In this document: positions 1-64,000 of the stretch, in pieces | Layout of the letters: each line of letters opens with the position of its first letter | Position numbering within the stretch: the stretch's first letter is position 1 | Origin: Nocardioides jiangxiensis | Lineage (GTDB): Bacteria > Actinomycetota > Actinomycetes > Propionibacteriales > Nocardioidaceae | Reading direction: 5' to 3' | Length of the DNA stretch: 64,000 nt | Assembly: GCF_030580915.1 (NCBI RefSeq) | Contig: NZ_JAUQTA010000001.1 | Location: 372,001-436,000 of the forward strand | Program-made: the position numbers and the translations under genes | Notes under the pieces: model-generated | What the model saw: the letters and a program-made list of their open reading frames with translations, nothing else | What the model was told of the DNA's origin: nothing | Database searches by the model: none

Positions 1-246
1 GAGGGGTTCGGGGCCACACGGCTCCCGACCGGCCTCACGGCGGCGCCCCACCTCGACCAGGCTCTTCGCCTCGTCGACATCCATCTCGGCTACCTCCGCC
101 CCGACAGCCCGACCGCAGCCGCCGTGGGCACCGTCGTCACCGGGCAGGCGCCGCCCACGGTCCCCGGGCGCACCAGGGGCGGCACGGAGCTGGCCGCCCG
201 GTGGCTGGCCGGCCAGGTGGCCTATGAGCTGACCAGCTGGCGATGA
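1..246 (+). CDS. C-terminal fragment of an unidentified protein
   Basis: The reading frame is open from the window edge to a TGA at 244-246 and gives 81 residues, ending in GQVAYELTSWR. It runs in the same direction as panB and stops 112 bases before it, so it may be the preceding gene of the same transcription unit. I recognise no domain, motif or membrane segment in what is visible, and most of the protein lies outside the window. The composition (Ala/Gly/Leu/Arg rich) is ordinary for this genome. No function is proposed. Confidence 0.5.
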   Translation, partial: EGFGATRLPTGLTAAPHLDQALRLVDIHLGYLRPDSPTAAAVGTVVTGQAPPTVPGRTRGGTELAARWLAGQVAYELTSWR

Positions 247-358
247 GGTTCGCGACGTGACCGACGAGACATGCCCGCGGCGGCCACCTCAGGACTAGCC
301 TTGCCGATGCGTCCGGGGACTCCGACAGGGAGCCTCGAGTCCACCCAAGGAGATCGCG

Positions 359-1237
359 ATGAGCGAGCAGCAGTCGACCCCGTCCCCCTCAGCCGAGGTT
401 GCCGCGCCGTACGGCTCCGGCAGTGCCCCGGCGAGCGCCGCGATCAAGCGGATCCGCACGCACCACCTCGCGGAGATGAAGGCCCGTGGCGAGAAGGTGA
501 CGATGCTGACGGCGTACGACATGTACACCGCCGAGATCTTCGACGAGGCCGGCATCGAGCTGCTGCTCGTCGGCGACTCCGCCTCCAACAACGTCCTCGG
601 CAACGAGACCTCGCTCCCGATCACCGTCGACGAGCTGCTCCCCCTCACGCGCGCCGTCGCCAGGACCGCCAAGCGCGCGATGGTCGTCGGCGACCTGCCC
701 TTCGGCAGCTACCAGGCCTCCCCCGAGCAGGCCTACCTGACCGCGGTCCGCTTCATGAAGGAGGGCGGCGCCCACTGCGTGAAGCTCGAGGGCGGCGCGG
801 AGATGGCGCCCGTCATCAGCAAGCTGGTCCAGGGGGGCGTGCCGGTCATCGCCCACATCGGCTTCACCCCGCAGAGCGAGCACACCCTCGGCGGCTACCG
901 GATCCAGGGACGCGGCGCGGGTGCCGAGAAGCTGCTCGCCGACGCGCACGCCGTCCAGGAGGCCGGCGCCTTCGCGGTGGTCATGGAGATGGTGCCGGCC
1001 GACGTCGCGGAGCAGGTCTCCAAGGAGCTCGACATCCTCACCATCGGCATCGGCGCCGGCGCCGGGTGCGACGGACAGGTGCTCGTGTGGACCGACGCAT
1101 TCGGCATCCGCTCCGGTCGCATGCCGAAGTTCGTCAAGCAGTACGCCGACGTCCGGTCGGTGCTGCTCGACGGCGCGAAGGCGTACGCCGCCGACGTCAA
1201 GGCCGGCACGTTCCCCGACGCCGAGCACTCCTTCTGA
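359..1237 (+). CDS. panB: 3-methyl-2-oxobutanoate hydroxymethyltransferase (PanB)
   Basis: This 292-residue protein is ketopantoate hydroxymethyltransferase, which moves a hydroxymethyl group from 5,10-methylenetetrahydrofolate to alpha-ketoisovalerate in the first committed step of pantothenate and CoA synthesis in the cytosol. Family landmarks are in order: LTAYD near residue 50, VGDS near 71, DLPFGSY, KLEGG, HIGFTPQ and IGIGAG. About 28 residues precede the barrel, as an unstructured extension. The segment after VGDS reads [14 protein letters not shown], which departs somewhat from the usual GMVVLGH-type version. The ATG has an AAGGAG ribosome site at 347-352 with six bases of spacing. A tandem-repeat hairpin follows the stop. 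Confidence 0.96.
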
Positions 1238-1250
1238 CCTGCCCCTGACG

Positions 1251-1321
1251 CCGAGACGGGGCCCGTGCCGAGACAGGCGCGGCACACGCCCCGTCTCGGC
1301 GCGGCACACGCCCCGTCTCGG
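1251..1321. repeat. 22-bp tandem duplication forming alternative hairpins
   Basis: CCGAGACGGGGC at 1251-1262 is the exact reverse complement of GCCCCGTCTCGG at 1288-1299 and again at 1310-1321. The two right arms belong to a tandem repeat of period 22 (1276-1297 and 1298-1319). It sits between the convergent ends of panB and the membrane gene at 1324, so the plain reading is a bidirectional terminator with a duplicated arm. No T-run follows on either strand. Confidence 0.65.
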
Positions 1322-1323
1322 GG

Positions 1324-2064
1324 TCAGGAGAGAAGCAGGAGCGAGGTCAGCGGCACCAGCCAGCTGACGAAGCTGCCGACCAGGAAGTACTCCGTCAGCT
1401 GGTGGATGCGCTCCTGCTCACCCTTGGACTGCAGCTCGGGGAAGCGCAGCAGGCCCTTGGCCGCGATCACGATGCCGGCGGCGGTGAGCTCACCGGCGAG
1501 GCCCAGGCCGAGGATGACGAGGCGCTCCATCGGACCGAGGAGCCGACCGCCCTTGAGGCGCGTCTCGGGATCGCCGGCCGTGCCGTGCTGTGCGGGCAGG
1601 ACGGTGCCGGTGGCGGTCAGGACGAGCCGGACGACCACGTTGCCGGTCGAGAGCTGCACGAGGGCGAGGGCCGCGACGAGCAGCACCCGCTCGGGTGCGG
1701 CGTCGTGCAGCAGCGGCCACGGCACCGTGTCGAGCCAGCGCCCCAGCGGCCCGCCGGCGCCCGGAGCCGCTGCGAGGGGCGACAGCACGACGGCACCCGC
1801 GACGGCTCCCCCGAGCACGGCCAGCGGCACCCAAGGCCGCCCGCCGCGTGCGAAGCCGCGGCTGACCGACGTACCCCAGGCCACGGTGGCCAGGACGACG
1901 AGCACCAGAGCGGCGATGTCACGGGCGGACGTCAGGCCGGCGACGAGGGCGAGCACCACGGCGGCGAAGGCCCCGACGCACTGCGGCACCACGTGGCGCT
2001 GGACGACTGAGTGCGTCAGGTCCGTCACGGCCACGCCCGTCAGCAGGAGTGCCAGCCAGGTCAT
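1324..2064 (-). CDS. Polytopic membrane protein coupled to SatD
   Basis: This 246-residue protein is mostly hydrophobic, with six or seven likely membrane segments spread from the N-terminus (starting at the first residues) to the C-terminus (about 222-245). A polar stretch around 155-180 contains GTAGDPETRLKGGRL, and another near 205-220 (LQSKGEQERIHQLTEY) probably faces the cytosol. Its ATG overlaps the TGA of the upstream SatD-family gene by four bases, so the two are translationally coupled. The closing sequence (EYFLVGSFVSWLVP) resembles small membrane proteins found next to SatD, but I cannot name its activity. Confidence 0.8.
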   Translation of the reverse strand: MTWLALLLTGVAVTDLTHSVVQRHVVPQCVGAFAAVVLALVAGLTSARDIAALVLVVLATVAWGTSVSRGFARGGRPWVPLAVLGGAVAGAVVLSPLAAAPGAGGPLGRWLDTVPWPLLHDAAPERVLLVAALALVQLSTGNVVVRLVLTATGTVLPAQHGTAGDPETRLKGGRLLGPMERLVILGLGLAGELTAAGIVIAAKGLLRFPELQSKGEQERIHQLTEYFLVGSFVSWLVPLTSLLLLS

Positions 2065-2705
2065 CGCACCTCCTCGAGCAGCGCCTCGGCCGCGACCAGC
2101 ATCGCGAGCCCGTCCTTGCGCACACGCTGGGAGACGGCGGAGGCGGAGATCTGCTCCGCCTCGGCGATCTCGCCCTGCGTGCGCCCGCCCAGCAGACCAC
2201 GGACCACCGACAGCGACCGGGACGACAGGCCGCCGATCACCTCGTCACGCAGGAGCAGGGCCGCATTGACGGCCGCCGGATCGGGACCGGCGACCCCGTC
2301 CGCCCTGCGGTAGCTCGTACGGAGGCGGCGGGTGCCGGCCCGGGCGGCCTCATCGGCGACGTGCTCGATCGCGGCCCGGGCCGCCCACCAGCCGGGACCG
2401 TCCTCGACCCGGGGCTCCGCCTGCAGGACGGTCACCGGCCCCCAGCCGATGCCGAAGCGCAGGTCCACCTCCGGCAGCCCGCCGAGCCGCAGCATGCGCA
2501 CGGCTCGCACGGCGCTGCCCAGGTCCTCGAAGCAGCCCTGGAACTCGTCGCCGACGGTGATCCGCAGGGGCACGGCCGGCCCGGTCGCGTTGACCTCCTC
2601 GAGGAGGTCGAGCAGGCGCTGGTGCAGTGCTGCCCGACTGGCTGCCGTGCGCGACGCGACGACGTCCCCGATGAGGGTGGCGAGGGGGCGCTCCGACGTG
2701 CTCAT
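2061..2705 (-). CDS. SatD family protein with C-terminal helix-turn-helix
   Basis: The 214-residue product starts STSERPLATLIGDVVASR, the N-terminal signature of the SatD family, whose name comes from a Streptococcus mutans acid-tolerance locus. The body (about 20-145) has the SatD fold landmarks VGDEFQG and LRFGIGWG, and the last 60 residues read as a sigma-like HTH (GGRTQGEIAEAEQISASAVSQ). That makes it a candidate DNA-binding regulator. It is translationally coupled to a polytopic membrane protein. The motif YVADG.. seen in nucleotide cyclases is absent, so I do not call it a cyclase, although VGDEFQG is reminiscent of one. Cellular role unknown. Confidence 0.85.
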   Translation of the reverse strand: MSTSERPLATLIGDVVASRTAASRAALHQRLLDLLEEVNATGPAVPLRITVGDEFQGCFEDLGSAVRAVRMLRLGGLPEVDLRFGIGWGPVTVLQAEPRVEDGPGWWAARAAIEHVADEAARAGTRRLRTSYRRADGVAGPDPAAVNAALLLRDEVIGGLSSRSLSVVRGLLGGRTQGEIAEAEQISASAVSQRVRKDGLAMLVAAEALLEEVR

Positions 2706-2748
2706 GTGAAGATATTACCTTCACATGTCAGATCTGAAGCGTCCTGCT

Positions 2749-3240
2749 TCACTCCGCCGCAGCGAGGAACTCGTCGAGCTGCTCGTAGCCCTCGATCACG
2801 CCGGAGGACATGCCCGCGGCGATCATCCGGTCGCGCGCCTCGACACTGTCGCCGACCGACACCGCACGCAGGCGGCACCTGCCGCCGTCCAGCGGCTCGA
2901 GCGTGAGGATCTCCAGCGACACCGCATCGGGGAAGCCGGCGTACGTGAACGTCTGGACGATCCGCTCCCCCGGCCGCACCTCGTGGAAGGAGCCGAAGAA
3001 CTCCGCCACCTCCTCGCCCCCGCGCACCGCGGCATAGCGCCACCGTCCGCCGGTCTCGCACGACCAGTCGTCGATGCGGGCCTCGACACTGCGGGGGCCG
3101 TTCCAGCGCGCGAACAGCTCAGGGTCGGCATGCGCCCGGAAGACCGCCGACGGCGGGGCGTCGAACTCCCGGACGATCTCGATGATCGGCAGCCCTTCGG
3201 GCGCGTCGATCGTGGTCTCGTGGTGCACCACCGTGGTCAT
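2749..3240 (-). CDS. SRPBCC (AHSA1/ATPase activator) domain protein
   Basis: A 163-residue single-domain protein of the AHSA1-like SRPBCC family: IVREFDAPPSAVFRAHADPELFARWNGP near the N-terminus, CETGGRWRY in the middle and the C-terminal helix GVIEGYEQLDEFLA. Such proteins form a hydrophobic ligand cavity. The start chosen is the ATG at 3238-3240, because it overlaps the ArsR stop by four bases and precedes the first domain strand; reading further upstream only adds Arg-rich sequence translated from the ArsR gene in another frame. ArsR plus SRPBCC pairs are common in Actinobacteria, but the ligand is generally unknown. Confidence 0.92.
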   Translation of the reverse strand: MTTVVHHETTIDAPEGLPIIEIVREFDAPPSAVFRAHADPELFARWNGPRSVEARIDDWSCETGGRWRYAAVRGGEEVAEFFGSFHEVRPGERIVQTFTYAGFPDAVSLEILTLEPLDGGRCRLRAVSVGDSVEARDRMIAAGMSSGVIEGYEQLDEFLAAAE

Positions 3241-3584
3241 GACACTCCTCGCTCTCGTTCGTCGACTTCCAGGGATCCCAGGACGGCGTCGAGGCGGGCA
3301 TAGCGCTCCTCGACCTCGCGCCGGTAGCGCTCGATCCACTTCGTCATCAGGTCGAAGACGCCCGGCTCGAGGTGGACCGGCCTGCGCCGACCCGCGACGG
3401 AGCGCGTGACAAGGCCGGCCTCCTCGAGCACCTTCAGGTGCTTCGAGATCGCCTGCAGGCTCATCGCATACGGCTCCCCGAGCTCGCCCGGTGTGGCATC
3501 GCCATCCGCGGCCAGGCGCGCCACGAGGTCGCGCCGCGTCGGGTCGGCCAGGGCGGCAAAGGCCCGGGAGAGCTGGTCCGTCAT
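3237..3584 (-). CDS. ArsR family transcriptional regulator
   Basis: This 115-residue winged-helix protein has the classic ArsR layout: [16 protein letters not shown], then [28 protein letters not shown] as the recognition helix, then the wing [13 protein letters not shown]. No metal-binding Cys motif (ELCVCDL type) is present, so it is not a metal sensor of the classic kind. It is the first gene of a two-gene unit with the SRPBCC protein (ATGA overlap). Two palindromic sites lie directly upstream, which suggests autoregulation. Confidence 0.95.
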
Positions 3585-3597
3585 CTCGACTCCTCGA

Positions 3598-3659
3598 TCA
3601 ACCGTCTGGTTGTCAATCAGTCAACGCCGCGAACGTCAGATTGTCAACCCCTTGGTTGA
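3598..3659 (-). promoter_or_regulatory. Two palindromic operators upstream of arsR
   Basis: CAACC-GTCT-GGTTG (3599-3612) and TCAACC-CCTT-GGTTGA (3644-3659) are perfect inverted repeats of the same half-site with 4-base spacers, with centres 46 bp apart. A TTGACA -35-like hexamer on the minus strand (3647-3642) lies inside the distal site. The arsR start codon is 14 bases from the proximal site. The arrangement fits autorepression by the ArsR protein; binding itself is inferred. Confidence 0.75.
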
Positions 3660-3662
3660 ACG

Positions 3663-3965
3663 TCAGGCGGTCCAGTGGAAGACAGCCGCCCCGAGGTTCA
3701 CCAGACCGAACCACAGCACCACCGAGACGACGGGCAGCAGGAGCACACGGCCCGGGTGCGGCGTCCACCACCGGAAACCCAGGAGCAGGAGGCCCAGCCA
3801 GAGCGCCAGCAGCACCACGACCGCCCAGGCGGGCACGAGGAGGCCGGAGGCGGCGTTCAGGAAGAAGGTGCAGGCCATGCCGGCCATGCCGACGAAGGGC
3901 CAGGGCGAGATGGCCGGCCCGACCGGCTGGCCGCGGCGCGGCTCGCTCAATCCTGGTCGTTCCAC
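3663..3965 (-). CDS. Small three-helix membrane protein
   Basis: A 100-residue protein with a polar N-terminus and three predicted membrane helices at about 22-42, 46-63 and 72-95. The final residues AAVFHWTA are immediately membrane proximal. The GTG start at 3965 lies inside the 3' end of the upstream 62-residue gene (19-base overlap). A TTG at 3950 would instead give a 4-base overlap and a product five residues shorter, and I cannot decide between them. Conserved-hypothetical in appearance; no function assigned. Confidence 0.7.
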
Positions 3966-4135
3966 TCGGGGTCGTTGTCCCAGGCCTCGTTGCGCTCCGC
4001 GACCTTCTCCAGGGCGCGGGCAGCCTCCGCCTCGGTGGCGTAGGGACCGAGGCGGTCGTTGGCCTTGCAGCCCTCCGTCGGCTCGACGGTGTGGTGCTTC
4101 AGGCAGAACCAGTACTCCGGGTCGCTCTCGCTCAT
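3947..4135 (-). CDS. 62-residue acidic hypothetical protein (divergent from map)
   Basis: The 62-residue product starts [18 protein letters not shown] and continues [22 protein letters not shown], giving a small acidic soluble protein. CLKHH followed by GC is suggestive of a small metal or redox site, but there is no full Cys4 set. The second half looks like the short beta-alpha element with a GPYATEAEA motif often seen in SPOR-like small actinobacterial proteins. The ATG at 4135 is preceded seven bases upstream by TAGTTT, so the message is probably leaderless. It is divergent from map and overlaps the next small membrane protein. Confidence 0.75.
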
Positions 4136-4142
4136 GTCTCTG

Positions 4143-4152
4143 AAACTACACT
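4143..4152. promoter_or_regulatory. Overlapping divergent -10 elements (map and the 62-aa gene)
   Basis: On the plus strand TACACT (4147-4152) stands seven bases before the map ATG. On the minus strand TAGTTT (4148-4143) stands seven bases before the ATG at 4135. The two hexamers share two base pairs, so one symmetric AT-rich core could drive both leaderless transcripts. Neither strand shows a recognisable -35. Confidence 0.55.
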
Positions 4153-4159
4153 CGCCCTC

Positions 4160-5017
4160 ATGCCTGTCGCTGCTCCTGTCGCCCCCGGCGTGGTCTCCCC
4201 GCGCCGCCCCGTGCCCGCCTCCATCCCGCGACCGGAGTACGTCGACAAGCCGGCACCGGCGAAGTTCACCGGATCCGAGGTCAAGGACGCCGAGACGATC
4301 GAGAAGATGCGCATCGCAGGCAGGCTCGCCGCGCAGGCGCGCGAGCTCGTCGGTGCCGCCGTCACGCCGGGCATCACCACGGACGAGCTGGACCGGATCG
4401 GCCACGAGTTCCTCTGCGACCACGGCGCCTACCCGTCGACCCTGGGCTACCGCGGCTTCCCGAAGTCCCTCTGCTCGAGCGTCAACGAGGTCATCTGCCA
4501 CGGCATCCCGGACAGCCGGGTTGTCGAGGACGGCGACATCGTCAACATCGACATCACGGCGTACCTCGACGGCGTGCACGGCGACACCAACGCGACGTAC
4601 CTGGCCGGCGAGGTGGACGAGGAGTCGCGACTGCTCGTGGAGCGGACGAAGGAGTCTCTCGACCGCGCGATCAAGGCCGTGAAGCCGGGCCGCAACATCA
4701 GCGTGATCGGCCGGGTCATCGAGTCCTATGCCAAGCGCTTCGGCTACGGCGTGGTGCGGGACTTCACCGGCCACGGCATCGGCACGTCGTTCCACAGCGG
4801 CCTGATCATCCCCCACTACGACCAGTCGCACTACGACGACCTGATCCAGGTCGGGATGACCTTCACCATCGAGCCCATGCTCAACCTCGGCACCCACGAG
4901 TACACGATGTGGCCCGACAACTGGACGGTCGTCACCAAGGACCTCAAGCGGAGCGCGCAGTTCGAGCACACCCTGCTGGTCACGCCCGACGGCGCCGAGG
5001 TCCTCACCAACCCCTGA
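4160..5017 (+). CDS. map: Type I methionine aminopeptidase
   Basis: This 285-residue enzyme removes the initiator methionine from nascent proteins. All five dinuclear metal ligands are present: D131, D142, H205 (in DFTGHGIG), E238 (in TIEPM) and E269 (in QFEHTLL), with the substrate-contacting H114 in VICHGIP. About 40 residues precede the catalytic core and include a Pro-rich stretch ([16 protein letters not shown]), a linker typical of the actinobacterial MetAP1c type, without the zinc-finger region of MetAP1a. The ATG at 4160 is chosen over longer in-frame extensions because of the -10-like TACACT seven bases upstream and because the extension is low-complexity sequence. Confidence 0.96.
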
Positions 5018-5117
5018 TCGCCCGTACGCCGGCCCGGCGCCGGCGGCTTGCCTGCGGAGTGCAACCTCCCGGGGGCCTGGCGCGTCTCATGGATGACCGC
5101 ACATCCCGGAGGCACCC

Positions 5118-5834
5118 ATGTCGCACCTCGGCTCCACCCTCGTCGCCCTCGTGACCACCTCGCTCGCCGTGGCCGGCATGGTCAGCGCCGCTCCCCCGGC
5201 GACGGCCGCTCAGACCGTCGCCTCGGCACAGCGGCTGCTCAACGACCTCGGCTGCGACGCGGGCGTCGCGGACGGTGTCTTCGGCACCCGCAGCAAGGCG
5301 GCGGTGATCAAGTTCCAGGCCGCGAACGCGCTCGCGCAGACGGCGTCGCTCGACACCGCGACCTGGCGCCGGCTGGGCGCCGCCACCAAGGTGCGGTGCG
5401 ACCGGAGGCCGGTACCGGCCGGCTCCGGAAGCGGCCGCCGGATCGTCGTCTCGCGGACCCAGAACTACGTCTGGCTGGTCCGCGCCGATGGCACCGTGCG
5501 CTGGCAGGGCGGCGTGATCGACAACCCGTCGGTCTTCGGCACCGGGACCTACCCGAGCGGTGCGGCGTGCGGGCGACCGGCCCACGTGCTGCACAACACC
5601 GACTACTCCGGCACCCTCCGCCTCGACCACTACAGCAGGATCCGCACCGGCCTCTGCGGTGTGGGCTTCCACCGCGTGCCGGTGCGGAAGTCCGACGGCA
5701 CGCAGATCCATGCCGACTGGCTGCTGGGCACCAACCTCAAGGAGTCCCACGGCTGCCTGCGCGTGACCGCGCGGACGGCACAGGAGATCTGGGACTTCAC
5801 CCAGTCCTCCGTGCCGGTGGTGTTCAGGCCCTGA
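5118..5834 (+). CDS. Secreted L,D-transpeptidase with peptidoglycan-binding domain
   Basis: A 238-residue exported protein. Residues 1-31 are a signal peptide with a cleavage region around PATAA, 34-88 form a peptidoglycan-binding type 1 domain (SAQRLLNDLGC, GVFGTRSKAAVIKFQ), and the C-terminal half is a YkuD catalytic domain. The catalytic signature is SHGCLRV at 210-216 with C213 as nucleophile, and H185 lies in the upstream GFHRVP motif. Enzymes of this family make 3-3 peptide cross-links or attach proteins to the wall. GGAGG before the ATG gives a good ribosome site. A second L,D-transpeptidase, with a membrane anchor, is encoded at 39286. Confidence 0.93.
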   Translation: MSHLGSTLVALVTTSLAVAGMVSAAPPATAAQTVASAQRLLNDLGCDAGVADGVFGTRSKAAVIKFQAANALAQTASLDTATWRRLGAATKVRCDRRPVPAGSGSGRRIVVSRTQNYVWLVRADGTVRWQGGVIDNPSVFGTGTYPSGAACGRPAHVLHNTDYSGTLRLDHYSRIRTGLCGVGFHRVPVRKSDGTQIHADWLLGTNLKESHGCLRVTARTAQEIWDFTQSSVPVVFRP

Positions 5835-5838
5835 GCCG

Positions 5839-6252
5839 TCAGAGGCCCATCAGGTGCCGCTCGACGCGCAGCACCGCGGCCTCGTGCTCCGGATCGCCGG
5901 TCATCGCGCCGGCCAGCCGCAGGTGCGGCAGGGCATCGGCGTACCGGCTCTGGCGCTCGAGGGAGCGGCCCAGCGCGTGACGCGCCCAGGCGTCGTCGGG
6001 GACCTCCTCGACCAGCGTGCGGAGCTCGGCCTCGGCCTTCTGCAGCTGGGCGCGCATCAGGTAGGCCCAGGCACGCAGGCTGCGCAGGCCCCGGTTCTCC
6101 GGCTCGTCCGCGAGCGCCTTGTCGACCAGCTCGAGCGCCTTGGCAGGCTCACGCCGGACCAGCAGGTCGTACGCCGTGGCGTACGCCCGCTCGGGCGCCT
6201 CCTGCAAGGGGAAGACGAGGGCGGGGGCGGTGATCTCGAACTGCTCGGACAT
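5839..6252 (-). CDS. Tetratricopeptide repeat protein
   Basis: This 137-residue soluble protein contains about three TPR units between residues 20 and 125. The pattern ATAYDLLVRREPAKALELVDKAL is followed by NRGLRSLRAWAYLMRAQLQKAEAEL and then ARHALGRSLERQSRYADALPHL. TPRs are protein-interaction scaffolds, so no enzymatic role follows. It is convergent with the L,D-transpeptidase, only four bases apart, and divergent from the ATP-grasp operon. Conserved in Actinobacteria as a lone TPR protein; partner unknown. Confidence 0.88.
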   Translation of the reverse strand: MSEQFEITAPALVFPLQEAPERAYATAYDLLVRREPAKALELVDKALADEPENRGLRSLRAWAYLMRAQLQKAEAELRTLVEEVPDDAWARHALGRSLERQSRYADALPHLRLAGAMTGDPEHEAAVLRVERHLMGL

Positions 6253-6323
6253 GCCGCCTCAACGCACGTTCGGGCCGTGCTGTTCCCGTGACGCAATCGG
6301 TTTCGTGCAACGACGACCCCGCG

Positions 6324-6366
6324 GTCATGTGTCCGCAACATGACGGAAACCCCACCTCCCTACGTT
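6324..6366 (+). promoter_or_regulatory. Inverted repeat and -10 element before the ATP-grasp operon
   Basis: GTCATGT (6324-6330) and ACATGAC (6338-6344) are a perfect 7-bp inverted repeat separated by seven bases. TACGTT (6361-6366) lies seven bases before the ATG at 6374 and would be a leaderless -10. The palindrome therefore covers the -35 region, where either a repressor or a class II activator could bind. No candidate regulator is encoded next to it. Confidence 0.55.
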
Positions 6367-6373
6367 GCTGCGC

Positions 6374-7960
6374 ATGCAGGGACCGTTCGACGCCTACACG
6401 CCAGGGCTCGCCTACGACGAGATGTTCGACGAGACGAGCCAGTCGCGGCAGCCCTACGCGATGCTCCACGACGCGTTCGAGGCGCTCTCCGCCACGGAGC
6501 TGAAGTCGCGCGTCGACGCGCTCGCAGCCAGCTACCTCGACCAGGGTGTCACGTTCGACATCGGCGGCGAGGAGCGGGCGTTCCCGCTCGACATCCTGCC
6601 GCGCGTCATCGAGGCCGATGCCTGGGCCTCCGTCGACGTCGGCGTCCAGCAGCGCGTGAAGGCGCTCGAGCTCTTCCTCGCCGACGTCTACGACGCCGGC
6701 CGGGTCTTCGACGACGGGGTCATCCCGCGTGCGGTCATCACGACCTCGAGCCACTACCACCGGGCCGCTGCGAGCGTCGCCCCGCCGAACGGCGTACGCG
6801 TGCACGTGTCGGGCATCGACCTGATCCGCGACGCGAACGGCGAGTTCCGGGTGCTCGAGGACAACGTGCGCGTGCCGTCCGGTGTCTCCTACGTGCTCAC
6901 CAACCGGCGCGCCATCTCCGGCGCGCTGCCCGAGACGTTCAGCCACCACCGGGTGCGGTCGGTGGCGGCCTACCCCCAGCGACTGCTCGCCGCCCTGCGT
7001 GCCGCGGCGCCTGCCGGCGTGAGCGACCCGCGTGTCGTCGTGCTCACGCCGGGTGTCTTCAACGGCGCCTACTTCGAGCACGCCCTGCTGGCCCGTCGCA
7101 TGGGCGTCGAGCTGGTCGAGGGACGCGACCTGGTCTGCCGGCGCGGACGCGTCATGATGCGCACGACGCAGGGCCTGGCCCAGGTGCACGTGATCTACCG
7201 CCGGGTCGACGACGAGTTCCTCGACCCGGTGCACTTCCGCGGCGACTCGCTGCTCGGCTGCCCCGGCCTGGTCAACGCGGCCCGCGCCGGCAACGTGACG
7301 CTCGCCAACGCGATCGGCAACGGCGTCGCCGACGACAAGCTGGTCTACACCTACATGCCGGACCTGATCCGCTACTACCTCGGCGAGGAGCCGGTGCTCC
7401 GCAACGTCGACACCTGGCGCTGCGGCGAGCCGGACCACCTCGAGGAGGTCCTGGACCGGCTCGGCGAGCTCGTGCTCAAGCCGGTCGACGGCTCGGGCGG
7501 CAAGGGCATCGTCATCGGCCCCCACGCCACCCCCGAGGAGCTCGACGAGCTCCGCGTGAAGGTGACCGAGGACCCGCGCTCGTGGATCGCCCAGCCCGTC
7601 GTGCAGCTCTCCACCGTGCCGACGTACGCCAACGGGCAGATGGCGCCGCGCCACGTGGACCTGCGGCCGTTCGCGGTCAATGACGGCGACAACGTGTGGG
7701 TGCTGCCCGGTGGCCTGACCCGGGTGGCGCTCGCCGAGGGCGAGCTCATCGTCAACTCCTCGCGCGGCGGAGGGTCGAAGGACACCTGGGTGATCTCCGG
7801 CGGACCGGTCGACGTCGAGGTGCTGCCCGCGCGGCCGGACGTCCCGGAGAAGCCGTCCCCGCAGAGCACAGGCCCTCGCCTGACGGCGACGCAGCAACCG
7901 GAGCAGCAGGAACAGGCAGGCCCGCCCACCACGGCAGCAGAGGAGGACGACGCATGCTGA
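6374..7960 (+). CDS. Circularly permuted type 2 ATP-grasp protein
   Basis: A 528-residue member of the DUF404/DUF407 circularly permuted ATP-grasp family. Diagnostic stretches include GLAYDEMFDE near the start, GVTFDIGGEER, LEDNVRVPSGVSYVL, the glycine-rich nucleotide loop VDGSGGKGIVIGPHA and the late RHVDLRPFAV. ATP-grasp enzymes ligate carboxylates to amines or thiols through acyl-phosphates. Comparative genomics places this family with alpha-E and transglutaminase proteins in a predicted peptide-modification system; the substrate is unknown. ATG 6374 is preferred to an upstream TTG because of the -10 at 6361. The last 35 residues are Pro/Gln/Thr rich. The 3' end overlaps the next gene by seven bases. 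Confidence 0.93.
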   Translation: MQGPFDAYTPGLAYDEMFDETSQSRQPYAMLHDAFEALSATELKSRVDALAASYLDQGVTFDIGGEERAFPLDILPRVIEADAWASVDVGVQQRVKALELFLADVYDAGRVFDDGVIPRAVITTSSHYHRAAASVAPPNGVRVHVSGIDLIRDANGEFRVLEDNVRVPSGVSYVLTNRRAISGALPETFSHHRVRSVAAYPQRLLAALRAAAPAGVSDPRVVVLTPGVFNGAYFEHALLARRMGVELVEGRDLVCRRGRVMMRTTQGLAQVHVIYRRVDDEFLDPVHFRGDSLLGCPGLVNAARAGNVTLANAIGNGVADDKLVYTYMPDLIRYYLGEEPVLRNVDTWRCGEPDHLEEVLDRLGELVLKPVDGSGGKGIVIGPHATPEELDELRVKVTEDPRSWIAQPVVQLSTVPTYANGQMAPRHVDLRPFAVNDGDNVWVLPGGLTRVALAEGELIVNSSRGGGSKDTWVISGGPVDVEVLPARPDVPEKPSPQSTGPRLTATQQPEQQEQAGPPTTAAEEDDAC

Positions 7961-8889
7961 GCCGGATCGCGGAGTCCCTGTTCTGGATCGGACGGTACGT
8001 CGAGCGCGCCGAGGACACCGCACGCATCCTCGACGTCCAGCTCCAGCTCATGCTGGAGGACGCCACCGTCGACGAGGACCTCACCTGCCGCACGCTGCTC
8101 TCGATCATGGGCGTGGAGGCCGAGCTCGGCCCCCGGCTGACCTCGCGGGAGGTCCTCGACCTCCTCGCCTACGACCTGGACTCCCCCGCCTCGATCGCCT
8201 CGGTGCTCGCAGCGTCGCGCGAGTCCGCACGCCGGGCCCGCGAGACGCTCTCGGAGCCGCTGTGGGAGGCGATCAACACCACGTGGCGGACGATCCCGTC
8301 GGGCCGGTTCACCACGTTGCGGCCGCCGGCTGTCTTCGGCTGGGTACGCGACCGGGCGGCGCTGATCAACGGCACGGCCGACGCGACGATGACCCGTGAC
8401 GAGGGCTGGCAGTTCCTCGTCCTGGGCCGCTCCATCGAGCGGGCCGACATGACCGCGCGGCTGGTGGCGACGGCAGCCCTGGCCGCATCCGGGTCGTCGA
8501 CCGCCTGGACCTCGACGCTCCGCGCCTGCGGTGGCTACGAGGCGTTCCTGCGGACCTACGGCGGCCTGGAGGCCGACCGCGAGGCGGCGGAGTTCCTGCT
8601 CCTGGACCGGGTCTTCCCGCGCTCGGTGGTCTACGCGCTCTCCCGCGCCGAGCAGTGCCTGCAGAACCTCGACTCCGGGGGATCACGCGCCGGCTTCCAG
8701 AACGACGCCCAGCGGCTCATCGGCCGCACCCGGGCCGACCTCGAGTACCGCTCGCTGAGCGACGTCCTCGCGGACCTGCCCAACGAGATGGAGCGGCTGC
8801 AGCAGACCTGCGCAGCCGCGACCGATGCGATCGCCCGGCGGTACTTCGCCGGGTCCGAGGCCACCGAGTGGCATGGAGGTCGGGTCTGA
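7954..8889 (+). CDS. Alpha-E domain-containing protein (DUF403)
   Basis: This 311-residue all-helical protein begins LSRIAESLFWIGRYVERAED, the hallmark of the alpha-E family, and has the later conserved GRSIERADMTARLV and LSRAEQCLQNL. Alpha-E proteins have no assigned chemistry but nearly always sit beside a permuted ATP-grasp and a transglutaminase, as here. It overlaps the upstream ATP-grasp gene by seven bases and the downstream transglutaminase gene by one base (TGATG), which means tight translational coupling and stoichiometric production. Length is normal for the family. Confidence 0.93.
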   Translation: MLSRIAESLFWIGRYVERAEDTARILDVQLQLMLEDATVDEDLTCRTLLSIMGVEAELGPRLTSREVLDLLAYDLDSPASIASVLAASRESARRARETLSEPLWEAINTTWRTIPSGRFTTLRPPAVFGWVRDRAALINGTADATMTRDEGWQFLVLGRSIERADMTARLVATAALAASGSSTAWTSTLRACGGYEAFLRTYGGLEADREAAEFLLLDRVFPRSVVYALSRAEQCLQNLDSGGSRAGFQNDAQRLIGRTRADLEYRSLSDVLADLPNEMERLQQTCAAATDAIARRYFAGSEATEWHGGRV

Positions 8890-9728
8890 TGCAGCTGCGG
8901 ATCGTCCACACGACCGGCTACCAGTACGCCGGCGGCGCGAAGGCGTCGTACAACGAGGCACGCCTGACGCCGACGACGTCGGCCGAGCAGATCGTCGTCC
9001 ACAGCCGGCTGGACATCTCCCCCACGCCCTGGACCTACGGCTACCGGGACTACTTCGGCGCCGAGGTGGCGGCCTTCGAGATCACCGAGCCCCACGACAC
9101 GCTGCGGGTCACCTCCGTGGCCACGGTGCACACCAACCGCCCGGTCGCCTCGCCGCCCGCCCTGGCCTGGGCCGAGCTCACCTCCGACGAGGTGGCCGAC
9201 CTGCACTGCGAGTACCTCGCCACCGACGACCTCGTCGCGTGTCCGGAAGACCTGCTGGAGGCCTCCCGCGGGATCGCCGCGCGGTCCACCCGCCCGGGCG
9301 CCGCGGCCCGGGAGATCTGCGCCCTCGTCCACGACGCGATGGCCTACGAGCCGGGCTCGACCGACGTCCTCACCACTGCGGCCGCTGCCTGGGAGCAGCG
9401 CGCGGGCGTGTGCCAGGACCTCGTGCACCTGGTGATCGGGGCGCTGCGCGCCATCGGCATCCCGGCCCGCTACGTCTCCGGCTACCTGCACCCGACCGCG
9501 GAGCCGCTCGTCGGCGTGACCGTTGCCGGCGAGTCGCACGCCTGGGTCGAGTGGTGGGACGCCGGCTGGCGAGGCTTCGACCCGACGACCGACGAGCCCG
9601 TGGGCAACCGGCACGTCTCCATCGCCGCCGGCCGCGACTACCGCGACGTGCGGCCGCTGGCGGGGATCTACAGCGGCGGGTGCACCTCGTCGATGTTCGT
9701 CGACGTGCAGATCACGCGCCTGGCCTGA
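8889..9728 (+). CDS. Transglutaminase-like cysteine protease family protein
   Basis: A 279-residue protein with an N-terminal bacterial transglutaminase-like beta domain (residues 1-110, LRIVHTTGYQYAGGAKASYNEARL) and a papain-like transglutaminase core. The triad is visible as C175 (AGVCQDLVH), H217 (GESHAWVEWW) and D231 (FDPTTDEP). Members of this operon type are predicted to cleave or form isopeptide bonds on a peptide produced or modified by the partner ATP-grasp. No signal peptide is seen, so the system acts in the cytosol. It is the last gene of the operon. Confidence 0.93.
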   Translation: MQLRIVHTTGYQYAGGAKASYNEARLTPTTSAEQIVVHSRLDISPTPWTYGYRDYFGAEVAAFEITEPHDTLRVTSVATVHTNRPVASPPALAWAELTSDEVADLHCEYLATDDLVACPEDLLEASRGIAARSTRPGAAAREICALVHDAMAYEPGSTDVLTTAAAAWEQRAGVCQDLVHLVIGALRAIGIPARYVSGYLHPTAEPLVGVTVAGESHAWVEWWDAGWRGFDPTTDEPVGNRHVSIAAGRDYRDVRPLAGIYSGGCTSSMFVDVQITRLA

Positions 9729-9740
9729 CGGCCCGGTGCG

Positions 9741-10079
9741 TCAGTTGAGCTCGACGTCCCACATCCGCATCGCTGCTGCGAGCAGGGAACCGGGGACGTC
9801 GGGGTTCAGCGCGTCACCGACGAAGACAGCCACCCCGCGGAGCGTTCCCTCACCCCGCCAGCCGAGGGACCGGGCGAACGCCGTCGCGGGCCCGTTGTCG
9901 AGCGCCGAGCACTGCTCGAGGAACGCGCGCCAGGACGTGCCCCGGAACTCGCCGTCGATGGGGCTGCCCGTCAGCATGCTCAGGAAGGAGACCTCGACCA
10001 GGCCGTCGGGCCGGATGATCAGCCCCTGACGGGGGCGCTGCGTCTCGTCTGTCGCAGCAGAATCAGTTGCCGTGCTCAT
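9741..10079 (-). CDS. Hypothetical protein, 112 residues
   Basis: The product has a polar N-terminus (about 20 residues rich in Thr, Asp, Ser and Arg) and then a compact region with LIIRPDGLVEVSFLSML, GTSWRAFLEQCSAL and GVAVFVGDALNPDVPG. No membrane segment, signal peptide or recognised motif is visible. The ATG has a GGAGG ribosome site. It is convergent with the transglutaminase gene and divergent from cydA, with 200 bases between. I do not recognise the family. Confidence 0.7.
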   Translation of the reverse strand: MSTATDSAATDETQRPRQGLIIRPDGLVEVSFLSMLTGSPIDGEFRGTSWRAFLEQCSALDNGPATAFARSLGWRGEGTLRGVAVFVGDALNPDVPGSLLAAAMRMWDVELN

Positions 10080-10279
10080 TGGAGCCTCCGTCCGGGCCCC
10101 ACCGAGTAAAGGGACTGCTCTGTCGACACTACGCCTGTCCTCCCCGGATGTCGCTGCGAGGGGCGAAAGTCCCGCCCGGACAGGCTCTCCGCCGGTGGGC
10201 GGGTGCGTGGGGCGCTGCCTAGCGTGGGTGGGGCCGGAGGCCTGCCGGCGAGCTTCCCCCTGACACCAGGAGCACCCTC

Positions 10280-11716
10280 GTGGACCCGACCGACATCGCG
10301 CGGTGGCAGTTCGCCATCACCACCGTCTACCACTTCCTCTTCGTGCCGATCACGATCGGTCTCTCGGCGATCATCGCGGGCTACGAGATCACCTGGGTCC
10401 GCACCGGGGACGAGCGCTGGCTGCGGCTGACGAAGTTCTTCGGCAAGCTCTTCCTCATCAACTTCGCCATCGGCGTCGTGACCGGGATCGTGCAGGAGTT
10501 CCAGTTCGGCATGAACTGGAGCGACTACTCGCGCTTCGTGGGAGACGTCTTCGGCGCGCCCCTCGCCATCGAGGGCCTGCTCGCCTTCTTCCTCGAGTCG
10601 ACCTTCCTCGGGCTGTGGATCTTCGGCTGGGACCGGCTCTCCCCCAGGCTGCACGCCGCCTGCATCACGCTCGTGCACATCGGCACCGTGTTCTCGGCCT
10701 ACTTCATCCTCGCCGCGAACTCCTGGATGCAGCACCCGGTCGGCTATGCCTTCAACCCGGAGACCGGCCGCGCGGAGATGGACGACTTCGCTGCCGTGCT
10801 CCTCAACAAGGTGCAGCTGGTGACCTTCCCTCACGTGCTGCTGTCCGCCTACCTGACCGGTGCCGCCTTCGTCGTCGGCGTGGGTCTCTGGCACCTGCGT
10901 CGCAGCACCACGGAAGAGGCGGACCGGACCTACCGTCCGGCCGTCCGCGCCGGCGCGTGGGTCATGCTGGCCGCAGCGGCGGGCGTCTTCGTGACCGGCG
11001 ACCTGCAGGGCAAGGTCATGACCGAGGTCCAGCCGATGAAGATGGCAGCTGCCGAAGGGCTCTACACGACGGAGAAGCCGGCCGCCTTCTCCGTCTTCCA
11101 GCTCGGCACGCTCGACGGTGCCCACGAGACCTTCTCGGTCAAGATCCCCGGCCTGCTCTCGTTCCTCGCGACGGGCTCGCCGGAGGGTGAGGTCACGGGC
11201 ATCGACGACCTCCGCGCCGCCTACGAGAAGACCTACGGGGCCGATCCCGGAGCGGCGTACTACTCCCCCGGCGACTACACACCGGTGATTCCGCTCACCT
11301 ACTGGACCTTCCGCCTGATGATCGGCCTCGGCGTCGTCGGCGCCGCGGTCGCGGCATGGGTCCTGTGGGCGACCAGGAAGGGCCGCACCCCGCAGGGACG
11401 GAGCGTCCTCGCTGCCGCTGTCGCGGTGCCCTTCCTCCCCCTCCTCGCCAACTCCTTCGGGTGGATCTTCACCGAGATGGGGCGCCAGCCCTGGGCCGTC
11501 TTCGGCCTGATGACCACCGAGCACTCCGTCTCGCCCGGGCTCACCACTGCCGAGGCATGGACCTCGCTGCTCGCCCTGACCGCCGTGTACGGCGTGCTCG
11601 CAGTCGTCGAGGTGCGCCTGCTGCTCACGTGGATCCGCCAGGGCGCCGAGGACGCGCAGCCCGCGACGGACCCCGACCGAGCCGGCGGGGACCGTCCGCT
11701 CGCGTTCGCCTACTGA
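10280..11716 (+). CDS. cydA: Cytochrome bd ubiquinol oxidase subunit I
   Basis: CydA (478 residues) is the haem-bearing subunit of the bd-type terminal oxidase, which oxidises (mena)quinol and reduces oxygen under low oxygen or inhibitor stress. Haem ligands are in place: H18 (VYHFLFVPITIG) and H185 (TFPHVLLSAYL), with the acidic channel residues E98 and E106 and the EMGRQPWAVFGLM motif near the C-terminus. The hydrophilic Q loop is of the short type. The GTG start follows AGGAG with seven bases of spacing. This gene leads the operon cydA-cydB-cydDC-usp-SDR. I found no Rex- or CRP-like palindrome in the 200 bases upstream. Confidence 0.97.
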   Translation: MDPTDIARWQFAITTVYHFLFVPITIGLSAIIAGYEITWVRTGDERWLRLTKFFGKLFLINFAIGVVTGIVQEFQFGMNWSDYSRFVGDVFGAPLAIEGLLAFFLESTFLGLWIFGWDRLSPRLHAACITLVHIGTVFSAYFILAANSWMQHPVGYAFNPETGRAEMDDFAAVLLNKVQLVTFPHVLLSAYLTGAAFVVGVGLWHLRRSTTEEADRTYRPAVRAGAWVMLAAAAGVFVTGDLQGKVMTEVQPMKMAAAEGLYTTEKPAAFSVFQLGTLDGAHETFSVKIPGLLSFLATGSPEGEVTGIDDLRAAYEKTYGADPGAAYYSPGDYTPVIPLTYWTFRLMIGLGVVGAAVAAWVLWATRKGRTPQGRSVLAAAVAVPFLPLLANSFGWIFTEMGRQPWAVFGLMTTEHSVSPGLTTAEAWTSLLALTAVYGVLAVVEVRLLLTWIRQGAEDAQPATDPDRAGGDRPLAFAY

Positions 11717-11736
11717 CGCCTCGAGAAGAGAAGCCC

Positions 11737-12755
<1,019 letters not shown>

Positions 12756-12759
<4 letters not shown>

Positions 12760-15700
12760 AGCCGACCGACCCACGCCTGCGGGCCCTGCTGGCTCCGGCG
12801 CGAACCCAGCTGGCCGGGGTCGTCGGCGCGGGAGTGGCCGGCGGCCTCCTGGTGCTCGCCCAGGCGTGGGTCGTGGCCGGCCTGGTGGTCTCCGTCCTCG
12901 ACGGTGCCGACATCCGGGGGTGGTCGATCGCGGTCGTGGTCGTGCTCTCCCTGCGAGCCGCGGCCGCCGCGCTCAGCGACGCGTGCGCCACCCGCGCCGC
13001 CTCGGTCGTCGGCACCGTCCTCCGCCACCGCCTCGTCCGGGCGTACGTCGACCGGGCCGGCGTGGACGGCGGCACCGGCGAGGAGGCAGTGCTCGCGACC
13101 CGCGGTGTCGCGGCCGCCGAGCCCTACCTGACGCGCTACGTGCCCGCCGTCGTCGTGGCAGCGCTGCTGCCGCCGCTCACCGTGGTCGCGATCGCCACCC
13201 AAGACCTGCTCAGCGCCGTGATCGTCCTCGCGACCCTGCCGCTCGTCCCGGTCTTCGGCGCCCTGGTCGGACTGGCCACCCGCGACCGCGCCGACGAGCA
13301 GTGGCAGGCGATGGCGGCGCTCTCGGGGCACTTCCTCGACGTGGTGCGCGGCCTGCCCACGCTGGTCGCACACCGGCGAGCGCGCGCGCAGTCGTCGCGG
13401 ATCGCGGAGGTCACCGACCGGTACCGTCGCGCCTCGCTGCGCACGCTGCGCATCGCCTTCGCCTCCTCCGCCGTGCTGGAGCTGGTGGCGACCCTGTCCG
13501 TCGCACTCGTCGCCGTCACCGTCGGCGTACGGCTGGCAGGTGGCACGCTCGGGCTGCACACCGCGCTCGTCGTCCTGCTCCTCGCCCCCGAGGCCTACTG
13601 GCCACTCCGGCGGGTGGGGGCGGAGTTCCACGCCGCCGCGGAGGGCGCGGCGACCTTCACCGCCGCCCACGACCTGCTGGCACCGGACGCCTCCCCTGCG
13701 CTCGACGGGGCGGCTCCCGACGGGGCCGACCTCGTGCTCGACGGAGTGACGGTGAGCTGGCCCGGGCGGGCTGTGCCGGCGATCAGGGACCTGTCGGCCG
13801 TCGTGCCCGCACGGGGGCTCACCGCGCTCACCGGTCCCTCCGGATGCGGCAAGTCCACACTCCTGGCCGCGATCGCAGGTCTCCTCCCCCTCGGCGCAGG
13901 GAGGATCTCCTCGGGCGGTGTCGCCGTCGGCGGAGCGGCGTGGCAGGCCCAGGTCGCGTGGCTCCCCCAGCAGCCGCGCTTCGTGGCGGGGAGCATCGCC
14001 GACAACCTGCGGATCGCCCAGCCCGCAGCGACCGACGCAGCCCTGTGGACGGCGCTGCGAGAGGTCGCCCTCGAGGAACACGTCCGGGCCCTCCCCCTCG
14101 GGCTCGACACCCCGCTCGGGGAGGACGGCACGACCCTCTCCGCGGGTGAGCGCGCTCGACTCGCCCTGGCCAGGGCCGTGCTGAGCGACCGGCCCTGGGT
14201 GCTCCTCGACGAGCCGACGGCGCACCTCGACGACCTGACCGAGCAGGTCCTGGCCGACACGCTGGTCACGCTCGCGCAGCGCCGCGGAGTCGTGGTCGTG
14301 ACCCATCGCCCGCGCCTGGTCGCGCTCGCCGGCACCGTCATCGAGGTGCCCATGGCCCCGACGCTCCCGGGGCCCCGCCGCCCGGCTGCGAGGTCGCTCT
14401 CGTCGAGCCTGCCCCCGCCGCCCGTGGAGGCGCGCGACCGCGTCCGTCACGAACGACGAGGCCTGCTCGGCGCCGGTGCCGTGGGTGCCCTCGCCTCGGC
14501 CTCCGGCGTCGCCCTCACCGCGACGGCGGGCTGGCTGATCGTGCAGGCCTCCTCGCGGCCTCCGGTCCTCACCCTGATGGTCGCGATCGTCGGCGTCCGG
14601 GCCTTCGGACTGGCCCGCCCGATCCTGCGCTACGTGGAGCGGGTGTGGTCGCACGACGCGGCCCTGCGCCTGCTCGCCCGGCGGCGCGTGGAGGTGTACG
14701 ACGCCCTGGTGCCACTGGTCCCGGGCCGCCTGGGTCGCCGTCGCGGTGACGTGCTGAACACCGTGGTGGACGACGTCGACAGCGTCGTCGAGCAGCAGCT
14801 GCGGGTCCGCCTGCCGCTGCTCCAGTTCACCGTGGTCGGCGTCATGGCGTGCGTGGTCGCCTGGGTCCTGCTGGACGCCGCGTCGCTGGTGGTCGCCTCG
14901 TCGCTGGTCCTCGGGTGGGCCGCCTTCCTCCTCGCGCGACGTGGTGCCCACGCTGCGGAGCACCAGCTCGTCGACCTCCGTGCCGCCCTGTCGGAGACGG
15001 TCGTCGAGACCGTCCAGGTCGCGAGCGAGCTGCGCATGTGGCAGCGCACGCTGCTGGAGGCCGACCGGACGGCCCTGCTCAGCGCCCGCATCGGTGCGGT
15101 GCAGGCGGCCGCGACCGCGTGGCTCGTCGCGGGGCGCACCCTCGTGCTCGTCGGCACCGGCGCCGCAGTGGCGGCGATGGCATCGGTCACCGCCGGCCCG
15201 GTCGCTGACCGCTCGTTGGCGGGTCCCGTGATGGCGCTGCTCGTCCTGCTCCCGCTGGCCCTCGCCGACGTGGCGGTGCCGTGTGCCGATGCCGGCGTGC
15301 TCGCGGCCCGCACGGCTGCGGCCCGGGAGCGGCTGCGCGCCCTCGAGTCCGCCTCCCCGGCCGTGGCGGAGGTCGACGACCCCGCCGCCGCAGCAGGCCT
15401 TGCGGTGTCGTTCGAGGACGTCGCCGCACGCTGGAGCCCCGACGGCCCCGTGACGGCGCCGGTCACCCTCGACCTGCAGCGCGGTGACCGGGTCGCACTG
15501 GTCGGCCGGTCGGGTTCGGGCAAGAGCACCGCGGCAGCGGTGCTCCTCCGGTTCCTGGACCCCGCCAGCGGCGACGCGCGGTTCGGTGGGGCGGCCCTGC
15601 AGCGGCTCGCGCCCGACGACGTACGCCGACAGGTCGGGCTGCTGGACGAGCACCCCCACGTGTTCGCGACGACCCTCGTCGAGAACGTCCGTCTCGCCCG

Positions 15701-16121
15701 GCCGCATGCAAGCGACGCGGAGGTGGAGGACGCCCTGCGCCGCGCCCACCTCGGCACCTGGCTCGACGGGCTCCCCGATGGGCTGGGCACCTGGCTCGGC
15801 GTCGGGCACGGCGGGCTCTCGGGCGGTGAGCGTGCCCGGCTCGGCCTGGCCCGATCGTTGCTGGCCGACCACGCCGTGCTCGTGCTGGACGAGCCGACCG
15901 CGCACCTCGACGCCCCGACTGCAGCAGCGCTCGCCCGCGAGGTCCTGACCGGGCACCGGGACCGCTCGGTGCTCTGGATCGACCACGGCCCGGTGGGCCT
16001 CGAGCTCGTGGACCGCACGGTCGTGCTCCCTCCGGGGGCCGAAGGTCCCCCGCATGCGGGGGCCACGGGCCGTACCGGGCGCGGCGGGGACGTCGCACGC
16101 TGGATCCATGACCACGACTGA
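12756..16121 (+). CDS. cydDC: Fused CydDC thiol-reductant ABC exporter
   Basis: A single 1121-residue polypeptide joins the two halves that are separate genes (cydD, cydC) in many bacteria. Each half has a six-helix membrane domain and an ATPase: the CydD half has Walker A GPSGCGKST near residue 358, LSAGERAR and VLLDEPTAHLDD. The CydC half starts around 560 and has Walker A GRSGSGKST near 916, LSGGERAR and LVLDEPTAHLD. The heterodimer exports glutathione or cysteine (in E. coli), and more recent work implicates haem; either is needed to assemble cytochrome bd. Fusions occur in Streptomyces and relatives. The 3' end overlaps the next gene by 14 bases. Confidence 0.95.
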
Positions 16122-17049
16122 CACCACCCCCTCCATCCCGGCCAGCAGCATCGTCGTCGCCACCGACGGATCCGACGACGCCCGGCGCGCAGTCCGGTGG
16201 GCTGCGGACCAGGCCTCCCGCGAGCACCGCCCGCTCACCGTCCTCGCCACGGCCCACGCCGAGGTCCTCCCGGCCGGCGGCATCGGCACCATGAGCGCGG
16301 CCTATGCCTACGACCCCCAGCAGCTGCTCGCCGATGCACACGAGACGGCGCAGGCGGGGGCCCGCCTCGCGCACGCCCTGCACCCGGACCTCGACGTCAC
16401 CGGCATCGCCCAGTTCGGTGCCGCCCGTCACGTCCTCATCGAGCTGTCGCACCAGGTCCACATGATCGTCCTCGGGTCGCGGGGCCGCGGATTCCTCCGC
16501 AGCAAGCTGCTCGGCTCGGTGAGCGCTGCGGTCAGCCGCGACGCCGCCTGCCCCGTTGTCGTCTGCCGCCCGGTGCCCCGCGACCAGTCCGCCCAGGGAG
16601 GCATCCTCGTCGGCGCCGACGGCACGCCCGAGTCCCTGCCGGTCATCGAGTTCGCCTTCCGCCAGGCCTCGCTCACGGGCGAGACGCTCACCGTGGTCCA
16701 CGCCGTGTGGGACGAGCTGGCTGCCGTCCAGGGCCCCGGACCGGTCTCCGCCACGGAGCCCGACCTCGAGGCGTACCGGCTGCTCCTCGGCGAGAGCGTC
16801 GCCGGGATCTCGCCGAAGTTCCCCGACGTCCCGCTCGACCTCCGGCTCGCCCGCGGAATGGCGCAGGACTGCCTGCAGGACACCAGCGGGATGTGGAGCA
16901 CCATCATCGTCGGCCGGCACCCCGTCGACTCGTTCGCACGCCTGGTCACCAGCACGGTCGCCACGGCGGTCATCGAGCGCGCCCACACGACCGTGGTGGT
17001 CGTGCCGCAGGCGGGCACCACCACCGCCGCGGGCGAGGAGGAGGCGTGA
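16108..17049 (+). CDS. Tandem universal stress protein
   Basis: This 313-residue protein contains two UspA domains. The first (about 12-150) has VVATDGSDDARRAVRWA and the nucleotide-binding loop GSRGRGFLRSKLLGSVS, close to the GxxGxx(9)G(S/T) ATP motif. The second (about 160-305) keeps the fold (LVGADGTPESLPVIEFA) but its loop VGRHPVDSFARLVTSTV lacks the glycine pattern, so it probably does not bind ATP. The ATG at 16108 overlaps the cydDC 3' end. Location in a bd-oxidase operon points to hypoxia or redox stress, as for tandem USPs of the mycobacterial dormancy regulon; this is inference. Confidence 0.92.
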   Translation: MTTTDTTPSIPASSIVVATDGSDDARRAVRWAADQASREHRPLTVLATAHAEVLPAGGIGTMSAAYAYDPQQLLADAHETAQAGARLAHALHPDLDVTGIAQFGAARHVLIELSHQVHMIVLGSRGRGFLRSKLLGSVSAAVSRDAACPVVVCRPVPRDQSAQGGILVGADGTPESLPVIEFAFRQASLTGETLTVVHAVWDELAAVQGPGPVSATEPDLEAYRLLLGESVAGISPKFPDVPLDLRLARGMAQDCLQDTSGMWSTIIVGRHPVDSFARLVTSTVATAVIERAHTTVVVVPQAGTTTAAGEEEA

Positions 17050-17873
17050 TGGGCACCGTCGCACCAGCGCCGCTGGGCTTGCCCTCGCTGACCGACCTGG
17101 TCTCCCTCGCCGGCCGGACGGCGATCGTCACCGGTGGCGCCATGGGGATCGGACGCGGCATCGTCGAGCGCCTCAGCGAGGCAGGCGCCTCGGTCGTGAT
17201 CGCGGACGCCGACCTGGCAGCCGCGGAGGCCACGGCGGAGGAGCTGACGGCCCGGGGACGCTCGGCCTTCGCGATGTTCGCCGACGTCGGCGAACCCGAC
17301 GACGTGCGCCGGCTCGTGGCGGACACGATCGGCTGGCGCGGGCAGGTCGACGTCCTCGTGAACAACGCCGGCATCTTCCCGAGCGTTCCCGTGCTCGACA
17401 TGGCGCCCGAGGACTTCGACCGGGTGATCAGGACGAACCTCCGTGGCACCTACCTCTGCTCACGCGAGGTGGCGCTGCGCATGCGCAGCCGGGGCACGGG
17501 CCGGATCATCAACGTGACCTCGATCGACGCCCTGCACCCCTCCGCCGTCGGCCTGGCGCACTACGACGCGTCCAAGCACGGCGTGTGGGGCTTCACCAAG
17601 AACCTCGCCCTGGAGCTCGCGCCTCACGGGATCCAGGTGAACGCCGTCGCACCGGGTGCGGTCGCCACCCCCGGTGCGGCCGCCATGCAGGCGGCGGCAG
17701 GAGCCGGGGGCGACCAGGAGGCGGTGCTGGCGGCCTTCCTCGAGCGCGTCCCGATGCAACGGATCGGCGCGCCGGACGACATCGCACGCGCCGTCCTCTT
17801 CCTCGCCAGCGACCTCGCGTCGTACGTCACGGGCGTCCAGCTGGTCGTCGACGGCGGCCGCCTCCTCGCCTGA
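17049..17873 (+). CDS. SDR family NAD(P)-dependent oxidoreductase
   Basis: A 274-residue classical short-chain dehydrogenase. The dinucleotide loop is TGGAMGIGRG near residue 33, NNAG near 105, and the active site has HYDASKHG (Tyr and Lys) following an Ser in NVTSIDAL. The loop AVAPGAVATPG and the C-terminal YVTGVQLVVDGGRLLA are standard. An acidic residue at the end of the second strand (IADADL) favours NAD over NADP. The start codon overlaps the usp stop by one base (TGATG), so it is cotranslated in the cyd operon. Substrate unknown. Confidence 0.93.
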   Translation: MGTVAPAPLGLPSLTDLVSLAGRTAIVTGGAMGIGRGIVERLSEAGASVVIADADLAAAEATAEELTARGRSAFAMFADVGEPDDVRRLVADTIGWRGQVDVLVNNAGIFPSVPVLDMAPEDFDRVIRTNLRGTYLCSREVALRMRSRGTGRIINVTSIDALHPSAVGLAHYDASKHGVWGFTKNLALELAPHGIQVNAVAPGAVATPGAAAMQAAAGAGGDQEAVLAAFLERVPMQRIGAPDDIARAVLFLASDLASYVTGVQLVVDGGRLLA

Positions 17874-17924
17874 CGCGGCGGGTGGCCGGGCGTCGTGCGC
17901 ATCGCGGGGTCCGGAGCCGTGGAT

Positions 17925-18317
17925 GCGGAAGGGCTGGCTCATAGGCCGGGTTCTGTTCCCCGGCCGGCCTCACGACCGACCGGCTGGCGACCATCCATCT
18001 AGGCCTGCCGTTGCCGACAGGCTCGAGCGCTCTACCCGTGTGCTCCGGCGGGCCGCCTTCTGACCGGCGAACCGGTCGCACACACTGTTTGAACTTGCTC
18101 CGGGTGGGGTTTACCTAGCTACGCCGGTCACCCGGCGTACTGGTGGTCTCTTGCACCACCGTTTCACCCTTACCTGTTGCCAGGCGGTCTGTTCTCTGTG
18201 GCACTGTCCCGCGGGTCACCCCGGGTCGCCGCTAGCGACCACCCTGCCCTGTGGAGCCCGGACCTTCCTCGGCCGCTCCCGAGGGAGCGAACGCGGTCGC
18301 CCGGCCAGCCCTTCCGC
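17925..18317 (-). ncRNA. rnpB: RNase P RNA (type A)
   Basis: The ends form an exact 14-bp P1 helix: GCGGAAGGGCTGGC on the minus strand begins at 18317 and its complement ends at 17925. Conserved RNase P blocks are visible, including the 3' region reading CAGAACCCGGCCTATGAG on the minus strand, a GAACTTGC/AAACAGT-type core at about 18070-18100 and a run of GGGTAA(A)CCC-type P4 elements. The 393-base length fits actinobacterial rnpB. It is the catalytic RNA that trims tRNA 5' leaders. It is divergent from nothing: the SDR gene is convergent with it, and the RNB gene lies upstream on the same strand. Confidence 0.93.
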
Positions 18318-18337
18318 AGGCGTGAGTGTAGTGCCGA

Positions 18338-19780
18338 TCAGGCGCTGAAGGTCACCCGTCGCTTCACCGGGTCCGCCTCCACGAGCTTCACCTGGATCTC
18401 CTCGCCGAGCGGGAGGGTGCCGGTGCTCGTCGCGTCCGCCTCGACGGCAGGCTCGGCGATCGTGATCCGGCCACGGCTCGGCCGCTTCTCGTCCACGTCG
18501 ACGACGACGGCGTCGAACGTCTCGCCCACGCGGGAGGAGAGCACGCCGGCCTCGACGAGGTCGAGCACACCGCCCTCGTAGCTGCGCGCGCGGCGTCCCG
18601 ACTCGCGCATCGTCTCGGCGAGGGTGTCGAGCCGCGCGAGCACCCAGTCCGGCACCGGCTCGCCCGCACAGAGCGCGACGCAGCACTCGAGGGCGTAGCG
18701 GTCGACGAGCCGCCGGATCGGCGCGGTCACGTGGGCGTACTCCGCGGCGATGGCGCTGTGGCGGGTCTGCTCCGGCTTCGTGCCGTTGAACCCGACGTAG
18801 CCGGCGCCGCGCAGCAGGCTGGTGGACGCAGCCGCCACCGCGGCGTGGGCGGGCTTCGTCGGGTCCAGCGTGCGCAGGAACGCCGGGTAGTCCTGACCCG
18901 CGGGCCAGTCCACCTTCAGCGCGTGCGCCGTACGCCGGAGCCGGGCGACGTCACGCGGGTCCGGGTCGGGCAGCGTGCGCAGGATGCCGACGCCACCGTC
19001 GAGCATGATCCTCGCCGCCGCCATGCCGGTGAGCAGCGAGATCTGGGCGTTCCACTGCTCGACCGGCGCCTGCGCGCGGAACTCCAGGCGCCAGGTGTCG
19101 CCGTCGACGTCGATCTCCTGCTCGGGGATCGGCAGGGTGACTCCGCCCCGTTCGGCCTCGAGGGCCAGCCGGAGCTCGCCCACCTCCTTCAGCAGGCCGA
19201 AGACCGGATCGGCGGTGCCGGCGTCGATGTCACCCTGCACCCCGTCGTAGGAGAGCTTCGCGCGTGACGTCACCAGCGCGCGCTCGACCTTGGCGTCGGT
19301 CTGGTTGCCCTGCGCGTCCAGGGTGATGGTCCACAACAGGGCGGGCCGGACCTGGCCGGGCAGCAGCGACCCGGCCGCCTCGGAGATCGGCTTCGGGTGC
19401 AGCGGGATCTTGTCGTCGGCTCCGTAGAGCGTCTCGCCGCGCTGGTTGGCCTCCACGTCGACCGGGTCACCCGGCGCGATGAAGGCGGCGAGGTCGGCGA
19501 TCGCGTAGTGCACGACGTAGCCGGTGTCGGCCTTCTCGATGTGGAGCGCCTGGTCGAGGTCCATGGCGCCCTCGGGATCGATGGTGACGAGCGGGACGTC
19601 GGTGCGGTCCAGCTGCGGGAGACGGGGCCCGGCCGCCGCCTTCTCCGCGGCTGCTTCGACGTCCGGTGCGAACTCCGGGGTCACCCCGAGCTCGCCTTGC
19701 AGCGCCTTCACCCCCGCGCGCAGCGTCGCTGCAGCGACGCCGTCGGAGACGGAACGGACCCGGACCACGCGCTTCGCCAT
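18338..19780 (-). CDS. RNB-domain ribonuclease
   Basis: The 480-residue product is an RNase II/R superfamily member: the metal-binding signature TIDPEGAMDLDQALHIE occurs near residue 70, followed by YVVHYAIADLAAFI and GETLYGADDKIPLHPKPISEAAGSLLPG. Family enzymes degrade single-stranded RNA 3' to 5'. The protein is shorter than RNase II/R because it lacks clear N-terminal cold-shock domains; a compact C-terminal beta region (VGETFDAVVVDVDEKR) may replace S1. The ATG at 19780 is preceded by TAGGGT seven bases upstream and is preferred over longer frames that run through yaaA. Lone RNB proteins of this size are common in Actinobacteria. Confidence 0.92.
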   Translation of the reverse strand: MAKRVVRVRSVSDGVAAATLRAGVKALQGELGVTPEFAPDVEAAAEKAAAGPRLPQLDRTDVPLVTIDPEGAMDLDQALHIEKADTGYVVHYAIADLAAFIAPGDPVDVEANQRGETLYGADDKIPLHPKPISEAAGSLLPGQVRPALLWTITLDAQGNQTDAKVERALVTSRAKLSYDGVQGDIDAGTADPVFGLLKEVGELRLALEAERGGVTLPIPEQEIDVDGDTWRLEFRAQAPVEQWNAQISLLTGMAAARIMLDGGVGILRTLPDPDPRDVARLRRTAHALKVDWPAGQDYPAFLRTLDPTKPAHAAVAAASTSLLRGAGYVGFNGTKPEQTRHSAIAAEYAHVTAPIRRLVDRYALECCVALCAGEPVPDWVLARLDTLAETMRESGRRARSYEGGVLDLVEAGVLSSRVGETFDAVVVDVDEKRPSRGRITIAEPAVEADATSTGTLPLGEEIQVKLVEADPVKRRVTFSA

Positions 19781-19787
19781 GTCCAGC

Positions 19788-19831
19788 ACCCTAGCCACTG
19801 GCCCCGCGACGACACGCCCCACCATTAGCCT
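19788..19831. promoter_or_regulatory. Divergent leaderless promoters for RNB gene and yaaA
   Basis: Minus-strand TAGGGT (19793-19788) lies seven bases before the RNB start, and plus-strand TAGCCT (19826-19831) lies six bases before the yaaA GTG. The 57-base gap between the two start codons therefore holds two TANNNT-type -10 hexamers facing outwards, with no ribosome-binding sequence for either gene. Confidence 0.5.
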
Positions 19832-19837
19832 TGGCGG

Positions 19838-20653
19838 GTGCTGATCCTGCTTCCCCCGAGCGAGGGCAAGGCCGCGCCCCGGCGCGGGAAGCCGCTCGAC
19901 CTGGCCGCCCTCGGCTCCCCCGCGCTCACGCCCGCTCGCGAGCGCGTCCTCGACGCCCTCGTCGAGCTGTGCGACGTCCACCGTGACCCGTCGGTGCCGA
20001 CCCAGAACGCGCTCCTGCTCGAGCAGGCCGCGGCCACCCTCGGGCTCGGCGTGTCCCAGTCCGACCTGGTCGACCTCAACGCCCGTCTGCGCACGGCCCC
20101 GACCGCGCGCGCCGACCGGATCTACACCGGTGTCCTCTACGACGCCCTCGACTTCGCCACGCTCTCGCCCGCCGCCAAGCGCCGCGCGAACACCCGCATC
20201 GGCATCGCCTCCTCGCTCTTCGGCCTCGTACGGCCCGGCGACCCCATCCCCTCCTACCGGCTCTCGGGAGACGTCGCGCTCCCCGGCCTCGGTGCCGTCG
20301 CCGGGGTGTGGCGCGAGGCCCTGGAGCCGGTCATGGCCGAGGCGCTCGGCTCCGGACTGCTCGTCGACCTCCGGTCCGGGATGTACGCCGCGTTCTGGCG
20401 CCCGCCGGCCGACCTCGCCACCCGCGTGGCCACCGTCCGGGTGCTGCACGAGCACAACGGCACCCGCAAGGTCGTGTCGCACTTCAACAAGGCGACCAAG
20501 GGCCGGATCGTCCGCGCCGTCCTCGAGCACGGCGGCGCGCCGCGCACACCTGACGGCTTCGCCGACCTGCTCGTCGAGCTCGGCTGGGACGTCGAGGTGC
20601 ACGAACCGACGAAGAAGGGCACCCAGCTCGACGTCGTGGTCAGCGAGCTCTGA
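19838..20653 (+). CDS. yaaA: YaaA family peroxide stress / DNA-binding protein
   Basis: This 271-residue protein belongs to the YaaA (DUF328/UPF0246) family. It begins LILLPPSEGKAAP and has the characteristic YTGVLYDALDF, IGIASSLFGLVRPGDPIPSYRL, DLRSGMYAAFW and HFNKATKGRIVRAVL blocks. E. coli YaaA lowers free iron during hydrogen peroxide stress and the fold binds DNA containing bulges. The GTG start follows a TAGCCT element by six bases and lacks a ribosome site. Length is as usual. The lysine-rich C-terminus (EPTKKGTQLDVVVSEL) closes the fold. Confidence 0.93.
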   Translation: MLILLPPSEGKAAPRRGKPLDLAALGSPALTPARERVLDALVELCDVHRDPSVPTQNALLLEQAAATLGLGVSQSDLVDLNARLRTAPTARADRIYTGVLYDALDFATLSPAAKRRANTRIGIASSLFGLVRPGDPIPSYRLSGDVALPGLGAVAGVWREALEPVMAEALGSGLLVDLRSGMYAAFWRPPADLATRVATVRVLHEHNGTRKVVSHFNKATKGRIVRAVLEHGGAPRTPDGFADLLVELGWDVEVHEPTKKGTQLDVVVSEL

Positions 20654-20659
20654 GGGGAC

Positions 20660-21403
20660 TCAGAGCGGGAACGCGCCGTCCCAGTGCGCTCCCGGGGTCG
20701 CGTTGAACACCCGCATCGACGCCATCGGCTGGTCGCCCGTCTCGCCGCCGAGGAACCAGCTCAGCACGGTCACCGACGCGGGCTGGAGCTCCATCCGGTA
20801 GAGCGACTCCAGTGGTGCACCGAGCGCCTGGGCCACGAGCGTCTTGATCGGCGTCACGTGGCTGACCAGCACGACGGTCTTGCCGGCGTGGGACTCGATG
20901 ACCCGCTCGAGGCCGGCCAGCACGCGGGCCTGGACCGTGCGGAAGGACTCGCCGCCGCCCGGGGCGTGGTCGAGGTCCCCGAACCACGACGTCAGCTCGT
21001 CGGGGTAGGCCTCGGAGACCTCCATGAAGGTCATCCCGTCCCAGGTGCCGAACTCCATCTCGGCGAAGCCGTCGTCGACGAGCACCTCGTGGTGACCGAG
21101 CACCTCCGCGATGATCTCGGCGGACTCGAGGGTGCGGCGTACCGGCGAGGAGAGAACGACGTCGACCTGGTCGGCCACGGTCGCCAGCCACTGCGCCGTC
21201 TCGCGCACGTGGCGCCGGCCCAGCTCGTTCAGCGGCGGGTTCGCGGAAGCGAGGCCGCCGGAGAAGCGCTTGTCGGTGGTGTGGTCGGTCTCGCCGTGGC
21301 GGACCAGCACGATCCGGGTCGGCGCCATGCCGGGCCGGCCCCAGCCGCGTGCCGGTGCGGAGCTCGTCGACCCGTCGAGGCCGGCCGTCTGGCCTTGGGT
21401 CAT
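20660..21403 (-). CDS. Histidine phosphatase family protein (CobC/PGM-like)
   Basis: A 247-residue cytosolic phosphatase with the catalytic motif IVLVRHGETDHT near residue 33, the partner acid in MEFGTWDG and a second His in VLVSHVTPIKTLV. A 25-residue Gly/Ser/Pro-rich segment precedes the domain, so translation could also start at MAPTRIVLV. In M. tuberculosis the orthologous position is held by a bifunctional RNase HI/phosphatase next to zinc-ribbon and Nif3 genes (from memory). Here only the phosphatase half remains and the short tail could be a leftover linker. It follows the zinc-ribbon gene by four bases. Confidence 0.9.
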   Translation of the reverse strand: MTQGQTAGLDGSTSSAPARGWGRPGMAPTRIVLVRHGETDHTTDKRFSGGLASANPPLNELGRRHVRETAQWLATVADQVDVVLSSPVRRTLESAEIIAEVLGHHEVLVDDGFAEMEFGTWDGMTFMEVSEAYPDELTSWFGDLDHAPGGGESFRTVQARVLAGLERVIESHAGKTVVLVSHVTPIKTLVAQALGAPLESLYRMELQPASVTVLSWFLGGETGDQPMASMRVFNATPGAHWDGAFPL

Positions 21404-21407
21404 CGGC

Positions 21408-22148
21408 TCAGATGCCCGACTCGGAGGTGCGGACCAGGATCCGCTCGCACTCCGGGCAGCGGAGCACCTCGTCGGCCGGCGCCTTGGCCAGCTCGGCCAG
21501 GTCGCCGGGGTTGAGGGTCAGCTGGCATCCGCCGCAGGTGCGGGCGCGCAGGGCTCCTGCGCCGATGCCGCGCGACTCGTGCAGGCGGTCGTAGAGGGCG
21601 AGCAGCGGAGCGTCGACGCCGACGACCGCGTCGACGCGCCGGCGCTGGGCGCCGTCGAGCTCGCGCTCCAGCGAGACCGACTTCTCCAGGCGACGGGCCT
21701 CGAGGACCTCACGCTGCTCGACGGACTCGGCGACGGCCTGCTCCGCCTTGGCGAGCTCGATCTGTGCGGCCTCGAGCATCTCCATGACCTCGAGCTCCTC
21801 GTCCTCGAGAACGCCGATGCGGCGCTCGAGCGACTCCAGCTCGTGGGTCATCGCCTGGATCTGCTTGGGGTCGGTGATGACGCCCTGCTCGAGCCGGCTG
21901 CGGTCGCGCTCGCGGCGCGCACGGACCTGCTCGACGTCGGCGTCGGCCTTCTTCTGCTCCTTGGTCAGGTCGTCGACCCGGATCTTCGCGTCACGCATCC
22001 GGTTGGTGCGCGCGGTCTCCTCCGCAGCGAGCGTGGCGAGCTCGGCGATCTCCGGGAGCGAGGTCAGCTGGTGCTTCAGCTGGGCGATGCGGGCGTCGAG
22101 GTCCGCGACCTCGAGAAGCTGGGCCTGGACGGCGGGATCGGCCTTCAC
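21408..22148 (-). CDS. Coiled-coil C4 zinc-ribbon protein
   Basis: The 246 residues are mostly a long antiparallel coiled coil (about 5-170; EQKKADADVEQVRARRERDRSRL, LEDEELEVMEMLEAAQIEL) and end with a zinc ribbon whose four cysteines are CGGC near 202 and CPEC near 231. The family (CT398-like, C4-type zinc ribbon) is conserved and predicted to bind nucleic acid or to help assembly of a complex. Between the Nif3 gene (30 bases upstream) and the phosphatase gene it forms a three-gene unit. GTG start with AGGAG six bases before it. Confidence 0.92.
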   Translation of the reverse strand: MKADPAVQAQLLEVADLDARIAQLKHQLTSLPEIAELATLAAEETARTNRMRDAKIRVDDLTKEQKKADADVEQVRARRERDRSRLEQGVITDPKQIQAMTHELESLERRIGVLEDEELEVMEMLEAAQIELAKAEQAVAESVEQREVLEARRLEKSVSLERELDGAQRRRVDAVVGVDAPLLALYDRLHESRGIGAGALRARTCGGCQLTLNPGDLAELAKAPADEVLRCPECERILVRTSESGI

Positions 22149-22178
22149 CGGTGACTCCTGGGTTGAGTTGTTGCGAGC

Positions 22179-23300
22179 TCAGATCCGCGCGGTCCACGGA
22201 TCCGTGCGGATCGTGCTGACGCGGGTCTCCACCGTATCGCCCAACGCCTCCTGCAGCTTCGCCCGGACCACCGGAAGCCACGTCCACTCCGCTGACCAGT
22301 GGGCGACGTCGATGAGCGCGGGGCCTCCGGCCTCGAGGAACTCGGCCGCCCGGTGGTGCCGCAGGTCCGACGTCACGTAGACGTCGACGTCGGAGCCGGC
22401 GAGCCGGTCGAGGAGGAAGTCGCCGGCCCCACCGCACACGGCGACCCGCTTGACCTCGCGGTCAGGCTGGCCCGCGACGCGTACGCCGCCCGCGGTCTCC
22501 GGCAGCGCGGCGGCCACGGACTCCGCGAAGGCGGCCAGCGTCATCGGCTCGATGACGCCACGGCGCCCGGTGCCGGCCTCGGCGATGCCGGGATCCGCCA
22601 CCTCCACGACGCTGTAGGCGGGCTGCTCGTAGGGATGGGCGGCGAGGAGCGCCCGCACGACGTCGGCGCGACGGCTGCGGGGCAGCACGACCTCGATCCG
22701 CTCCTCGGGCACCACCTCGAGGTTGCCGACCGTGCCGATCGCCGGGTCCGCACCCTCGAGCGGACGGAAGCGTCCCTCCCCCGGGCTCTGGAACGAGCAG
22801 TGGTCGTAGTGGCCGATCGCCCCGGCTCCCGCCTCCGCCATGGCGGCCCGGACGGGCGCGGCAGCGTCGGCGGGCACGTAGACGGCGAGCCGGTCGAGGG
22901 CCTCCGCCGGTGCCGGGACGAGTGGCGCCAGGTCCGTCAGCCCCAGGGCCTTCGCCATCGCCTCGGAGACCCCGTCGACGGCCTGGTCGGCGTTGGTGTG
23001 GGCGGTCAGCAGCGCACAACCGGCCCCGGCGAGCGTCGCCGCGGTGCGGCCCTTCGGCGTGGTCGCTGCGAAGCTCGTCACCGGGGTGAGGAAGAGCGGA
23101 TGGTGCACGACGAGCAGGTCGGCACCCCACTCCGCAGCCTCGCGGGCCACCGCCTCCGTCGGGTCGACCGCGAAGAGGACCTTCCTGACCGGCGCCGCGG
23201 GATCGCCCAGCACGAGACCGACCGCGTCCCACGAGTCCGCCGTGGCCGGCGGGTACCAGGAGTGCAGGAGGGAGACGACGTCACCGAGGGTCTGGCTCAT
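22179..23300 (-). CDS. Nif3-like dinuclear metal centre hexameric protein
   Basis: A 373-residue member of the Nif3/YbgI/DUF34 family, close to the longer three-part version (N-terminal Nif3 half, central PII-like insertion, C-terminal Nif3 half). Metal-binding patterns are LLVVHHPLFL near 80, TAHTNADQA near 110, and the C-terminal VTSDLRHHRAAEF and IDVAHWSAEW. The insertion (about 150-245) has VYVPADAAAPVRAAM and GHYDHCSFQS. Enzymatic function is debated (GTP cyclohydrolase-type or metal chaperone). The start has TAGGGT six bases upstream and no ribosome site. Confidence 0.93.
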   Translation of the reverse strand: MSQTLGDVVSLLHSWYPPATADSWDAVGLVLGDPAAPVRKVLFAVDPTEAVAREAAEWGADLLVVHHPLFLTPVTSFAATTPKGRTAATLAGAGCALLTAHTNADQAVDGVSEAMAKALGLTDLAPLVPAPAEALDRLAVYVPADAAAPVRAAMAEAGAGAIGHYDHCSFQSPGEGRFRPLEGADPAIGTVGNLEVVPEERIEVVLPRSRRADVVRALLAAHPYEQPAYSVVEVADPGIAEAGTGRRGVIEPMTLAAFAESVAAALPETAGGVRVAGQPDREVKRVAVCGGAGDFLLDRLAGSDVDVYVTSDLRHHRAAEFLEAGGPALIDVAHWSAEWTWLPVVRAKLQEALGDTVETRVSTIRTDPWTARI

Positions 23301-23306
23301 GCGCCC

Positions 23307-23312
23307 ACCCTA
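23307..23312 (-). promoter_or_regulatory. Leaderless -10 element of the Nif3 gene
   Basis: TAGGGT on the minus strand (23312-23307) is followed by six bases and then the ATG at 23300. It is identical to the hexamers before the RNB, dgt and APC-permease starts. Confidence 0.5.
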
Positions 23313-23313
23313 T

Positions 23314-24063
23314 TCACGCGAGCCCACCGAGGCAGTCCGTGGCCGCCACCTCGAGCCGGCCGACGAGGCGCAGCGCCTCCGGACGTGCTGCGGGCTCCAC
23401 CGGCGCGGCCGCCAGCCAGCGCGCGGCGACCGTGAGGTCGTGGTGCGTGCCGAGCACCCGCTGGACGTGCTGCTGTCGAGCGGCCTGGCCGACCTTCCCG
23501 GTCACCTCGGCGGCGTAGCGCGCCCTCTTGGCCGCCTTGCGCGCGTCGTGAAGCGCATCGGGGTCCCCGCAGGCACCTGCCAGTCGCTTCGCCGCCCGCC
23601 GCGCAGCCGCACGCGCCCGCTTGCGCATCCGGACGTCGCCGGGCGCCGTCGCCTCCAGCACCGCGCTGAAGCGGCTGCGCAGCTCGCCGTCGTCCGCGGC
23701 CGCCACCGCCGCGGAGGCGTCGTGCCACGCTGCCTCGAGCTCGGCACCGAGGCGGTCGTGGATCCACCCGGACAGTGCATCGGAGATCTCGCCCGCCACG
23801 CCCGTCACGAAGACGTCGTCCAGCACCTGGAGGTCGCGGACCGTCCCCAGCCGCCGTGCATGCGCCACCAGCGCGGCGTCCAGCTGGCGTGCGGGGCCCG
23901 AGGGGAAGCACGCCCGGAAGGTCCGCAGCGTGCTGCGGGCCCGGCGTACGGCGACGCGGCTGGTGCGCACCGCCGAGCGGTCGCCGTCGCGCAGGCGGGC
24001 CGTCGCGTCGAGCAGCGCCCGCTCCTGGTCGGCGAGGTACCGCCGGGCCGCTCCCGCCCCCAT
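23314..24063 (-). CDS. CHAD domain-containing protein
   Basis: This 249-residue protein is a CHAD domain (conserved histidine alpha-helical domain): the repeated basic, His-containing helices VRTSRVAVRRARSTLRTFRACFP, ALHDARKAAKRARYAAEV and QHVQRVLGTHHDLTVA are typical. CHAD domains bind polyphosphate and are linked to polyphosphate granules. No CYTH (triphosphatase) domain is fused, although CHAD often accompanies one. It starts 16 bases after the acyl-CoA synthetase gene ends and may be cotranscribed with it. Confidence 0.92.
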   Translation of the reverse strand: MGAGAARRYLADQERALLDATARLRDGDRSAVRTSRVAVRRARSTLRTFRACFPSGPARQLDAALVAHARRLGTVRDLQVLDDVFVTGVAGEISDALSGWIHDRLGAELEAAWHDASAAVAAADDGELRSRFSAVLEATAPGDVRMRKRARAAARRAAKRLAGACGDPDALHDARKAAKRARYAAEVTGKVGQAARQQHVQRVLGTHHDLTVAARWLAAAPVEPAARPEALRLVGRLEVAATDCLGGLA

Positions 24064-24079
24064 CTCGTCGGTCCGGCCC

Positions 24080-25612
24080 TCAGTTGACCGCGCGTTCGCG
24101 GCCCTCCCAGTACGGCGCCCGCAGCTTGAACTTCTGCAGCTTGCCCGTGGCAGTCCGGTCGAGCACGTCGCGGAACTCGACCGACGTCGGTGCCTTGTAG
24201 CCGGCCAGGCGCCCCTTGCACCACGCGATCAGCGTCGCTTCGTCGACGGTGCCATCCGGCGTACGGACGACGAGGGCCTTGATCGTCTCGCCCCACTTCT
24301 CGCTCGGCACGCCGATCACCGCCACCTCGGCGACGTCGGGGTGGGAGAAGAGGCAGTCCTCGACCTCGATGGAGGATACGTTCTCGCCGCCGGTGATGAT
24401 CACGTCCTTCTTGCGGTCGCTGATGGTCAGGTAGCCCTCGTCGTCGATCACGCCGCCGTCGCCGGTGTGGAACCAGCCTCCGGCGAGCGCCTTGGCGGAC
24501 TCCTCGGGCTGCTCCCAGTAGCCCTCCAGCACGTGGTTGCCGCGCGCGAGCACCTCGCCCTCGGCGTCGGTGCGGACCCGGATGCCGATCGCCGGCGCGC
24601 CGGCCCGCACGAGCTTGGCCGCACGGTCCTCCGGCGCGAGCTCGTCCCACTCCGCGCGGCGACGGTTGACCGTCAGCAGCGGGGAGGTCTCGGTGAGCCC
24701 GTAGATCTGGATGAACTCCCAGCCGAGCTCCTGCTCCATCCGCACGATCACCTTGGTCGGCGGCGGCGCCCCCGCGCAGATGACCCGCACCCGGTCACGG
24801 CCGGGCACCTCGCCCTCCCACTGCGGCAGGGCGTCGAGCACGGCACTCACGACGGCCGGCGCGGCGCACATCAACGTGACACCGTGCTGCTCCACGCGGC
24901 GGAGGATCTCCAGGCCGTCGACCTTGCGCAGCAGCACCTGCGGGACGCCGAGGCCCGTCGTCACGAACGGCATCGTCCAGCCGTTGCAGTGGAACAGCGG
25001 CAGCGTGTGCAGGTAGACGTCGCGGTCGCTGACGCCCAGGTGCAGGCCCATCATCACGGTGTTCGTCCAGATGTTGCGGTGGGTGATCTGGACGCCCTTG
25101 GGCCGCGCGGTGGTGCCGGAGGTGTAGTTGATCGTGGCCGTCGCCGCCTCGTCGTGCTGCCATGCCTTCGGCTCCGCGCCCGGCGGCGCGTAGAGGTCCT
25201 CGTCGTCGCCCAGCACGAAGGTGTGCTCGCACTCGACGCCGGCCAGCGCCTCGGCGAGCTCCGGGTCGACGTAGAGCACGCGGGCGCCCGAGTGCCCGAC
25301 GATGTAGCGGATCTCCTCGACGGAGAGCCGGAAGTTGACCGGCACGAGGACCCGGCCCCACCCCGGCACGCCGAAGAGGGAGGTCAGCAGCCGCGCACTG
25401 TTCTGCGAGACCACGGCGACCCGGTCGCCCGGCTCGATGCCCAGCTCGTCCAGCTTCGCGGCCTGGCGCCGGGCGAGGTCCGCGACCTCCCGCCAGGTCA
25501 GCCGCGGCAGCGGCGGGGCAGGCTGGTCGGGTTCGTCGAGGAGGGCGACCCGGTCGGCGTAGACGGTCTCGGCGCGGTCCAGGAAGTCCCGGACACTGAA
25601 GGGCACGAACAT
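24080..25612 (-). CDS. AMP-dependent acyl-CoA synthetase
   Basis: A 510-residue ANL-superfamily ligase that activates a carboxylate to acyl-AMP and then to acyl-CoA. The P-loop core motif is INYTSGTTARPKGVQI near 160, with YGLTETSP near 300, WFHTGDGGVIDDEGYLTISDRKKD near 385 and the catalytic C-terminal lysine in RTATGKLQKFKLR. The ATG at 25612 (MFVPFSVRDFLDRAETVY) is preferred to an upstream GTG since the domain begins there. Family members of this size take long- or medium-chain fatty acids. A second such enzyme lies at 26476. Confidence 0.9.
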   Translation of the reverse strand: MFVPFSVRDFLDRAETVYADRVALLDEPDQPAPPLPRLTWREVADLARRQAAKLDELGIEPGDRVAVVSQNSARLLTSLFGVPGWGRVLVPVNFRLSVEEIRYIVGHSGARVLYVDPELAEALAGVECEHTFVLGDDEDLYAPPGAEPKAWQHDEAATATINYTSGTTARPKGVQITHRNIWTNTVMMGLHLGVSDRDVYLHTLPLFHCNGWTMPFVTTGLGVPQVLLRKVDGLEILRRVEQHGVTLMCAAPAVVSAVLDALPQWEGEVPGRDRVRVICAGAPPPTKVIVRMEQELGWEFIQIYGLTETSPLLTVNRRRAEWDELAPEDRAAKLVRAGAPAIGIRVRTDAEGEVLARGNHVLEGYWEQPEESAKALAGGWFHTGDGGVIDDEGYLTISDRKKDVIITGGENVSSIEVEDCLFSHPDVAEVAVIGVPSEKWGETIKALVVRTPDGTVDEATLIAWCKGRLAGYKAPTSVEFRDVLDRTATGKLQKFKLRAPYWEGRERAVN

Positions 25613-25688
25613 GGGACCGACTGTGGCACGAGCCACACCGGCACCGCGAGGGCTACGCGCCGAGCGGCACGAACCGCACGACGAACGG

Positions 25689-25763
25689 TGGTGGGCGCGG
25701 AGGGGTTCGAACCCCCGACCGTCCGGGTGTAAACCGGAAGCTCTACCGCTGAGCTACACGCCC
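25689..25763 (-). tRNA. tRNA-Val (TAC)
   Basis: A 72-base cloverleaf (25763 to 25692) plus an encoded CCA (25691-25689). The acceptor stem GGGCGTG pairs with CGCGCCC, the D arm is GTAGCTCAGCGGTAGAGC, the anticodon loop TTTACAC carries TAC, and the T arm is CGGGGGTTCGAACCCC. The flanks are the convergently placed synthetase promoter region and a hairpin near 25839. Confidence 0.95.
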
Positions 25764-25838
25764 GTGGCCCGCAGACGGGCCTCCGGAACCCTACGCGAGA
25801 CGAGGCGCGAGGGCGGAATCAACCCCGGAAATGAAAGA

Positions 25839-25874
25839 TGCGACCGCCGGGGTCTCGGGTCCCCAGCGGTCGCA
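25839..25874. terminator. Hairpin between tRNA-Val and the peroxiredoxin gene
   Basis: TGCGACCGC (25839-25847) pairs with GCGGTCGCA (25866-25874), and after a one-base bulge on each side GGGG (25849-25852) pairs with CCCC (25861-25864), closing an 8-base loop. No T-run follows on either strand, so the terminator call is tentative; it lies in a 200-base gap with no gene. Confidence 0.5.
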
Positions 25875-25944
25875 ACACCTGAATCCTGTCGCATCGACGA
25901 CCACGTTGTCCGGCGAATCCATGAAATAGCCGGAACCCGTCCTG

Positions 25945-25960
25945 ACTGGTCCAGACCAGT
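25945..25960. terminator. Palindrome just after the ahpE stop
   Basis: ACTGGTC-CA-GACCAGT is a perfect 7-bp inverted repeat that begins 15 bases past the ahpE stop codon on the minus strand, so a terminator is the simplest reading. A further half-site TTGGTCC lies beside it (25960-25966). The sequence also resembles GntR-family operators (TGGTC..GACCA) but no start codon follows. Confidence 0.45.
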
Positions 25961-25975
25961 TGGTCCCTGCGTCGT

Positions 25976-26473
25976 TCAGCCGAGCGCGCGGAGCTGCTCC
26001 AGGTGCGTGGCCAGGTCGCGTGCCTCGTGACGCGCGTTGTGCATCGCCCAGCGCACCACGCCGTCGGTGTCGACGAGGAACGACGAGCGCTCGGGTGATC
26101 CCTTCGCTGCGTTGAACACGCCGTACGCCGACGAGACCGCGCCGTGCGGCCAGAAGTCGGAGAGCAGCGGGAAGTTGAGCGAGTCCTGGTCGGCGAAGGC
26201 CCGCAGCGAGTACGTCGGGTCGCACGAGATCGCGAGCAGCTCGCTGTCGAAGGTCAGGAACTCGTCGAGGCGGTCGCGCACTCCCCCGAGCTCACCGGTG
26301 CAGACTCCGGAGAACGCGTACGGGTAGAAGAAGAGGAGCACCGACTTCCGCCCGCGGTAGGACGACAGCCTGACGTCCTGGCCGAACTGGTCACGCAGGG
26401 TGAAGTCCGGGGCCAGGTCTCCGGCGACAGGACGCACGGCTCCGTCCCCGGGCATGGCAGGCGCAGCGCTCAC
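25976..26473 (-). CDS. ahpE: AhpE-type peroxiredoxin
   Basis: This 165-residue thiol peroxidase reduces peroxides with the peroxidatic cysteine C58 in AFSGVCTGE, preceded by FFYPYAFSG. The stretch FPLLSDFWPHGAVSSAYGVFN is nearly identical in form to M. tuberculosis AhpE. A second cysteine, C84 (ISCDP), is present, whereas mycobacterial AhpE is a 1-Cys enzyme; it is in a position where a resolving cysteine could lie. A 13-residue extension precedes the usual start. It begins two bases after the acyl-CoA synthetase stop, so the two are one transcript. Confidence 0.95.
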   Translation of the reverse strand: MSAAPAMPGDGAVRPVAGDLAPDFTLRDQFGQDVRLSSYRGRKSVLLFFYPYAFSGVCTGELGGVRDRLDEFLTFDSELLAISCDPTYSLRAFADQDSLNFPLLSDFWPHGAVSSAYGVFNAAKGSPERSSFLVDTDGVVRWAMHNARHEARDLATHLEQLRALG

Positions 26474-26475
26474 GA

Positions 26476-28074
26476 TCAGGACCCCGGGGTCCAGGTCACG
26501 AGCTCACGCTTGAGGATCTTGCCGGTGGCGTTGCGCGGCAGCTCGGGCACGAAGACGATCTCGCGCGGCACCTTGAAGCGGGCGAGGTTGTCGCGCACGT
26601 GCTCCTTGAGCTGCTCCTCGGTGAGGGTCGAGCCCTCCTCGACGACCACGAAGCCGCGCAGGCGCTTGCCGAAGTCGGGGTCGTCGACGCCGACACAGGC
26701 AGCCTCGACGACGCCGTCGATGCGGACGAGGCAGTCCTCGACCTCCTGCGGGAAGAGGTTCTCACCGCCGGAGACGATCATGTCGTCGTCGCGGCCCTCG
26801 ACGAAGAGCCGGCCCTCGCTGTCGAAGCGACCGACGTCGCCCGACGACATGAGACCGTCGATGACGGCCTTGCCGCCGCCACCGGTGTAGCCCTCGAAGA
26901 GGATCGAGTTGCCGACGAAGATCCGGCCGGAGTCGAGCGGGCCGACCGGCTTGTCGTTGCCGTCGAAGAGGCGCACGGTCGCCCCCAGCGGCGGCTTGCC
27001 CGCCGTGCCCGGCGCGGAGCGCATGTCCTCGGGCGTGGCGATCGAGGCATAGGCGACCTCGGTCGAGCCGTAGGTGTTGTAGAGGTTGTCGCCGAAGGCG
27101 TCCATCCACTCCGTGGCGAGGTCGCCGGGCAGCGCCGAGCCCGACGAGGCGACGACCTTGAGGCGGGACAGGTCGTACTTCGCGCGGGTCTCGGCCGGGA
27201 GCTGCAGCACGCGCTGGAGGAAGACCGGGATGACGATCGCTCCGTCGCAACGCTGCTCGTCGAGGATCCGGAGGAACTCCTCCGGGTCGAAGCGGCGCGA
27301 GAGGACGATGGTCGTCTCCAGGAGCATCGCGAGCATCCAGTGCGCGAGGCCCCAGGTGTGGAACAGCGGGGCGGCGACGTGGATCCGCTGGCCGCGCTTG
27401 AACGGGATGCGCGAGAGCAGCGCAGCCGCGGCGTCGAGGCCGGCCTCCGACCGCGGGGCACCCTTCGGCGTACCGGTGGTGCCGGAGGTCAGGATGATGA
27501 TCCGGCCCTGGCGCGAGGGTGCCTTCGGCGCGGCCGTCGGCGAGGTCGCGATCAGCGTCTCCACGTCGGGTACGCCCTGCGTGTCGCCGTCGACCCACGC
27601 GATGACGCGCGTGACACCCTCGACGGAGGAGAGGAGACCGGTGAACTCCTGGTCGTAGACGACCACCGTCGGCTTCTCGCGCTCGATGACCTCGGCCAGC
27701 TGCGGGCCGGCGAAGGCCGTGTTGAGGTAGAGCATGTCCGCGCCGAGCTTCGCGGTCGCGATGGAGGCATCGACGAAGCCGCGGTGGTTGCGGCACATGA
27801 TCGCGACGCTGTCACCGGCACTCACCCCGAGGCCGGCGAGGGCGTGGGCGAGCGCGTTGGAGCGCTCGTCGATCTGCTGGTAGGTGAGCTCACCGAGCTC
27901 GTCGATCAGGCCGATCGCCCGCGGCGCACGGTGCGCCAGGGCGGTGAAGCCGCCGGCCGGACCGAGGCCGAAGCCCTTGAGCGTGACCAGCGTCTTCACG
28001 CCGGCGAGCGGGCCGATCGGACGGACCATGCCCGCGCGGGCGAGGACACGCAGGACCTGAGGGACGTTCTGCAC
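26476..28074 (-). CDS. Acyl-CoA synthetase (fatty acid activating), FadD-like
   Basis: A 532-residue ANL ligase with LTSGTTGTPKGAPRS near 190, YGSTEVAYASI near 350, GDVGRFDSEGRLFVEGRDDDMIVSGGEN near 420 and the final RNATGKILKREL. The N-terminus (residues 1-40) contains a short amphipathic segment (PIGPLAGVKTLVTLKGF) rather than a signal peptide. It sits between DUF3052 upstream (16 bases) and ahpE downstream (two bases), which from memory are adjacent in mycobacteria, so the ligase may be an insertion in this lineage. Substrate likely medium or long-chain fatty acid. Confidence 0.9.
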   Translation of the reverse strand: MQNVPQVLRVLARAGMVRPIGPLAGVKTLVTLKGFGLGPAGGFTALAHRAPRAIGLIDELGELTYQQIDERSNALAHALAGLGVSAGDSVAIMCRNHRGFVDASIATAKLGADMLYLNTAFAGPQLAEVIEREKPTVVVYDQEFTGLLSSVEGVTRVIAWVDGDTQGVPDVETLIATSPTAAPKAPSRQGRIIILTSGTTGTPKGAPRSEAGLDAAAALLSRIPFKRGQRIHVAAPLFHTWGLAHWMLAMLLETTIVLSRRFDPEEFLRILDEQRCDGAIVIPVFLQRVLQLPAETRAKYDLSRLKVVASSGSALPGDLATEWMDAFGDNLYNTYGSTEVAYASIATPEDMRSAPGTAGKPPLGATVRLFDGNDKPVGPLDSGRIFVGNSILFEGYTGGGGKAVIDGLMSSGDVGRFDSEGRLFVEGRDDDMIVSGGENLFPQEVEDCLVRIDGVVEAACVGVDDPDFGKRLRGFVVVEEGSTLTEEQLKEHVRDNLARFKVPREIVFVPELPRNATGKILKRELVTWTPGS

Positions 28075-28090
28075 AGTGGTGACTCCTGGT

Positions 28091-28525
28091 TCAGCGGGAG
28101 GCGGTCTTCGGCGCGACCAGGCGCGTCGCCGACCAGTCCTTGCTCACGGTGGCCGTGGTGGTCTGCGAGAGGCCCGCGATGGGCGCGGCCTCGGCCACGT
28201 CGGCCGGGTCGACCGCGCCGGGGCGGCCGACCTTGGGGGTCAGCAGCCAGATGACGCCGCCGCCCGCGAGGTCCGTGAGGGCGTCGACGAGGGCGTCGAC
28301 GAGGTCACCGTCGTCCTCACGCCACCAGAGCACGACGACGTCGACGACGTCGCCCTGGTCGCCGTCGACCATGTCGGCGTCGATCGCGTCCTCGATCGCG
28401 ATGCGCAGGTCGTCGTCGGTGTCGTCGTCCCACCCGAGCTCCTGGACGGCCATGCCGGGCTTGAGCCCGAGCCGACCGGCCACCGTGGATGTCTGGGCGG
28501 TCTCATCGCCCGTGGTGGAACTCAA
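28091..28525 (-). CDS. DUF3052 family protein
   Basis: A 144-residue acidic protein conserved in Actinobacteria. It has GRLGLKPGMAVQELGWDDDTDDDLR, IEDAIDADMVDGDQGDVVDVVVLWWREDDGDL and a final VSKDWSATRLVAPKTA, all typical of DUF3052. The TTG start at 28525 is chosen because AGGAGG lies six bases upstream; no ATG or GTG near the domain boundary has a comparable site. It heads the operon DUF3052, acyl-CoA synthetase, ahpE. Its biochemical role is unknown; the association with ahpE is conserved. Confidence 0.88.
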   Translation of the reverse strand: MSSTTGDETAQTSTVAGRLGLKPGMAVQELGWDDDTDDDLRIAIEDAIDADMVDGDQGDVVDVVVLWWREDDGDLVDALVDALTDLAGGGVIWLLTPKVGRPGAVDPADVAEAAPIAGLSQTTTATVSKDWSATRLVAPKTASR

Positions 28526-28620
28526 CTGACGCCTCCTGGCTCGCGGTAAGCGCCCGGCTTGCTGCCGGGCTGGGGCCAGTCCAGCGGACAACGGCCCCCG
28601 GGTGCAAGCCTCACACGCGA

Positions 28621-29586
28621 TCAGGCCGGCGCTGCGACCGGGTCCACCGGAGCGTCGCCCATCTGCGCGACAGGCACGTCGACGAGCGGTCCGCGCCGCA
28701 GCAGGGCCACCATCCCGTCCTTGTCGTACGCCGGCGCGGGCGAGGCCATGAAGGCGTCGACGAACGCGACGAACGCCGCCGGGTGGTCCTTGTGCGGGAA
28801 GTGGCCCGAGTCCTCGAGCAGCTCGGTCATCGCGCCCGGCGCGAGGTGGCGCACCGTCTCCAGGTGGTGGGCCGGCAGCACGCGGTCGTCGGCGCCCCAG
28901 ATCGCAGCGAAGGGCATGCTCTCGGTCAGGTAGAACCGGTCGGCCATCGAGATCACCTGGCCGCGCCAGTCGATCACGGCGTTGACGAGGTGACGGATCG
29001 CGAAGCGCGTGCGCCGGTCCTGCCAGGAGTCGACGATCGCGGCGACCTCGTCGAGGTCGCGGGTGTAGGCGGGCCACAGGTCCCGGGAGGCGCGCAGCAC
29101 CCCTGTGACGACCGGCCGGAGGAAGGGACGGGTCAGGACGCGCATCAGCGTCTCCCATCCCGGCGCCTGGATCACCTTGATGAGCGGTGTCACCTCGCGG
29201 CCGAGGCCACCTGCCGAGACCAGCATCAGCCGCTCGGTCCGCTCGGGGAACTGGTAGGCGAACTGCATGGCGACGCCTCCCCCGAACGAGTGGCCGATGA
29301 CGGAGGCCCGCTCGACACCGAGCACCGCGAGCAGGTCGCGCATGCCGTTGGCATAGCCGCCGACGGTGTAGTCGGCCCGCGGCTTGTCCGACGCGCCGTG
29401 CCCCAGCAGGTCGGGGGCGATGACCGTGTAGCGCTTCGCCAGCTCCTCGATCACGGGGTCCCAGGTGCTGTGGTCGCAGGCCAGGCCGTGCAGAAGCAGG
29501 AGCGCCGGTCCCGAGCCGGCCTTCACGTAGGCACGGCGATGACCGTGGAGCGTGACGTACTGGAGGTCGAGCTGCGGACGCGCCAT
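28621..29586 (-). CDS. Alpha/beta hydrolase
   Basis: A 321-residue alpha/beta-hydrolase with the oxyanion motif LLLHGLACDHSTW near 30, the nucleophile elbow GHSFGGG near 97 and the catalytic histidine in DSGHFPHKDHP near 275. A cap domain lies at about 130-220. The last 40 residues are extra to the core. The ATG has AAGGGG upstream. It is divergent from a free-standing acyl carrier protein gene with 93 bases between, which suggests action on an acyl or ester substrate; it could be a thioesterase or esterase, but I cannot tell which. Confidence 0.85.
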   Translation of the reverse strand: MARPQLDLQYVTLHGHRRAYVKAGSGPALLLLHGLACDHSTWDPVIEELAKRYTVIAPDLLGHGASDKPRADYTVGGYANGMRDLLAVLGVERASVIGHSFGGGVAMQFAYQFPERTERLMLVSAGGLGREVTPLIKVIQAPGWETLMRVLTRPFLRPVVTGVLRASRDLWPAYTRDLDEVAAIVDSWQDRRTRFAIRHLVNAVIDWRGQVISMADRFYLTESMPFAAIWGADDRVLPAHHLETVRHLAPGAMTELLEDSGHFPHKDHPAAFVAFVDAFMASPAPAYDKDGMVALLRRGPLVDVPVAQMGDAPVDPVAAPA

Positions 29587-29679
29587 GAGGACCCCTTTGC
29601 TCCGCCCTGCGGGGCGGCCACCAGCCGGAAGTGCGAGAATCCCACCGTAGGACCGGATTGTTTCCCGGAGGTGACAGCA

Positions 29680-29928
29680 GTGCCCCAGCGTGACAGGGAC
29701 GAGATCACGGCAGGCCTCGTCGAACTCCTGCACCTCATCCTCGAGGTCCCGGCCGACACCATCGACCCGACCGCGCGGCTGGTCGACGACCTCGGCGTCG
29801 ACTCCCTCTCCCTCGTGGAGCTCGTGCTCGGTGTCGAGGAGCACTTCGGCGTCCGCATCTCCGACGCCGAGGTCGCCCGGATCAGCACGCTGGACGACGC
29901 GGCGGAGCTCATCACCACCGCCGTCTGA
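29680..29928 (+). CDS. Stand-alone acyl carrier protein
   Basis: An 82-residue acyl carrier protein. The phosphopantetheine attachment site is S42 in LGVDSLSLVELVLG, and helix III reads VRISDAEVARISTLDDAAELI. It is outside a fatty-acid or polyketide gene cluster and is not the usual fabF-linked acpP. The GTG at 29680 is used since GGAG lies nine bases upstream; an alternative GTG at 29671 abuts the ribosome site. The next gene (enoyl-CoA hydratase) begins 13 bases after the stop, so both may act on the same acyl chain. Confidence 0.92.
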   Translation: MPQRDRDEITAGLVELLHLILEVPADTIDPTARLVDDLGVDSLSLVELVLGVEEHFGVRISDAEVARISTLDDAAELITTAV

Positions 29929-29941
29929 CATCCTCGCTCCC

Positions 29942-30817
29942 ATGAGCTACGAGACCCTCGCCTACGACGTCGCCGACGGCATCCTGACGCTGCGGCTGAA
30001 CCGGCCAGACGCCCTCAACTCGTTCACGGTCCAGATGGCCGACGAGCTCGAGCACGCCTTCCGCCGGGCGAGCGACGACGACGGCGTCGCCGCCATCGTG
30101 GTGACCGGCGAGGGACGCGCCTTCTGCGCAGGCATGGACCTCACCCGCGAGGGCAACGTCTTCGGGCTCGACGAGTCGCAAGACCCGACGATCACCGACA
30201 TGCGCGAGCGCCTCGACGCTCCGGAGATCGCGGTGGGCGTCCGCGACACCGGCGGCCGGGTCACCCTCGCGATCTACGACTGCAAGAAGCCGGTCATCGC
30301 CGCCGTCAACGGACCGGCCGTCGGCATCGGCGCGACGATGATCTGCGCGATGGACGTCCGCATCGCGTCGACGAAGGCACGCATCGGCTTCGTCTTCGGC
30401 AAGATCGGGATCACGCCCGAGGCCTGCTCGACCTGGTTCCTCCCCCGCATCGTCGGGGTCTCGCGCGCACTCGAGATGCTCTACTCCGCCGAGATCATGA
30501 CGGCCGAGACGGCACAGGAGCAGGGACTGGTGCGCTCCGTGCACGAGCCTGAGGAGCTGTTGCCCGCGGCGTACGAGCTGGCGCGGAAGTTCACGCAGAA
30601 CCGGTCGCCGGTGGCGACCGCCCTGGCCCGGCAGCTCGTCTACCGCAACATGGCGGCCGACCACCCCCTGCGCGCGCACGAGTCGGACTCGCTCGCGATC
30701 TTCTACGCGTCCCGCGAGGACGGCAAGGAAGGGGTCGCGTCGTTCCTGGAGAAGCGCGACCCGCAGTTCACGGGCAAGGCGTCGCAGATGCCGCCGTTCT
30801 ATCCCTGGTGGGAGTGA
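29942..30817 (+). CDS. Enoyl-CoA hydratase/isomerase family protein
   Basis: A 291-residue crotonase-fold protein. The first oxyanion region is GRAFCAGMDLT near 65, and the second is VNGPAVGIGATM near 123, followed by the helix IGFVFGKIGITPEACSTWFLPRIVG. The acidic residues expected for hydratases (Glu at the AIGFVF.. position) are partly replaced, so isomerase or hydrolase activity is possible. Cotranscribed with the acyl carrier protein gene (13 bases). A strong hairpin terminator follows at 30836. Confidence 0.9.
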   Translation: MSYETLAYDVADGILTLRLNRPDALNSFTVQMADELEHAFRRASDDDGVAAIVVTGEGRAFCAGMDLTREGNVFGLDESQDPTITDMRERLDAPEIAVGVRDTGGRVTLAIYDCKKPVIAAVNGPAVGIGATMICAMDVRIASTKARIGFVFGKIGITPEACSTWFLPRIVGVSRALEMLYSAEIMTAETAQEQGLVRSVHEPEELLPAAYELARKFTQNRSPVATALARQLVYRNMAADHPLRAHESDSLAIFYASREDGKEGVASFLEKRDPQFTGKASQMPPFYPWWE

Positions 30818-30835
30818 CCTCCCGCGCGAGTGTGC

Positions 30836-30868
30836 AGAAGGGCCCCGGTCGACGACCGGGGCCCTTCT
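30836..30868. terminator. Strong hairpin after the enoyl-CoA hydratase gene
   Basis: AGAAGGGCCCCGGTC (30836-30850) and GACCGGGGCCCTTCT (30854-30868) form an uninterrupted 15-bp stem with a GAC loop. It is symmetric and lies between convergent genes (enoyl-CoA hydratase and the DUF3145 gene), so it can end transcripts from both sides. Confidence 0.85.
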
Positions 30869-30907
30869 GGTGTCTAACTACGCTGCCTGGCTACCTGACT
30901 GTCCGGG

Positions 30908-31417
30908 TCAGACGACCTGGTGCAGCCAGCGGACGGGCGCCCCGTCACCTGCGTGACGGAACGTCTCGAGCTCGTCGTCCCACGGCTTGCCGAGGAGCTT
31001 GTCGATCTCGAGCATCAGCGTGGTGTCGCCCAGGGCGGCCTTCACGACCGATGCCTTCAGCCGGTCTTCGGGGATGAGGATGTCGCCGTGCACTCCCGTG
31101 ACGGCGTGGAAGACGCCGAGCTCGGGGGTGTAGCTGTAACGCGAGCCCTCGGTGCCCTGTGAGGGCTCCTCGGTGATCTCGAATCGCAGGTGGTTCCACC
31201 CTCGGAGGGCCGAGGTGATCGCTGCAGCAGCGCCGACGGCGCCGGTCCACGACAGCTCGGCACGGTAGGTGCCGCTCTGCGCGGGCTGCGGGATCCACTC
31301 GAGGTTCACGGAGACGCCAAGGACGCCGCCGACTGCCCACTCGACGTGCGGGCACAGCGCCGAAGGCGCCGAGTGCACGTAGAGAACACCCCGGGTAGCG
31401 GTGCGGTTGCTGGTCAC
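30908..31417 (-). CDS. DUF3145 family protein
   Basis: A 169-residue conserved actinobacterial protein of unknown function. Recognisable blocks are RGVLYVHSAPSALCPHVEWAVGGVLG, ELSWTGAVGAAAAITSALRGWNHLRFEI, YTPELGVFHAVTGVHGDILIPEDRLK and LGKPWDDELETFRHAGDGAPVRWL. The GTG start has an AAGGAGGGG ribosome site. It is one of the best lineage markers in the window. The gap between it and the PP2C gene (about 150 bases) contains a TTGACT at 31493-31488 on the minus strand that could be its -35. Confidence 0.93.
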   Translation of the reverse strand: MTSNRTATRGVLYVHSAPSALCPHVEWAVGGVLGVSVNLEWIPQPAQSGTYRAELSWTGAVGAAAAITSALRGWNHLRFEITEEPSQGTEGSRYSYTPELGVFHAVTGVHGDILIPEDRLKASVVKAALGDTTLMLEIDKLLGKPWDDELETFRHAGDGAPVRWLHQVV

Positions 31418-31513
31418 GTGACCCCTCCTTCATCTCCGGCGTCGGACAACGCCTTCCCCAGCGGCCCTTCAGTGGAGATGCACGAACAGTCAAGTGACAC
31501 ATATGTAGTTATG

Positions 31514-31537
31514 GGCCTCATTGTGACCGATGAGGCC
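31514..31537 (-). terminator. Hairpin after the PP2C gene
   Basis: GGCCTCAT (31514-31521) and ATGAGGCC (31530-31537) form a perfect 8-bp stem with an 8-base loop, starting 34 bases after the phosphatase stop on the minus strand. No T-run follows; it may be a weak or factor-dependent terminator. Confidence 0.5.
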
Positions 31538-31570
31538 TCGTGTTGCCAGCGTTGTCGCAGGTGAGTTTCG

Positions 31571-32389
31571 TCAGTACGCCGAGAGGCCGGTGGCCGCGAG
31601 CACGTTCCCGTCGTCGGCGAGCGCCCCGAGCCGGAGCCCCTCCCCCGGCACGCGCTGCCGCGCGGTGGGGTGCGCGGTCACGACGTCGGCGACCACGCAG
31701 GTGACGTTGTCGCGCCCGCCGGCCAGGAGCGCCTCGTCGACGAGGATCCGCGCGGCCTCGTCGGCGCGCGGCACGGCGAGCAGCGCGGCGATCCGCTCGT
31801 CGGTCAGGCAGTCGGTCAGGCCGTCTGTGCAGAGCAGCAACCGGTCGCCGGCGACAAGGGCCAGCTCGGTGAACTCCGGACGCTCGTCGTCCGGGATCGG
31901 CAGGGCGTGGATGGAGCGCGTGACGACGTGGCGCCACGGGTGCGCCGCTACGCCCGACTCCTCGAGGAAGCCGTCGTCGAGCAGCTGCTGGACGTAGGTG
32001 TGGTCGCGGGTCAGCCGGGCCAGCCCTCCCGACCTCAGGAGGTACGCACGGGAATCGCCGGCGTGGACCAGCGCGACCCGGTCGCCGTCCACTGCGAGGG
32101 CGGTGAGGGTCGTGGCGAGACCACCACGATGCTCATCGGCGGCCTCGGCCCCGGAGAGCACGTCGACCGCGCGGCGTACGGCCTTGTCGAGGGAGAGCAT
32201 CGGGTGGGTGCCGGGGGTGGCCGCCCGCGCGAAGACGTACGCCGTCGTGGCCGACGCGACCTCGCCGGCAGCCGAACCGCCGACACCGTCAGCGACGACC
32301 AGGACACTCGCCGAGAGGAAACCGGCGTCCTCGTTGACCTCCCGTACCGGCCCGCGGTCCGAGGCGCCGAACCCGTCGAAACGAAGCAT
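31571..32389 (-). CDS. PP2C-type protein serine/threonine phosphatase
   Basis: A 272-residue soluble phosphatase. The PP2C metal-binding motifs are in order: ASDRGPVREVNEDAG at 9-23, VVADGVGGSAAGEVAS near 33, VHAGDSRAYLLR near 107, LLCTDGLTDCL near 187 and GGRDNVTCVV near 225. It lacks the membrane tail of mycobacterial PstP, so it is cytosolic. The ATG follows GAGGAGGG. The partner kinase is not encoded in this window. Confidence 0.94.
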   Translation of the reverse strand: MLRFDGFGASDRGPVREVNEDAGFLSASVLVVADGVGGSAAGEVASATTAYVFARAATPGTHPMLSLDKAVRRAVDVLSGAEAADEHRGGLATTLTALAVDGDRVALVHAGDSRAYLLRSGGLARLTRDHTYVQQLLDDGFLEESGVAAHPWRHVVTRSIHALPIPDDERPEFTELALVAGDRLLLCTDGLTDCLTDERIAALLAVPRADEAARILVDEALLAGGRDNVTCVVADVVTAHPTARQRVPGEGLRLGALADDGNVLAATGLSAY

Positions 32390-32468
32390 GACGCCCTCCT
32401 CTCCCGCACCGATCGGTGCAGCGAGTCAACCGGAACTCGGGAGGTGTCACAAGTTCCACCGGGTGCCG

Positions 32469-32924
32469 TCAGGCGGGTTCGCTGACTTCGACCGGGGCGC
32501 CGACACGGATCTCGCCGCCCTCCAGCACGCGGCAGATCGCTCCCCCACGGCCTCGCCGCAGCGCCTCCATCGCGCCCGGCCCGAGGTCGTCCTCGAGCAG
32601 CTTGCACGGGGCTGCGACGCGCACTACCTCGAGGAGCACCTCGCCGATCCGGAGGCGTGTCCCGGGCGCAGTGGGCACGACGCCGTGGCTGAGCGTCAGG
32701 TTGCGGCGGGTGCCCGTGGCGTCGACGTCGCGGCCGAGGATGCGCGCCGCCTCGGCCAGCCCGTCGGCCGACTGCACCGTCACGTGGCGGTGCCTCGTGC
32801 CGTGGTACCGGTCACCGACGAGGCCCTTGCCCGCCTCGGCGAGCACGGACTCGACCGGCCGCATCGGGAGGCGCCGCGCCTTGGCGACGTGGATCGACGC
32901 AACGGTCGGCTGCTCGGCGTGCAC
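32469..32924 (-). CDS. MOSC domain protein
   Basis: A 151-residue MOSC domain: HVAKARRLPMRPVESVLAEAGKGLVGDRYHG, then GRDVDATGTRRNLTLSHG and the conserved cysteine in VAAPCKLLEDDLGPG. MOSC domains take part in sulfur or molybdenum-cofactor chemistry. The GTG at 32924 is chosen because TACGCT stands six bases upstream and it precedes the first domain strand. Several MOSC proteins act on hydroxylamine-like N-oxides, but nothing here fixes the substrate. Confidence 0.9.
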   Translation of the reverse strand: MHAEQPTVASIHVAKARRLPMRPVESVLAEAGKGLVGDRYHGTRHRHVTVQSADGLAEAARILGRDVDATGTRRNLTLSHGVVPTAPGTRLRIGEVLLEVVRVAAPCKLLEDDLGPGAMEALRRGRGGAICRVLEGGEIRVGAPVEVSEPA

Positions 32925-32930
32925 GTCCCG

Positions 32931-32936
32931 AGCGTA
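32931..32936 (-). promoter_or_regulatory. Leaderless -10 element of the MOSC gene
   Basis: TACGCT on the minus strand (32936-32931) is followed by six bases and the GTG at 32924. It supports this GTG as the true start. Confidence 0.45.
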
Positions 32937-32985
32937 CGGCGCTGCCGGCCCGCGTGCTCCTGACGCCTCCGGGTACCGCCCCAGC

Positions 32986-33381
32986 ATGACGACGGCGCCC
33001 GACCGCTTCCCCAGCCGCCTGCTCGAGCCGGCGGTCCTCGCCCGCGTGCACGGCGCCTTCAACATGGCGGGCGGCCTCTGGCCCCTCCTGCACCTGCGCA
33101 GCTTCGAGGCCGTCTTCGGACCGAAGGCGGACCGCTGGCTCGAGCACACCGTCGGAGGACTTCTCACCGGGCTCGGCTGGGCCCAGTGGCAGGCCGGTAC
33201 ACCCGCCGACTGGAAGCACGCGCGGCGGATCGGCGTAGCGACAGCGGGCACACTGCTGGCCATCGACCTCGTCTACGTGCCACAGGGCCGGATCAGGTGG
33301 ACCTACCTGTTCGACGCCGCCGAGGAGATCGCCCTGCTCGCCGCCTGGGCCGCCGCGAGCACGCGCCACGCGGCGTCGTAG
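32986..33381 (+). CDS. Membrane-associated hypothetical protein
   Basis: A 131-residue protein with an amphipathic N-terminus (LLEPAVLARVHGAFNMAGGLWPLLHLRSFEAVFGPKADRW, in parts) and three hydrophobic stretches near 55-70, 80-97 and 108-125. The pattern GLWPLLHLRSFE/GPK resembles small actinobacterial membrane proteins of unknown function. ATG 32986 is the first start after the divergent MOSC promoter; 61 bases separate the two genes. No function assigned. Confidence 0.7.
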   Translation: MTTAPDRFPSRLLEPAVLARVHGAFNMAGGLWPLLHLRSFEAVFGPKADRWLEHTVGGLLTGLGWAQWQAGTPADWKHARRIGVATAGTLLAIDLVYVPQGRIRWTYLFDAAEEIALLAAWAAASTRHAAS

Positions 33382-33522
33382 ATCGGGTGGGGTCGACCCA
33401 TGACCCGGAGATCATCGGCTGGCTCGGCTCGCCGGCGCATGGTCTCCGTCGTCAGCAGCGGCGGGGTTGAACTGTCCCGCTTCCATCCTTCAAAGTGAGC
33501 TGGGAGCGGGGCTGCCGTCATT

Positions 33523-33945
33523 TCAGGAGCCGAGCGTCACGACCACTCCATCCGCATCGTCCTTACCGAACACGATCTGCCCCCGATGCGACACCTCAAC
33601 CGACATGGGCCAGTCGCCACTCACATCCTTCACGGTGAAGCGGTACGTGCAGATGCCGTATGCCTCCTCACGTGTCCCAGCCTCCAGGGACCCGACAGAT
33701 ACGGTCTTACCGCCACTGTCGCGGACAACCACCTGCGTGCCCTCGCCGATGTCCGAGTAACCGCCGCGGGCGATGCATGATGTGCCGTCGTCGCTTGCCG
33801 GGTCTCCGAGGTCGGACAGCAACAGGGCGCCACGCACAGTGACGAGCGACGGAAGCATCACGAGCGCCGCTGCCGCCCCGACAGCGACGACCAGACAGAT
33901 TGCGGCCACGATCGCGAGAACCTTGTTCTGAAACAACGTGCGCAT
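33523..33945 (-). CDS. Membrane-anchored hypothetical protein, lower GC
   Basis: A 140-residue protein with one N-terminal membrane helix (about 10-32; LAIVAAICLVVAVGAAAALVML) and an extracellular beta-rich domain with two cysteines (TSCIARGGY and YGICTYRFTV) that could form a disulfide. Codon use is visibly less GC-biased than neighbours, and it lies beside tRNA-Ile2 and a tRNA relic, so it may be acquired. A TTG nine bases upstream of the ATG is an alternative start. Family not recognised. Confidence 0.6.
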   Translation of the reverse strand: MRTLFQNKVLAIVAAICLVVAVGAAAALVMLPSLVTVRGALLLSDLGDPASDDGTSCIARGGYSDIGEGTQVVVRDSGGKTVSVGSLEAGTREEAYGICTYRFTVKDVSGDWPMSVEVSHRGQIVFGKDDADGVVVTLGS

Positions 33946-33994
33946 GTCACCCAAGGTGCACCCGTTTCCGCCGACCCGCAGCAGAACAGCGTAG

Positions 33995-34068
33995 TAGGCC
34001 AGGTGGGACTTGAACCCACGACCGAGCCATTATGAGTGGCTTGCTCTAACCGGCTGAGCTACTGGCCC
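33995..34068 (-). tRNA. tRNA with CAT anticodon, probably tRNA-Ile2
   Basis: A 74-base cloverleaf from 34068 to 33995. Acceptor GGGCCAG pairs with CTGGCCT (G1-T72 wobble) before an A discriminator; D arm TAGCTCAGCCGGTTAGAGC; anticodon loop CTCATAA with CAT; T arm GTGGGTTCAAGTCCCAC. The GGTC variable loop and D arm resemble the lysidine-modified isoleucine tRNA rather than elongator Met, but sequence alone does not prove it. CCA is not encoded. Confidence 0.85.
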
Positions 34069-34088
34069 GCGTGGTCGGACAGTACCGC

Positions 34089-34106
34089 CACGCCAGATCT
34101 GGCGTG
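34089..34106. repeat. Perfect 18-bp palindrome beside tRNA-Ile2
   Basis: CACGCCAGATCTGGCGTG reads the same on both strands and starts 21 bases upstream of the tRNA 5' end. It sits between the tRNA and a decayed tRNA. Whether it is an operator, a processing site or a fold in the precursor transcript is not clear. Confidence 0.6.
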
Positions 34107-34110
34107 CGGG

Positions 34111-34174
34111 TGGGCCTTTGTTGAATCGGCTCACGACGTAGCTGACACCGGGCCACCGATTGAGCTACCGGCCC
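34111..34174 (-). pseudogene. Decayed tRNA remnant
   Basis: The minus strand from 34174 begins GGGCCGGTAGCTCAATCGGT, a convincing acceptor/D-arm start, and ends near 34111 with AGGCCCA, which pairs with GGGCC. Between them there is no intact anticodon arm, and the T arm (GCCGATTCAACAAAGGC) keeps the TTCAA loop but only three stem pairs. It is 64 bases long and cannot be a working tRNA. It lies 42 bases upstream of the intact tRNA-Ile2. Confidence 0.45.
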
Positions 34175-34220
34175 CTCGACGTCTGACCCTATCGCCGTCC
34201 GGAGCAACTTCCCGTTTTAG

Positions 34221-34251
34221 TTGCATGAATACAATCGTTGCATGCGTACAA
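34221..34251 (+). promoter_or_regulatory. Tandem MarR sites over the -10 and start codon
   Basis: TTGCATGAATACAA (34221-34234) and TTGCATGCGTACAA (34238-34251) match in 12 of 14 positions and are each imperfect palindromes (TTGNATG-type half against CANNCAA). The -10 TACAAT (34230-34235) begins in the first site, and the second site contains the marR ATG at 34242, six bases after the -10. A bound MarR would block a leaderless transcript. Confidence 0.75.
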
Positions 34252-34673
34252 CTAGTTCGGATCCGATCGCGGTCTGGATGGGCCTGATGGGCCTGGTGAT
34301 GGACCACAAGCTGCTCGCACAGGGCCTGCTCCAGGAGGCCTCCGGCATGCCGTGGAGCCGCTACCGCGCCCTGCGCCGCGTCGAGGACCGAGGCTGGTCG
34401 CAGCGGGAGCTCGCCGAGGCGATGCGCGTCGATGCCTCCGCCATGTCGGGCATCGTCGACGACCTCGTCGAGCGGGGGTACGCCGAGCGGGTCACCCACC
34501 CGCAGGACGCGCGGATGAAGCTGGTGACCATCACCGAGTCGGGGCGCGACCTGATGGAGCACCTCCGGACGCTGCCCGGCGTCGTTCCACCTCCGGTCGC
34601 GACGCTGACCCACGCGGAGCGACGCGAGCTGGCGAGGCTGGTCGACAAGATGCGCGCGGCGGCGGAGGCATGA
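34242..34673 (+). CDS. MarR family transcriptional regulator
   Basis: A 143-residue winged-helix repressor: RALRRVEDRGWSQRELAEAMRVDASAMSGIVDDLVERGYAERV is the HTH, and HPQDARMKLVTITESGRDLM is the wing and dimer region. The ATG at 34242 is favoured over an in-frame TTG at 34221 by a TACAAT -10 six bases upstream. It overlaps the MFS gene by four bases (ATGA), so regulator and pump are made together. Ligand unknown; drug or phenolic compounds are usual for this pair. Confidence 0.94.
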   Translation: MRTTSSDPIAVWMGLMGLVMDHKLLAQGLLQEASGMPWSRYRALRRVEDRGWSQRELAEAMRVDASAMSGIVDDLVERGYAERVTHPQDARMKLVTITESGRDLMEHLRTLPGVVPPPVATLTHAERRELARLVDKMRAAAEA

Positions 34674-36109
34674 GCACGGTGGCACCGGCATCCGAGGACC
34701 TCGCGCACGGGCGACGCATGGGCGTCCTGGCCATCTGCTGCCTCAGCCTCTTCATCGTGGGGATCGACGCGACGGGGGTGAACCTCGCGCTGCCGTCGAT
34801 CCGCCGCGACCTGGGCGCGGACGGCAGCCAGCTGCAGTGGGTGATCGACGCCTACACCCTGGTGCTCGCGAGCCTGCTGATGCTCGCGGGATCGACGGGC
34901 GACCGCCTGGGGCGGCGTCGGGTGTTCCAGTGCGGCCTGGTGCTCTTCGGCGTCGGATCGCTGCTCTGCTCCGCGGCGCAGACACCCGGCGTCCTGATCG
35001 CAGCCCGCACCGCCCAGGCTGCCGGTGGGTCGATGCTCAACCCGGTCGCGATGTCGATCATCACCAACACGTTCCGCGAGCCGAAGGAGCGCGCCCAGGC
35101 CATCGGGATCTGGGGCGCCACCGTCGGCCTCAGCATGGCGCTCGGCCCCGTGCTCGGCGGCGTGCTCGTCGACAGCATCGGATGGCGCGCGATCTTCTGG
35201 CTCAACATCCCGGTCGTCGTCGCTGCCATCGTGCTGAGCTCGCTCTTCGTCCCCGAGTCGCGCGCTGACCGCGTGCGCCGACTCGACCCGCTCGCACAGG
35301 CGCTCGTCGTTGCCCTGCTCGCCAGCCTCACCTTCGGCATCATCGAGGGACGCACCTTCGGCTGGGGCTCGGCGACCGTCCTCGGCTGCTTCGCCGGAGC
35401 AGGAGTCGCCCTGGTCGTGCTCGTGGCGCACGAGCTGCGGCGTACCGAACCGCTGCTGGATCCCCGGTTCTTCGCGAGCATCCCGTTCAGCGGAGCGGTC
35501 GCGAGTGCGATCCTCGGGTTCTGCGCCATGGGCGGGTTCCTGTTCCTCAACACCCTCTACCTGCAGGACGTCCGTCAGCTGTCGCCGCTGCAGGCCGGCC
35601 TGATGACCCTCCCGATGGCAGGAGCGACGGCATTGATGTCGCCGATCTCCGGCCGGGTGGTCGGAGTCGTCGGACCGCGGCTGCCGATGCTCGTGGCCGG
35701 CGGTGGCATCGCCCTGAGCGGCACGATGCTGCTCAGGATCGAGGACGGGACCTCCTTCGCCTACCTCGGCCTGGCCTACCTCGCCTTCGGGATCGGGTTC
35801 GGCATGCTCAACGCGCCGATCACGAACGCCGCGGTCTCGGGGATGCCCCGCGCCCAGGCAGGCGTCGCCGCGGCCATCGCCTCGACCAGCCGGCAGGTCG
35901 GCATGTCGCTCGGCGTGGCCACGCTCCCGACCGTCACCTACGCCCACCTGCACGGACCAGCGTCGACCGGCCTCGCCGCGGCCTCGCACACGGCGTGGTC
36001 GCTCGTGGCCGGCTGCGGAGTCGGGGTGGCCGTGCTGGCACTGGTGACCACGAGCCGCGCGGCGATCCGCACGCGGGACCGCGTGGCGGCCGAGCTCGGC
36101 GCGGCCTGA
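34670..36109 (+). CDS. DHA2-type MFS multidrug efflux transporter
   Basis: A 479-residue proton-driven exporter with 14 predicted membrane helices. Family motifs are LDLTGVNLALPSIRRDL-type (here VGIDATGVNLALPSIRRDLG), GDRLGRRRVFQ (motif A) near 80 and GPVLGGVLVDSIGWRAIFWLNIPV (motif C) near 160. DHA2 pumps export drugs and dyes. It is in a two-gene operon with its MarR regulator and probably autoregulated through the sites at 34221-34251. No terminator hairpin is obvious immediately after the stop. Confidence 0.93.
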   Translation: MSTVAPASEDLAHGRRMGVLAICCLSLFIVGIDATGVNLALPSIRRDLGADGSQLQWVIDAYTLVLASLLMLAGSTGDRLGRRRVFQCGLVLFGVGSLLCSAAQTPGVLIAARTAQAAGGSMLNPVAMSIITNTFREPKERAQAIGIWGATVGLSMALGPVLGGVLVDSIGWRAIFWLNIPVVVAAIVLSSLFVPESRADRVRRLDPLAQALVVALLASLTFGIIEGRTFGWGSATVLGCFAGAGVALVVLVAHELRRTEPLLDPRFFASIPFSGAVASAILGFCAMGGFLFLNTLYLQDVRQLSPLQAGLMTLPMAGATALMSPISGRVVGVVGPRLPMLVAGGGIALSGTMLLRIEDGTSFAYLGLAYLAFGIGFGMLNAPITNAAVSGMPRAQAGVAAAIASTSRQVGMSLGVATLPTVTYAHLHGPASTGLAAASHTAWSLVAGCGVGVAVLALVTTSRAAIRTRDRVAAELGAA

Positions 36110-36123
36110 CCTGAGAGGCGGCG

Positions 36124-36202
36124 GGCGGCCGACACATGCAAAAGGTGTCCGCCTGGCGGCCGGCACACCCCATGTGATGCCGGGCGAGGGACGGCGGACA
36201 CC
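36124..36202. repeat. Structured intergenic element with interlocking repeats
   Basis: Two inverted pairs interlock: CACATG (36133-36138) with CATGTG (36171-36176), and GGTGTCCGCC (36144-36153) with GGCGGACACC (36193-36202). The order A, B, A', B' is that of an H-type pseudoknot. GGCGGCCGACAC (36124-36135) recurs as GGCGGCCGGCAC (36155-36166). The gap 36110-36342 contains no gene; the rest is unremarkable. Confidence 0.5.
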
Positions 36203-36342
36203 GTGCACCGGATCCTGGGAGGGAGGGCGGATCCAGTGCGGTTCCCTGCCCGCTCAACGAAGCACCTCCCGCGGGGTTACGCCATGCATCCCAGCCGGGC
36301 TGTGAGCCGCCTCACGAGCAGGGGTGCGCGACTCTCGCGTGG

Positions 36343-36981
36343 TCAGGAGGTCTTCTGCTGCACCTGCTGCAGCTCGCCGAAGACCGCGAGGCGCCAGTCG
36401 GAGTGGAAGAGCTCCGCGCACGTGACCATCGTGATCAGCCGCTGTCCGGGCTTCTGGGGCGGCTCCACTCCCCCGGGCTCAGGGTTGTGCGGCAGCGTGT
36501 CCATCACCCAGCCGCCGCTGTCGAAGCTCACCCGGAGTGCGTCGCCGCGGGTGATCAGACGGTAGGTGTAGATCCGGGTCCGGGTCTCGATGCTGACCGT
36601 GTCCCCGGGCCGCAGGTCGGGCATGTGGCGCAGTGGCTCGTTGCGGGTGGTGCGGTGGGCGACGATCACGAAGTTGCCCTGCTCGCCCACCTTGGCCGAG
36701 TTGATGACGTGCCCGAACCCGGCGTGGAGGGCGTCGTAGCCGGTGAACTCCATGAGCGGGATCGCGTAGTCCCTGCCGAACCGCGGGATGCGCACGATGC
36801 CGTCGACGGTGCCCCACTTCACGTGGGGCTCCCTGCCGCGCGCCCACGCCTGCTGGGTCGTGCCGATGACCTGCTTCTGGATCCGCGCGGACTGCCAGTC
36901 GGTCCCCCAGAACTGCCAGCCGATGTAGCCGAGGCCGGACAGGCCGGCGAGGATCAGCACGACACCGATCAGACGACGCAT
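36343..36981 (-). CDS. Class E-like sortase
   Basis: A 212-residue sortase with an N-terminal membrane anchor (about 4-26) and a catalytic beta barrel outside the cell. The triad is H109 (VIVAHRTTRN), C188 (TMVTCAE) and R197 (DWRLAVFG). The TLxTC-type signature here is ITMVTC. Class E enzymes of high-GC bacteria usually attach LAxTG-bearing proteins to the wall or work in pili. A GAGGGG ribosome site precedes the ATG. No clear LAxTG or LPxTG protein occurs in the window; the closest is a secreted protein ending in VPVTG at 40179. Confidence 0.92.
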   Translation of the reverse strand: MRRLIGVVLILAGLSGLGYIGWQFWGTDWQSARIQKQVIGTTQQAWARGREPHVKWGTVDGIVRIPRFGRDYAIPLMEFTGYDALHAGFGHVINSAKVGEQGNFVIVAHRTTRNEPLRHMPDLRPGDTVSIETRTRIYTYRLITRGDALRVSFDSGGWVMDTLPHNPEPGGVEPPQKPGQRLITMVTCAELFHSDWRLAVFGELQQVQQKTS

Positions 36982-37081
36982 GGGTCCCCCTCAGGACTTC
37001 ACAACCGCACCAGCGTAGCCGCGCCGCGCTTGTCTGAAATGAGAACCGCCCCCAGCCCGGGGTACGGACTGGAGGCGGTGG

Positions 37082-37157
37082 TGGCTCCCCCGGCTGGACT
37101 CGAACCAGCAACCCTTCGATTAACAGTCGAATGCTCTGCCAATTGAGCTACAGGGGA
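37082..37157 (-). tRNA. tRNA-Asn (GTT)
   Basis: A 73-base cloverleaf (37157 to 37085) with encoded CCA (37084-37082). Acceptor TCCCCTG pairs with CGGGGGA, D arm GTAGCTCAATTGGCAGAGC, anticodon loop CTGTTAA with GTT, T arm TGCTGGTTCGAGTCCAGC. It sits between the sortase and dnaG genes. Confidence 0.95.
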
Positions 37158-37222
37158 ATGCTTTGCAGCGGGCGAAACCATAGCAACCAGAGGGCCGCGA
37201 GATGAAATCGGGGGCCCGGCTC

Positions 37223-39136
37223 TCAGGAGCCGAGCGCGGCCTCGCGCAAGGTCCGCCGCCGCTGCTCGAGCGCCATCAGCTCCTGGAACATCCGGTTGTA
37301 CTCCACCGGGTCCTGCTGGGGGCTGGTGCGCTGGAGGCGGGACTTCACGTCGGCGATCCGGCGGGCAGCCGTGAGCTCGAGGAGCTTGTTGACGTGGACC
37401 ACGACATAGGCCGTGTCGGGCTCGCGCGGGGAGAGCACGGGCTCGACCGCGAGCGCGCTCAGGGCGGCCATGGCGAGCGGGTCGGTCATCCGGTCACGCA
37501 GGCCGGTCGGCCAGGTCGCGTCCACGGCCCCCGCGGACGGGCCGCCGGCGGCCGCGACCGCCTGCCACACCCCGGCGTACGTCGGGTGGGTGAAGTCGTG
37601 GACGGTGACGTCGCGAGCAGCGTTCGCGACCGCGACGGGGTGCTGGAGCACGAGCTTGAGGGTCTCGCGCTCCAGGGCGAAGCGCGGGTCGCGGAGGTCG
37701 GGCACCTGCGGCGCGGCAGCGGGCGCTGCCGGCCTGCCCTGCGCCGGCTGTCCCTGCCCCATCGGCAGCCGTCCCTGCTCGCGGCCGCCGGCGTCACGAC
37801 CGCCCTTCGCAGCCCGGGCCGAGGCGCGACGCACCTCGGCGCGCGCGTCGTCAACGTCGATGCCGATCGACGCCGCGAGCTCGCGCGTGAACGCCTCCAC
37901 CTTCGACTTGTCGCGCACCGACGAGACCAGCCGTGCTGCCTCGCGCAGGGCGTCGACACGGCCGTCGGCGCGGTCGAGGTCGTAGCGGGACAGCACGTTG
38001 CCGAGCACGAAGCGGTAGAGCGGGGTGCGGCCCGCGATGAGCTCACGGACCGCCTCGTCGCCCTTGGCCAGACGCAGGTCGCACGGGTCCATGCCGGACG
38101 GCTCGACCGCGACGTAGGTCTGGGAGACGAAGTTCTGGTCACCACCGAAGGCGCGCAGCGCGGCCTTCTGGCCGGCGGCGTCGCCGTCGAAGGTGAAGAT
38201 CACCTCGCCGCGCGCGTCCTGGTCACCGAGGAACCGGCGGAGCACGCGTGCGTGGTCGTCACCGAAGGCCGTGCCACAGGTCGCGACGGCGGTCGTGACG
38301 CCGGCCAGGTGGCACGCCATGACGTCGGTATAGCCCTCGACGATGACGGCCTGCGAGCTCAGGCCGATCGACTTGCGCGCCAGGTCCAGCCCGTAGAGGA
38401 CATGGGACTTCTTGTAGATCGGCGTCTCGGACGTGTTGAGGTACTTGGCCTCGATCCGGTCGTCGTCGAAGATCCGGCGGGCGCCGAAGCCGATGACCTC
38501 GCCGTTCGCCTCCCGGATGGGCCAGAGCAGGCGCCCGCGGAACTTGTCGTAGTGGGACCGGCCGAGGCCGGCGAGGCCTCCGGCCACGAGCTCCTCCGCC
38601 GAGAAGCCCTTCTGCCGCAGGTAGCGGAAGAGGACCTCGCCCCCGCGCGGGGCGAAGCCGACACCGAACGTCGCCGCCGCGTGCTGGTCGAACCCGCGGG
38701 ACCCGAGGAACTGGCGTGCCGCCTGGGCGTCAGGCGTCGTCAGCTGGTCGACGTAGAACTCCGCCGCCAGCCGGTGCGCCTCGATCAGCCGGCCGCGAGC
38801 CGGACCCCGCGGCCCCTGCGGTGCGTCGCCCTCCTCGCGGCGCAGCTGGATGCCGGTCTTGTCGGCAAGCCGCTCGACGGCCTCCGTGAAGGTCAGCCCG
38901 TCGATCTTCATCAGGAAGTTGATGACGTCGCCGCCCTCACCGCACCCGAAGCAGTGGAAGAAGCCACGGCTCGGCGTGACGTGGAACGACGCCGACTTCT
39001 CGTCGTGGAAGGGGCACAGGCCCTTCATCGAGCCGCCACCGGCGTTGCGGAGCGTGACGTAGCCGGACACGACGTCGTCGATCCGCGCCTTCTCGCGGAC
39101 CTCGGCGATGTCCTCGTCACGGATCCGTCCAGCCAC
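37223..39136 (-). CDS. dnaG: DNA primase
   Basis: DnaG (637 residues) makes RNA primers at the replication fork. The CHC2 zinc finger uses C41, H44, C62 and C65 (CPFHDEKSA, FHCFGCGEG). The TOPRIM core follows with VIVEGYTDVMAC near 265 and FTFDGDAAGQKAA near 330. The DnaB-binding C-terminal domain starts after an Ala/Gly/Pro-rich linker around 430-470. The GTG start at 39136 follows TAGGCT by six bases. Its gene neighbour two genes on is dgt, as usual in Actinobacteria. Confidence 0.97.
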   Translation of the reverse strand: MAGRIRDEDIAEVREKARIDDVVSGYVTLRNAGGGSMKGLCPFHDEKSASFHVTPSRGFFHCFGCGEGGDVINFLMKIDGLTFTEAVERLADKTGIQLRREEGDAPQGPRGPARGRLIEAHRLAAEFYVDQLTTPDAQAARQFLGSRGFDQHAAATFGVGFAPRGGEVLFRYLRQKGFSAEELVAGGLAGLGRSHYDKFRGRLLWPIREANGEVIGFGARRIFDDDRIEAKYLNTSETPIYKKSHVLYGLDLARKSIGLSSQAVIVEGYTDVMACHLAGVTTAVATCGTAFGDDHARVLRRFLGDQDARGEVIFTFDGDAAGQKAALRAFGGDQNFVSQTYVAVEPSGMDPCDLRLAKGDEAVRELIAGRTPLYRFVLGNVLSRYDLDRADGRVDALREAARLVSSVRDKSKVEAFTRELAASIGIDVDDARAEVRRASARAAKGGRDAGGREQGRLPMGQGQPAQGRPAAPAAAPQVPDLRDPRFALERETLKLVLQHPVAVANAARDVTVHDFTHPTYAGVWQAVAAAGGPSAGAVDATWPTGLRDRMTDPLAMAALSALAVEPVLSPREPDTAYVVVHVNKLLELTAARRIADVKSRLQRTSPQQDPVEYNRMFQELMALEQRRRTLREAALGS

Positions 39137-39142
39137 GTGCGG

Positions 39143-39182
39143 AGCCTACACAGCGGAAGCCGCCCGCCGCGGCGCGGCGGGC
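39143..39182 (-). promoter_or_regulatory. dnaG -10 element and adjacent hairpin
   Basis: TAGGCT on the minus strand (39148-39143) lies six bases before the dnaG GTG. A 9-bp inverted repeat, GCCCGCCGC (39162-39170) and GCGGCGGGC (39174-39182), lies where the -35 region would start. The hairpin could also be part of a leader of the divergent L,D-transpeptidase gene. Confidence 0.4.
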
Positions 39183-39285
39183 ACCGCACAGAAAGCACGA
39201 AACCGGGCGTTCCGGGGTGAACGTGTGGAAGGATGGCGGGCGGTCCAGAGAGGGTGGACCGGACACATCATGGGGAGTGGGACAC

Positions 39286-40086
39286 GTGTCGGGAGCAGCC
39301 GGCCGCGGAGCGTCGTGGATGACGTCGGTGATCATCGCCGTCGTCGCCTGTGGGCTGCTCGCGTTCGCCTTGTTCACGGTGCAGGAGCACCGCAAGGACA
39401 CCGCCAAGCCTGCTGACTACGCCGCGGCGCTGCGCGACAAGGGATTCGCCACCACCCACACCCGCACCCCGCGTGCGCCCCGTGACCCGTACCCGAACCA
39501 GGCCACGACCGGCCTCGTGGTGCACCCCAACCGCACCGTCGGCCTGTACGACGCGCCGGCGGGCAAGCCGTTCGCGAAGCTGAACCCGATGGAGTTCGGT
39601 GACTCCTGGTTCCCCGCGATCGCCCGCGCCGGAGGCTGGCTGCAGATCATGCTGCCCTCGAAGCCCAACGGCTCCACGGGGTGGGTGCGCGCCGGCCTCA
39701 TGGCGACCGGCCACACGCCGTACGTCATCCGGGTGCACCTGAAGAGCACCCAGCTCGAGCTGTACAAGGACCGCATCCTCATGGGCGCCTGGCGCGTGGC
39801 GGTCGGGGCACCGAAGACCCCGACTCCGACCGGGCGCACCTTCGTCCTGGGACAGTTCACCGACCCCGCCCAGAGCTTCTCGCCGGTGATCCTCCCCCTG
39901 GGCACGCACAGCGCGACCCTCGACAGCTTCGGCGGAGGCCCCGGCACCGTCGCGATCCACGGCTGGAACGACCCGAAGGTCTTCGGTCACGCGGTCAGCC
40001 ACGGCTGTGTCCGGGTGCCCAAGGAGGCGCTCTTCCAGCTGCGGCAGGTCCCCATCGGCACGCTCGTGATGATCGATGGGAACTAG
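39286..40086 (+). CDS. Membrane-anchored L,D-transpeptidase
   Basis: A 266-residue protein with an N-terminal membrane helix (about 13-31), an SH3-like region (TGLVVHPNRTVGLYDAP, GWLQIMLPSKPNGSTGWVRA, about 75-140) and a C-terminal YkuD domain. The catalytic signature is HAVSHGCVRV with C241, and H225 lies in TVAIHGWND. It makes 3-3 cross-links in peptidoglycan. GTG 39286 is used because GGGGAG lies eight bases upstream; the frame extends further but without a ribosome site. A short leader and a secreted protein gene follow 92 bases later. Confidence 0.93.
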   Translation: MSGAAGRGASWMTSVIIAVVACGLLAFALFTVQEHRKDTAKPADYAAALRDKGFATTHTRTPRAPRDPYPNQATTGLVVHPNRTVGLYDAPAGKPFAKLNPMEFGDSWFPAIARAGGWLQIMLPSKPNGSTGWVRAGLMATGHTPYVIRVHLKSTQLELYKDRILMGAWRVAVGAPKTPTPTGRTFVLGQFTDPAQSFSPVILPLGTHSATLDSFGGGPGTVAIHGWNDPKVFGHAVSHGCVRVPKEALFQLRQVPIGTLVMIDGN

Positions 40087-40178
40087 CAGAAAAACGTGTG
40101 GCAATCGACCGTCACGAAACGGACCTTGCTCCGTTGTCCAGACAGAGCTTAAGAAAAGCAACGAAGGGAACAACCACC

Positions 40179-41072
40179 ATGAAGCGTGAGCTGAAGGCAG
40201 CCCTGGGCGCCACCGCGCTCCTCGCTGGCGCGGCCACCGTCGTCGTCGGCGGCGCCACCTCGGGTACGGCGGCCGGTGTGCCGTCGTCGGCCTACGGCAT
40301 CACCGCCAGCGGTCTGATCCCGATCGACCCGCTCCCCTACGTCGTCTCCACCGACGGCACGCTCAAGGAGGACAGCGCAGTCGGTCTCCCGGTCCAGGGT
40401 CTCGCCGACGTCGGCGTCATCAACGCCTCCGCCGAGAACGACCACGCCACGGCCTCGGTCGCCAGCGTCGACCTCACCGGCGGCCTGCTCAAGAACGCCG
40501 GCCTGGCCGACGCGCTCGCGCCGATCACCGACGCGTGCACCCAGCTCGCGACGGCGCTCAACGACACGACCGCCCAGCTCGGCGGCTCGCTCACCAACCT
40601 GATCGGTCAGATCGGCACCGTCACCCAGCCGCTCACCGGTGGCGACCTCATCTCCGACCCGACGCTGCTCACCTCCCTCCAGGGCCTGTGCGACACGCTC
40701 AGCAACCTCGGTGACCTCGTCAACGTCGGCGCCGTCACCGCCGAGTGCACCGGCCACACGGGCGAGGGCAAGATCGCTTCCCTCAACCTGCTCGGCCTCC
40801 CGGTCGACCTGCCGACCGGCGCCAACCAGTCGCTCTCCTCCGGCGCCCTCGGTGCCCTGGCGCCGATCCTGGACGTCAAGCTCAACACGCAGACGACCAA
40901 CGCCGACGGCACCTTCACCGTCACCGCGCTCGAGCTCGACCTCCTGGGCCAGATCCAGATCAAGGTCGCCTCGGCCACCTGCGGCCACGTCACCAACGAC
41001 GTGACCCCGACCCAGGTCCCGTCGGCTCCGGCCCCGAAGCCGATCCGCACCGACGTCCCGGTCACCGGCTGA
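40179..41072 (+). CDS. Secreted choice-of-anchor P-like protein
   Basis: A 297-residue exported protein with a signal peptide (about 1-33: KRELKAALGATALLAGAATVVV then AAG). The mature part is a Ser/Thr/Ala/Leu/Gly-rich beta-type sequence with repeated D-L-x-G and L-G-D-L segments, and three or four isolated cysteines. The sequence stops at RTDVPVTG, which is close to a sortase signal but lacks the following hydrophobic helix and basic tail. It resembles choice-of-anchor P family proteins; that call is from overall pattern. It follows an L,D-transpeptidase gene. A strong terminator is 16 bases after the stop. Confidence 0.75.
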   Translation: MKRELKAALGATALLAGAATVVVGGATSGTAAGVPSSAYGITASGLIPIDPLPYVVSTDGTLKEDSAVGLPVQGLADVGVINASAENDHATASVASVDLTGGLLKNAGLADALAPITDACTQLATALNDTTAQLGGSLTNLIGQIGTVTQPLTGGDLISDPTLLTSLQGLCDTLSNLGDLVNVGAVTAECTGHTGEGKIASLNLLGLPVDLPTGANQSLSSGALGALAPILDVKLNTQTTNADGTFTVTALELDLLGQIQIKVASATCGHVTNDVTPTQVPSAPAPKPIRTDVPVTG

Positions 41073-41088
41073 CGCACCAGCTCCACTG

Positions 41089-41123
41089 ACGAGGCCCGTC
41101 CCGCACTGCGGGGCGGGCCTCGT
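41089..41123. terminator. Hairpin terminator after the secreted protein gene
   Basis: ACGAGGCCCG (41089-41098) pairs with CGGGCCTCGT (41114-41123), and TCCCGC pairs with GCGGGG inside it, giving a 16-bp stem (one G-T pair) with an ACT loop. It stands between convergent genes and can serve both. Confidence 0.85.
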
Positions 41124-41158
41124 TGCATGTCCCGGGCCGGAACCGCGTGGAGCCGTCC

Positions 41159-42394
41159 TCAGACGAGGCGTGCGTGCCAGGCGTGCGCCGAGGCGTCGGT
41201 CAGCGACGCCACCTGGTCCAGGACCACGCGGAGCCGTGCGGCGTCGTCCCCGGCGCCGTGCCAGTCCTCGGCGTACATCGGGTCGAGCGCGTCCGCCCCA
41301 CGGTCGAGGATCGCCTCGACCAGCTCGTGGAGCAGGACCTTCTGCCGCTCCTGGAGCTCCAGGCGGTGCGCCGACTGCATCACGTAGTGCGCGGCGATGC
41401 CCTTCAGCACGGCGATCTCGGTCGCGGTCTCGCGCGGGACGACCAGCTCGGCGTCGTAGCGCGCGATGGGCCCGTCGTACGCCGCGAACGTCGCCGCCTG
41501 CGCGCTGCCGCAGAACCGTCCGATGAGGTCGCTGGTCAGGTTCTTGAGCGCGGCGAGCGAGCGGCGCGTGCCGTCGTAGGGGCCGGTCGGCCAGCTGCCG
41601 ATCGCCATGAGCGCCGCGAGCGACTCGTCGAGCTCGGCGTCGGTGGCCCGCGGGAGGTACCAGCCGCGCACGGTCTCCCAGGTGGCGTGCCTCTCCCCCG
41701 GGTCCTCGAGACGCCCGAGGTCGATGAGGCCGGCGACCACGCCGTCCTCCACGTCGTGCACGGAGTAGGCGACGTCGTCGGCCAGGTCCATGACCTGCGC
41801 CTCGACGCACTTGCGGCTGCCCGCGATGCCGGAGCGGAGCCAGCCGAAGACCGGCAGGTCGTCCTCGTAGACACCGAACTTGGCCCCGGGAGCCGGCCGG
41901 CGCCACGGGTACTTGGTGCAGGCGTCGAGCGTCGCGCGGGTCAGGTTGAGCCCGACCGAGCGGCCCTCCGCGTCCACGGACTTGGACTCGAGCCGGGTCA
42001 GGATGCGCAGCGTCTGCGCGTTGCCCTCGAAGCCCCCGCACGCATCGGCCATCGCGTCGAGCACGGACTCGCCGTTGTGCCCGAACGGCGGGTGGCCCAG
42101 GTCGTGGGCCAGCGCAGCGGTCTCGGTGATGTCGGGGTGGCAGCCGAGTGCGCGGGCGAGGTCGCGGGCCACCTGGGCGACCTCGAGGCTGTGGGTGAGG
42201 CGGTTGCGCACGAAGTCGTCCGACCGCGGGTCGACGACCTGCGTCTTGGCGGCCAGGCGCCGCGACGCCGCGGCGTGCACGACCCGCGCCCGGTCGCGCT
42301 CGAACGGCGTGCGCTCCGGCGCGTCCACGCGCTTCGGCGGCTCGGGGACGAGGCGCTCGCGGGCGTGCGCGTCGTACAGGCTCTCGGGATCCAT
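41159..42394 (-). CDS. dgt: Deoxyguanosinetriphosphate triphosphohydrolase-like protein
   Basis: A 411-residue HD-domain dNTPase. Metal ligands include H68 (RLTHSLEV), H97 and D98 (ALAHDLGHPPFGHNGE), and a late Asp in VMDLADDVAYSVHDVEDG. Such enzymes remove triphosphate from dNTPs. The ATG at 42394 is preceded by TAGGGT eight bases upstream. Its position near dnaG is conserved in Actinobacteria, although an L,D-transpeptidase and a secreted protein are inserted between them here. Confidence 0.95.
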   Translation of the reverse strand: MDPESLYDAHARERLVPEPPKRVDAPERTPFERDRARVVHAAASRRLAAKTQVVDPRSDDFVRNRLTHSLEVAQVARDLARALGCHPDITETAALAHDLGHPPFGHNGESVLDAMADACGGFEGNAQTLRILTRLESKSVDAEGRSVGLNLTRATLDACTKYPWRRPAPGAKFGVYEDDLPVFGWLRSGIAGSRKCVEAQVMDLADDVAYSVHDVEDGVVAGLIDLGRLEDPGERHATWETVRGWYLPRATDAELDESLAALMAIGSWPTGPYDGTRRSLAALKNLTSDLIGRFCGSAQAATFAAYDGPIARYDAELVVPRETATEIAVLKGIAAHYVMQSAHRLELQERQKVLLHELVEAILDRGADALDPMYAEDWHGAGDDAARLRVVLDQVASLTDASAHAWHARLV

Positions 42395-42402
42395 CGGGAG
42401 CG

Positions 42403-42408
42403 ACCCTA
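42403..42408 (-). promoter_or_regulatory. Leaderless -10 element of dgt
   Basis: TAGGGT on the minus strand (42408-42403) is followed by eight bases and the dgt ATG. There is no purine-rich ribosome site in between. Confidence 0.5.
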
Positions 42409-42419
42409 GGGCACGCGTG

Positions 42420-43199
42420 TCAGACGCGGGCGGTGTCCTTGCTCATCCGCCAGGCGGCGCCACCGACGAAGATCACCAGCCAGGCGATCGCGTTGACGAC
42501 GGCGTACCAGGGCAGGTCGCCGGTGAGCACGGAGCGCGAGACCATCGCCGGGCCGAACATCGGCGTGCAGGACGCGACCCACCACATCGTGCTGCCCTCG
42601 TCGATCGGGATGAACACGTTGCCGAGGAACGCCAGGAGCGCGAGCGCAGGTCCGAGCACCTGCATCGCGTTCTCCCCCGGCACCAGGTAGCCGACGAAGA
42701 CGCCGAGGGCCGCGAAGACGAGAGCACAGGCCAGCGTGAGGAGCGCGCTCGCGACCCAGATGCCCACCGGCATGTCCGGCTTGCCCTGCACCAGGCCGGC
42801 GATGTTGACGACGGTGATCGAGATCGCGCCGATGACGAGGGCGGTGATCGCCTTCACGGCGATGTAGGCGACCGGCTGCAGCGGGGTCAGCCGCAGCTGT
42901 CGCGACCAGCCCAGCGCCCGCTCGAGCGCGACGATCGCGCCCGCCGACGAGGCCGTCAGGGCCGCGCCGTAGAACGCCATCGACACCATGATGTACGCCG
43001 ACACGTTGCCGTGGCCGACCCGCTCGTCGGAGCCCTGGCCGCCGAAGGCGAAGAAGAGGGCCGCCGGGAAGATCAGGGTGAAGACGATGGTGCGCCGGTT
43101 GCGGAGCACGCGCAGCAGCTCGAGCCGCAGCAGCGTGGCGTTGAAGCCACCCATCGCGGGAACGCGCCGCGCTGCCGGGTCGTAGGTCGTCGTGCTCAT
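42420..43199 (-). CDS. ABC-2 type transporter permease
   Basis: A 259-residue six-helix permease of the ABC-2 (drug/polysaccharide export) type. After a polar N-terminus (LRLELLRVLRNRRTIVFTLIFPAALFFAFGG) the helices follow, with VPGENAMQVLGPALALLAFLGNVFIPIDE near 170 as the family signature. The ATG overlaps the ATPase gene stop by four bases, so the pair is one exporter. Likely exports a hydrophobic drug or a peptide; the substrate is not evident. Confidence 0.92.
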   Translation of the reverse strand: MSTTTYDPAARRVPAMGGFNATLLRLELLRVLRNRRTIVFTLIFPAALFFAFGGQGSDERVGHGNVSAYIMVSMAFYGAALTASSAGAIVALERALGWSRQLRLTPLQPVAYIAVKAITALVIGAISITVVNIAGLVQGKPDMPVGIWVASALLTLACALVFAALGVFVGYLVPGENAMQVLGPALALLAFLGNVFIPIDEGSTMWWVASCTPMFGPAMVSRSVLTGDLPWYAVVNAIAWLVIFVGGAAWRMSKDTARV

Positions 43200-44128
43200 G
43201 CGCGGGCCTCCTCGCGGGCCGGAGCGGCGTCGCCGGTGAGACTGAGGAACGCCTCCTCGATGCCCTTGGCGGTGATCTCGAGATCACGGGCGTCGGTCGC
43301 GGTCAGCAGGTGGCGTGCGACAACGTCGCTGTCGCGGGCGTGGGCGATCACCGCCTCGCCACGGACCTCCACGGCGTCCACGCCCGGCAGCGCACGCAGC
43401 TCCTCGGCGACGCCGCTGGCGTCTCCGACGGTGGCACGGACCGTGCGGCCGGACGACAGTGCCTTGATCTCCGAGCCCGAGCCGTCGGCGACCACCCTGC
43501 CGTGGCTGACCAGCACGATCCGGTCGGCGTACTGGTCGGCCTCCTCGAGGTAGTGCGTCGCGAAGAGGACGGTGCGTCCCCGCTCGGCGTCCTGCCGGAT
43601 CGCCGACCAGAACGACCTGCGTCCCTCGACGTCCATGCCCGTCGTGGGCTCGTCGAGCAGGAGCAGGGCAGGGTCCGGCAGCAGGGCCATCGCGAAGCGC
43701 AGCCGCTGCTGCTCGCCGCCGGAGCACTTGCCGACCTTCCGGTCCGCGATCGCGCTGATGCCGGCGCGCTCGAGCACCTCGTCGACAGGCGCAGCACCCG
43801 GGAAGAGGCTCGCCGTGTAGGCAACCGTCTCGCGCACGCTCAGGTCCTTGAGCAGACCGCCGGTCTGCATCACGGCCGAGATCAGCCCACGCGCGATCGC
43901 TGCGCGCGGCTCCAGCCCGAGCACCTCGACCTCGCCCGACGTGGGGCGGCTCAGCCCCAGGATCATGTCGATGGTGCTGGTCTTGCCGGCGCCGTTGGGG
44001 CCCAGGAACGCGACCACCTCACCCTGCTGCACGGTGAGGTCGATCCCGTCGACGGCGGTCACGGACCCGAACTTCTTGCGGACGCCGGAGAGGCTGATGG
44101 CCGGAGCGCTGGTCACAGGCGTCAGCAT
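43196..44128 (-). CDS. ABC transporter ATP-binding protein
   Basis: A 310-residue ATPase of the DrrA/CcmA type. Walker A is FLGPNGAGKTSTIDM near 43, the signature is KCSGGEQQRLRFAM near 138 (CSGGE in place of LSGGQ), Walker B is LLLLDEPTTGMD and the H-loop is FATHYLEEAD. A C-terminal extension (about 230-310) with EVRGEAVIAHARDSDVVARHLL is the regulatory tail typical of drug exporters. A TTG five codons upstream (44143) is an alternative start, but it falls in the stem of the hairpin at 44143-44173. Confidence 0.93.
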   Translation of the reverse strand: MLTPVTSAPAISLSGVRKKFGSVTAVDGIDLTVQQGEVVAFLGPNGAGKTSTIDMILGLSRPTSGEVEVLGLEPRAAIARGLISAVMQTGGLLKDLSVRETVAYTASLFPGAAPVDEVLERAGISAIADRKVGKCSGGEQQRLRFAMALLPDPALLLLDEPTTGMDVEGRRSFWSAIRQDAERGRTVLFATHYLEEADQYADRIVLVSHGRVVADGSGSEIKALSSGRTVRATVGDASGVAEELRALPGVDAVEVRGEAVIAHARDSDVVARHLLTATDARDLEITAKGIEEAFLSLTGDAAPAREEARA

Positions 44129-44142
44129 GCCTGATGCATGCA

Positions 44143-44173
44143 ACGAACGCCGGGCGAACCGCCCGGCGTTCGT
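44143..44173 (-). terminator. Hairpin terminator after the ARB_07466-like gene
   Basis: ACGAACGCCGGGCG (44143-44156) and CGCCCGGCGTTCGT (44160-44173) form a perfect 14-bp stem with an AAC loop, 24 bases after the stop of the upstream minus-strand gene. It separates that gene from the ABC transporter start at 44128. Confidence 0.8.
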
Positions 44174-44197
44174 GCGTGGTGCGTCGTGAGGTCCGCG

Positions 44198-45082
44198 TCA
44201 GTTGGTACGGACGTGCACGTGGTCGAAGTGGTTCGCGGTGAGCGAGCCACGGTCCGACATGCTCTTCCAGCCCACGCCCGGCTGCCAGATGCGCTGCCGG
44301 TAGATGATGTCGTTGAGGTTGAGCTCCGACGCGTGCGCGAGCAGGAAGTCGACGACGGCGTAACCGAGGGTGGTGTCGGAGACGGCGATCATCGCGTCGA
44401 TGGACGAGCCGTCGGCGTGCTCGCCGTGGTTGTCCCAGCCGCCGTACGTGGCGATCTGCGGGAACGCCGCGCACAGTGACCGCAGCGTGTAGGTCGCGTC
44501 GCGGGTCAGGCCCAGGTCACTGCCGCCGGTTGCGGCGCAGGGCGTCATCGACAGGCCCGAGGCAGCGACGATCGGCTTGGAGGAGGAGAGCTTGCCGGCC
44601 TCGACCCAGCGCGGCTCGCGGCTGCGGAGGATCTCCACGCGACCGTGGGCCTCGCGCCCGGTGACGAGCACCTCGGTGACGGCCTTGACGGTGCCCTTGG
44701 GGTTGGCGTCCTTGCCGGGGCCGGACCACAGCTTGAGGTCCTCGGTGGTCCACATCCGCACGTGTGCCTCGCGGACCGCCTTGTCGGTCGCGGCCTTGCG
44801 GGCGAGCCGGTCCGCCTCGGCCGGGGTCCAGGAGACGCGCGGCACGCTGCGGGAGACCTGCGGTGCACGGGTCGCGTCGGACGCGCTGGCGGCATCGGCG
44901 CTGAAGACGGCGCCGAGGTCGGCCTGCACCGGGGCGCCGCCGGCGGCGGCCACGCCGAGGCCCACAGGAGCCAGCGTGGCCACGAGGGCGAAGGGGGCGG
45001 CGATCTTCACGGCACGGCCGGAGATGCGGCCACGGAGGGGGGTCATGCGGGCAATCGGGCTCCGCTGGTGGCTGTCGGCCAC
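44198..45082 (-). CDS. Secreted protein with ARB_07466-like C-terminal domain
   Basis: A 294-residue exported protein. A basic N-terminus (RGRISGRAVK) and a hydrophobic run (IAAPFALVATLAPVGLGVAAAGG) make a signal peptide, followed by a linker, an SH3-like region with RMWTTEDLKLWSGPGK at about 108-160, and a C-terminal domain with HGEHADGSSIDAMI and HFDHVHVRTN. These His/Asp motifs resemble the metal site of M15-type peptidoglycan peptidases, so a wall-hydrolase role is plausible. The GTG at 45082 is favoured by AAGGA nine bases upstream. The 134-base region before it has no gene. Confidence 0.82.
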   Translation of the reverse strand: MADSHQRSPIARMTPLRGRISGRAVKIAAPFALVATLAPVGLGVAAAGGAPVQADLGAVFSADAASASDATRAPQVSRSVPRVSWTPAEADRLARKAATDKAVREAHVRMWTTEDLKLWSGPGKDANPKGTVKAVTEVLVTGREAHGRVEILRSREPRWVEAGKLSSSKPIVAASGLSMTPCAATGGSDLGLTRDATYTLRSLCAAFPQIATYGGWDNHGEHADGSSIDAMIAVSDTTLGYAVVDFLLAHASELNLNDIIYRQRIWQPGVGWKSMSDRGSLTANHFDHVHVRTN

Positions 45083-45216
45083 GGCGCTACGTCCTTAGCT
45101 CGGGGTCATGGGCTGGTGTCATGCAGCAGGGCCGCCTGTGGGCGACCCGGTGACCAGTTCACCATGCTTGCTCGCAGCTAGCATCATCCTGGGTCACAGC
45201 GGCGGCGTGAGAACGC

Positions 45217-46356
45217 TCACCCACCGGTGGTGTCGTGCGCGTCCTCGGAGATGACACACCCGTGCCCGTCCATGTCGTCCAGCCAGCCCTCGGGCAGCAC
45301 CACACGCTTGCGCGGGGCACCCTGGCGACCGCGGGGCGTACCCAGCTCGTTGACCGGGAACGGCGCCGTCGGGTCGAGCTCCGCGATCAGTGCATCGAGG
45401 TCGGCGAGGGTGTCGACGAGGGCCAGGCGGTGGCGCAGGTCGCCGCCGGCCGGGAAGCCCTTGAGGTACCAGGTGATGTGCTTGCGGATCTCCTTGCAGC
45501 CCCGCTCCTCCCCCATGTGCTCGGTCAGCAGCTCCGCGTGGCGTCGCAGCATCGCGCTCACCTCGCCGAGGTCAGGCAGCGTGGCCACCTCCTCGCCGTT
45601 GAACGCCGCGGCGAGGTCGCGGAAGAGCCATGGCCGGCCGAGGCATCCGCGGCCGACCACGACGCCGTCCACGCCGGTCTCCTCGACCATGCGGACCGCG
45701 TCGGCCGCCTCCCAGATGTCGCCGTTGCCGAGCACCGGGATGCCGACGCTCGCCTTGAGCTCGCCGATGGCGTCCCAGTCGGCCTGGCCGGAGTAGGCCT
45801 GCTCGACGGTGCGGCCGTGCAGGGCGATCGCGGCGCAGCCGCTCTCCTCGGCGATGCGGCCTGCGTCGAGGTAGGTGAGGTGCTCGGGGTCGATGCCCTT
45901 GCGGGTCTTCATCGTCACCGGCACGCCGTACGGCGTGGCTGCGCGCACGGCGTGATCGAGGATCTCGCCGAGCAGGTTACGCTTCCACGGCAGGGCGCCT
46001 CCGCCACCCTTGCGGGTCACCTTGGGCACCGGGCAGCCGAAGTTGAGGTCGATGTGCGCGACGCCGTACTCGTTGCAGAGGATCTCCGCGGCCTTGCCGA
46101 CGTAGACGGGGTCCGTGCCGTACAGCTGCACGCTGCGGACGCTCTCGAGCTCGTCGAAGACGAGCATCTTCTTCGTCGTCTCGTCACCCTCGACCAGGCC
46201 GCGGGAGGTGATCATCTCGCAGACGTACAGGCCCGCGCCCTGCTCCGCGCAGAGCCGGCGGTACGCCGCGTTGGTGATGCCCGCCATCGGCGCGAGGACG
46301 ACGGGTGTCTCGACGCGCAGGGACCCGAGCTGCAGGTGGGTGGGCAGGGACGACAT
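45217..46356 (-). CDS. dusB: tRNA-dihydrouridine synthase (DusB-like)
   Basis: A 379-residue FMN enzyme that reduces uridine in tRNA D-loops. Landmarks are VVLAPMAGITNAAYRRLC near 20, VQLYGTDPVYVGKAA, the catalytic cysteine region DLNFGCPVPKVTRKGGGGAL near 107, MKTRKG near 153 and GNGDIWEAADAVRMVEETGVDGVVVGRGCLGRPWLF near 215. It is slightly longer than E. coli DusB owing to a C-terminal extension with a KRVVLPEGWLDDM region. The Dus subgroup assignment (B) is from overall similarity. It is followed by the ARB_07466-like gene after the gap at 45083-45216. Confidence 0.93.
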   Translation of the reverse strand: MSSLPTHLQLGSLRVETPVVLAPMAGITNAAYRRLCAEQGAGLYVCEMITSRGLVEGDETTKKMLVFDELESVRSVQLYGTDPVYVGKAAEILCNEYGVAHIDLNFGCPVPKVTRKGGGGALPWKRNLLGEILDHAVRAATPYGVPVTMKTRKGIDPEHLTYLDAGRIAEESGCAAIALHGRTVEQAYSGQADWDAIGELKASVGIPVLGNGDIWEAADAVRMVEETGVDGVVVGRGCLGRPWLFRDLAAAFNGEEVATLPDLGEVSAMLRRHAELLTEHMGEERGCKEIRKHITWYLKGFPAGGDLRHRLALVDTLADLDALIAELDPTAPFPVNELGTPRGRQGAPRKRVVLPEGWLDDMDGHGCVISEDAHDTTGG

Positions 46357-46370
46357 GTCCCCATTCTCGC

Positions 46371-46391
46371 AGGAGGAAGGACCTTCCTCCT
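46371..46391. terminator. Perfect palindrome after the lipoprotein gene
   Basis: AGGAGGAAGG (46371-46380) and CCTTCCTCCT (46382-46391) are perfect inverted repeats around a single base. On the minus strand it begins 12 bases after the lipoprotein stop and ends 14 bases before the dusB start, so it is probably the terminator or, less likely, part of the dusB promoter. Confidence 0.6.
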
Positions 46392-46403
46392 CCGGCGGGG
46401 CTG

Positions 46404-47081
46404 TCAGCCCTTGCTCGGCGACGCCTTCGGCCGGGGCTTCGTGCCCGCCTTCTTCGTCGGCGTCGGAGACGGGCTCGGGGTGGTCACCTCGCCGGGCCAG
46501 GTGATCACGTCACCGACGGCGGGCTGCAGGATCATCTGGTCCACGGGAGCGGTGGGCACGTAGACCAGGCAGACCGTCGCCTTGGCGCCCTTGGCGAACT
46601 TCGTGGGCAGGACGCCGCGCGGGCACTTGTCGAACTTCATGTCGGCGCGCAGGTCCGCCGGCGGGTTGAGCAGGTCCGTGCCCTCGTCCAGGAAGAGCGG
46701 CAGGCGGCTCACCGGGACACCGCCGAGGTCCGTGGTGCCGAGGTTCTCGACCGCGACGGTCACGTAGTAGAGGTGCGGGTCCTCGGGCTTCGGCGTGATC
46801 CTGATCCGCGCGATGTCGGCCTTGCTGCCCTGCACGATCTTCGTGACCGCGACCGAGACGATCCCCTTGGTGTTCTGGTCAGGGGCCCAGGTGAGCTTCG
46901 CTGCCTCGCCGAGGTCGAGGTGCTGCCCGCTCGGGGTCAGCGTGACGCCCGCGGTCACCGTCGGCTTCGCGCTCGGCTCCGCGTCCTTCCTGGCGTTGCC
47001 CCCGCACCCGGTGAGACCGAGGGAGAGCGCCAGGACGGCGGCAGAGCCAGCAAGAAAGCGACGGTGTCCGCGAGAGGTCAT
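46404..47081 (-). CDS. Secreted lipoprotein of unknown function
   Basis: A 225-residue lipoprotein: basic N-terminus, hydrophobic run SAAVLALSLGLTGC with the lipobox LTGC at about 21-24, then a linker and a domain with LDLGEAAKLTWAPDQN, YYVTVAVENLGTTDLGG and KATVCLVYVPTAPVDQM. The core resembles DUF4352-like beta-sandwich lipoproteins. A Pro/Thr/Ser/Lys-rich tail (about 200-225) ends the protein. The ATG at 47081 has CACAAT six bases upstream. Function not assigned. Confidence 0.8.
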   Translation of the reverse strand: MTSRGHRRFLAGSAAVLALSLGLTGCGGNARKDAEPSAKPTVTAGVTLTPSGQHLDLGEAAKLTWAPDQNTKGIVSVAVTKIVQGSKADIARIRITPKPEDPHLYYVTVAVENLGTTDLGGVPVSRLPLFLDEGTDLLNPPADLRADMKFDKCPRGVLPTKFAKGAKATVCLVYVPTAPVDQMILQPAVGDVITWPGEVTTPSPSPTPTKKAGTKPRPKASPSKG

Positions 47082-47087
47082 GCGGGC

Positions 47088-47093
47088 ATTGTG
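47088..47093 (-). promoter_or_regulatory. Leaderless -10 element of the lipoprotein gene
   Basis: CACAAT on the minus strand (47093-47088) precedes the ATG at 47081 by six bases. The glyS stop is only 13 bases upstream of it. Confidence 0.4.
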
Positions 47094-47105
47094 CACCCGC
47101 CCGGC

Positions 47106-48506
<1,401 letters not shown>

Positions 48507-48600
48507 GATGGCTCTCCTGTGTTCTTGCGGACCGGCTGGCTGCCGGCTCGTGCCGCAGAAGCGTACCGATCCGGTGCGTGGCCGCGCGCACGTGGGGACT

Positions 48601-48606
48601 TAGGGT
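48601..48606 (+). promoter_or_regulatory. Leaderless -10 element of the APC permease gene
   Basis: TAGGGT (48601-48606) is followed by seven bases and the ATG at 48614, with no ribosome-binding sequence between. Confidence 0.5.
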
Positions 48607-48613
48607 GAGCGCC

Positions 48614-50575
48614 ATGACGACGACGCCCACGCCGACGCCGCCTCGACGTACGCTCCGCGACTGGTTCCTCGAGGGTGACCGGCCCGAGCCGGAGGGCTTC
48701 TACGAGTCCGAGGCGCACGTCGAGGCACAGCACCACACGCATGCCTGGTGGAAGGTCATGTGCCTCACCGGCGTCGACTACTTCTCGACGCTCGGCTACC
48801 AGCCGGGCATCGCCGCCCTGGCCGCCGGCGCGCTCTCCCCCATCGCGACGCTCGTCCTCGTCCTGATCACGCTCTTCGGCGCCCTGCCGATGTACCGCCG
48901 GGTCGCCCAGGAGAGCCCGCACGGCGACGGCTCCCTCTCCATGCTGGAGCGGCTGCTGGCCTACTGGCCGAGCAAGCTGCTCGTCCTGGCCCTGATCGGC
49001 TTCGTCGCCACCGGCTTCGTCATCACCATGACCCTGTCGGCCGCCGACGCGGCGGCCCACATGATCGAGAACCCGTTCCTGCACGACGCCCTGAGCGGCG
49101 GCCAGATCTGGGTGACACTCGGCCTCCTGGCGCTGCTCGGCGCCGTCTTCCTCAAGGGCTTCAACGAGGCGATCGGCATCGCCGTCGTCATCGTCGTGGC
49201 CTACCTGGGCCTCTCGTCGGTCGTCATCGTCAACGGGCTCGCGGCCATCGTGCAGGAGCCCTCCCTGCTCGACGACTGGTGGGGCAACGTCACGCTCGAC
49301 CACTCCGCGCCGTTCGGGATCATCGGCGCCTCGCTGCTGGTCTTCCCGGCACTCGCGCTCGGCCTCTCCGGCTTCGAGACCGGCGTCGTCGTGATGCCGC
49401 TGGTCAAGGGCGACCCCGACGACAAGCCGCGCCGCCCGAAGGGCCGGATCCGCAACGCGAAGAAGCTGCTCACCACGGCGGCCGCGATCATGAGCGTCCT
49501 GCTGCTCAGCTCCTCGCTGGTCACCACGGTGCTCATCCCGCACGAGGCCTTCGAGGACGGCGGTCCGGCCAACGGTCGCGCGCTCGCCTACCTGGCTCAC
49601 TCGCGGCTGGGTGACGGTTTCGGCACGGCGTACGACGCCTCGACGATCGCGATCCTCTGGTTCGCCGGCGCCTCGGCGATGGCGGGCCTGCTCAACATCG
49701 TTCCCCGCTACCTGCCGCGCTACGGCATGGCACCGGACTGGGCCCGCTCGGTGCGGCCGCTGGTCGTGCTCTTCACCGGCATCGCCGCCGTCGTCACGCT
49801 CGCCTTCCGGGCCGACGTCGACGAGCAGGCCGGCGCCTACGCCACCGGCGTCCTCGCCCTGATGACGTCGGCCGCCGTCGCCGTGACGCTGACGGAGTGG
49901 CGGCGCCGCCACCGCCCGCTCGCGGCGTTCTTCGGCGTGATCAGCGCGATCTTCATCTACACGATCAGCGTGACGATCGTCGACCGACCCGAGGGCCTCC
50001 TCATCGCACTCGTCTTCGTGCTGATGATCCTGGTGATCTCCGTGATCAGCCGGATCCGCCGCGCCACCGAGCTGCGCGTGCAGGGCGTCCACCTGGACGC
50101 CGGCGCCCAGCAGATCGTGGACACGGCCATCGGCGACCCCCGACCCATCCGGTTCATCGCCAACAAGCTCCAGGCCGGCGACGACCTCGAGTACGACGCC
50201 AAGATGGCCGAGGTCCAGCTCGACAACCACCTCGGCGACCACGAGGACCGGATCTTCCTGGAGGTCGCGGTCACCGACGCGAGCGACTTCGCGGGAGTCG
50301 TCGAGGTCACCAGCGTGCAGGTGGGTCGACACCGGGTGCTGCGCGCGACGGGCCCGTCCGTGCCGAACACGATCGCCGCCTTCCTCCTGCACGTGCGGGA
50401 CCTCGACCAGCAGGTGCCCCACGTCTACTTCGAGTGGAGCGAGCGCTCGCCGGGCGAGAACGTCATGCGCTTCCTGCTCGCCGGCGAGGGCGACATCCCG
50501 CCGCTGACGCACGAGATCCTGCGCAAGGCCGAGCCGGACGAGTCGCGCCGCCCCCAGGTCCACGTCGGCGGCTGA
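48614..50575 (+). CDS. APC superfamily amino acid permease with cytosolic C-terminal domain
   Basis: A 653-residue transporter. About 60 residues of acidic N-terminus lead to roughly 12 membrane helices, with [25 protein letters not shown] near 60 as the APC unwound helix 1 and [17 protein letters not shown] near 255. The C-terminal 150 residues are soluble, start [18 protein letters not shown], and contain [15 protein letters not shown] and [13 protein letters not shown]. The transported substrate is not known; potassium transporters of the KUP type were considered but the motifs fit APC better. Confidence 0.88.
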
Positions 50576-50596
50576 CGCCGACACGCCGGCCGACTC

Positions 50597-50638
50597 TTGA
50601 CCGGACGGTCACGTGCGGCGACTATGACAGTCGTCATA
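50597..50638 (+). promoter_or_regulatory. Two palindromes and a -35 before the molybdopterin oxidoreductase
   Basis: TGACC-GGAC-GGTCA (50598-50611) overlaps the -35-like TTGACC (50597-50602), and TATGAC-AGTC-GTCATA (50623-50638) covers the expected -10 region. Both are exact inverted repeats with 4-base spacers. The TetR regulator at 53102 is the obvious candidate to bind one of them. Confidence 0.6.
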
Positions 50639-50663
50639 ACCGTCGTACGCCGAGGAGCCGACC

Positions 50664-53101
<2,438 letters not shown>

Positions 53102-53105
<4 letters not shown>

Positions 53106-53653
53106 GTGTCCGGGACACGATGGTCGCGAGCGCTGCGGCCCTGTTCCGCCAGCGCGGTGTCGCGGGCACGTCCCTGCGCGACGTCGTCGCGCACGCCGGC
53201 GCGCCCCGTGGGTCGATCTACCACCACTTCCCCGGCGGCAAGGCCGAGCTCGCGAACGCCGCCACGGACCTGGCCGGCGGATTCATCGAGCGCCTCCTCA
53301 CCGGGGTCCTGGACAGCGGGGATCCCGCTGGGGCGATCACCGCGTTCGTCGACTACTGGAGCCGGTCTCTGACCGCGCACGACTTCGCCGACGGCTGCCC
53401 CGTCGCGGCAGCGGCGGTGTCGTCCGACGAGACCGCAGGCGCCCGAGCCCGAGCGGGTCGCGCTTTCGCCCGCTGGCAGGAGCAGCTCGCGACCGCGCTC
53501 ATGGCGCGGGGCATGGCGTCGGACCTCGCCGTCGACCGCGCCGGGCTGGCGATCGCCGCCGTCGAGGGAGCGCTCCTCGTCGCGCGTGCCCAGCGGAGCA
53601 CGGAGCCCCTCGAGCGGGTGGCGCGCCAGCTCACACCGCTGCTCGCGAGCTGA
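53102..53653 (+). CDS. TetR/AcrR family transcriptional regulator
   Basis: A 183-residue regulator: HTH in FRQRGVAGTSLRDVVAHAGAPRGSIYHHFPGGKAEL, then a ligand-binding domain with GCPVAAAAVSSDETAG and the C-terminal AVEGALLVARAQRSTEPLERVARQL. This is the LmrA/YxaF-like subgroup by the GCPV motif. It is translationally coupled (ATGA) to the oxidoreductase gene upstream, and palindromic sites in front of that gene suggest a shared autoregulated operon. Confidence 0.93.
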
Positions 53654-53662
53654 GCACCCGGG

Positions 53663-54910
53663 TCACCAGGCAGCGCGGCGACGACCCTGCGTGCGGGGTC
53701 CGCTGACCGTCAGGGCCGCGATCACCGTCGTCGCCGGCATCGCCAGGACCAGGCCGATGCTCGAGGCGAGCGTCATCACGCACTCCTCGGCGAACTGCTC
53801 GGTGAGCAGCATGTCGAGGAGCGTGCGGTCGTAGAGCGCCACGAACAGCAGCGTCGTCAGCGCCGTGCCGGCGTACACGAAGACGATGGTGTAGATCGCC
53901 GAGGCGATGTGGTCGCGCCCGATGCGCATGGCACTGGTGTAGATCTCGCGCCGGGTCATCGTGGCGGACGCAGCCCGCAGCTCCCAGACGGCCGAGGCCT
54001 GGGTGATCGTGACGTCGTTGAGGACGCCGAGGCCGGCCACCACGATCGCCGCGACCATCAGCGCACGGAAGTCGAGGTCTCCCGCATAGGTCCGCAGCGG
54101 GTCGCTGGCCTCGGCTCCGAGGCCGCTCAACCGCGACCAGCCCACCGCCTGGAGACCGAGGAGCGCGGTGACGCCGAGTCCGACGAACGTGCCCGCCAGG
54201 GCGGTGCTCGTCCGCACGGACAGCCCGTGGGCGGCGTAGAGGACGACGAACATGATCGTCGCCGAGGCGGTGAGTGCGACCGGCACGGGCGCATGGCCCT
54301 CGAGCAGCGCCGGCACCATCCAGAAGCCGACGACCAGGACCGCGATCCCGAGGCCGAGCAGCGCCATCAGTCCTCGCCACCGGGCCACCAGCAGCACCAC
54401 CAGCACGAACGCCGCGAGGAGCAGGCCGACCGGCACGCTGCGCTGGGTGCCGAAGTAGGAGTAGACCGTCGTGCCGTCCGGGGTCGGCACCTTGGCCAGC
54501 GTCACCCGGTCGCCCGCGCGCAGGCCCGACCGCGTGGCTCCCGGCTCCGCCTGCACGTCGACCTTCGTCCCGTCGGCGAGCTTGACGGTGAGGCCGTCAC
54601 AGCCCTGGGGCATGGTCGGCGCGTCGGCCGGATCGGCGTTCGGGTCGATGACGGGGCACGGACGGTGCGCGTCCACGACGGTCGCCGACGGGTAGGTCAC
54701 GCCGGTGGCGGCGTACTGCGCATGGGGCCGGTGGCCGTCTGGCCAGAGCTGGACCAGCCCGACCACCGTGGCGATCGCCGCGAGGACGAGGAAGGCGAAG
54801 AGGGCCCGGCGCGGCGTCGCCGCCGTGCGCACGTCCGCGAAGGCGGCCGCATCGTGCCCGTGGGAGTGCCCGTGCGAGTGCGCGTGGGAGTGACCGTGCG
54901 TGTGCGCCAT
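53663..54910 (-). CDS. YibE/F family membrane protein with His-rich N-terminus
   Basis: A 415-residue protein. Residues 2-21 are histidine-rich (HTHGHSHAHSHGHSHGHD), a probable zinc-binding tail. A membrane helix follows near 40-60, then an extracytoplasmic domain with CPVIDPNADPADAPTMPQGCDG (two cysteines) and DRVTLAKVPTPDG, and seven or eight helices with GWSRLSGLGAEASDPLR and VAGLGVLNDVTITQASAVWEL, the YibE/F signature. It is divergent from znuA with Zur boxes between them. The family's transport role is unknown; zinc is implied by the context. Confidence 0.9.
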   Translation of the reverse strand: MAHTHGHSHAHSHGHSHGHDAAAFADVRTAATPRRALFAFLVLAAIATVVGLVQLWPDGHRPHAQYAATGVTYPSATVVDAHRPCPVIDPNADPADAPTMPQGCDGLTVKLADGTKVDVQAEPGATRSGLRAGDRVTLAKVPTPDGTTVYSYFGTQRSVPVGLLLAAFVLVVLLVARWRGLMALLGLGIAVLVVGFWMVPALLEGHAPVPVALTASATIMFVVLYAAHGLSVRTSTALAGTFVGLGVTALLGLQAVGWSRLSGLGAEASDPLRTYAGDLDFRALMVAAIVVAGLGVLNDVTITQASAVWELRAASATMTRREIYTSAMRIGRDHIASAIYTIVFVYAGTALTTLLFVALYDRTLLDMLLTEQFAEECVMTLASSIGLVLAMPATTVIAALTVSGPRTQGRRRAAW

Positions 54911-54973
54911 GGCGCGAAGCCTGCCACCTGGCCCGAACCCGCCGACGAGACCCGGCGGCCGGAACGCCAACAG

Positions 54974-55011
54974 TTGACAACGATTCTCAAATCGAGTGAG
55001 AATTGTTCTCA
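54974..55011. promoter_or_regulatory. Two Zur boxes over the znuA promoter
   Basis: TGACAACGATTCTCA (54975-54989; arms match at five of six bases) and TGAGAATTGTTCTCA (54997-55011; arms perfect) start 22 bp apart. A TTGACA -35 (54974-54979) overlaps the first, and GAGAAT (54998-55003), 18 bases on, is the -10 inside the second. The last A of the second box is the first base of the znuA ATG. The boxes also face the divergent YibE/F gene. Confidence 0.85.
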
Positions 55012-55949
55012 TGTTCTCGCCTGTCACGCGCACCGCTGCCCGCCCGCTCCTCGCGACGATCCTTGCCGTCAGCGCGGCGTCCGGCCTGGCTGCGTGCGGC
55101 GTCGACTCCCCGGGGTCCGGTCGTCTCCAGGTCGTCGCAGCCTTCTACCCGCTGCAGTACGCCGTCGAGCGCGTGACGGGCGGGAACGCCGACGTCACCA
55201 ACCTGACCCAGCCGGGCAAGGAGCCGCACGACCTCGAGCTCTCGGTCCACCAGGTCGCCGAGGTCGCGAAGGCCGACCTCGTCGTCTACGAGGCCCACTT
55301 CCAGGCAGCGGTCGACGCGGCGGTGGACGACAACCGCACGGGCCCGTCGGTCGACGCCGCCGCCCACGTCGACCTCCTGCCTGCGCCCGATCCACACGGC
55401 CACGAGGCCGACGGCGAGGAGCACGGCGACCTCGACCCCCACTTCTGGCAGGACCCGCTGCGCATGGCCTCCCTGGGCGACGCCCTCGCGAAGGAGCTCG
55501 GCACGGTCGACCCCGAGCACGCCCGGGAGTACACCCGCAACGCCGCCGCCCTCCGGTCCGACCTCGTCGACCTGGACGCCGCCTACCGGACGGGACTGGC
55601 GAGCTGCCAGCGGGACACGATCGTCGTCAACCACGACGCCTTCGGCTACCTCGGCACGTACGGCCTGCACATCGAGGCGATCTCCGGCCTCTCCCCCGAT
55701 GCCGAGCCGACCGCCTCGACCCTCCAGCACCTCCACGACCTGATCCGCAGCCACCACCTGACGACGGTCTTCTCCGAGACCCTGGTCAGCCCCCGCGCCG
55801 CAGACGCGATCGCCGGCGACCTCGGCATCCACACCGCCGTGCTCGACCCGCTCGAGGGCCTCACCTCCGAGGCGGAGCAGAATGGCGGCGACTACCTGAC
55901 CGTCATGCGGCAGAACCTCGCCCTCCTGAAGAAGGCCAACGGCTGTTGA
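55011..55949 (+). CDS. znuA: Zinc ABC transporter substrate-binding lipoprotein
   Basis: A 312-residue ZnuA-type binding protein with lipobox LAAC near residue 28. Zinc ligands fit the family: H in EPHDLELS near 66, a His/Asp/Glu-rich loop DPHGHEADGEEHGDLDPHFW near 127-146, H in VVNHDAFGY near 210 and E in SETLVSP near 250. It collects zinc outside the cell for ZnuB/ZnuC. The ATG at 55011 gives a leaderless message whose start lies at the edge of a Zur box; a GTG at 54996 is the alternative. It overlaps znuC by four bases. Confidence 0.94.
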   Translation: MFSPVTRTAARPLLATILAVSAASGLAACGVDSPGSGRLQVVAAFYPLQYAVERVTGGNADVTNLTQPGKEPHDLELSVHQVAEVAKADLVVYEAHFQAAVDAAVDDNRTGPSVDAAAHVDLLPAPDPHGHEADGEEHGDLDPHFWQDPLRMASLGDALAKELGTVDPEHAREYTRNAAALRSDLVDLDAAYRTGLASCQRDTIVVNHDAFGYLGTYGLHIEAISGLSPDAEPTASTLQHLHDLIRSHHLTTVFSETLVSPRAADAIAGDLGIHTAVLDPLEGLTSEAEQNGGDYLTVMRQNLALLKKANGC

Positions 55950-56791
55950 TCACTCCCGACCCCGCCCCGACGCACGTCGACGACAGCCCCGTCGTCGAGG
56001 TACGCGACGCCTCCGTCTCCCTGGGCGGCCGGCCGATCCTGCGCCGGGTCGACCTCACCGTCCACCCGGGCGAGTTCGTCGCGCTCATGGGGGCCAACGG
56101 CTCCGGCAAGTCGACCGTCGTCCGCACGATCACCGGCCTCGCGCCGCTGACCGGTGGCGAGGTCCGCCTCTTCGGAACCCCGCTCGACCGCCTCCACGAC
56201 CGCCACCGCCTCGGCTTCGTCCCGCAGCGGGTCGGCGTCGGCGGCGGCGTGCCCGCGTCGGTCTGGGAGGTCGTCGCCTCGGGGCGACTGACCCGCCGCC
56301 GCTGGCTGCGACCCTTCAACGCCGCTGACCGCGCAGCGATCCGCAGCGCCCTCGAGGTCGTCGGTCTCTCCCACCGGGTCCGCGACGGCGTCGCCACGCT
56401 CTCCGGCGGGCAGCAGCAGCGCGTGATGATCGCGCGGGCCCTCGCCAGCGAGCCCGAGCTGCTCTTCCTCGACGAGCCCACCGCGGGCGTCGACCTGCCC
56501 AACCAGGTGGCACTGGCCGACGCCCTGCGCCTCCTCAAGGAGCGTGGCGCGACCATCGTCCTCGTCGCCCACGAGCTCGGCCCGCTGGCCCCGCTCGTCG
56601 ACCGTGCGGTGGTCATGCGCGACGGCCGGGTGGCGTACGACGGCGCCCCGCTCGCCGACCACGAGGTCCACGGTCCGCTCTTCGGCGAGATCCACACGCA
56701 CCACCACCCGGAGGGCGAACCGGCCAAGCCGCACCGGCCCCAGGTCGCCTCGCCTCTCGACCCTCGCGAGACCCCGGAGGCGGGCCGATGA
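55946..56791 (+). CDS. znuC: Zinc ABC transporter ATP-binding protein
   Basis: A 281-residue ATPase. Walker A is GANGSGKSTVV near 52, the signature is LSGGQQQRVMIARAL near 150, Walker B is LLFLDEPTAGVD and the H-loop is VLVAHELGPL. A C-terminal extension (about 245-281) is His/Pro rich (EIHTHHHPEGEP). The TTG start at 55946 forms a TTGA overlap with the znuA stop; the next ATG is inside the domain. Drives zinc import with ZnuB. Confidence 0.93.
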   Translation: MITPDPAPTHVDDSPVVEVRDASVSLGGRPILRRVDLTVHPGEFVALMGANGSGKSTVVRTITGLAPLTGGEVRLFGTPLDRLHDRHRLGFVPQRVGVGGGVPASVWEVVASGRLTRRRWLRPFNAADRAAIRSALEVVGLSHRVRDGVATLSGGQQQRVMIARALASEPELLFLDEPTAGVDLPNQVALADALRLLKERGATIVLVAHELGPLAPLVDRAVVMRDGRVAYDGAPLADHEVHGPLFGEIHTHHHPEGEPAKPHRPQVASPLDPRETPEAGR

Positions 56792-57795
56792 GCGACATCC
56801 TCTCCGTGCTGACCCTGCCGTTCATGCTGCGCGCGCTCGTCGCCGCGCTCTTCACGGGCCTGGCAGCACCCGCGATCGGCACCTACCTGGTGCAGAAGCG
56901 CCTCGCCCTCATGGGCGACGGCATCGGCCACGTCGCCGTCACCGGTGTCGCACTCGGCCTGCTGACCGGCGCCTCGCCGACCTGGACCGCGGTCGGCGTG
57001 GCGGTGGCGGGGGCCGTGGTCATCGAGCTGATCCGCGAGCGGGGCACCACCAACGGCGACGTCGCCCTCGCGCTGCTCTTCTACGGCGGCCTGGCCGGTG
57101 GCGTCATGATCACCGGCATCGCCGGGCAGAGCGCCCAGAGCCTCCAGGCCTACCTCTTCGGTTCGCTGCTCAGCATCGACACCTCGGACGTCGTGGCCAC
57201 CGTCGCCCTGGCCGCCACCGTGCTCGTGCTCTGCATCGGGCTCGGGCCTCAGCTCTTCGCGGTGACACAGGACGCCGACTTCGCGCGCGTGGCCGGTCTG
57301 CGCGTGCGCTTCTACAACGTGCTGATCGCCGTGCTGGCGGCGGTCACGGTCACGGTCGCGATGCGCACCGTCGGCCTGCTGCTCGTCTCGGCCCTCATGG
57401 TCGTGCCCGTGGCGACGGCCCAGCAGGTCACCCGCTCCTTCCGCACGACGCTGACCGCGGCGATGGGGATCGGCGTGCTCTCGGCGATCGGCGGCCTGGT
57501 GGCGTCGGCGTACCTCTCGGACCTGGCGGACGTCGCCCCCGGCCCGACCATCGTCCTGGTCGCCCTCGCACTGTTCGCCCTGTCGTGGCCCCTCGGCGTG
57601 GTGCTGCGGCGCAGGCGTCGGCAGGTGGAGCCGTTCGCGCCGCTCGACCCGCTCGCACACGAGGTCATCGGCGAGCACCCGCACGAGCACGGCGAGGACT
57701 GCGGCCACCCGGCCGTCCCGCACGGCGACCACGTCGACTACATCCACGACGGCCACCGCCACGCAGCGCACGGAGAGCACTATGACGAGCACTGA
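56788..57795 (+). CDS. znuB: Zinc ABC transporter permease with His-rich tail
   Basis: A 335-residue ABC-3 family permease with about nine membrane helices; signatures are QKRLALMGDGIGHVAVTGVALG near 40 and RTVGLLLVSALMVVPVATAQQV near 195. The last 45 residues are cytosolic and carry at least a dozen histidines (EHPHEHGEDCGHPAVPHG, then further HGEH-type repeats), which could act as a zinc buffer or sensor. It overlaps the zur gene by 14 bases, and its start overlaps znuC by four bases. Confidence 0.94.
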   Translation: MSDILSVLTLPFMLRALVAALFTGLAAPAIGTYLVQKRLALMGDGIGHVAVTGVALGLLTGASPTWTAVGVAVAGAVVIELIRERGTTNGDVALALLFYGGLAGGVMITGIAGQSAQSLQAYLFGSLLSIDTSDVVATVALAATVLVLCIGLGPQLFAVTQDADFARVAGLRVRFYNVLIAVLAAVTVTVAMRTVGLLLVSALMVVPVATAQQVTRSFRTTLTAAMGIGVLSAIGGLVASAYLSDLADVAPGPTIVLVALALFALSWPLGVVLRRRRRQVEPFAPLDPLAHEVIGEHPHEHGEDCGHPAVPHGDHVDYIHDGHRHAAHGEHYDEH

Positions 57796-58198
57796 GCACG
57801 GCCACGCCGCCGCGCCCGCCGTCCGGCCCACCCGGCAGCGCCGGGCGGTCGCCGACGCGCTGGCCAGCTTCGACGACTTCCGCAGCGCGCAGGACATCCA
57901 CGCGCTGCTCACCGAGCGTGACGAGAAGGTCGGCCTCGCGACCGTCTATCGCACGCTCCAGCTGCTCAGCGAGAGCGGTGAGGTGGACATGCTGCGCACC
58001 GAGGACGGCGAGGCGATCTACCGCCGTTGCTCGGCGACGCACCACCACCACCTGGTCTGCCGCTCGTGCGGTGCCACCGTCGAGGTGGAGGGCCCGGCCG
58101 TGGAGCGCTGGACGCGCGCGATCGCGGCCGAGCACGGCTATGCGGACATCGCGCACACGCTGGAGCTGTTCGGCACCTGCCGGGCGTGCGCGGGCTGA
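57782..58198 (+). CDS. zur: Zinc uptake regulator Zur (Fur family)
   Basis: A 138-residue Fur-family metalloregulator. Winged-helix DNA-binding part: RPTRQRRAVADALASFDDFRSAQDIHALL and KVGLATVYRTLQLLSESGEVD. Metal-binding part: ATHHHHLVCRSCG and a C-terminal CRAC, giving the structural Cys4 zinc site, with H-rich sensing residues between. Location at the end of znuACB makes Zur, rather than Fur, the sensible call. It is expected to bind the boxes at 54975-55011 when zinc is plentiful. Confidence 0.93.
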   Translation: MTSTEHGHAAAPAVRPTRQRRAVADALASFDDFRSAQDIHALLTERDEKVGLATVYRTLQLLSESGEVDMLRTEDGEAIYRRCSATHHHHLVCRSCGATVEVEGPAVERWTRAIAAEHGYADIAHTLELFGTCRACAG

Positions 58199-58201
58199 GT
58201 C

Positions 58202-58999
58202 CTACTCGACGACGGTGCCGGCGACCTCGTTGGGCACCGCGCCGCCGTAGCGGCGGTCGCGCCGGGCGTACTGGTCGCACGCCGCCCACAGGTGGCGCCG
58301 GTCGACGTCGGGCCAGAGCACGTCGGTGAAGACGAACTCGGCGTACGCGGACTGCCAGGTCAGGAAGTTGGAGAGGCGCTGCTCCCCCGACGTACGCCAG
58401 ATCAGGTCGGCATCGGGGAACTCCGGCACGTAGAGGTGCTGGGCGATCGTCTTCTCGTCGATCTTCTCGGGGTTGATCTTCCCCGCTGCTGCGAGCCGGG
58501 CGATCGCCCGCGTGGCGTCGACGAGCTCGGGGCGTCCGCCGTAGTTGATGCACATCGTGAGGGTGAGGACGTCGTTGTCCTTCGTCATCTCCTCCGCGAT
58601 GCGGAGCTCCTTCAGGACCGACTTCCACAGCCGTGGCGCGCGACCCGCCCACCGGACCCGTACGCCGAGGGCGTGCATCTCGTCGCGGCGGCGACGCACG
58701 ACATCGCGGTTGAAGCCCATGAGATAGCGGACCTCCTCGGGCGAGCGCGACCAGTTCTCGGTCGAGAAGGCGTAGACGGTGACCGCCTTGATGCCCAGCT
58801 CGATCGCACCCTCCATCACGTCGAAGAGCGCGAACTCGCCCTGTGCGTGGCCGGCGTTGCGCGGCAGTCCACGCTCCTTCGCCCAGCGTCCGTTGCCGTC
58901 CATGACGATCGCGACGTGCTCGGGGACCAGCTCCGCCGGAATCGGCGGCGGCTTCACACCCGAGGCGTGCGGCTGGGGCGTGGCGTAAGGATGAGGCAC
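58202..58999 (-). CDS. uppS: Isoprenyl transferase (undecaprenyl/polyprenyl diphosphate synthase)
   Basis: A 265-residue cis-prenyltransferase. The pyrophosphate-binding motif is HVAIVMDGNGRWAKERGLPRNAGHAQG near 28, followed by VYAFSTENWSRSPEEV near 75 and the C-terminal DLIWRTSGEQRLSNFLTWQSAYAEFVF. It makes the long polyprenyl diphosphate that becomes the wall carrier lipid. The GTG at 58999 has TAAAGT seven bases upstream; a GTG three codons further upstream (59008) is the alternative. It is next to recO in many Actinobacteria, as here with one gene between. Confidence 0.95.
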   Translation of the reverse strand: MPHPYATPQPHASGVKPPPIPAELVPEHVAIVMDGNGRWAKERGLPRNAGHAQGEFALFDVMEGAIELGIKAVTVYAFSTENWSRSPEEVRYLMGFNRDVVRRRRDEMHALGVRVRWAGRAPRLWKSVLKELRIAEEMTKDNDVLTLTMCINYGGRPELVDATRAIARLAAAGKINPEKIDEKTIAQHLYVPEFPDADLIWRTSGEQRLSNFLTWQSAYAEFVFTDVLWPDVDRRHLWAACDQYARRDRRYGGAVPNEVAGTVVE

Positions 59000-59006
59000 A
59001 GGCCTC

Positions 59007-59012
59007 ACTTTA
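59007..59012 (-). promoter_or_regulatory. Leaderless -10 element of uppS
   Basis: TAAAGT on the minus strand (59012-59007) stands seven bases before the GTG at 58999. It would overlap the start codon of the alternative GTG at 59008, which argues for the shorter protein. Confidence 0.45.
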
Positions 59013-59092
59013 GGGGGCACCCTCTTCGGCGATTCACCACGCGGGCGATGTGACGCAGGAGTAACTTCGTTCGTGCACACTGTTATCCAACC

Positions 59093-59632
59093 GTGACCTT
59101 CACACTGCGAAGAGGAACCGTGGAGCCGAAGACCCCCAACGACGTGATCGAGCAGCAGCTCACCAAGGTGATGCGCCGCAGCAACGCGATCCACGTGAGC
59201 ACCGCCAGCGGCGAGGTCGCCCTGGAGCGCTCCAGCTACGGCATCCTGTGCCTGCTGGCCGACGAGGGTCCCCAGCGCCTCGGCGCGATCGCCTCGGCCT
59301 TCCACCTCGACCCCTCGACCGTCACCCGCCAGGCACAGGCCGTCGTCAAGCTCGGCCTCGCCGCGAAGAAGACCGACCCGGGCGACCGGCGGGCGACCCT
59401 GCTCAGCCTCTCCGACTTCGGCGAGCGCTCGATCATGGAGGCACGCAACTTCCGACGTCAGGCGCTCGACCTGCTCCTCGCCGACTGGTCGGCGGAGGAC
59501 ATCGCCGAGTTCGGCCGGCTGCTGTCGAAGTTCAACGACACGATCGACCACTGGGACAACGGCGCCGTGCCCGACGAGATCACCAACCACCCACTGGCCG
59601 CCCCCGCACCCGACGGCGAGCCCGAGGCCTGA
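59093..59632 (+). CDS. MarR family winged-helix regulator
   Basis: A 179-residue winged-helix protein: YGILCLLADEGPQRLGAIASAFHLDPSTVTRQAQAVVKLGLAAKK is the HTH and DPGDRRATLLSLSDFGERSI the wing. The GTG at 59093 has TGTTAT six bases before it; a GTG at 59120 with AGAGGA three bases before it would remove nine residues. No transporter or enzyme gene is coupled to it, so the target is not obvious. The C-terminus is acidic and Pro rich. Confidence 0.88.
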   Translation: MTFTLRRGTVEPKTPNDVIEQQLTKVMRRSNAIHVSTASGEVALERSSYGILCLLADEGPQRLGAIASAFHLDPSTVTRQAQAVVKLGLAAKKTDPGDRRATLLSLSDFGERSIMEARNFRRQALDLLLADWSAEDIAEFGRLLSKFNDTIDHWDNGAVPDEITNHPLAAPAPDGEPEA

Positions 59633-59659
59633 CGCCCTCGCTCGACGGCGCCCTCGCGG

Positions 59660-60400
59660 TCAGCGCTCGACGTACGCGAGCGAGCGCAAGCCACGCTCCA
59701 CGTGCCACTGCAGGTACGCCGCGACGAGGCCGGTCGCCTCGCGACGGTGCCGCGGCTCGCTCGCGTTGACGGTGGCCCAGTCCCCCGCGAGCAGTGCGCC
59801 GAGCAGGACCAGGGTCTCGGGAGCCGGCCCCGCCGAGCCGGGCAGCTTGTCCGCCGCACACAGCACGCCGCCCGCCGCCGGGTGGAACCAGCGGTGCGGC
59901 CCGAGCTCGCCGCAGCGTGCGCACGCGTCGAAGCTCGGCGCGTAGCCAGCGACCGAGAGGCTCCGGAGCAGGTAGGAGTCGAGGACCTGGCCGTGCGGCT
60001 TCGGGTCCGCGCCGTCGAGCCCGGTCATTGCGCGCAGGCCGCCGACCAGCAGCAGGAACTGCTGGAGTGCGGGCTCGCGGTCCTCGGTGATCAGCCGCTC
60101 CGCCGTCTCCAGCATCGCCGTCCCCGCGGTGTACCGCTCGTAGTCCCTCCCGAGGTTCGCGGCGAACGGCGTGAGGGTCACCGCCTGGGTGATCGTGTCG
60201 AGGTTGCGGCCCTCGGCGAGCTGGAGGTCGACGTGGCTGAACGGCTCGAGCCTGCTCCCCCAACGGCTGCTGGTCCGGCGTACGCCCTTGGCGACGGCAC
60301 GCACCCGACCCTGGTCGCGGGTCAGCAGCGTGATGATCCGGTCGGCCTCACCCAGCTTGTGGGTGCGGAGGACGACGGCCTCGGCGCGGTAGAGGGGCAC
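59660..60400 (-). CDS. recO: DNA repair protein RecO
   Basis: A 246-residue RecO, which with RecR loads RecA on gapped DNA. It starts PLYRAEAVVLRTHKLGEADRIITLLTRDQGRVRAVAKGVRR (an OB fold, in parts) and has a helical domain with a zinc-type pair in CARCGELGPHRWFHP and a further Cys in GGVLCAADK. The GTG at 60400 is the family start. CACAAT lies seven bases upstream, so the message is probably leaderless and shares its -10 region with the divergent gene. Confidence 0.95.
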   Translation of the reverse strand: MPLYRAEAVVLRTHKLGEADRIITLLTRDQGRVRAVAKGVRRTSSRWGSRLEPFSHVDLQLAEGRNLDTITQAVTLTPFAANLGRDYERYTAGTAMLETAERLITEDREPALQQFLLLVGGLRAMTGLDGADPKPHGQVLDSYLLRSLSVAGYAPSFDACARCGELGPHRWFHPAAGGVLCAADKLPGSAGPAPETLVLLGALLAGDWATVNASEPRHRREATGLVAAYLQWHVERGLRSLAYVER

Positions 60401-60406
60401 GCGTTC

Positions 60407-60413
60407 TATTGTG
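60407..60413. promoter_or_regulatory. Overlapping divergent -10 elements (recO and the gene at 60419)
   Basis: Plus-strand TATTGT (60407-60412) is six bases before the GTG at 60419. Minus-strand CACAAT (60413-60408) is seven bases before the recO GTG at 60400. They overlap by five base pairs in an 18-base intergenic gap. There is no room for ribosome sites on either side. Confidence 0.55.
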
Positions 60414-60418
60414 CCGTG

Positions 60419-61237
60419 GTGACCTCGCCCTCGATGACGCCGCGCCACCACGCCCAGGACGTGTTCTTCGACGCGGTGATGCCGGCGCTGCCACCCGAAG
60501 CCCAGCACGCCGCGGCCGAGCTGCGGAAGGTGGGCTTGCGCGACTGGGTGATGTCCCTGGCCTCGGTCGCCTCGCTCGGCCTGATCGTCTGGTTCGGCTT
60601 CTGGCGGCCGGAGTCGGGCTCCGTGCGGCAGGCGGCGTACCTCGCCGACGCGGCCATCTCCGTGCTCTTCGCCCTGCGCCTGCTCGCGCGCCTGGCCCGC
60701 TACGGCCGCACGTCGCGTTTCTGGGCCACCGGCTGGTGGGAGCTGATCGCACTCGTCCCGCTCGTGACGCCCTGGGCGGGCACGGCCGCGCTGCCCCTCG
60801 TCGTCATCGGCCTGGCCCGCACGACGCGCGCCATCGACACCGGTGACAACGTCGTGGGCGACGCCGTCACCGTCTTCCTGATCGACCACTTCTCCGCGCC
60901 GATCGTCGATGCGATCAAGCGCCCGATCACGGTCGCGGTGCTCGACGAGGTCATCGACGTCATCCAGACCGGGACGTACGCCGCCAACGTGCGCGACGCG
61001 CTCGACGAGAACCGCATCGAGCTCGAGCAGATGGTCCACGACCTGCTCATGGCCGACCCGACCGCGGGCAAGCTGAAGTACGTGCCGTTCCACGACGAGA
61101 TCGTCGGCCTGGTCTCCGACACGGTGCTGCGCATCGTCGAGGGGGCCCTCGAGGACCCGCGGACGACCGAGCTGATCAGCGACGTCATCCGCAACTCCGC
61201 CGACCAGCTCCGCGACGCCGTGCGGGCCAAGGCCTAG
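60419..61237 (+). CDS. Membrane protein of unknown function
   Basis: A 272-residue protein. After about 35 polar residues there are three or four hydrophobic stretches (about 40-60, 70-92, 105-120, 121-135), the second with RLLARLARYG and the third with FWATGWWELIALVPLV, resembling the S2 to S4 part of voltage-gated channels but without a pore helix. A helical acidic soluble domain (about 140-272) follows, with VLDEVIDVIQTGTYAANVRDAL. GTG 60419 is used; an ATG at 60434 is an alternative. Function unknown. Confidence 0.78.
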   Translation: MTSPSMTPRHHAQDVFFDAVMPALPPEAQHAAAELRKVGLRDWVMSLASVASLGLIVWFGFWRPESGSVRQAAYLADAAISVLFALRLLARLARYGRTSRFWATGWWELIALVPLVTPWAGTAALPLVVIGLARTTRAIDTGDNVVGDAVTVFLIDHFSAPIVDAIKRPITVAVLDEVIDVIQTGTYAANVRDALDENRIELEQMVHDLLMADPTAGKLKYVPFHDEIVGLVSDTVLRIVEGALEDPRTTELISDVIRNSADQLRDAVRAKA

Positions 61238-61369
61238 GCGAGCGCGTCGGGCATCGAGCGCCCACACATCGGCGCACGTGGACGGCGCACGGACCACAGG
61301 CGCCGCCTGCACATCCAGGGAGAGGGCTGATCGCGGCGTCATCTTGACGTTCTGGCGCTACGGTCAGGC

Positions 61370-61735
61370 ATGGCCAGCCGCTACTCCCGCGCCGAGACGA
61401 CGCTCCTCCTCGGATCGGAAGGACTCGTGATCGCTGCGGGGTTCGCTGGTCTGATCGGCGAGAACCAGGCGCTCGCGGGTCTCGTGACCGGGCTCGTCGC
61501 AGTCGCCGTCGCGGCCGGACTGCTGTGGGGAGGCAGCCGCGTGGCATGGCCGGCACTCGGAGCTGGGATCGGTTTCACCGTCGCCCAGGCCTACGTGCTC
61601 GCCAGCGGCTGGGGCGACGAAGAGCTCATCGACCCGCTCGTGGTCCTCGGGGCCATAGGCATCCTCGCCGGAGTACCCCTGGCCGGTGCGACGGAGAGCG
61701 TCATCAGGGGCGGACGGTCCCAGCGCCACCGCTGA
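61370..61735 (+). CDS. Small membrane protein of unknown function
   Basis: A 121-residue protein with three or four hydrophobic segments (about 12-28, 34-55, 58-77, 85-110) and a basic C-terminal tail (RGGRSQRHR). The upstream 132 bases contain no gene; TACGGT (61359-61364), five bases before the ATG, could be a -10. The stop codon's last base is the first base of a large palindromic terminator. No family recognised. Confidence 0.65.
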   Translation: MASRYSRAETTLLLGSEGLVIAAGFAGLIGENQALAGLVTGLVAVAVAAGLLWGGSRVAWPALGAGIGFTVAQAYVLASGWGDEELIDPLVVLGAIGILAGVPLAGATESVIRGGRSQRHR

Positions 61736-61780
61736 CGTGCCGCTGCCGGCCGGTCCGCGGACCGGCCGGCAGCGGCACGT
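61735..61780. terminator. 46-bp perfect palindrome between convergent genes
   Basis: Bases 61735-61757 are the exact reverse complement of 61758-61780, giving a 23-bp uninterrupted stem (with a minimal hairpin loop). It starts in the stop codon of the upstream gene and ends seven bases before the leuA stop. It is the strongest palindrome I see in the window and is a bidirectional terminator. Confidence 0.85.
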
Positions 61781-61787
61781 ACGGTGC

Positions 61788-63545
<1,758 letters not shown>

Positions 63546-63566
63546 TCAGCCGCGCAACACAACACC

Positions 63567-63606
63567 CCGCAGCGAGGAAGGCCGACAGTCTCAGGCCTCG
63601 CTGCGG
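63567..63606 (-). terminator. leuA attenuator hairpin
   Basis: CCGCAGCGAGG (63567-63577) and CCTCGCTGCGG (63596-63606) form a perfect 11-bp stem; on the minus strand it is followed by GGTGTTGTGTTG, a T-rich run for this genome. The upstream arm lies in the last codons of the leader peptide gene, so a ribosome stalled at the leucine codons would change its folding. Confidence 0.7.
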
Positions 63607-63635
63607 CAGCCAAGAAGAAGGAACTGGCGCATCAT
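63591..63635 (-). CDS. leuL: leuA leader peptide
   Basis: A 14-residue peptide, MMRQFLLLGCRSEA, encoded on the minus strand, followed by TGA. Its three consecutive leucines are all CTT, which is rare in a genome of this GC content. GGAGGGG lies just upstream of the first ATG, and TAGTCT (63650-63645) could be the -10. The leucine codons are at codons 6 to 8. It ends inside the first arm of the attenuator hairpin and is 75 bases before leuA. Ribosome stalling when charged tRNA-Leu is scarce would let transcription continue; this is the standard attenuation logic, inferred here. Confidence 0.75.
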   Translation of the reverse strand: MMRQFLLLGCRSEA

Positions 63636-63659
63636 GACCCCTCCAGACTAGCAGGCCGC

Positions 63660-64000
63660 TCACGCTCCGTCGTCGAGGAGGCGGCGGTGCAGCTCCGTCG
63701 TCAGCTGGTGGATCGCCCGGGTGATCTCGGTGTTCGTCTTCAGCTCGAGCTCCTGCTCCACGAAGTCGTGGTCGGCCTTCGCCTGCACGAGCGCCGCCTG
63801 GCGGTTCTGCCCGATCATCACGAACGTCGACAGGAAGATCGCCTCGAGCGACACGACGAGGGTCAGCGTCGGCCACGGGCTCCGCTCCCCCACGAGCATC
63901 CACACGGTGAAGGCCACCGCGTGGATGTAGACGAACCACATGGACCCCGCGAACGCCGTGATCGCGTCGGCGAGACGGTGCTGCGCGTTGGACCCGCGCT
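63660..64000 (-). CDS. DUF1003 family membrane protein (5' end outside window)
   Basis: The frame is open from the window edge to the stop at 63660, giving about 113 residues; it starts mid-protein with RGSNAQHRLADAITAFAGSM, the entry to the DUF1003 signature, followed by two membrane helices (FVYIHAVAFTVWMLV and LTLVVSLEAIFLSTFVMI) and a coiled C-terminus (NRQAALVQAKADHDFVEQELEL). An internal ATG at 63941 is not the true start, because the conserved region continues upstream of it. DUF1003 proteins are small membrane proteins of unknown function. The gene ends 24 bases before the leuL start codon. Confidence 0.88.
   Translation of the reverse strand, partial: RGSNAQHRLADAITAFAGSMWFVYIHAVAFTVWMLVGERSPWPTLTLVVSLEAIFLSTFVMIGQNRQAALVQAKADHDFVEQELELKTNTEITRAIHQLTTELHRRLLDDGA

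Follow-up and report, generated by a model that had tools for sequence, protein, structure and literature searches.

Within the window, i.e. the whole stretch of 64,000 nucleotides analyzed here, the forward strand carries four genes that overlap end to end: znuA (55011..55949), coding for the zinc-binding lipoprotein of an importer (Pfam: PF01297, 1.7e-71); znuC (55946..56791), coding for an ATPase and starting with TTG (Pfam: PF00005, 9.5e-31); znuB (56788..57795), coding for the permease (Pfam: PF00950, 6e-58); and, in last position, zur (57782..58198), coding for a Fur-family repressor (Pfam: PF01475). Binding protein, ATPase and permease are thus encoded in a single operon with all three Pfam domains above their cut-offs, as expected of a ZnuABC importer; the NCBIfam zinc equivalogs match the same proteins, but below their cut-offs. 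The best PDB matches of the repressor are 3mwm (1.4e-52), which we take to be Zur of Streptomyces coelicolor, and FurB of Mycobacterium tuberculosis (2o03, 3.2e-47), whereas the next best Fur follows at 2.2e-20; by these matches, the protein is nearest to characterized actinobacterial Zur, not to Fur, Nur or PerR. The original prediction had placed a Zur gene at the end of the operon that it would repress and a His-rich end on ZnuB, and both are found: zur closes the znuACB-zur operon, and ZnuB has 13 histidines among its last 50 residues.

Zur operators of the type considered here are 7-1-7 palindromes of the TGANAANNNTTNTCA kind that lie over a promoter. Two exact matches are located upstream of znuA with a spacing of 22 bp, the distal box TGACAACGATTCTCA at 54975-54989 and the proximal box TGAGAATTGTTCTCA at 54997-55011. 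A consensus scan places the core promoter of znuA, TTGACA-18-GAGAAT, at 54974-55003 of the forward strand (10/12 positions). The distal box spans the -35 element except for its first T, and the proximal box spans the -10 element, its last base being the A of the znuA start codon ATG (55011), so that the palindromes cover just those elements for which they had been described. This position of box and -10 element relative to the start codon implies an apparently leaderless znuA transcript. Such a boxed, apparently leaderless start is ordinary in the class (of 47 distinct regions upstream of znuA, 41 have a box that ends on an ATG or GTG), and zur beside znu is common there as well. In the 3.0-Mb genome of this soil Nocardioides, a whole-genome scan at zero or one mismatch finds these two boxes only; 100 shuffles of the window gave on average 0.08 matches with at most one mismatch, and two matches occurred in one shuffle. 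With zur closing the operon, and the only recognizable boxes of the genome preceding that same operon, the sequence supports the closed zinc circuit that had been proposed.

Divergent from znuA, and starting 100 bp away from it, the reverse strand encodes a membrane protein of the YibE/F family (yibEF, 53663..54910; Pfam: PF07907, 8.5e-67), whose structural model has a pLDDT of 87. The Pfam match covers residues 163-399 with 225.6 bits against a cut-off of 27.2. No promoter for yibEF was found in a consensus scan of the intergenic stretch. NCBIfam holds no YibE/F family, and a PDB sequence search returned a single match (E 0.036) over the His-rich tail. In the sources consulted, no function is assigned to the family (PF07907, TC 9.B.141; PMC3924187). 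The predicted fold comprises a transmembrane bundle with invariant H228, D299, E310 and H334, and an OB-like domain outside of it. Codons 1-19 (54854..54910, reverse strand) encode a disordered tail (pLDDT below 50). The His-rich N-terminus noted earlier is real (nine of the first 20 residues are His), but it is not special to this locus: H15 and H17, an HxH pair, are conserved class-wide, at 98-99% of the rows with a residue there, in an alignment that kept 128 of 133 rows by length. Within the genus, where 89 of 92 yibEF starts could be placed, the tail contains a mean of 5.0 His in zinc-linked copies (n=34) versus 4.5 in the others (n=55; p 0.28). Because the tail is family-wide, it says little about the window locus, and we rejected it as evidence in this respect.

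The main finding concerns the link between YibE/F and zinc genes among relatives. The two closest relatives found (G412 and G391, with YibE/F proteins 81% and 79% identical) carry yibEF and znuACB-zur back to back; here too, two exact boxes lie between them, which stand out against diverged flanks; neither genome has another exact box. Hence a box at the yibEF promoter region is kept in the window and in both of these relatives. Our genus set comprises 92 loci out of 123 genomes with a match, the other 31 genomes being outside the set. Among these loci, yibEF is surrounded by zinc genes in 34 cases, one of which (L041) is counted on account of an incomplete GTPase match at a distance of about 7.6 kb; in the remaining 58, no zinc gene occurs within the 5-7 kb searched. 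At 17 loci, an exact box occurs within 170 nt upstream of the yibEF match, whereas boxes that are near neither a zinc gene nor a yibEF start are so sparse that 0.03 would be expected. Boxed yibEF genes are therefore found in relatives, as had been proposed for a check, and 14 of the 17 lie away from znuA, even if the majority of genus loci do not conserve the arrangement. In a second clade, which comprises 21 genus loci, yibEF belongs to a zinc-starvation island. In five of these loci, yibEF comes last, behind paralogues of ribosomal proteins without CxxC; in 14, a box lies between it and a COG0523-type GTPase gene that faces it. The best NCBIfam match of this GTPase is the hibernation-factor-recruiting MRF, below the cut-off. 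At the locus L367, a second box immediately precedes the ribosome-binding site and start codon of yibEF, ending 13 nt upstream of the ATG; at the island loci L363 and L374, no box was detected just before yibEF. Where yibEF is opposite znuA or the GTPase gene, the box may control just that partner.

We consider it rather probable that the 100 bp separating znuA from yibEF serve as a divergent Zur operator, and that YibE/F is a membrane protein of the zinc-starvation response, repressed by Zur and perhaps a transporter. According to this model, two Zur dimers would occupy the boxes when zinc is present, covering the znuA core promoter and shutting off znuACB-zur including zur itself, and the same occupancy would hold yibEF low; under zinc starvation, Zur would leave, and YibE/F would be made alongside the importer. 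We infer Zur binding and yibEF repression from several observations: the gene order, two boxes that are unique in the genome and conserved in the lineage, and the recurrence of yibEF next to gene kinds that Zur represses. The zinc-handling setting suggested for YibE/F is thereby supported at the level of sequence, with boxed yibEF genes in relatives; since most of the examined YibE/F genes are without a zinc neighbor, the link holds for certain lineages. No literature tying YibE/F to Zur was found in a search that was thin on subscription papers. Our proposal adds a regulatory setting, and the repeated placing among Zur-type genes gives a family without assigned function a testable role.

Alternatively, the boxes could serve znuA alone, with yibEF being a mere neighbor by inherited order in the slowly changing glyS-leuA region, outside of Zur control. 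The class-wide set comprises 133 loci; about 150 matches were listed, and 80 were chosen by hand for retrieval (all new genus matches, most of the family, and one to a few from each other genus). Of the 296 class genomes sampled, 142 encode YibE/F. At 101 of the 133 loci, no zinc gene lies within the searched 5-7 kb, and this lack of zinc context at most YibE/F loci favors the neighbor-only reading. Other lineages with zinc surroundings are a genus of the same order (eight loci divergent from znuA) as well as L160, Georgenia ruanii L251, L044 and L125; the Fur-family proteins counted as near zur at L044, L125, L152, L188, L236, L246 and L269 share only 46-57% identity with the window Zur and could represent different members of the Fur family. 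As a control, genes of the window were counted near yibEF in the 132 other loci: zur occurs 25 times, znuA and znuB 18 times each, glyS 15 times, the glyS-adjacent gene 12 times, and uppS, recO and leuA eight times each. Neighbor clustering of the 133 loci yields mainly znu, zur and glyS, along with noise from antisense frames. These counts point to an old gene block, which explains part of the closeness. Furthermore, inherited order alone accounts for nine of the 34 zinc-linked genus loci, at which yibEF lies beside uppS, convergent to zur and without a box of its own. In the class-wide tree (132 of 133 rows), any zinc context requires 15 changes and the head-to-head layout of yibEF and znuA three; in the genus tree, boxed contexts require three and any zinc context ten. 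Because the block explains part of the linkage, we do not claim an independent gain for every zinc-linked copy, and old inheritance with losses is possible. What makes the neighbor-only reading rather unlikely on the whole is the situation away from the block, where yibEF is closely preceded by an exact box in 14 genus loci or stands behind ribosomal-protein paralogues, together with the box of its own that yibEF possesses at L367.

Even if YibE/F is repressed by Zur, as we prefer to think, what it does is a separate question. Our guess is that it would move zinc or hand it over at the membrane, because of the HxH tail, the OB-like domain outside the bundle, and the bundle with its invariant residues. 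In its full form, this proposal is tentative: YibE/F could be a new kind of protein that transports zinc or carries it at the membrane, built from a small RND-like bundle, a His tail and an OB-like domain and produced upon Zur release to work beside ZnuABC when zinc is scarce; copies lacking zinc neighbors would have the same task but a different control. Zinc as cargo is what we infer, and if it is correct, zinc-starved actinobacteria have a further zinc route beside ZnuABC. A competing view, to which we give a similarly small share of belief, holds that the Zur-repressed YibE/F carries no zinc and instead supports the envelope, protein export or the adjustment of ribosomes when cells are starved of zinc. 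The island partners, i.e. ribosomal-protein paralogues and the MRF-like GTPase, fit this view, as does the bundle, whose fold resembles the transmembrane halves of RND-superfamily proteins (AcrB, MmpL3, SecDF), albeit with Z values in a range that common helical arrangements also reach. Against it, the conserved HxH tail and the invariant His, Asp and Glu residues suit the handling of metal or protons, and profile comparison shows no relation of YibE/F to SecF or SecDF. The idea of a kinship with RND proteins or SecDF, suggested by the fold match and by a SecF motif, found no support: a Pfam scan of 52 YibE/F members at E up to 10 matched no RND family, a PDB profile search did not bear it out, and hhalign, run with the YibE/F alignment of 128 rows, gave YibE/F against SecF or SecDF a probability of at most about 1%, not exceeding that for ZnuB, while SecF against SecDF reached 100%.

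Known Zur systems offer partial parallels to the divergent operator proposed here. According to PMC2823685, the transcript of znuA1 (cg2911) of Corynebacterium glutamicum starts at the A of the ATG with a Zur motif overlapping the promoter, as is implied by the sequence for the window; divergent Zur-controlled pairs with common intergenic motifs are described as well, the partners named being znuB2/znuC2 and a COG0523 gene/oxidoreductase. However, zur lies outside the znu operon there, in a znr-zur region, and the paper makes no mention of YibE. The regulons of S. coelicolor and M. tuberculosis share the box type, znuABC, a COG0523 gene and ribosomal-protein paralogues (PMC5472717, PMC6103462), and the gene kinds of the yibEF islands are among those repressed by Zur in both species (PMC6103462); YibE has no occurrence in either source. 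Activation of yibEF by Zur at high zinc, which would make YibE/F a zinc exporter like ZitB of S. coelicolor, whose gene is activated from a box upstream of its promoter (PMC5472717), is very improbable, for although the window has its boxes upstream of yibEF, with no yibEF promoter seen under them in the consensus scan, the islands place yibEF together with gene kinds repressed by Zur and the second box at L367 occupies a blocking position. In contrast to S. coelicolor and M. tuberculosis, the recognizable Zur regulon of the window lineage is a single divergent site, which makes for a clean experiment.

In the window, the YibE/F gene yibEF (53663-54910, minus strand) lies divergent from znuA, the first gene of the plus-strand run znuA-znuC-znuB-zur (55011-58198), whose successive genes overlap throughout. 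The 100-bp gap between yibEF and znuA holds two exact matches to the actinobacterial Zur type: a distal box, TGACAACGATTCTCA (54975-54989), which spans TTGACA minus its first T, and a proximal box, TGAGAATTGTTCTCA (54997-55011), which spans GAGAAT and whose last base is the A of the znuA ATG. The original prediction is thereby confirmed for the boxes over the -35 and -10 of znuA, for yibEF across them, and for zur closing the operon that it would repress. Throughout the 3.0-Mb genome, the consensus TGANAANNNTTNTCA has no further match at zero or one mismatch. The window Zur is nearest to 3mwm and M. tuberculosis FurB; named YibE/F homologues are from Nocardioides. YibE/F is listed as TC 9.B.141 (PMC3924187), and mutants of two S. 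aureus YibE/F-like genes, SAUSA300_0442 and SAUSA300_0443, are reported as less fit in human blood (PMC13227979). The literature searched yielded no YibE/F-Zur connection, and the genome list of an actinobacterial Zur reconstruction does not include Nocardioides (PMC2823685).

We surveyed three partly overlapping sets of YibE/F loci. Set a comprises 133 loci, namely the window, 52 loci found in 58 relatives and a further 80 chosen from a class sample of 296 genomes; in it, yibEF is divergent from znuA at 10 loci, near znu and zur at 9, near zur at 5, with a COG0523-type GTPase at 6 and with zur plus GTPase at 2; no zinc context was found at 101. Zinc genes occur at 10 of the 80 named loci of set b, where yibEF diverges from znuA across a one-mismatch box in Georgenia ruanii and accompanies a GTPase in N. 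caeni, N. pelophilus and Nocardioides sp. Root682. Set c consists of 111 Nocardioides loci: 34 of the 92 from the window's YibE/F clade have zinc genes and 58 have none, as against 2 of 19 from other clades. Two relatives, G412 and G391 (YibE/F 81% and 79% identical to the window's), keep yibEF and znuACB-zur back to back with two exact boxes in the gap, the sole exact boxes of each genome. Aligned with the window, the boxes are conserved and the flanks diverged; the three form a single well-supported branch of the genus tree.

In a second clade of that tree (21 loci), yibEF is located away from znuA, in surroundings that resemble a zinc-starvation island, where a GTPase-like gene, with or without L31, stands opposite L28, L33 and S14 genes across a box. 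The GTPase-like protein carries CobW_C (Pfam), its best NCBIfam match being the ribosome-hibernation factor MRF, below cut-off; the L28, L33 and S14 copies inspected at sequence level lack CxxC. yibEF is the last gene after the ribosomal-protein genes in L063, L330, L332, L370 and L115; across a box, it faces a CobW-type GTPase in L046, L064, L340-L342, L346, L350, L357, L365 and L368, and an MRF-like gene in L056, L065, L353 and L367. In L367 the first box is at the GTPase and a second immediately 5' of the yibEF ribosome site and ATG; in L363 and L374, which are also part of the island, no box lies immediately upstream of yibEF. In S. coelicolor and M. tuberculosis, the genes listed as under Zur control include COG0523 genes and paralogues of ribosomal proteins (PMC6103462). 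This setting points to production of YibE/F in zinc starvation and argues against an exporter role. yibEF is likely a Zur-controlled zinc-starvation gene in the window and some other lineages; the majority of examined copies carry no sign of such a link. The predicted zinc-handling setting is thus supported as far as sequence reaches, and we propose that YibE/F transports zinc.

The order glyS-yibEF-znuACB-zur-uppS-recO-leuA (window 47106-63515) is conserved, with pieces also found in other class genomes. As a control, the remaining window genes were searched for in the 132 other set a loci; matches numbered 25 for zur, 18 each for znuA and znuB, 15 for glyS, 12 for the glyS-adjacent gene, 8 each for uppS, recO and leuA, and at most 7 for the rest, not counting antisense frames and one ORF containing the ABC ATPase, which matches any ABC gene. 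Accordingly, the old order explains part of the closeness of yibEF to zur, and all of it in nine Nocardioides loci; it does not explain the island placement. In the class-wide phylogeny, yibEF head to head with znuA requires three changes, forced by the starred branches. Set c has three boxes (at most one mismatch) remote from zinc genes and yibEF starts in 1,374,419 bases, a density at which 0.03 boxed yibEF genes are expected; 17 are observed among the 92. These 17 fall in two clades and are therefore not independent events. The box pattern is specific, with 0-6 matches per genome per strand in 58 relatives and three in total when reversed.

Other features can be regarded as ordinary, namely the boxed znuA start and the His-rich YibE/F tail. 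Upstream of ZnuA matches, the surveyed loci show 47 distinct regions, of which 46 carry at least one box at no more than one mismatch and 20 carry at least two; 41 contain a box whose last bases reach an ATG or GTG, not necessarily the annotated start. Likewise, the C. glutamicum znuA1 transcript begins at the A of its ATG, with a Zur motif over the promoter (PMC2823685). The His-rich YibE/F N-terminus is present, but it is common to the family across the class, not peculiar to this locus.

Some minor observations concern neighboring genes. By eye, a MarR-like reading frame (59093-59632) lies between uppS and a recO-like frame in the window; in the island-free relatives L031, L042 and L047, yibEF adjoins recO at that position. 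At L044 (G012) and L125 (G212), of a different YibE/F clade, a Fur-family gene, an MRF-like gene and the same ribosomal genes adjoin (around 3.7-7.8 kb and 4.3-7.1 kb); the product of this additional Fur-family gene shares 53-57% identity with Zur and is possibly a second zinc-responsive regulator. In the N. pelophilus locus L206, the frame for L28 (about 5556-5678) has just 40 codons and an L33-like end, as if a deletion in the island had fused L28 and L33.
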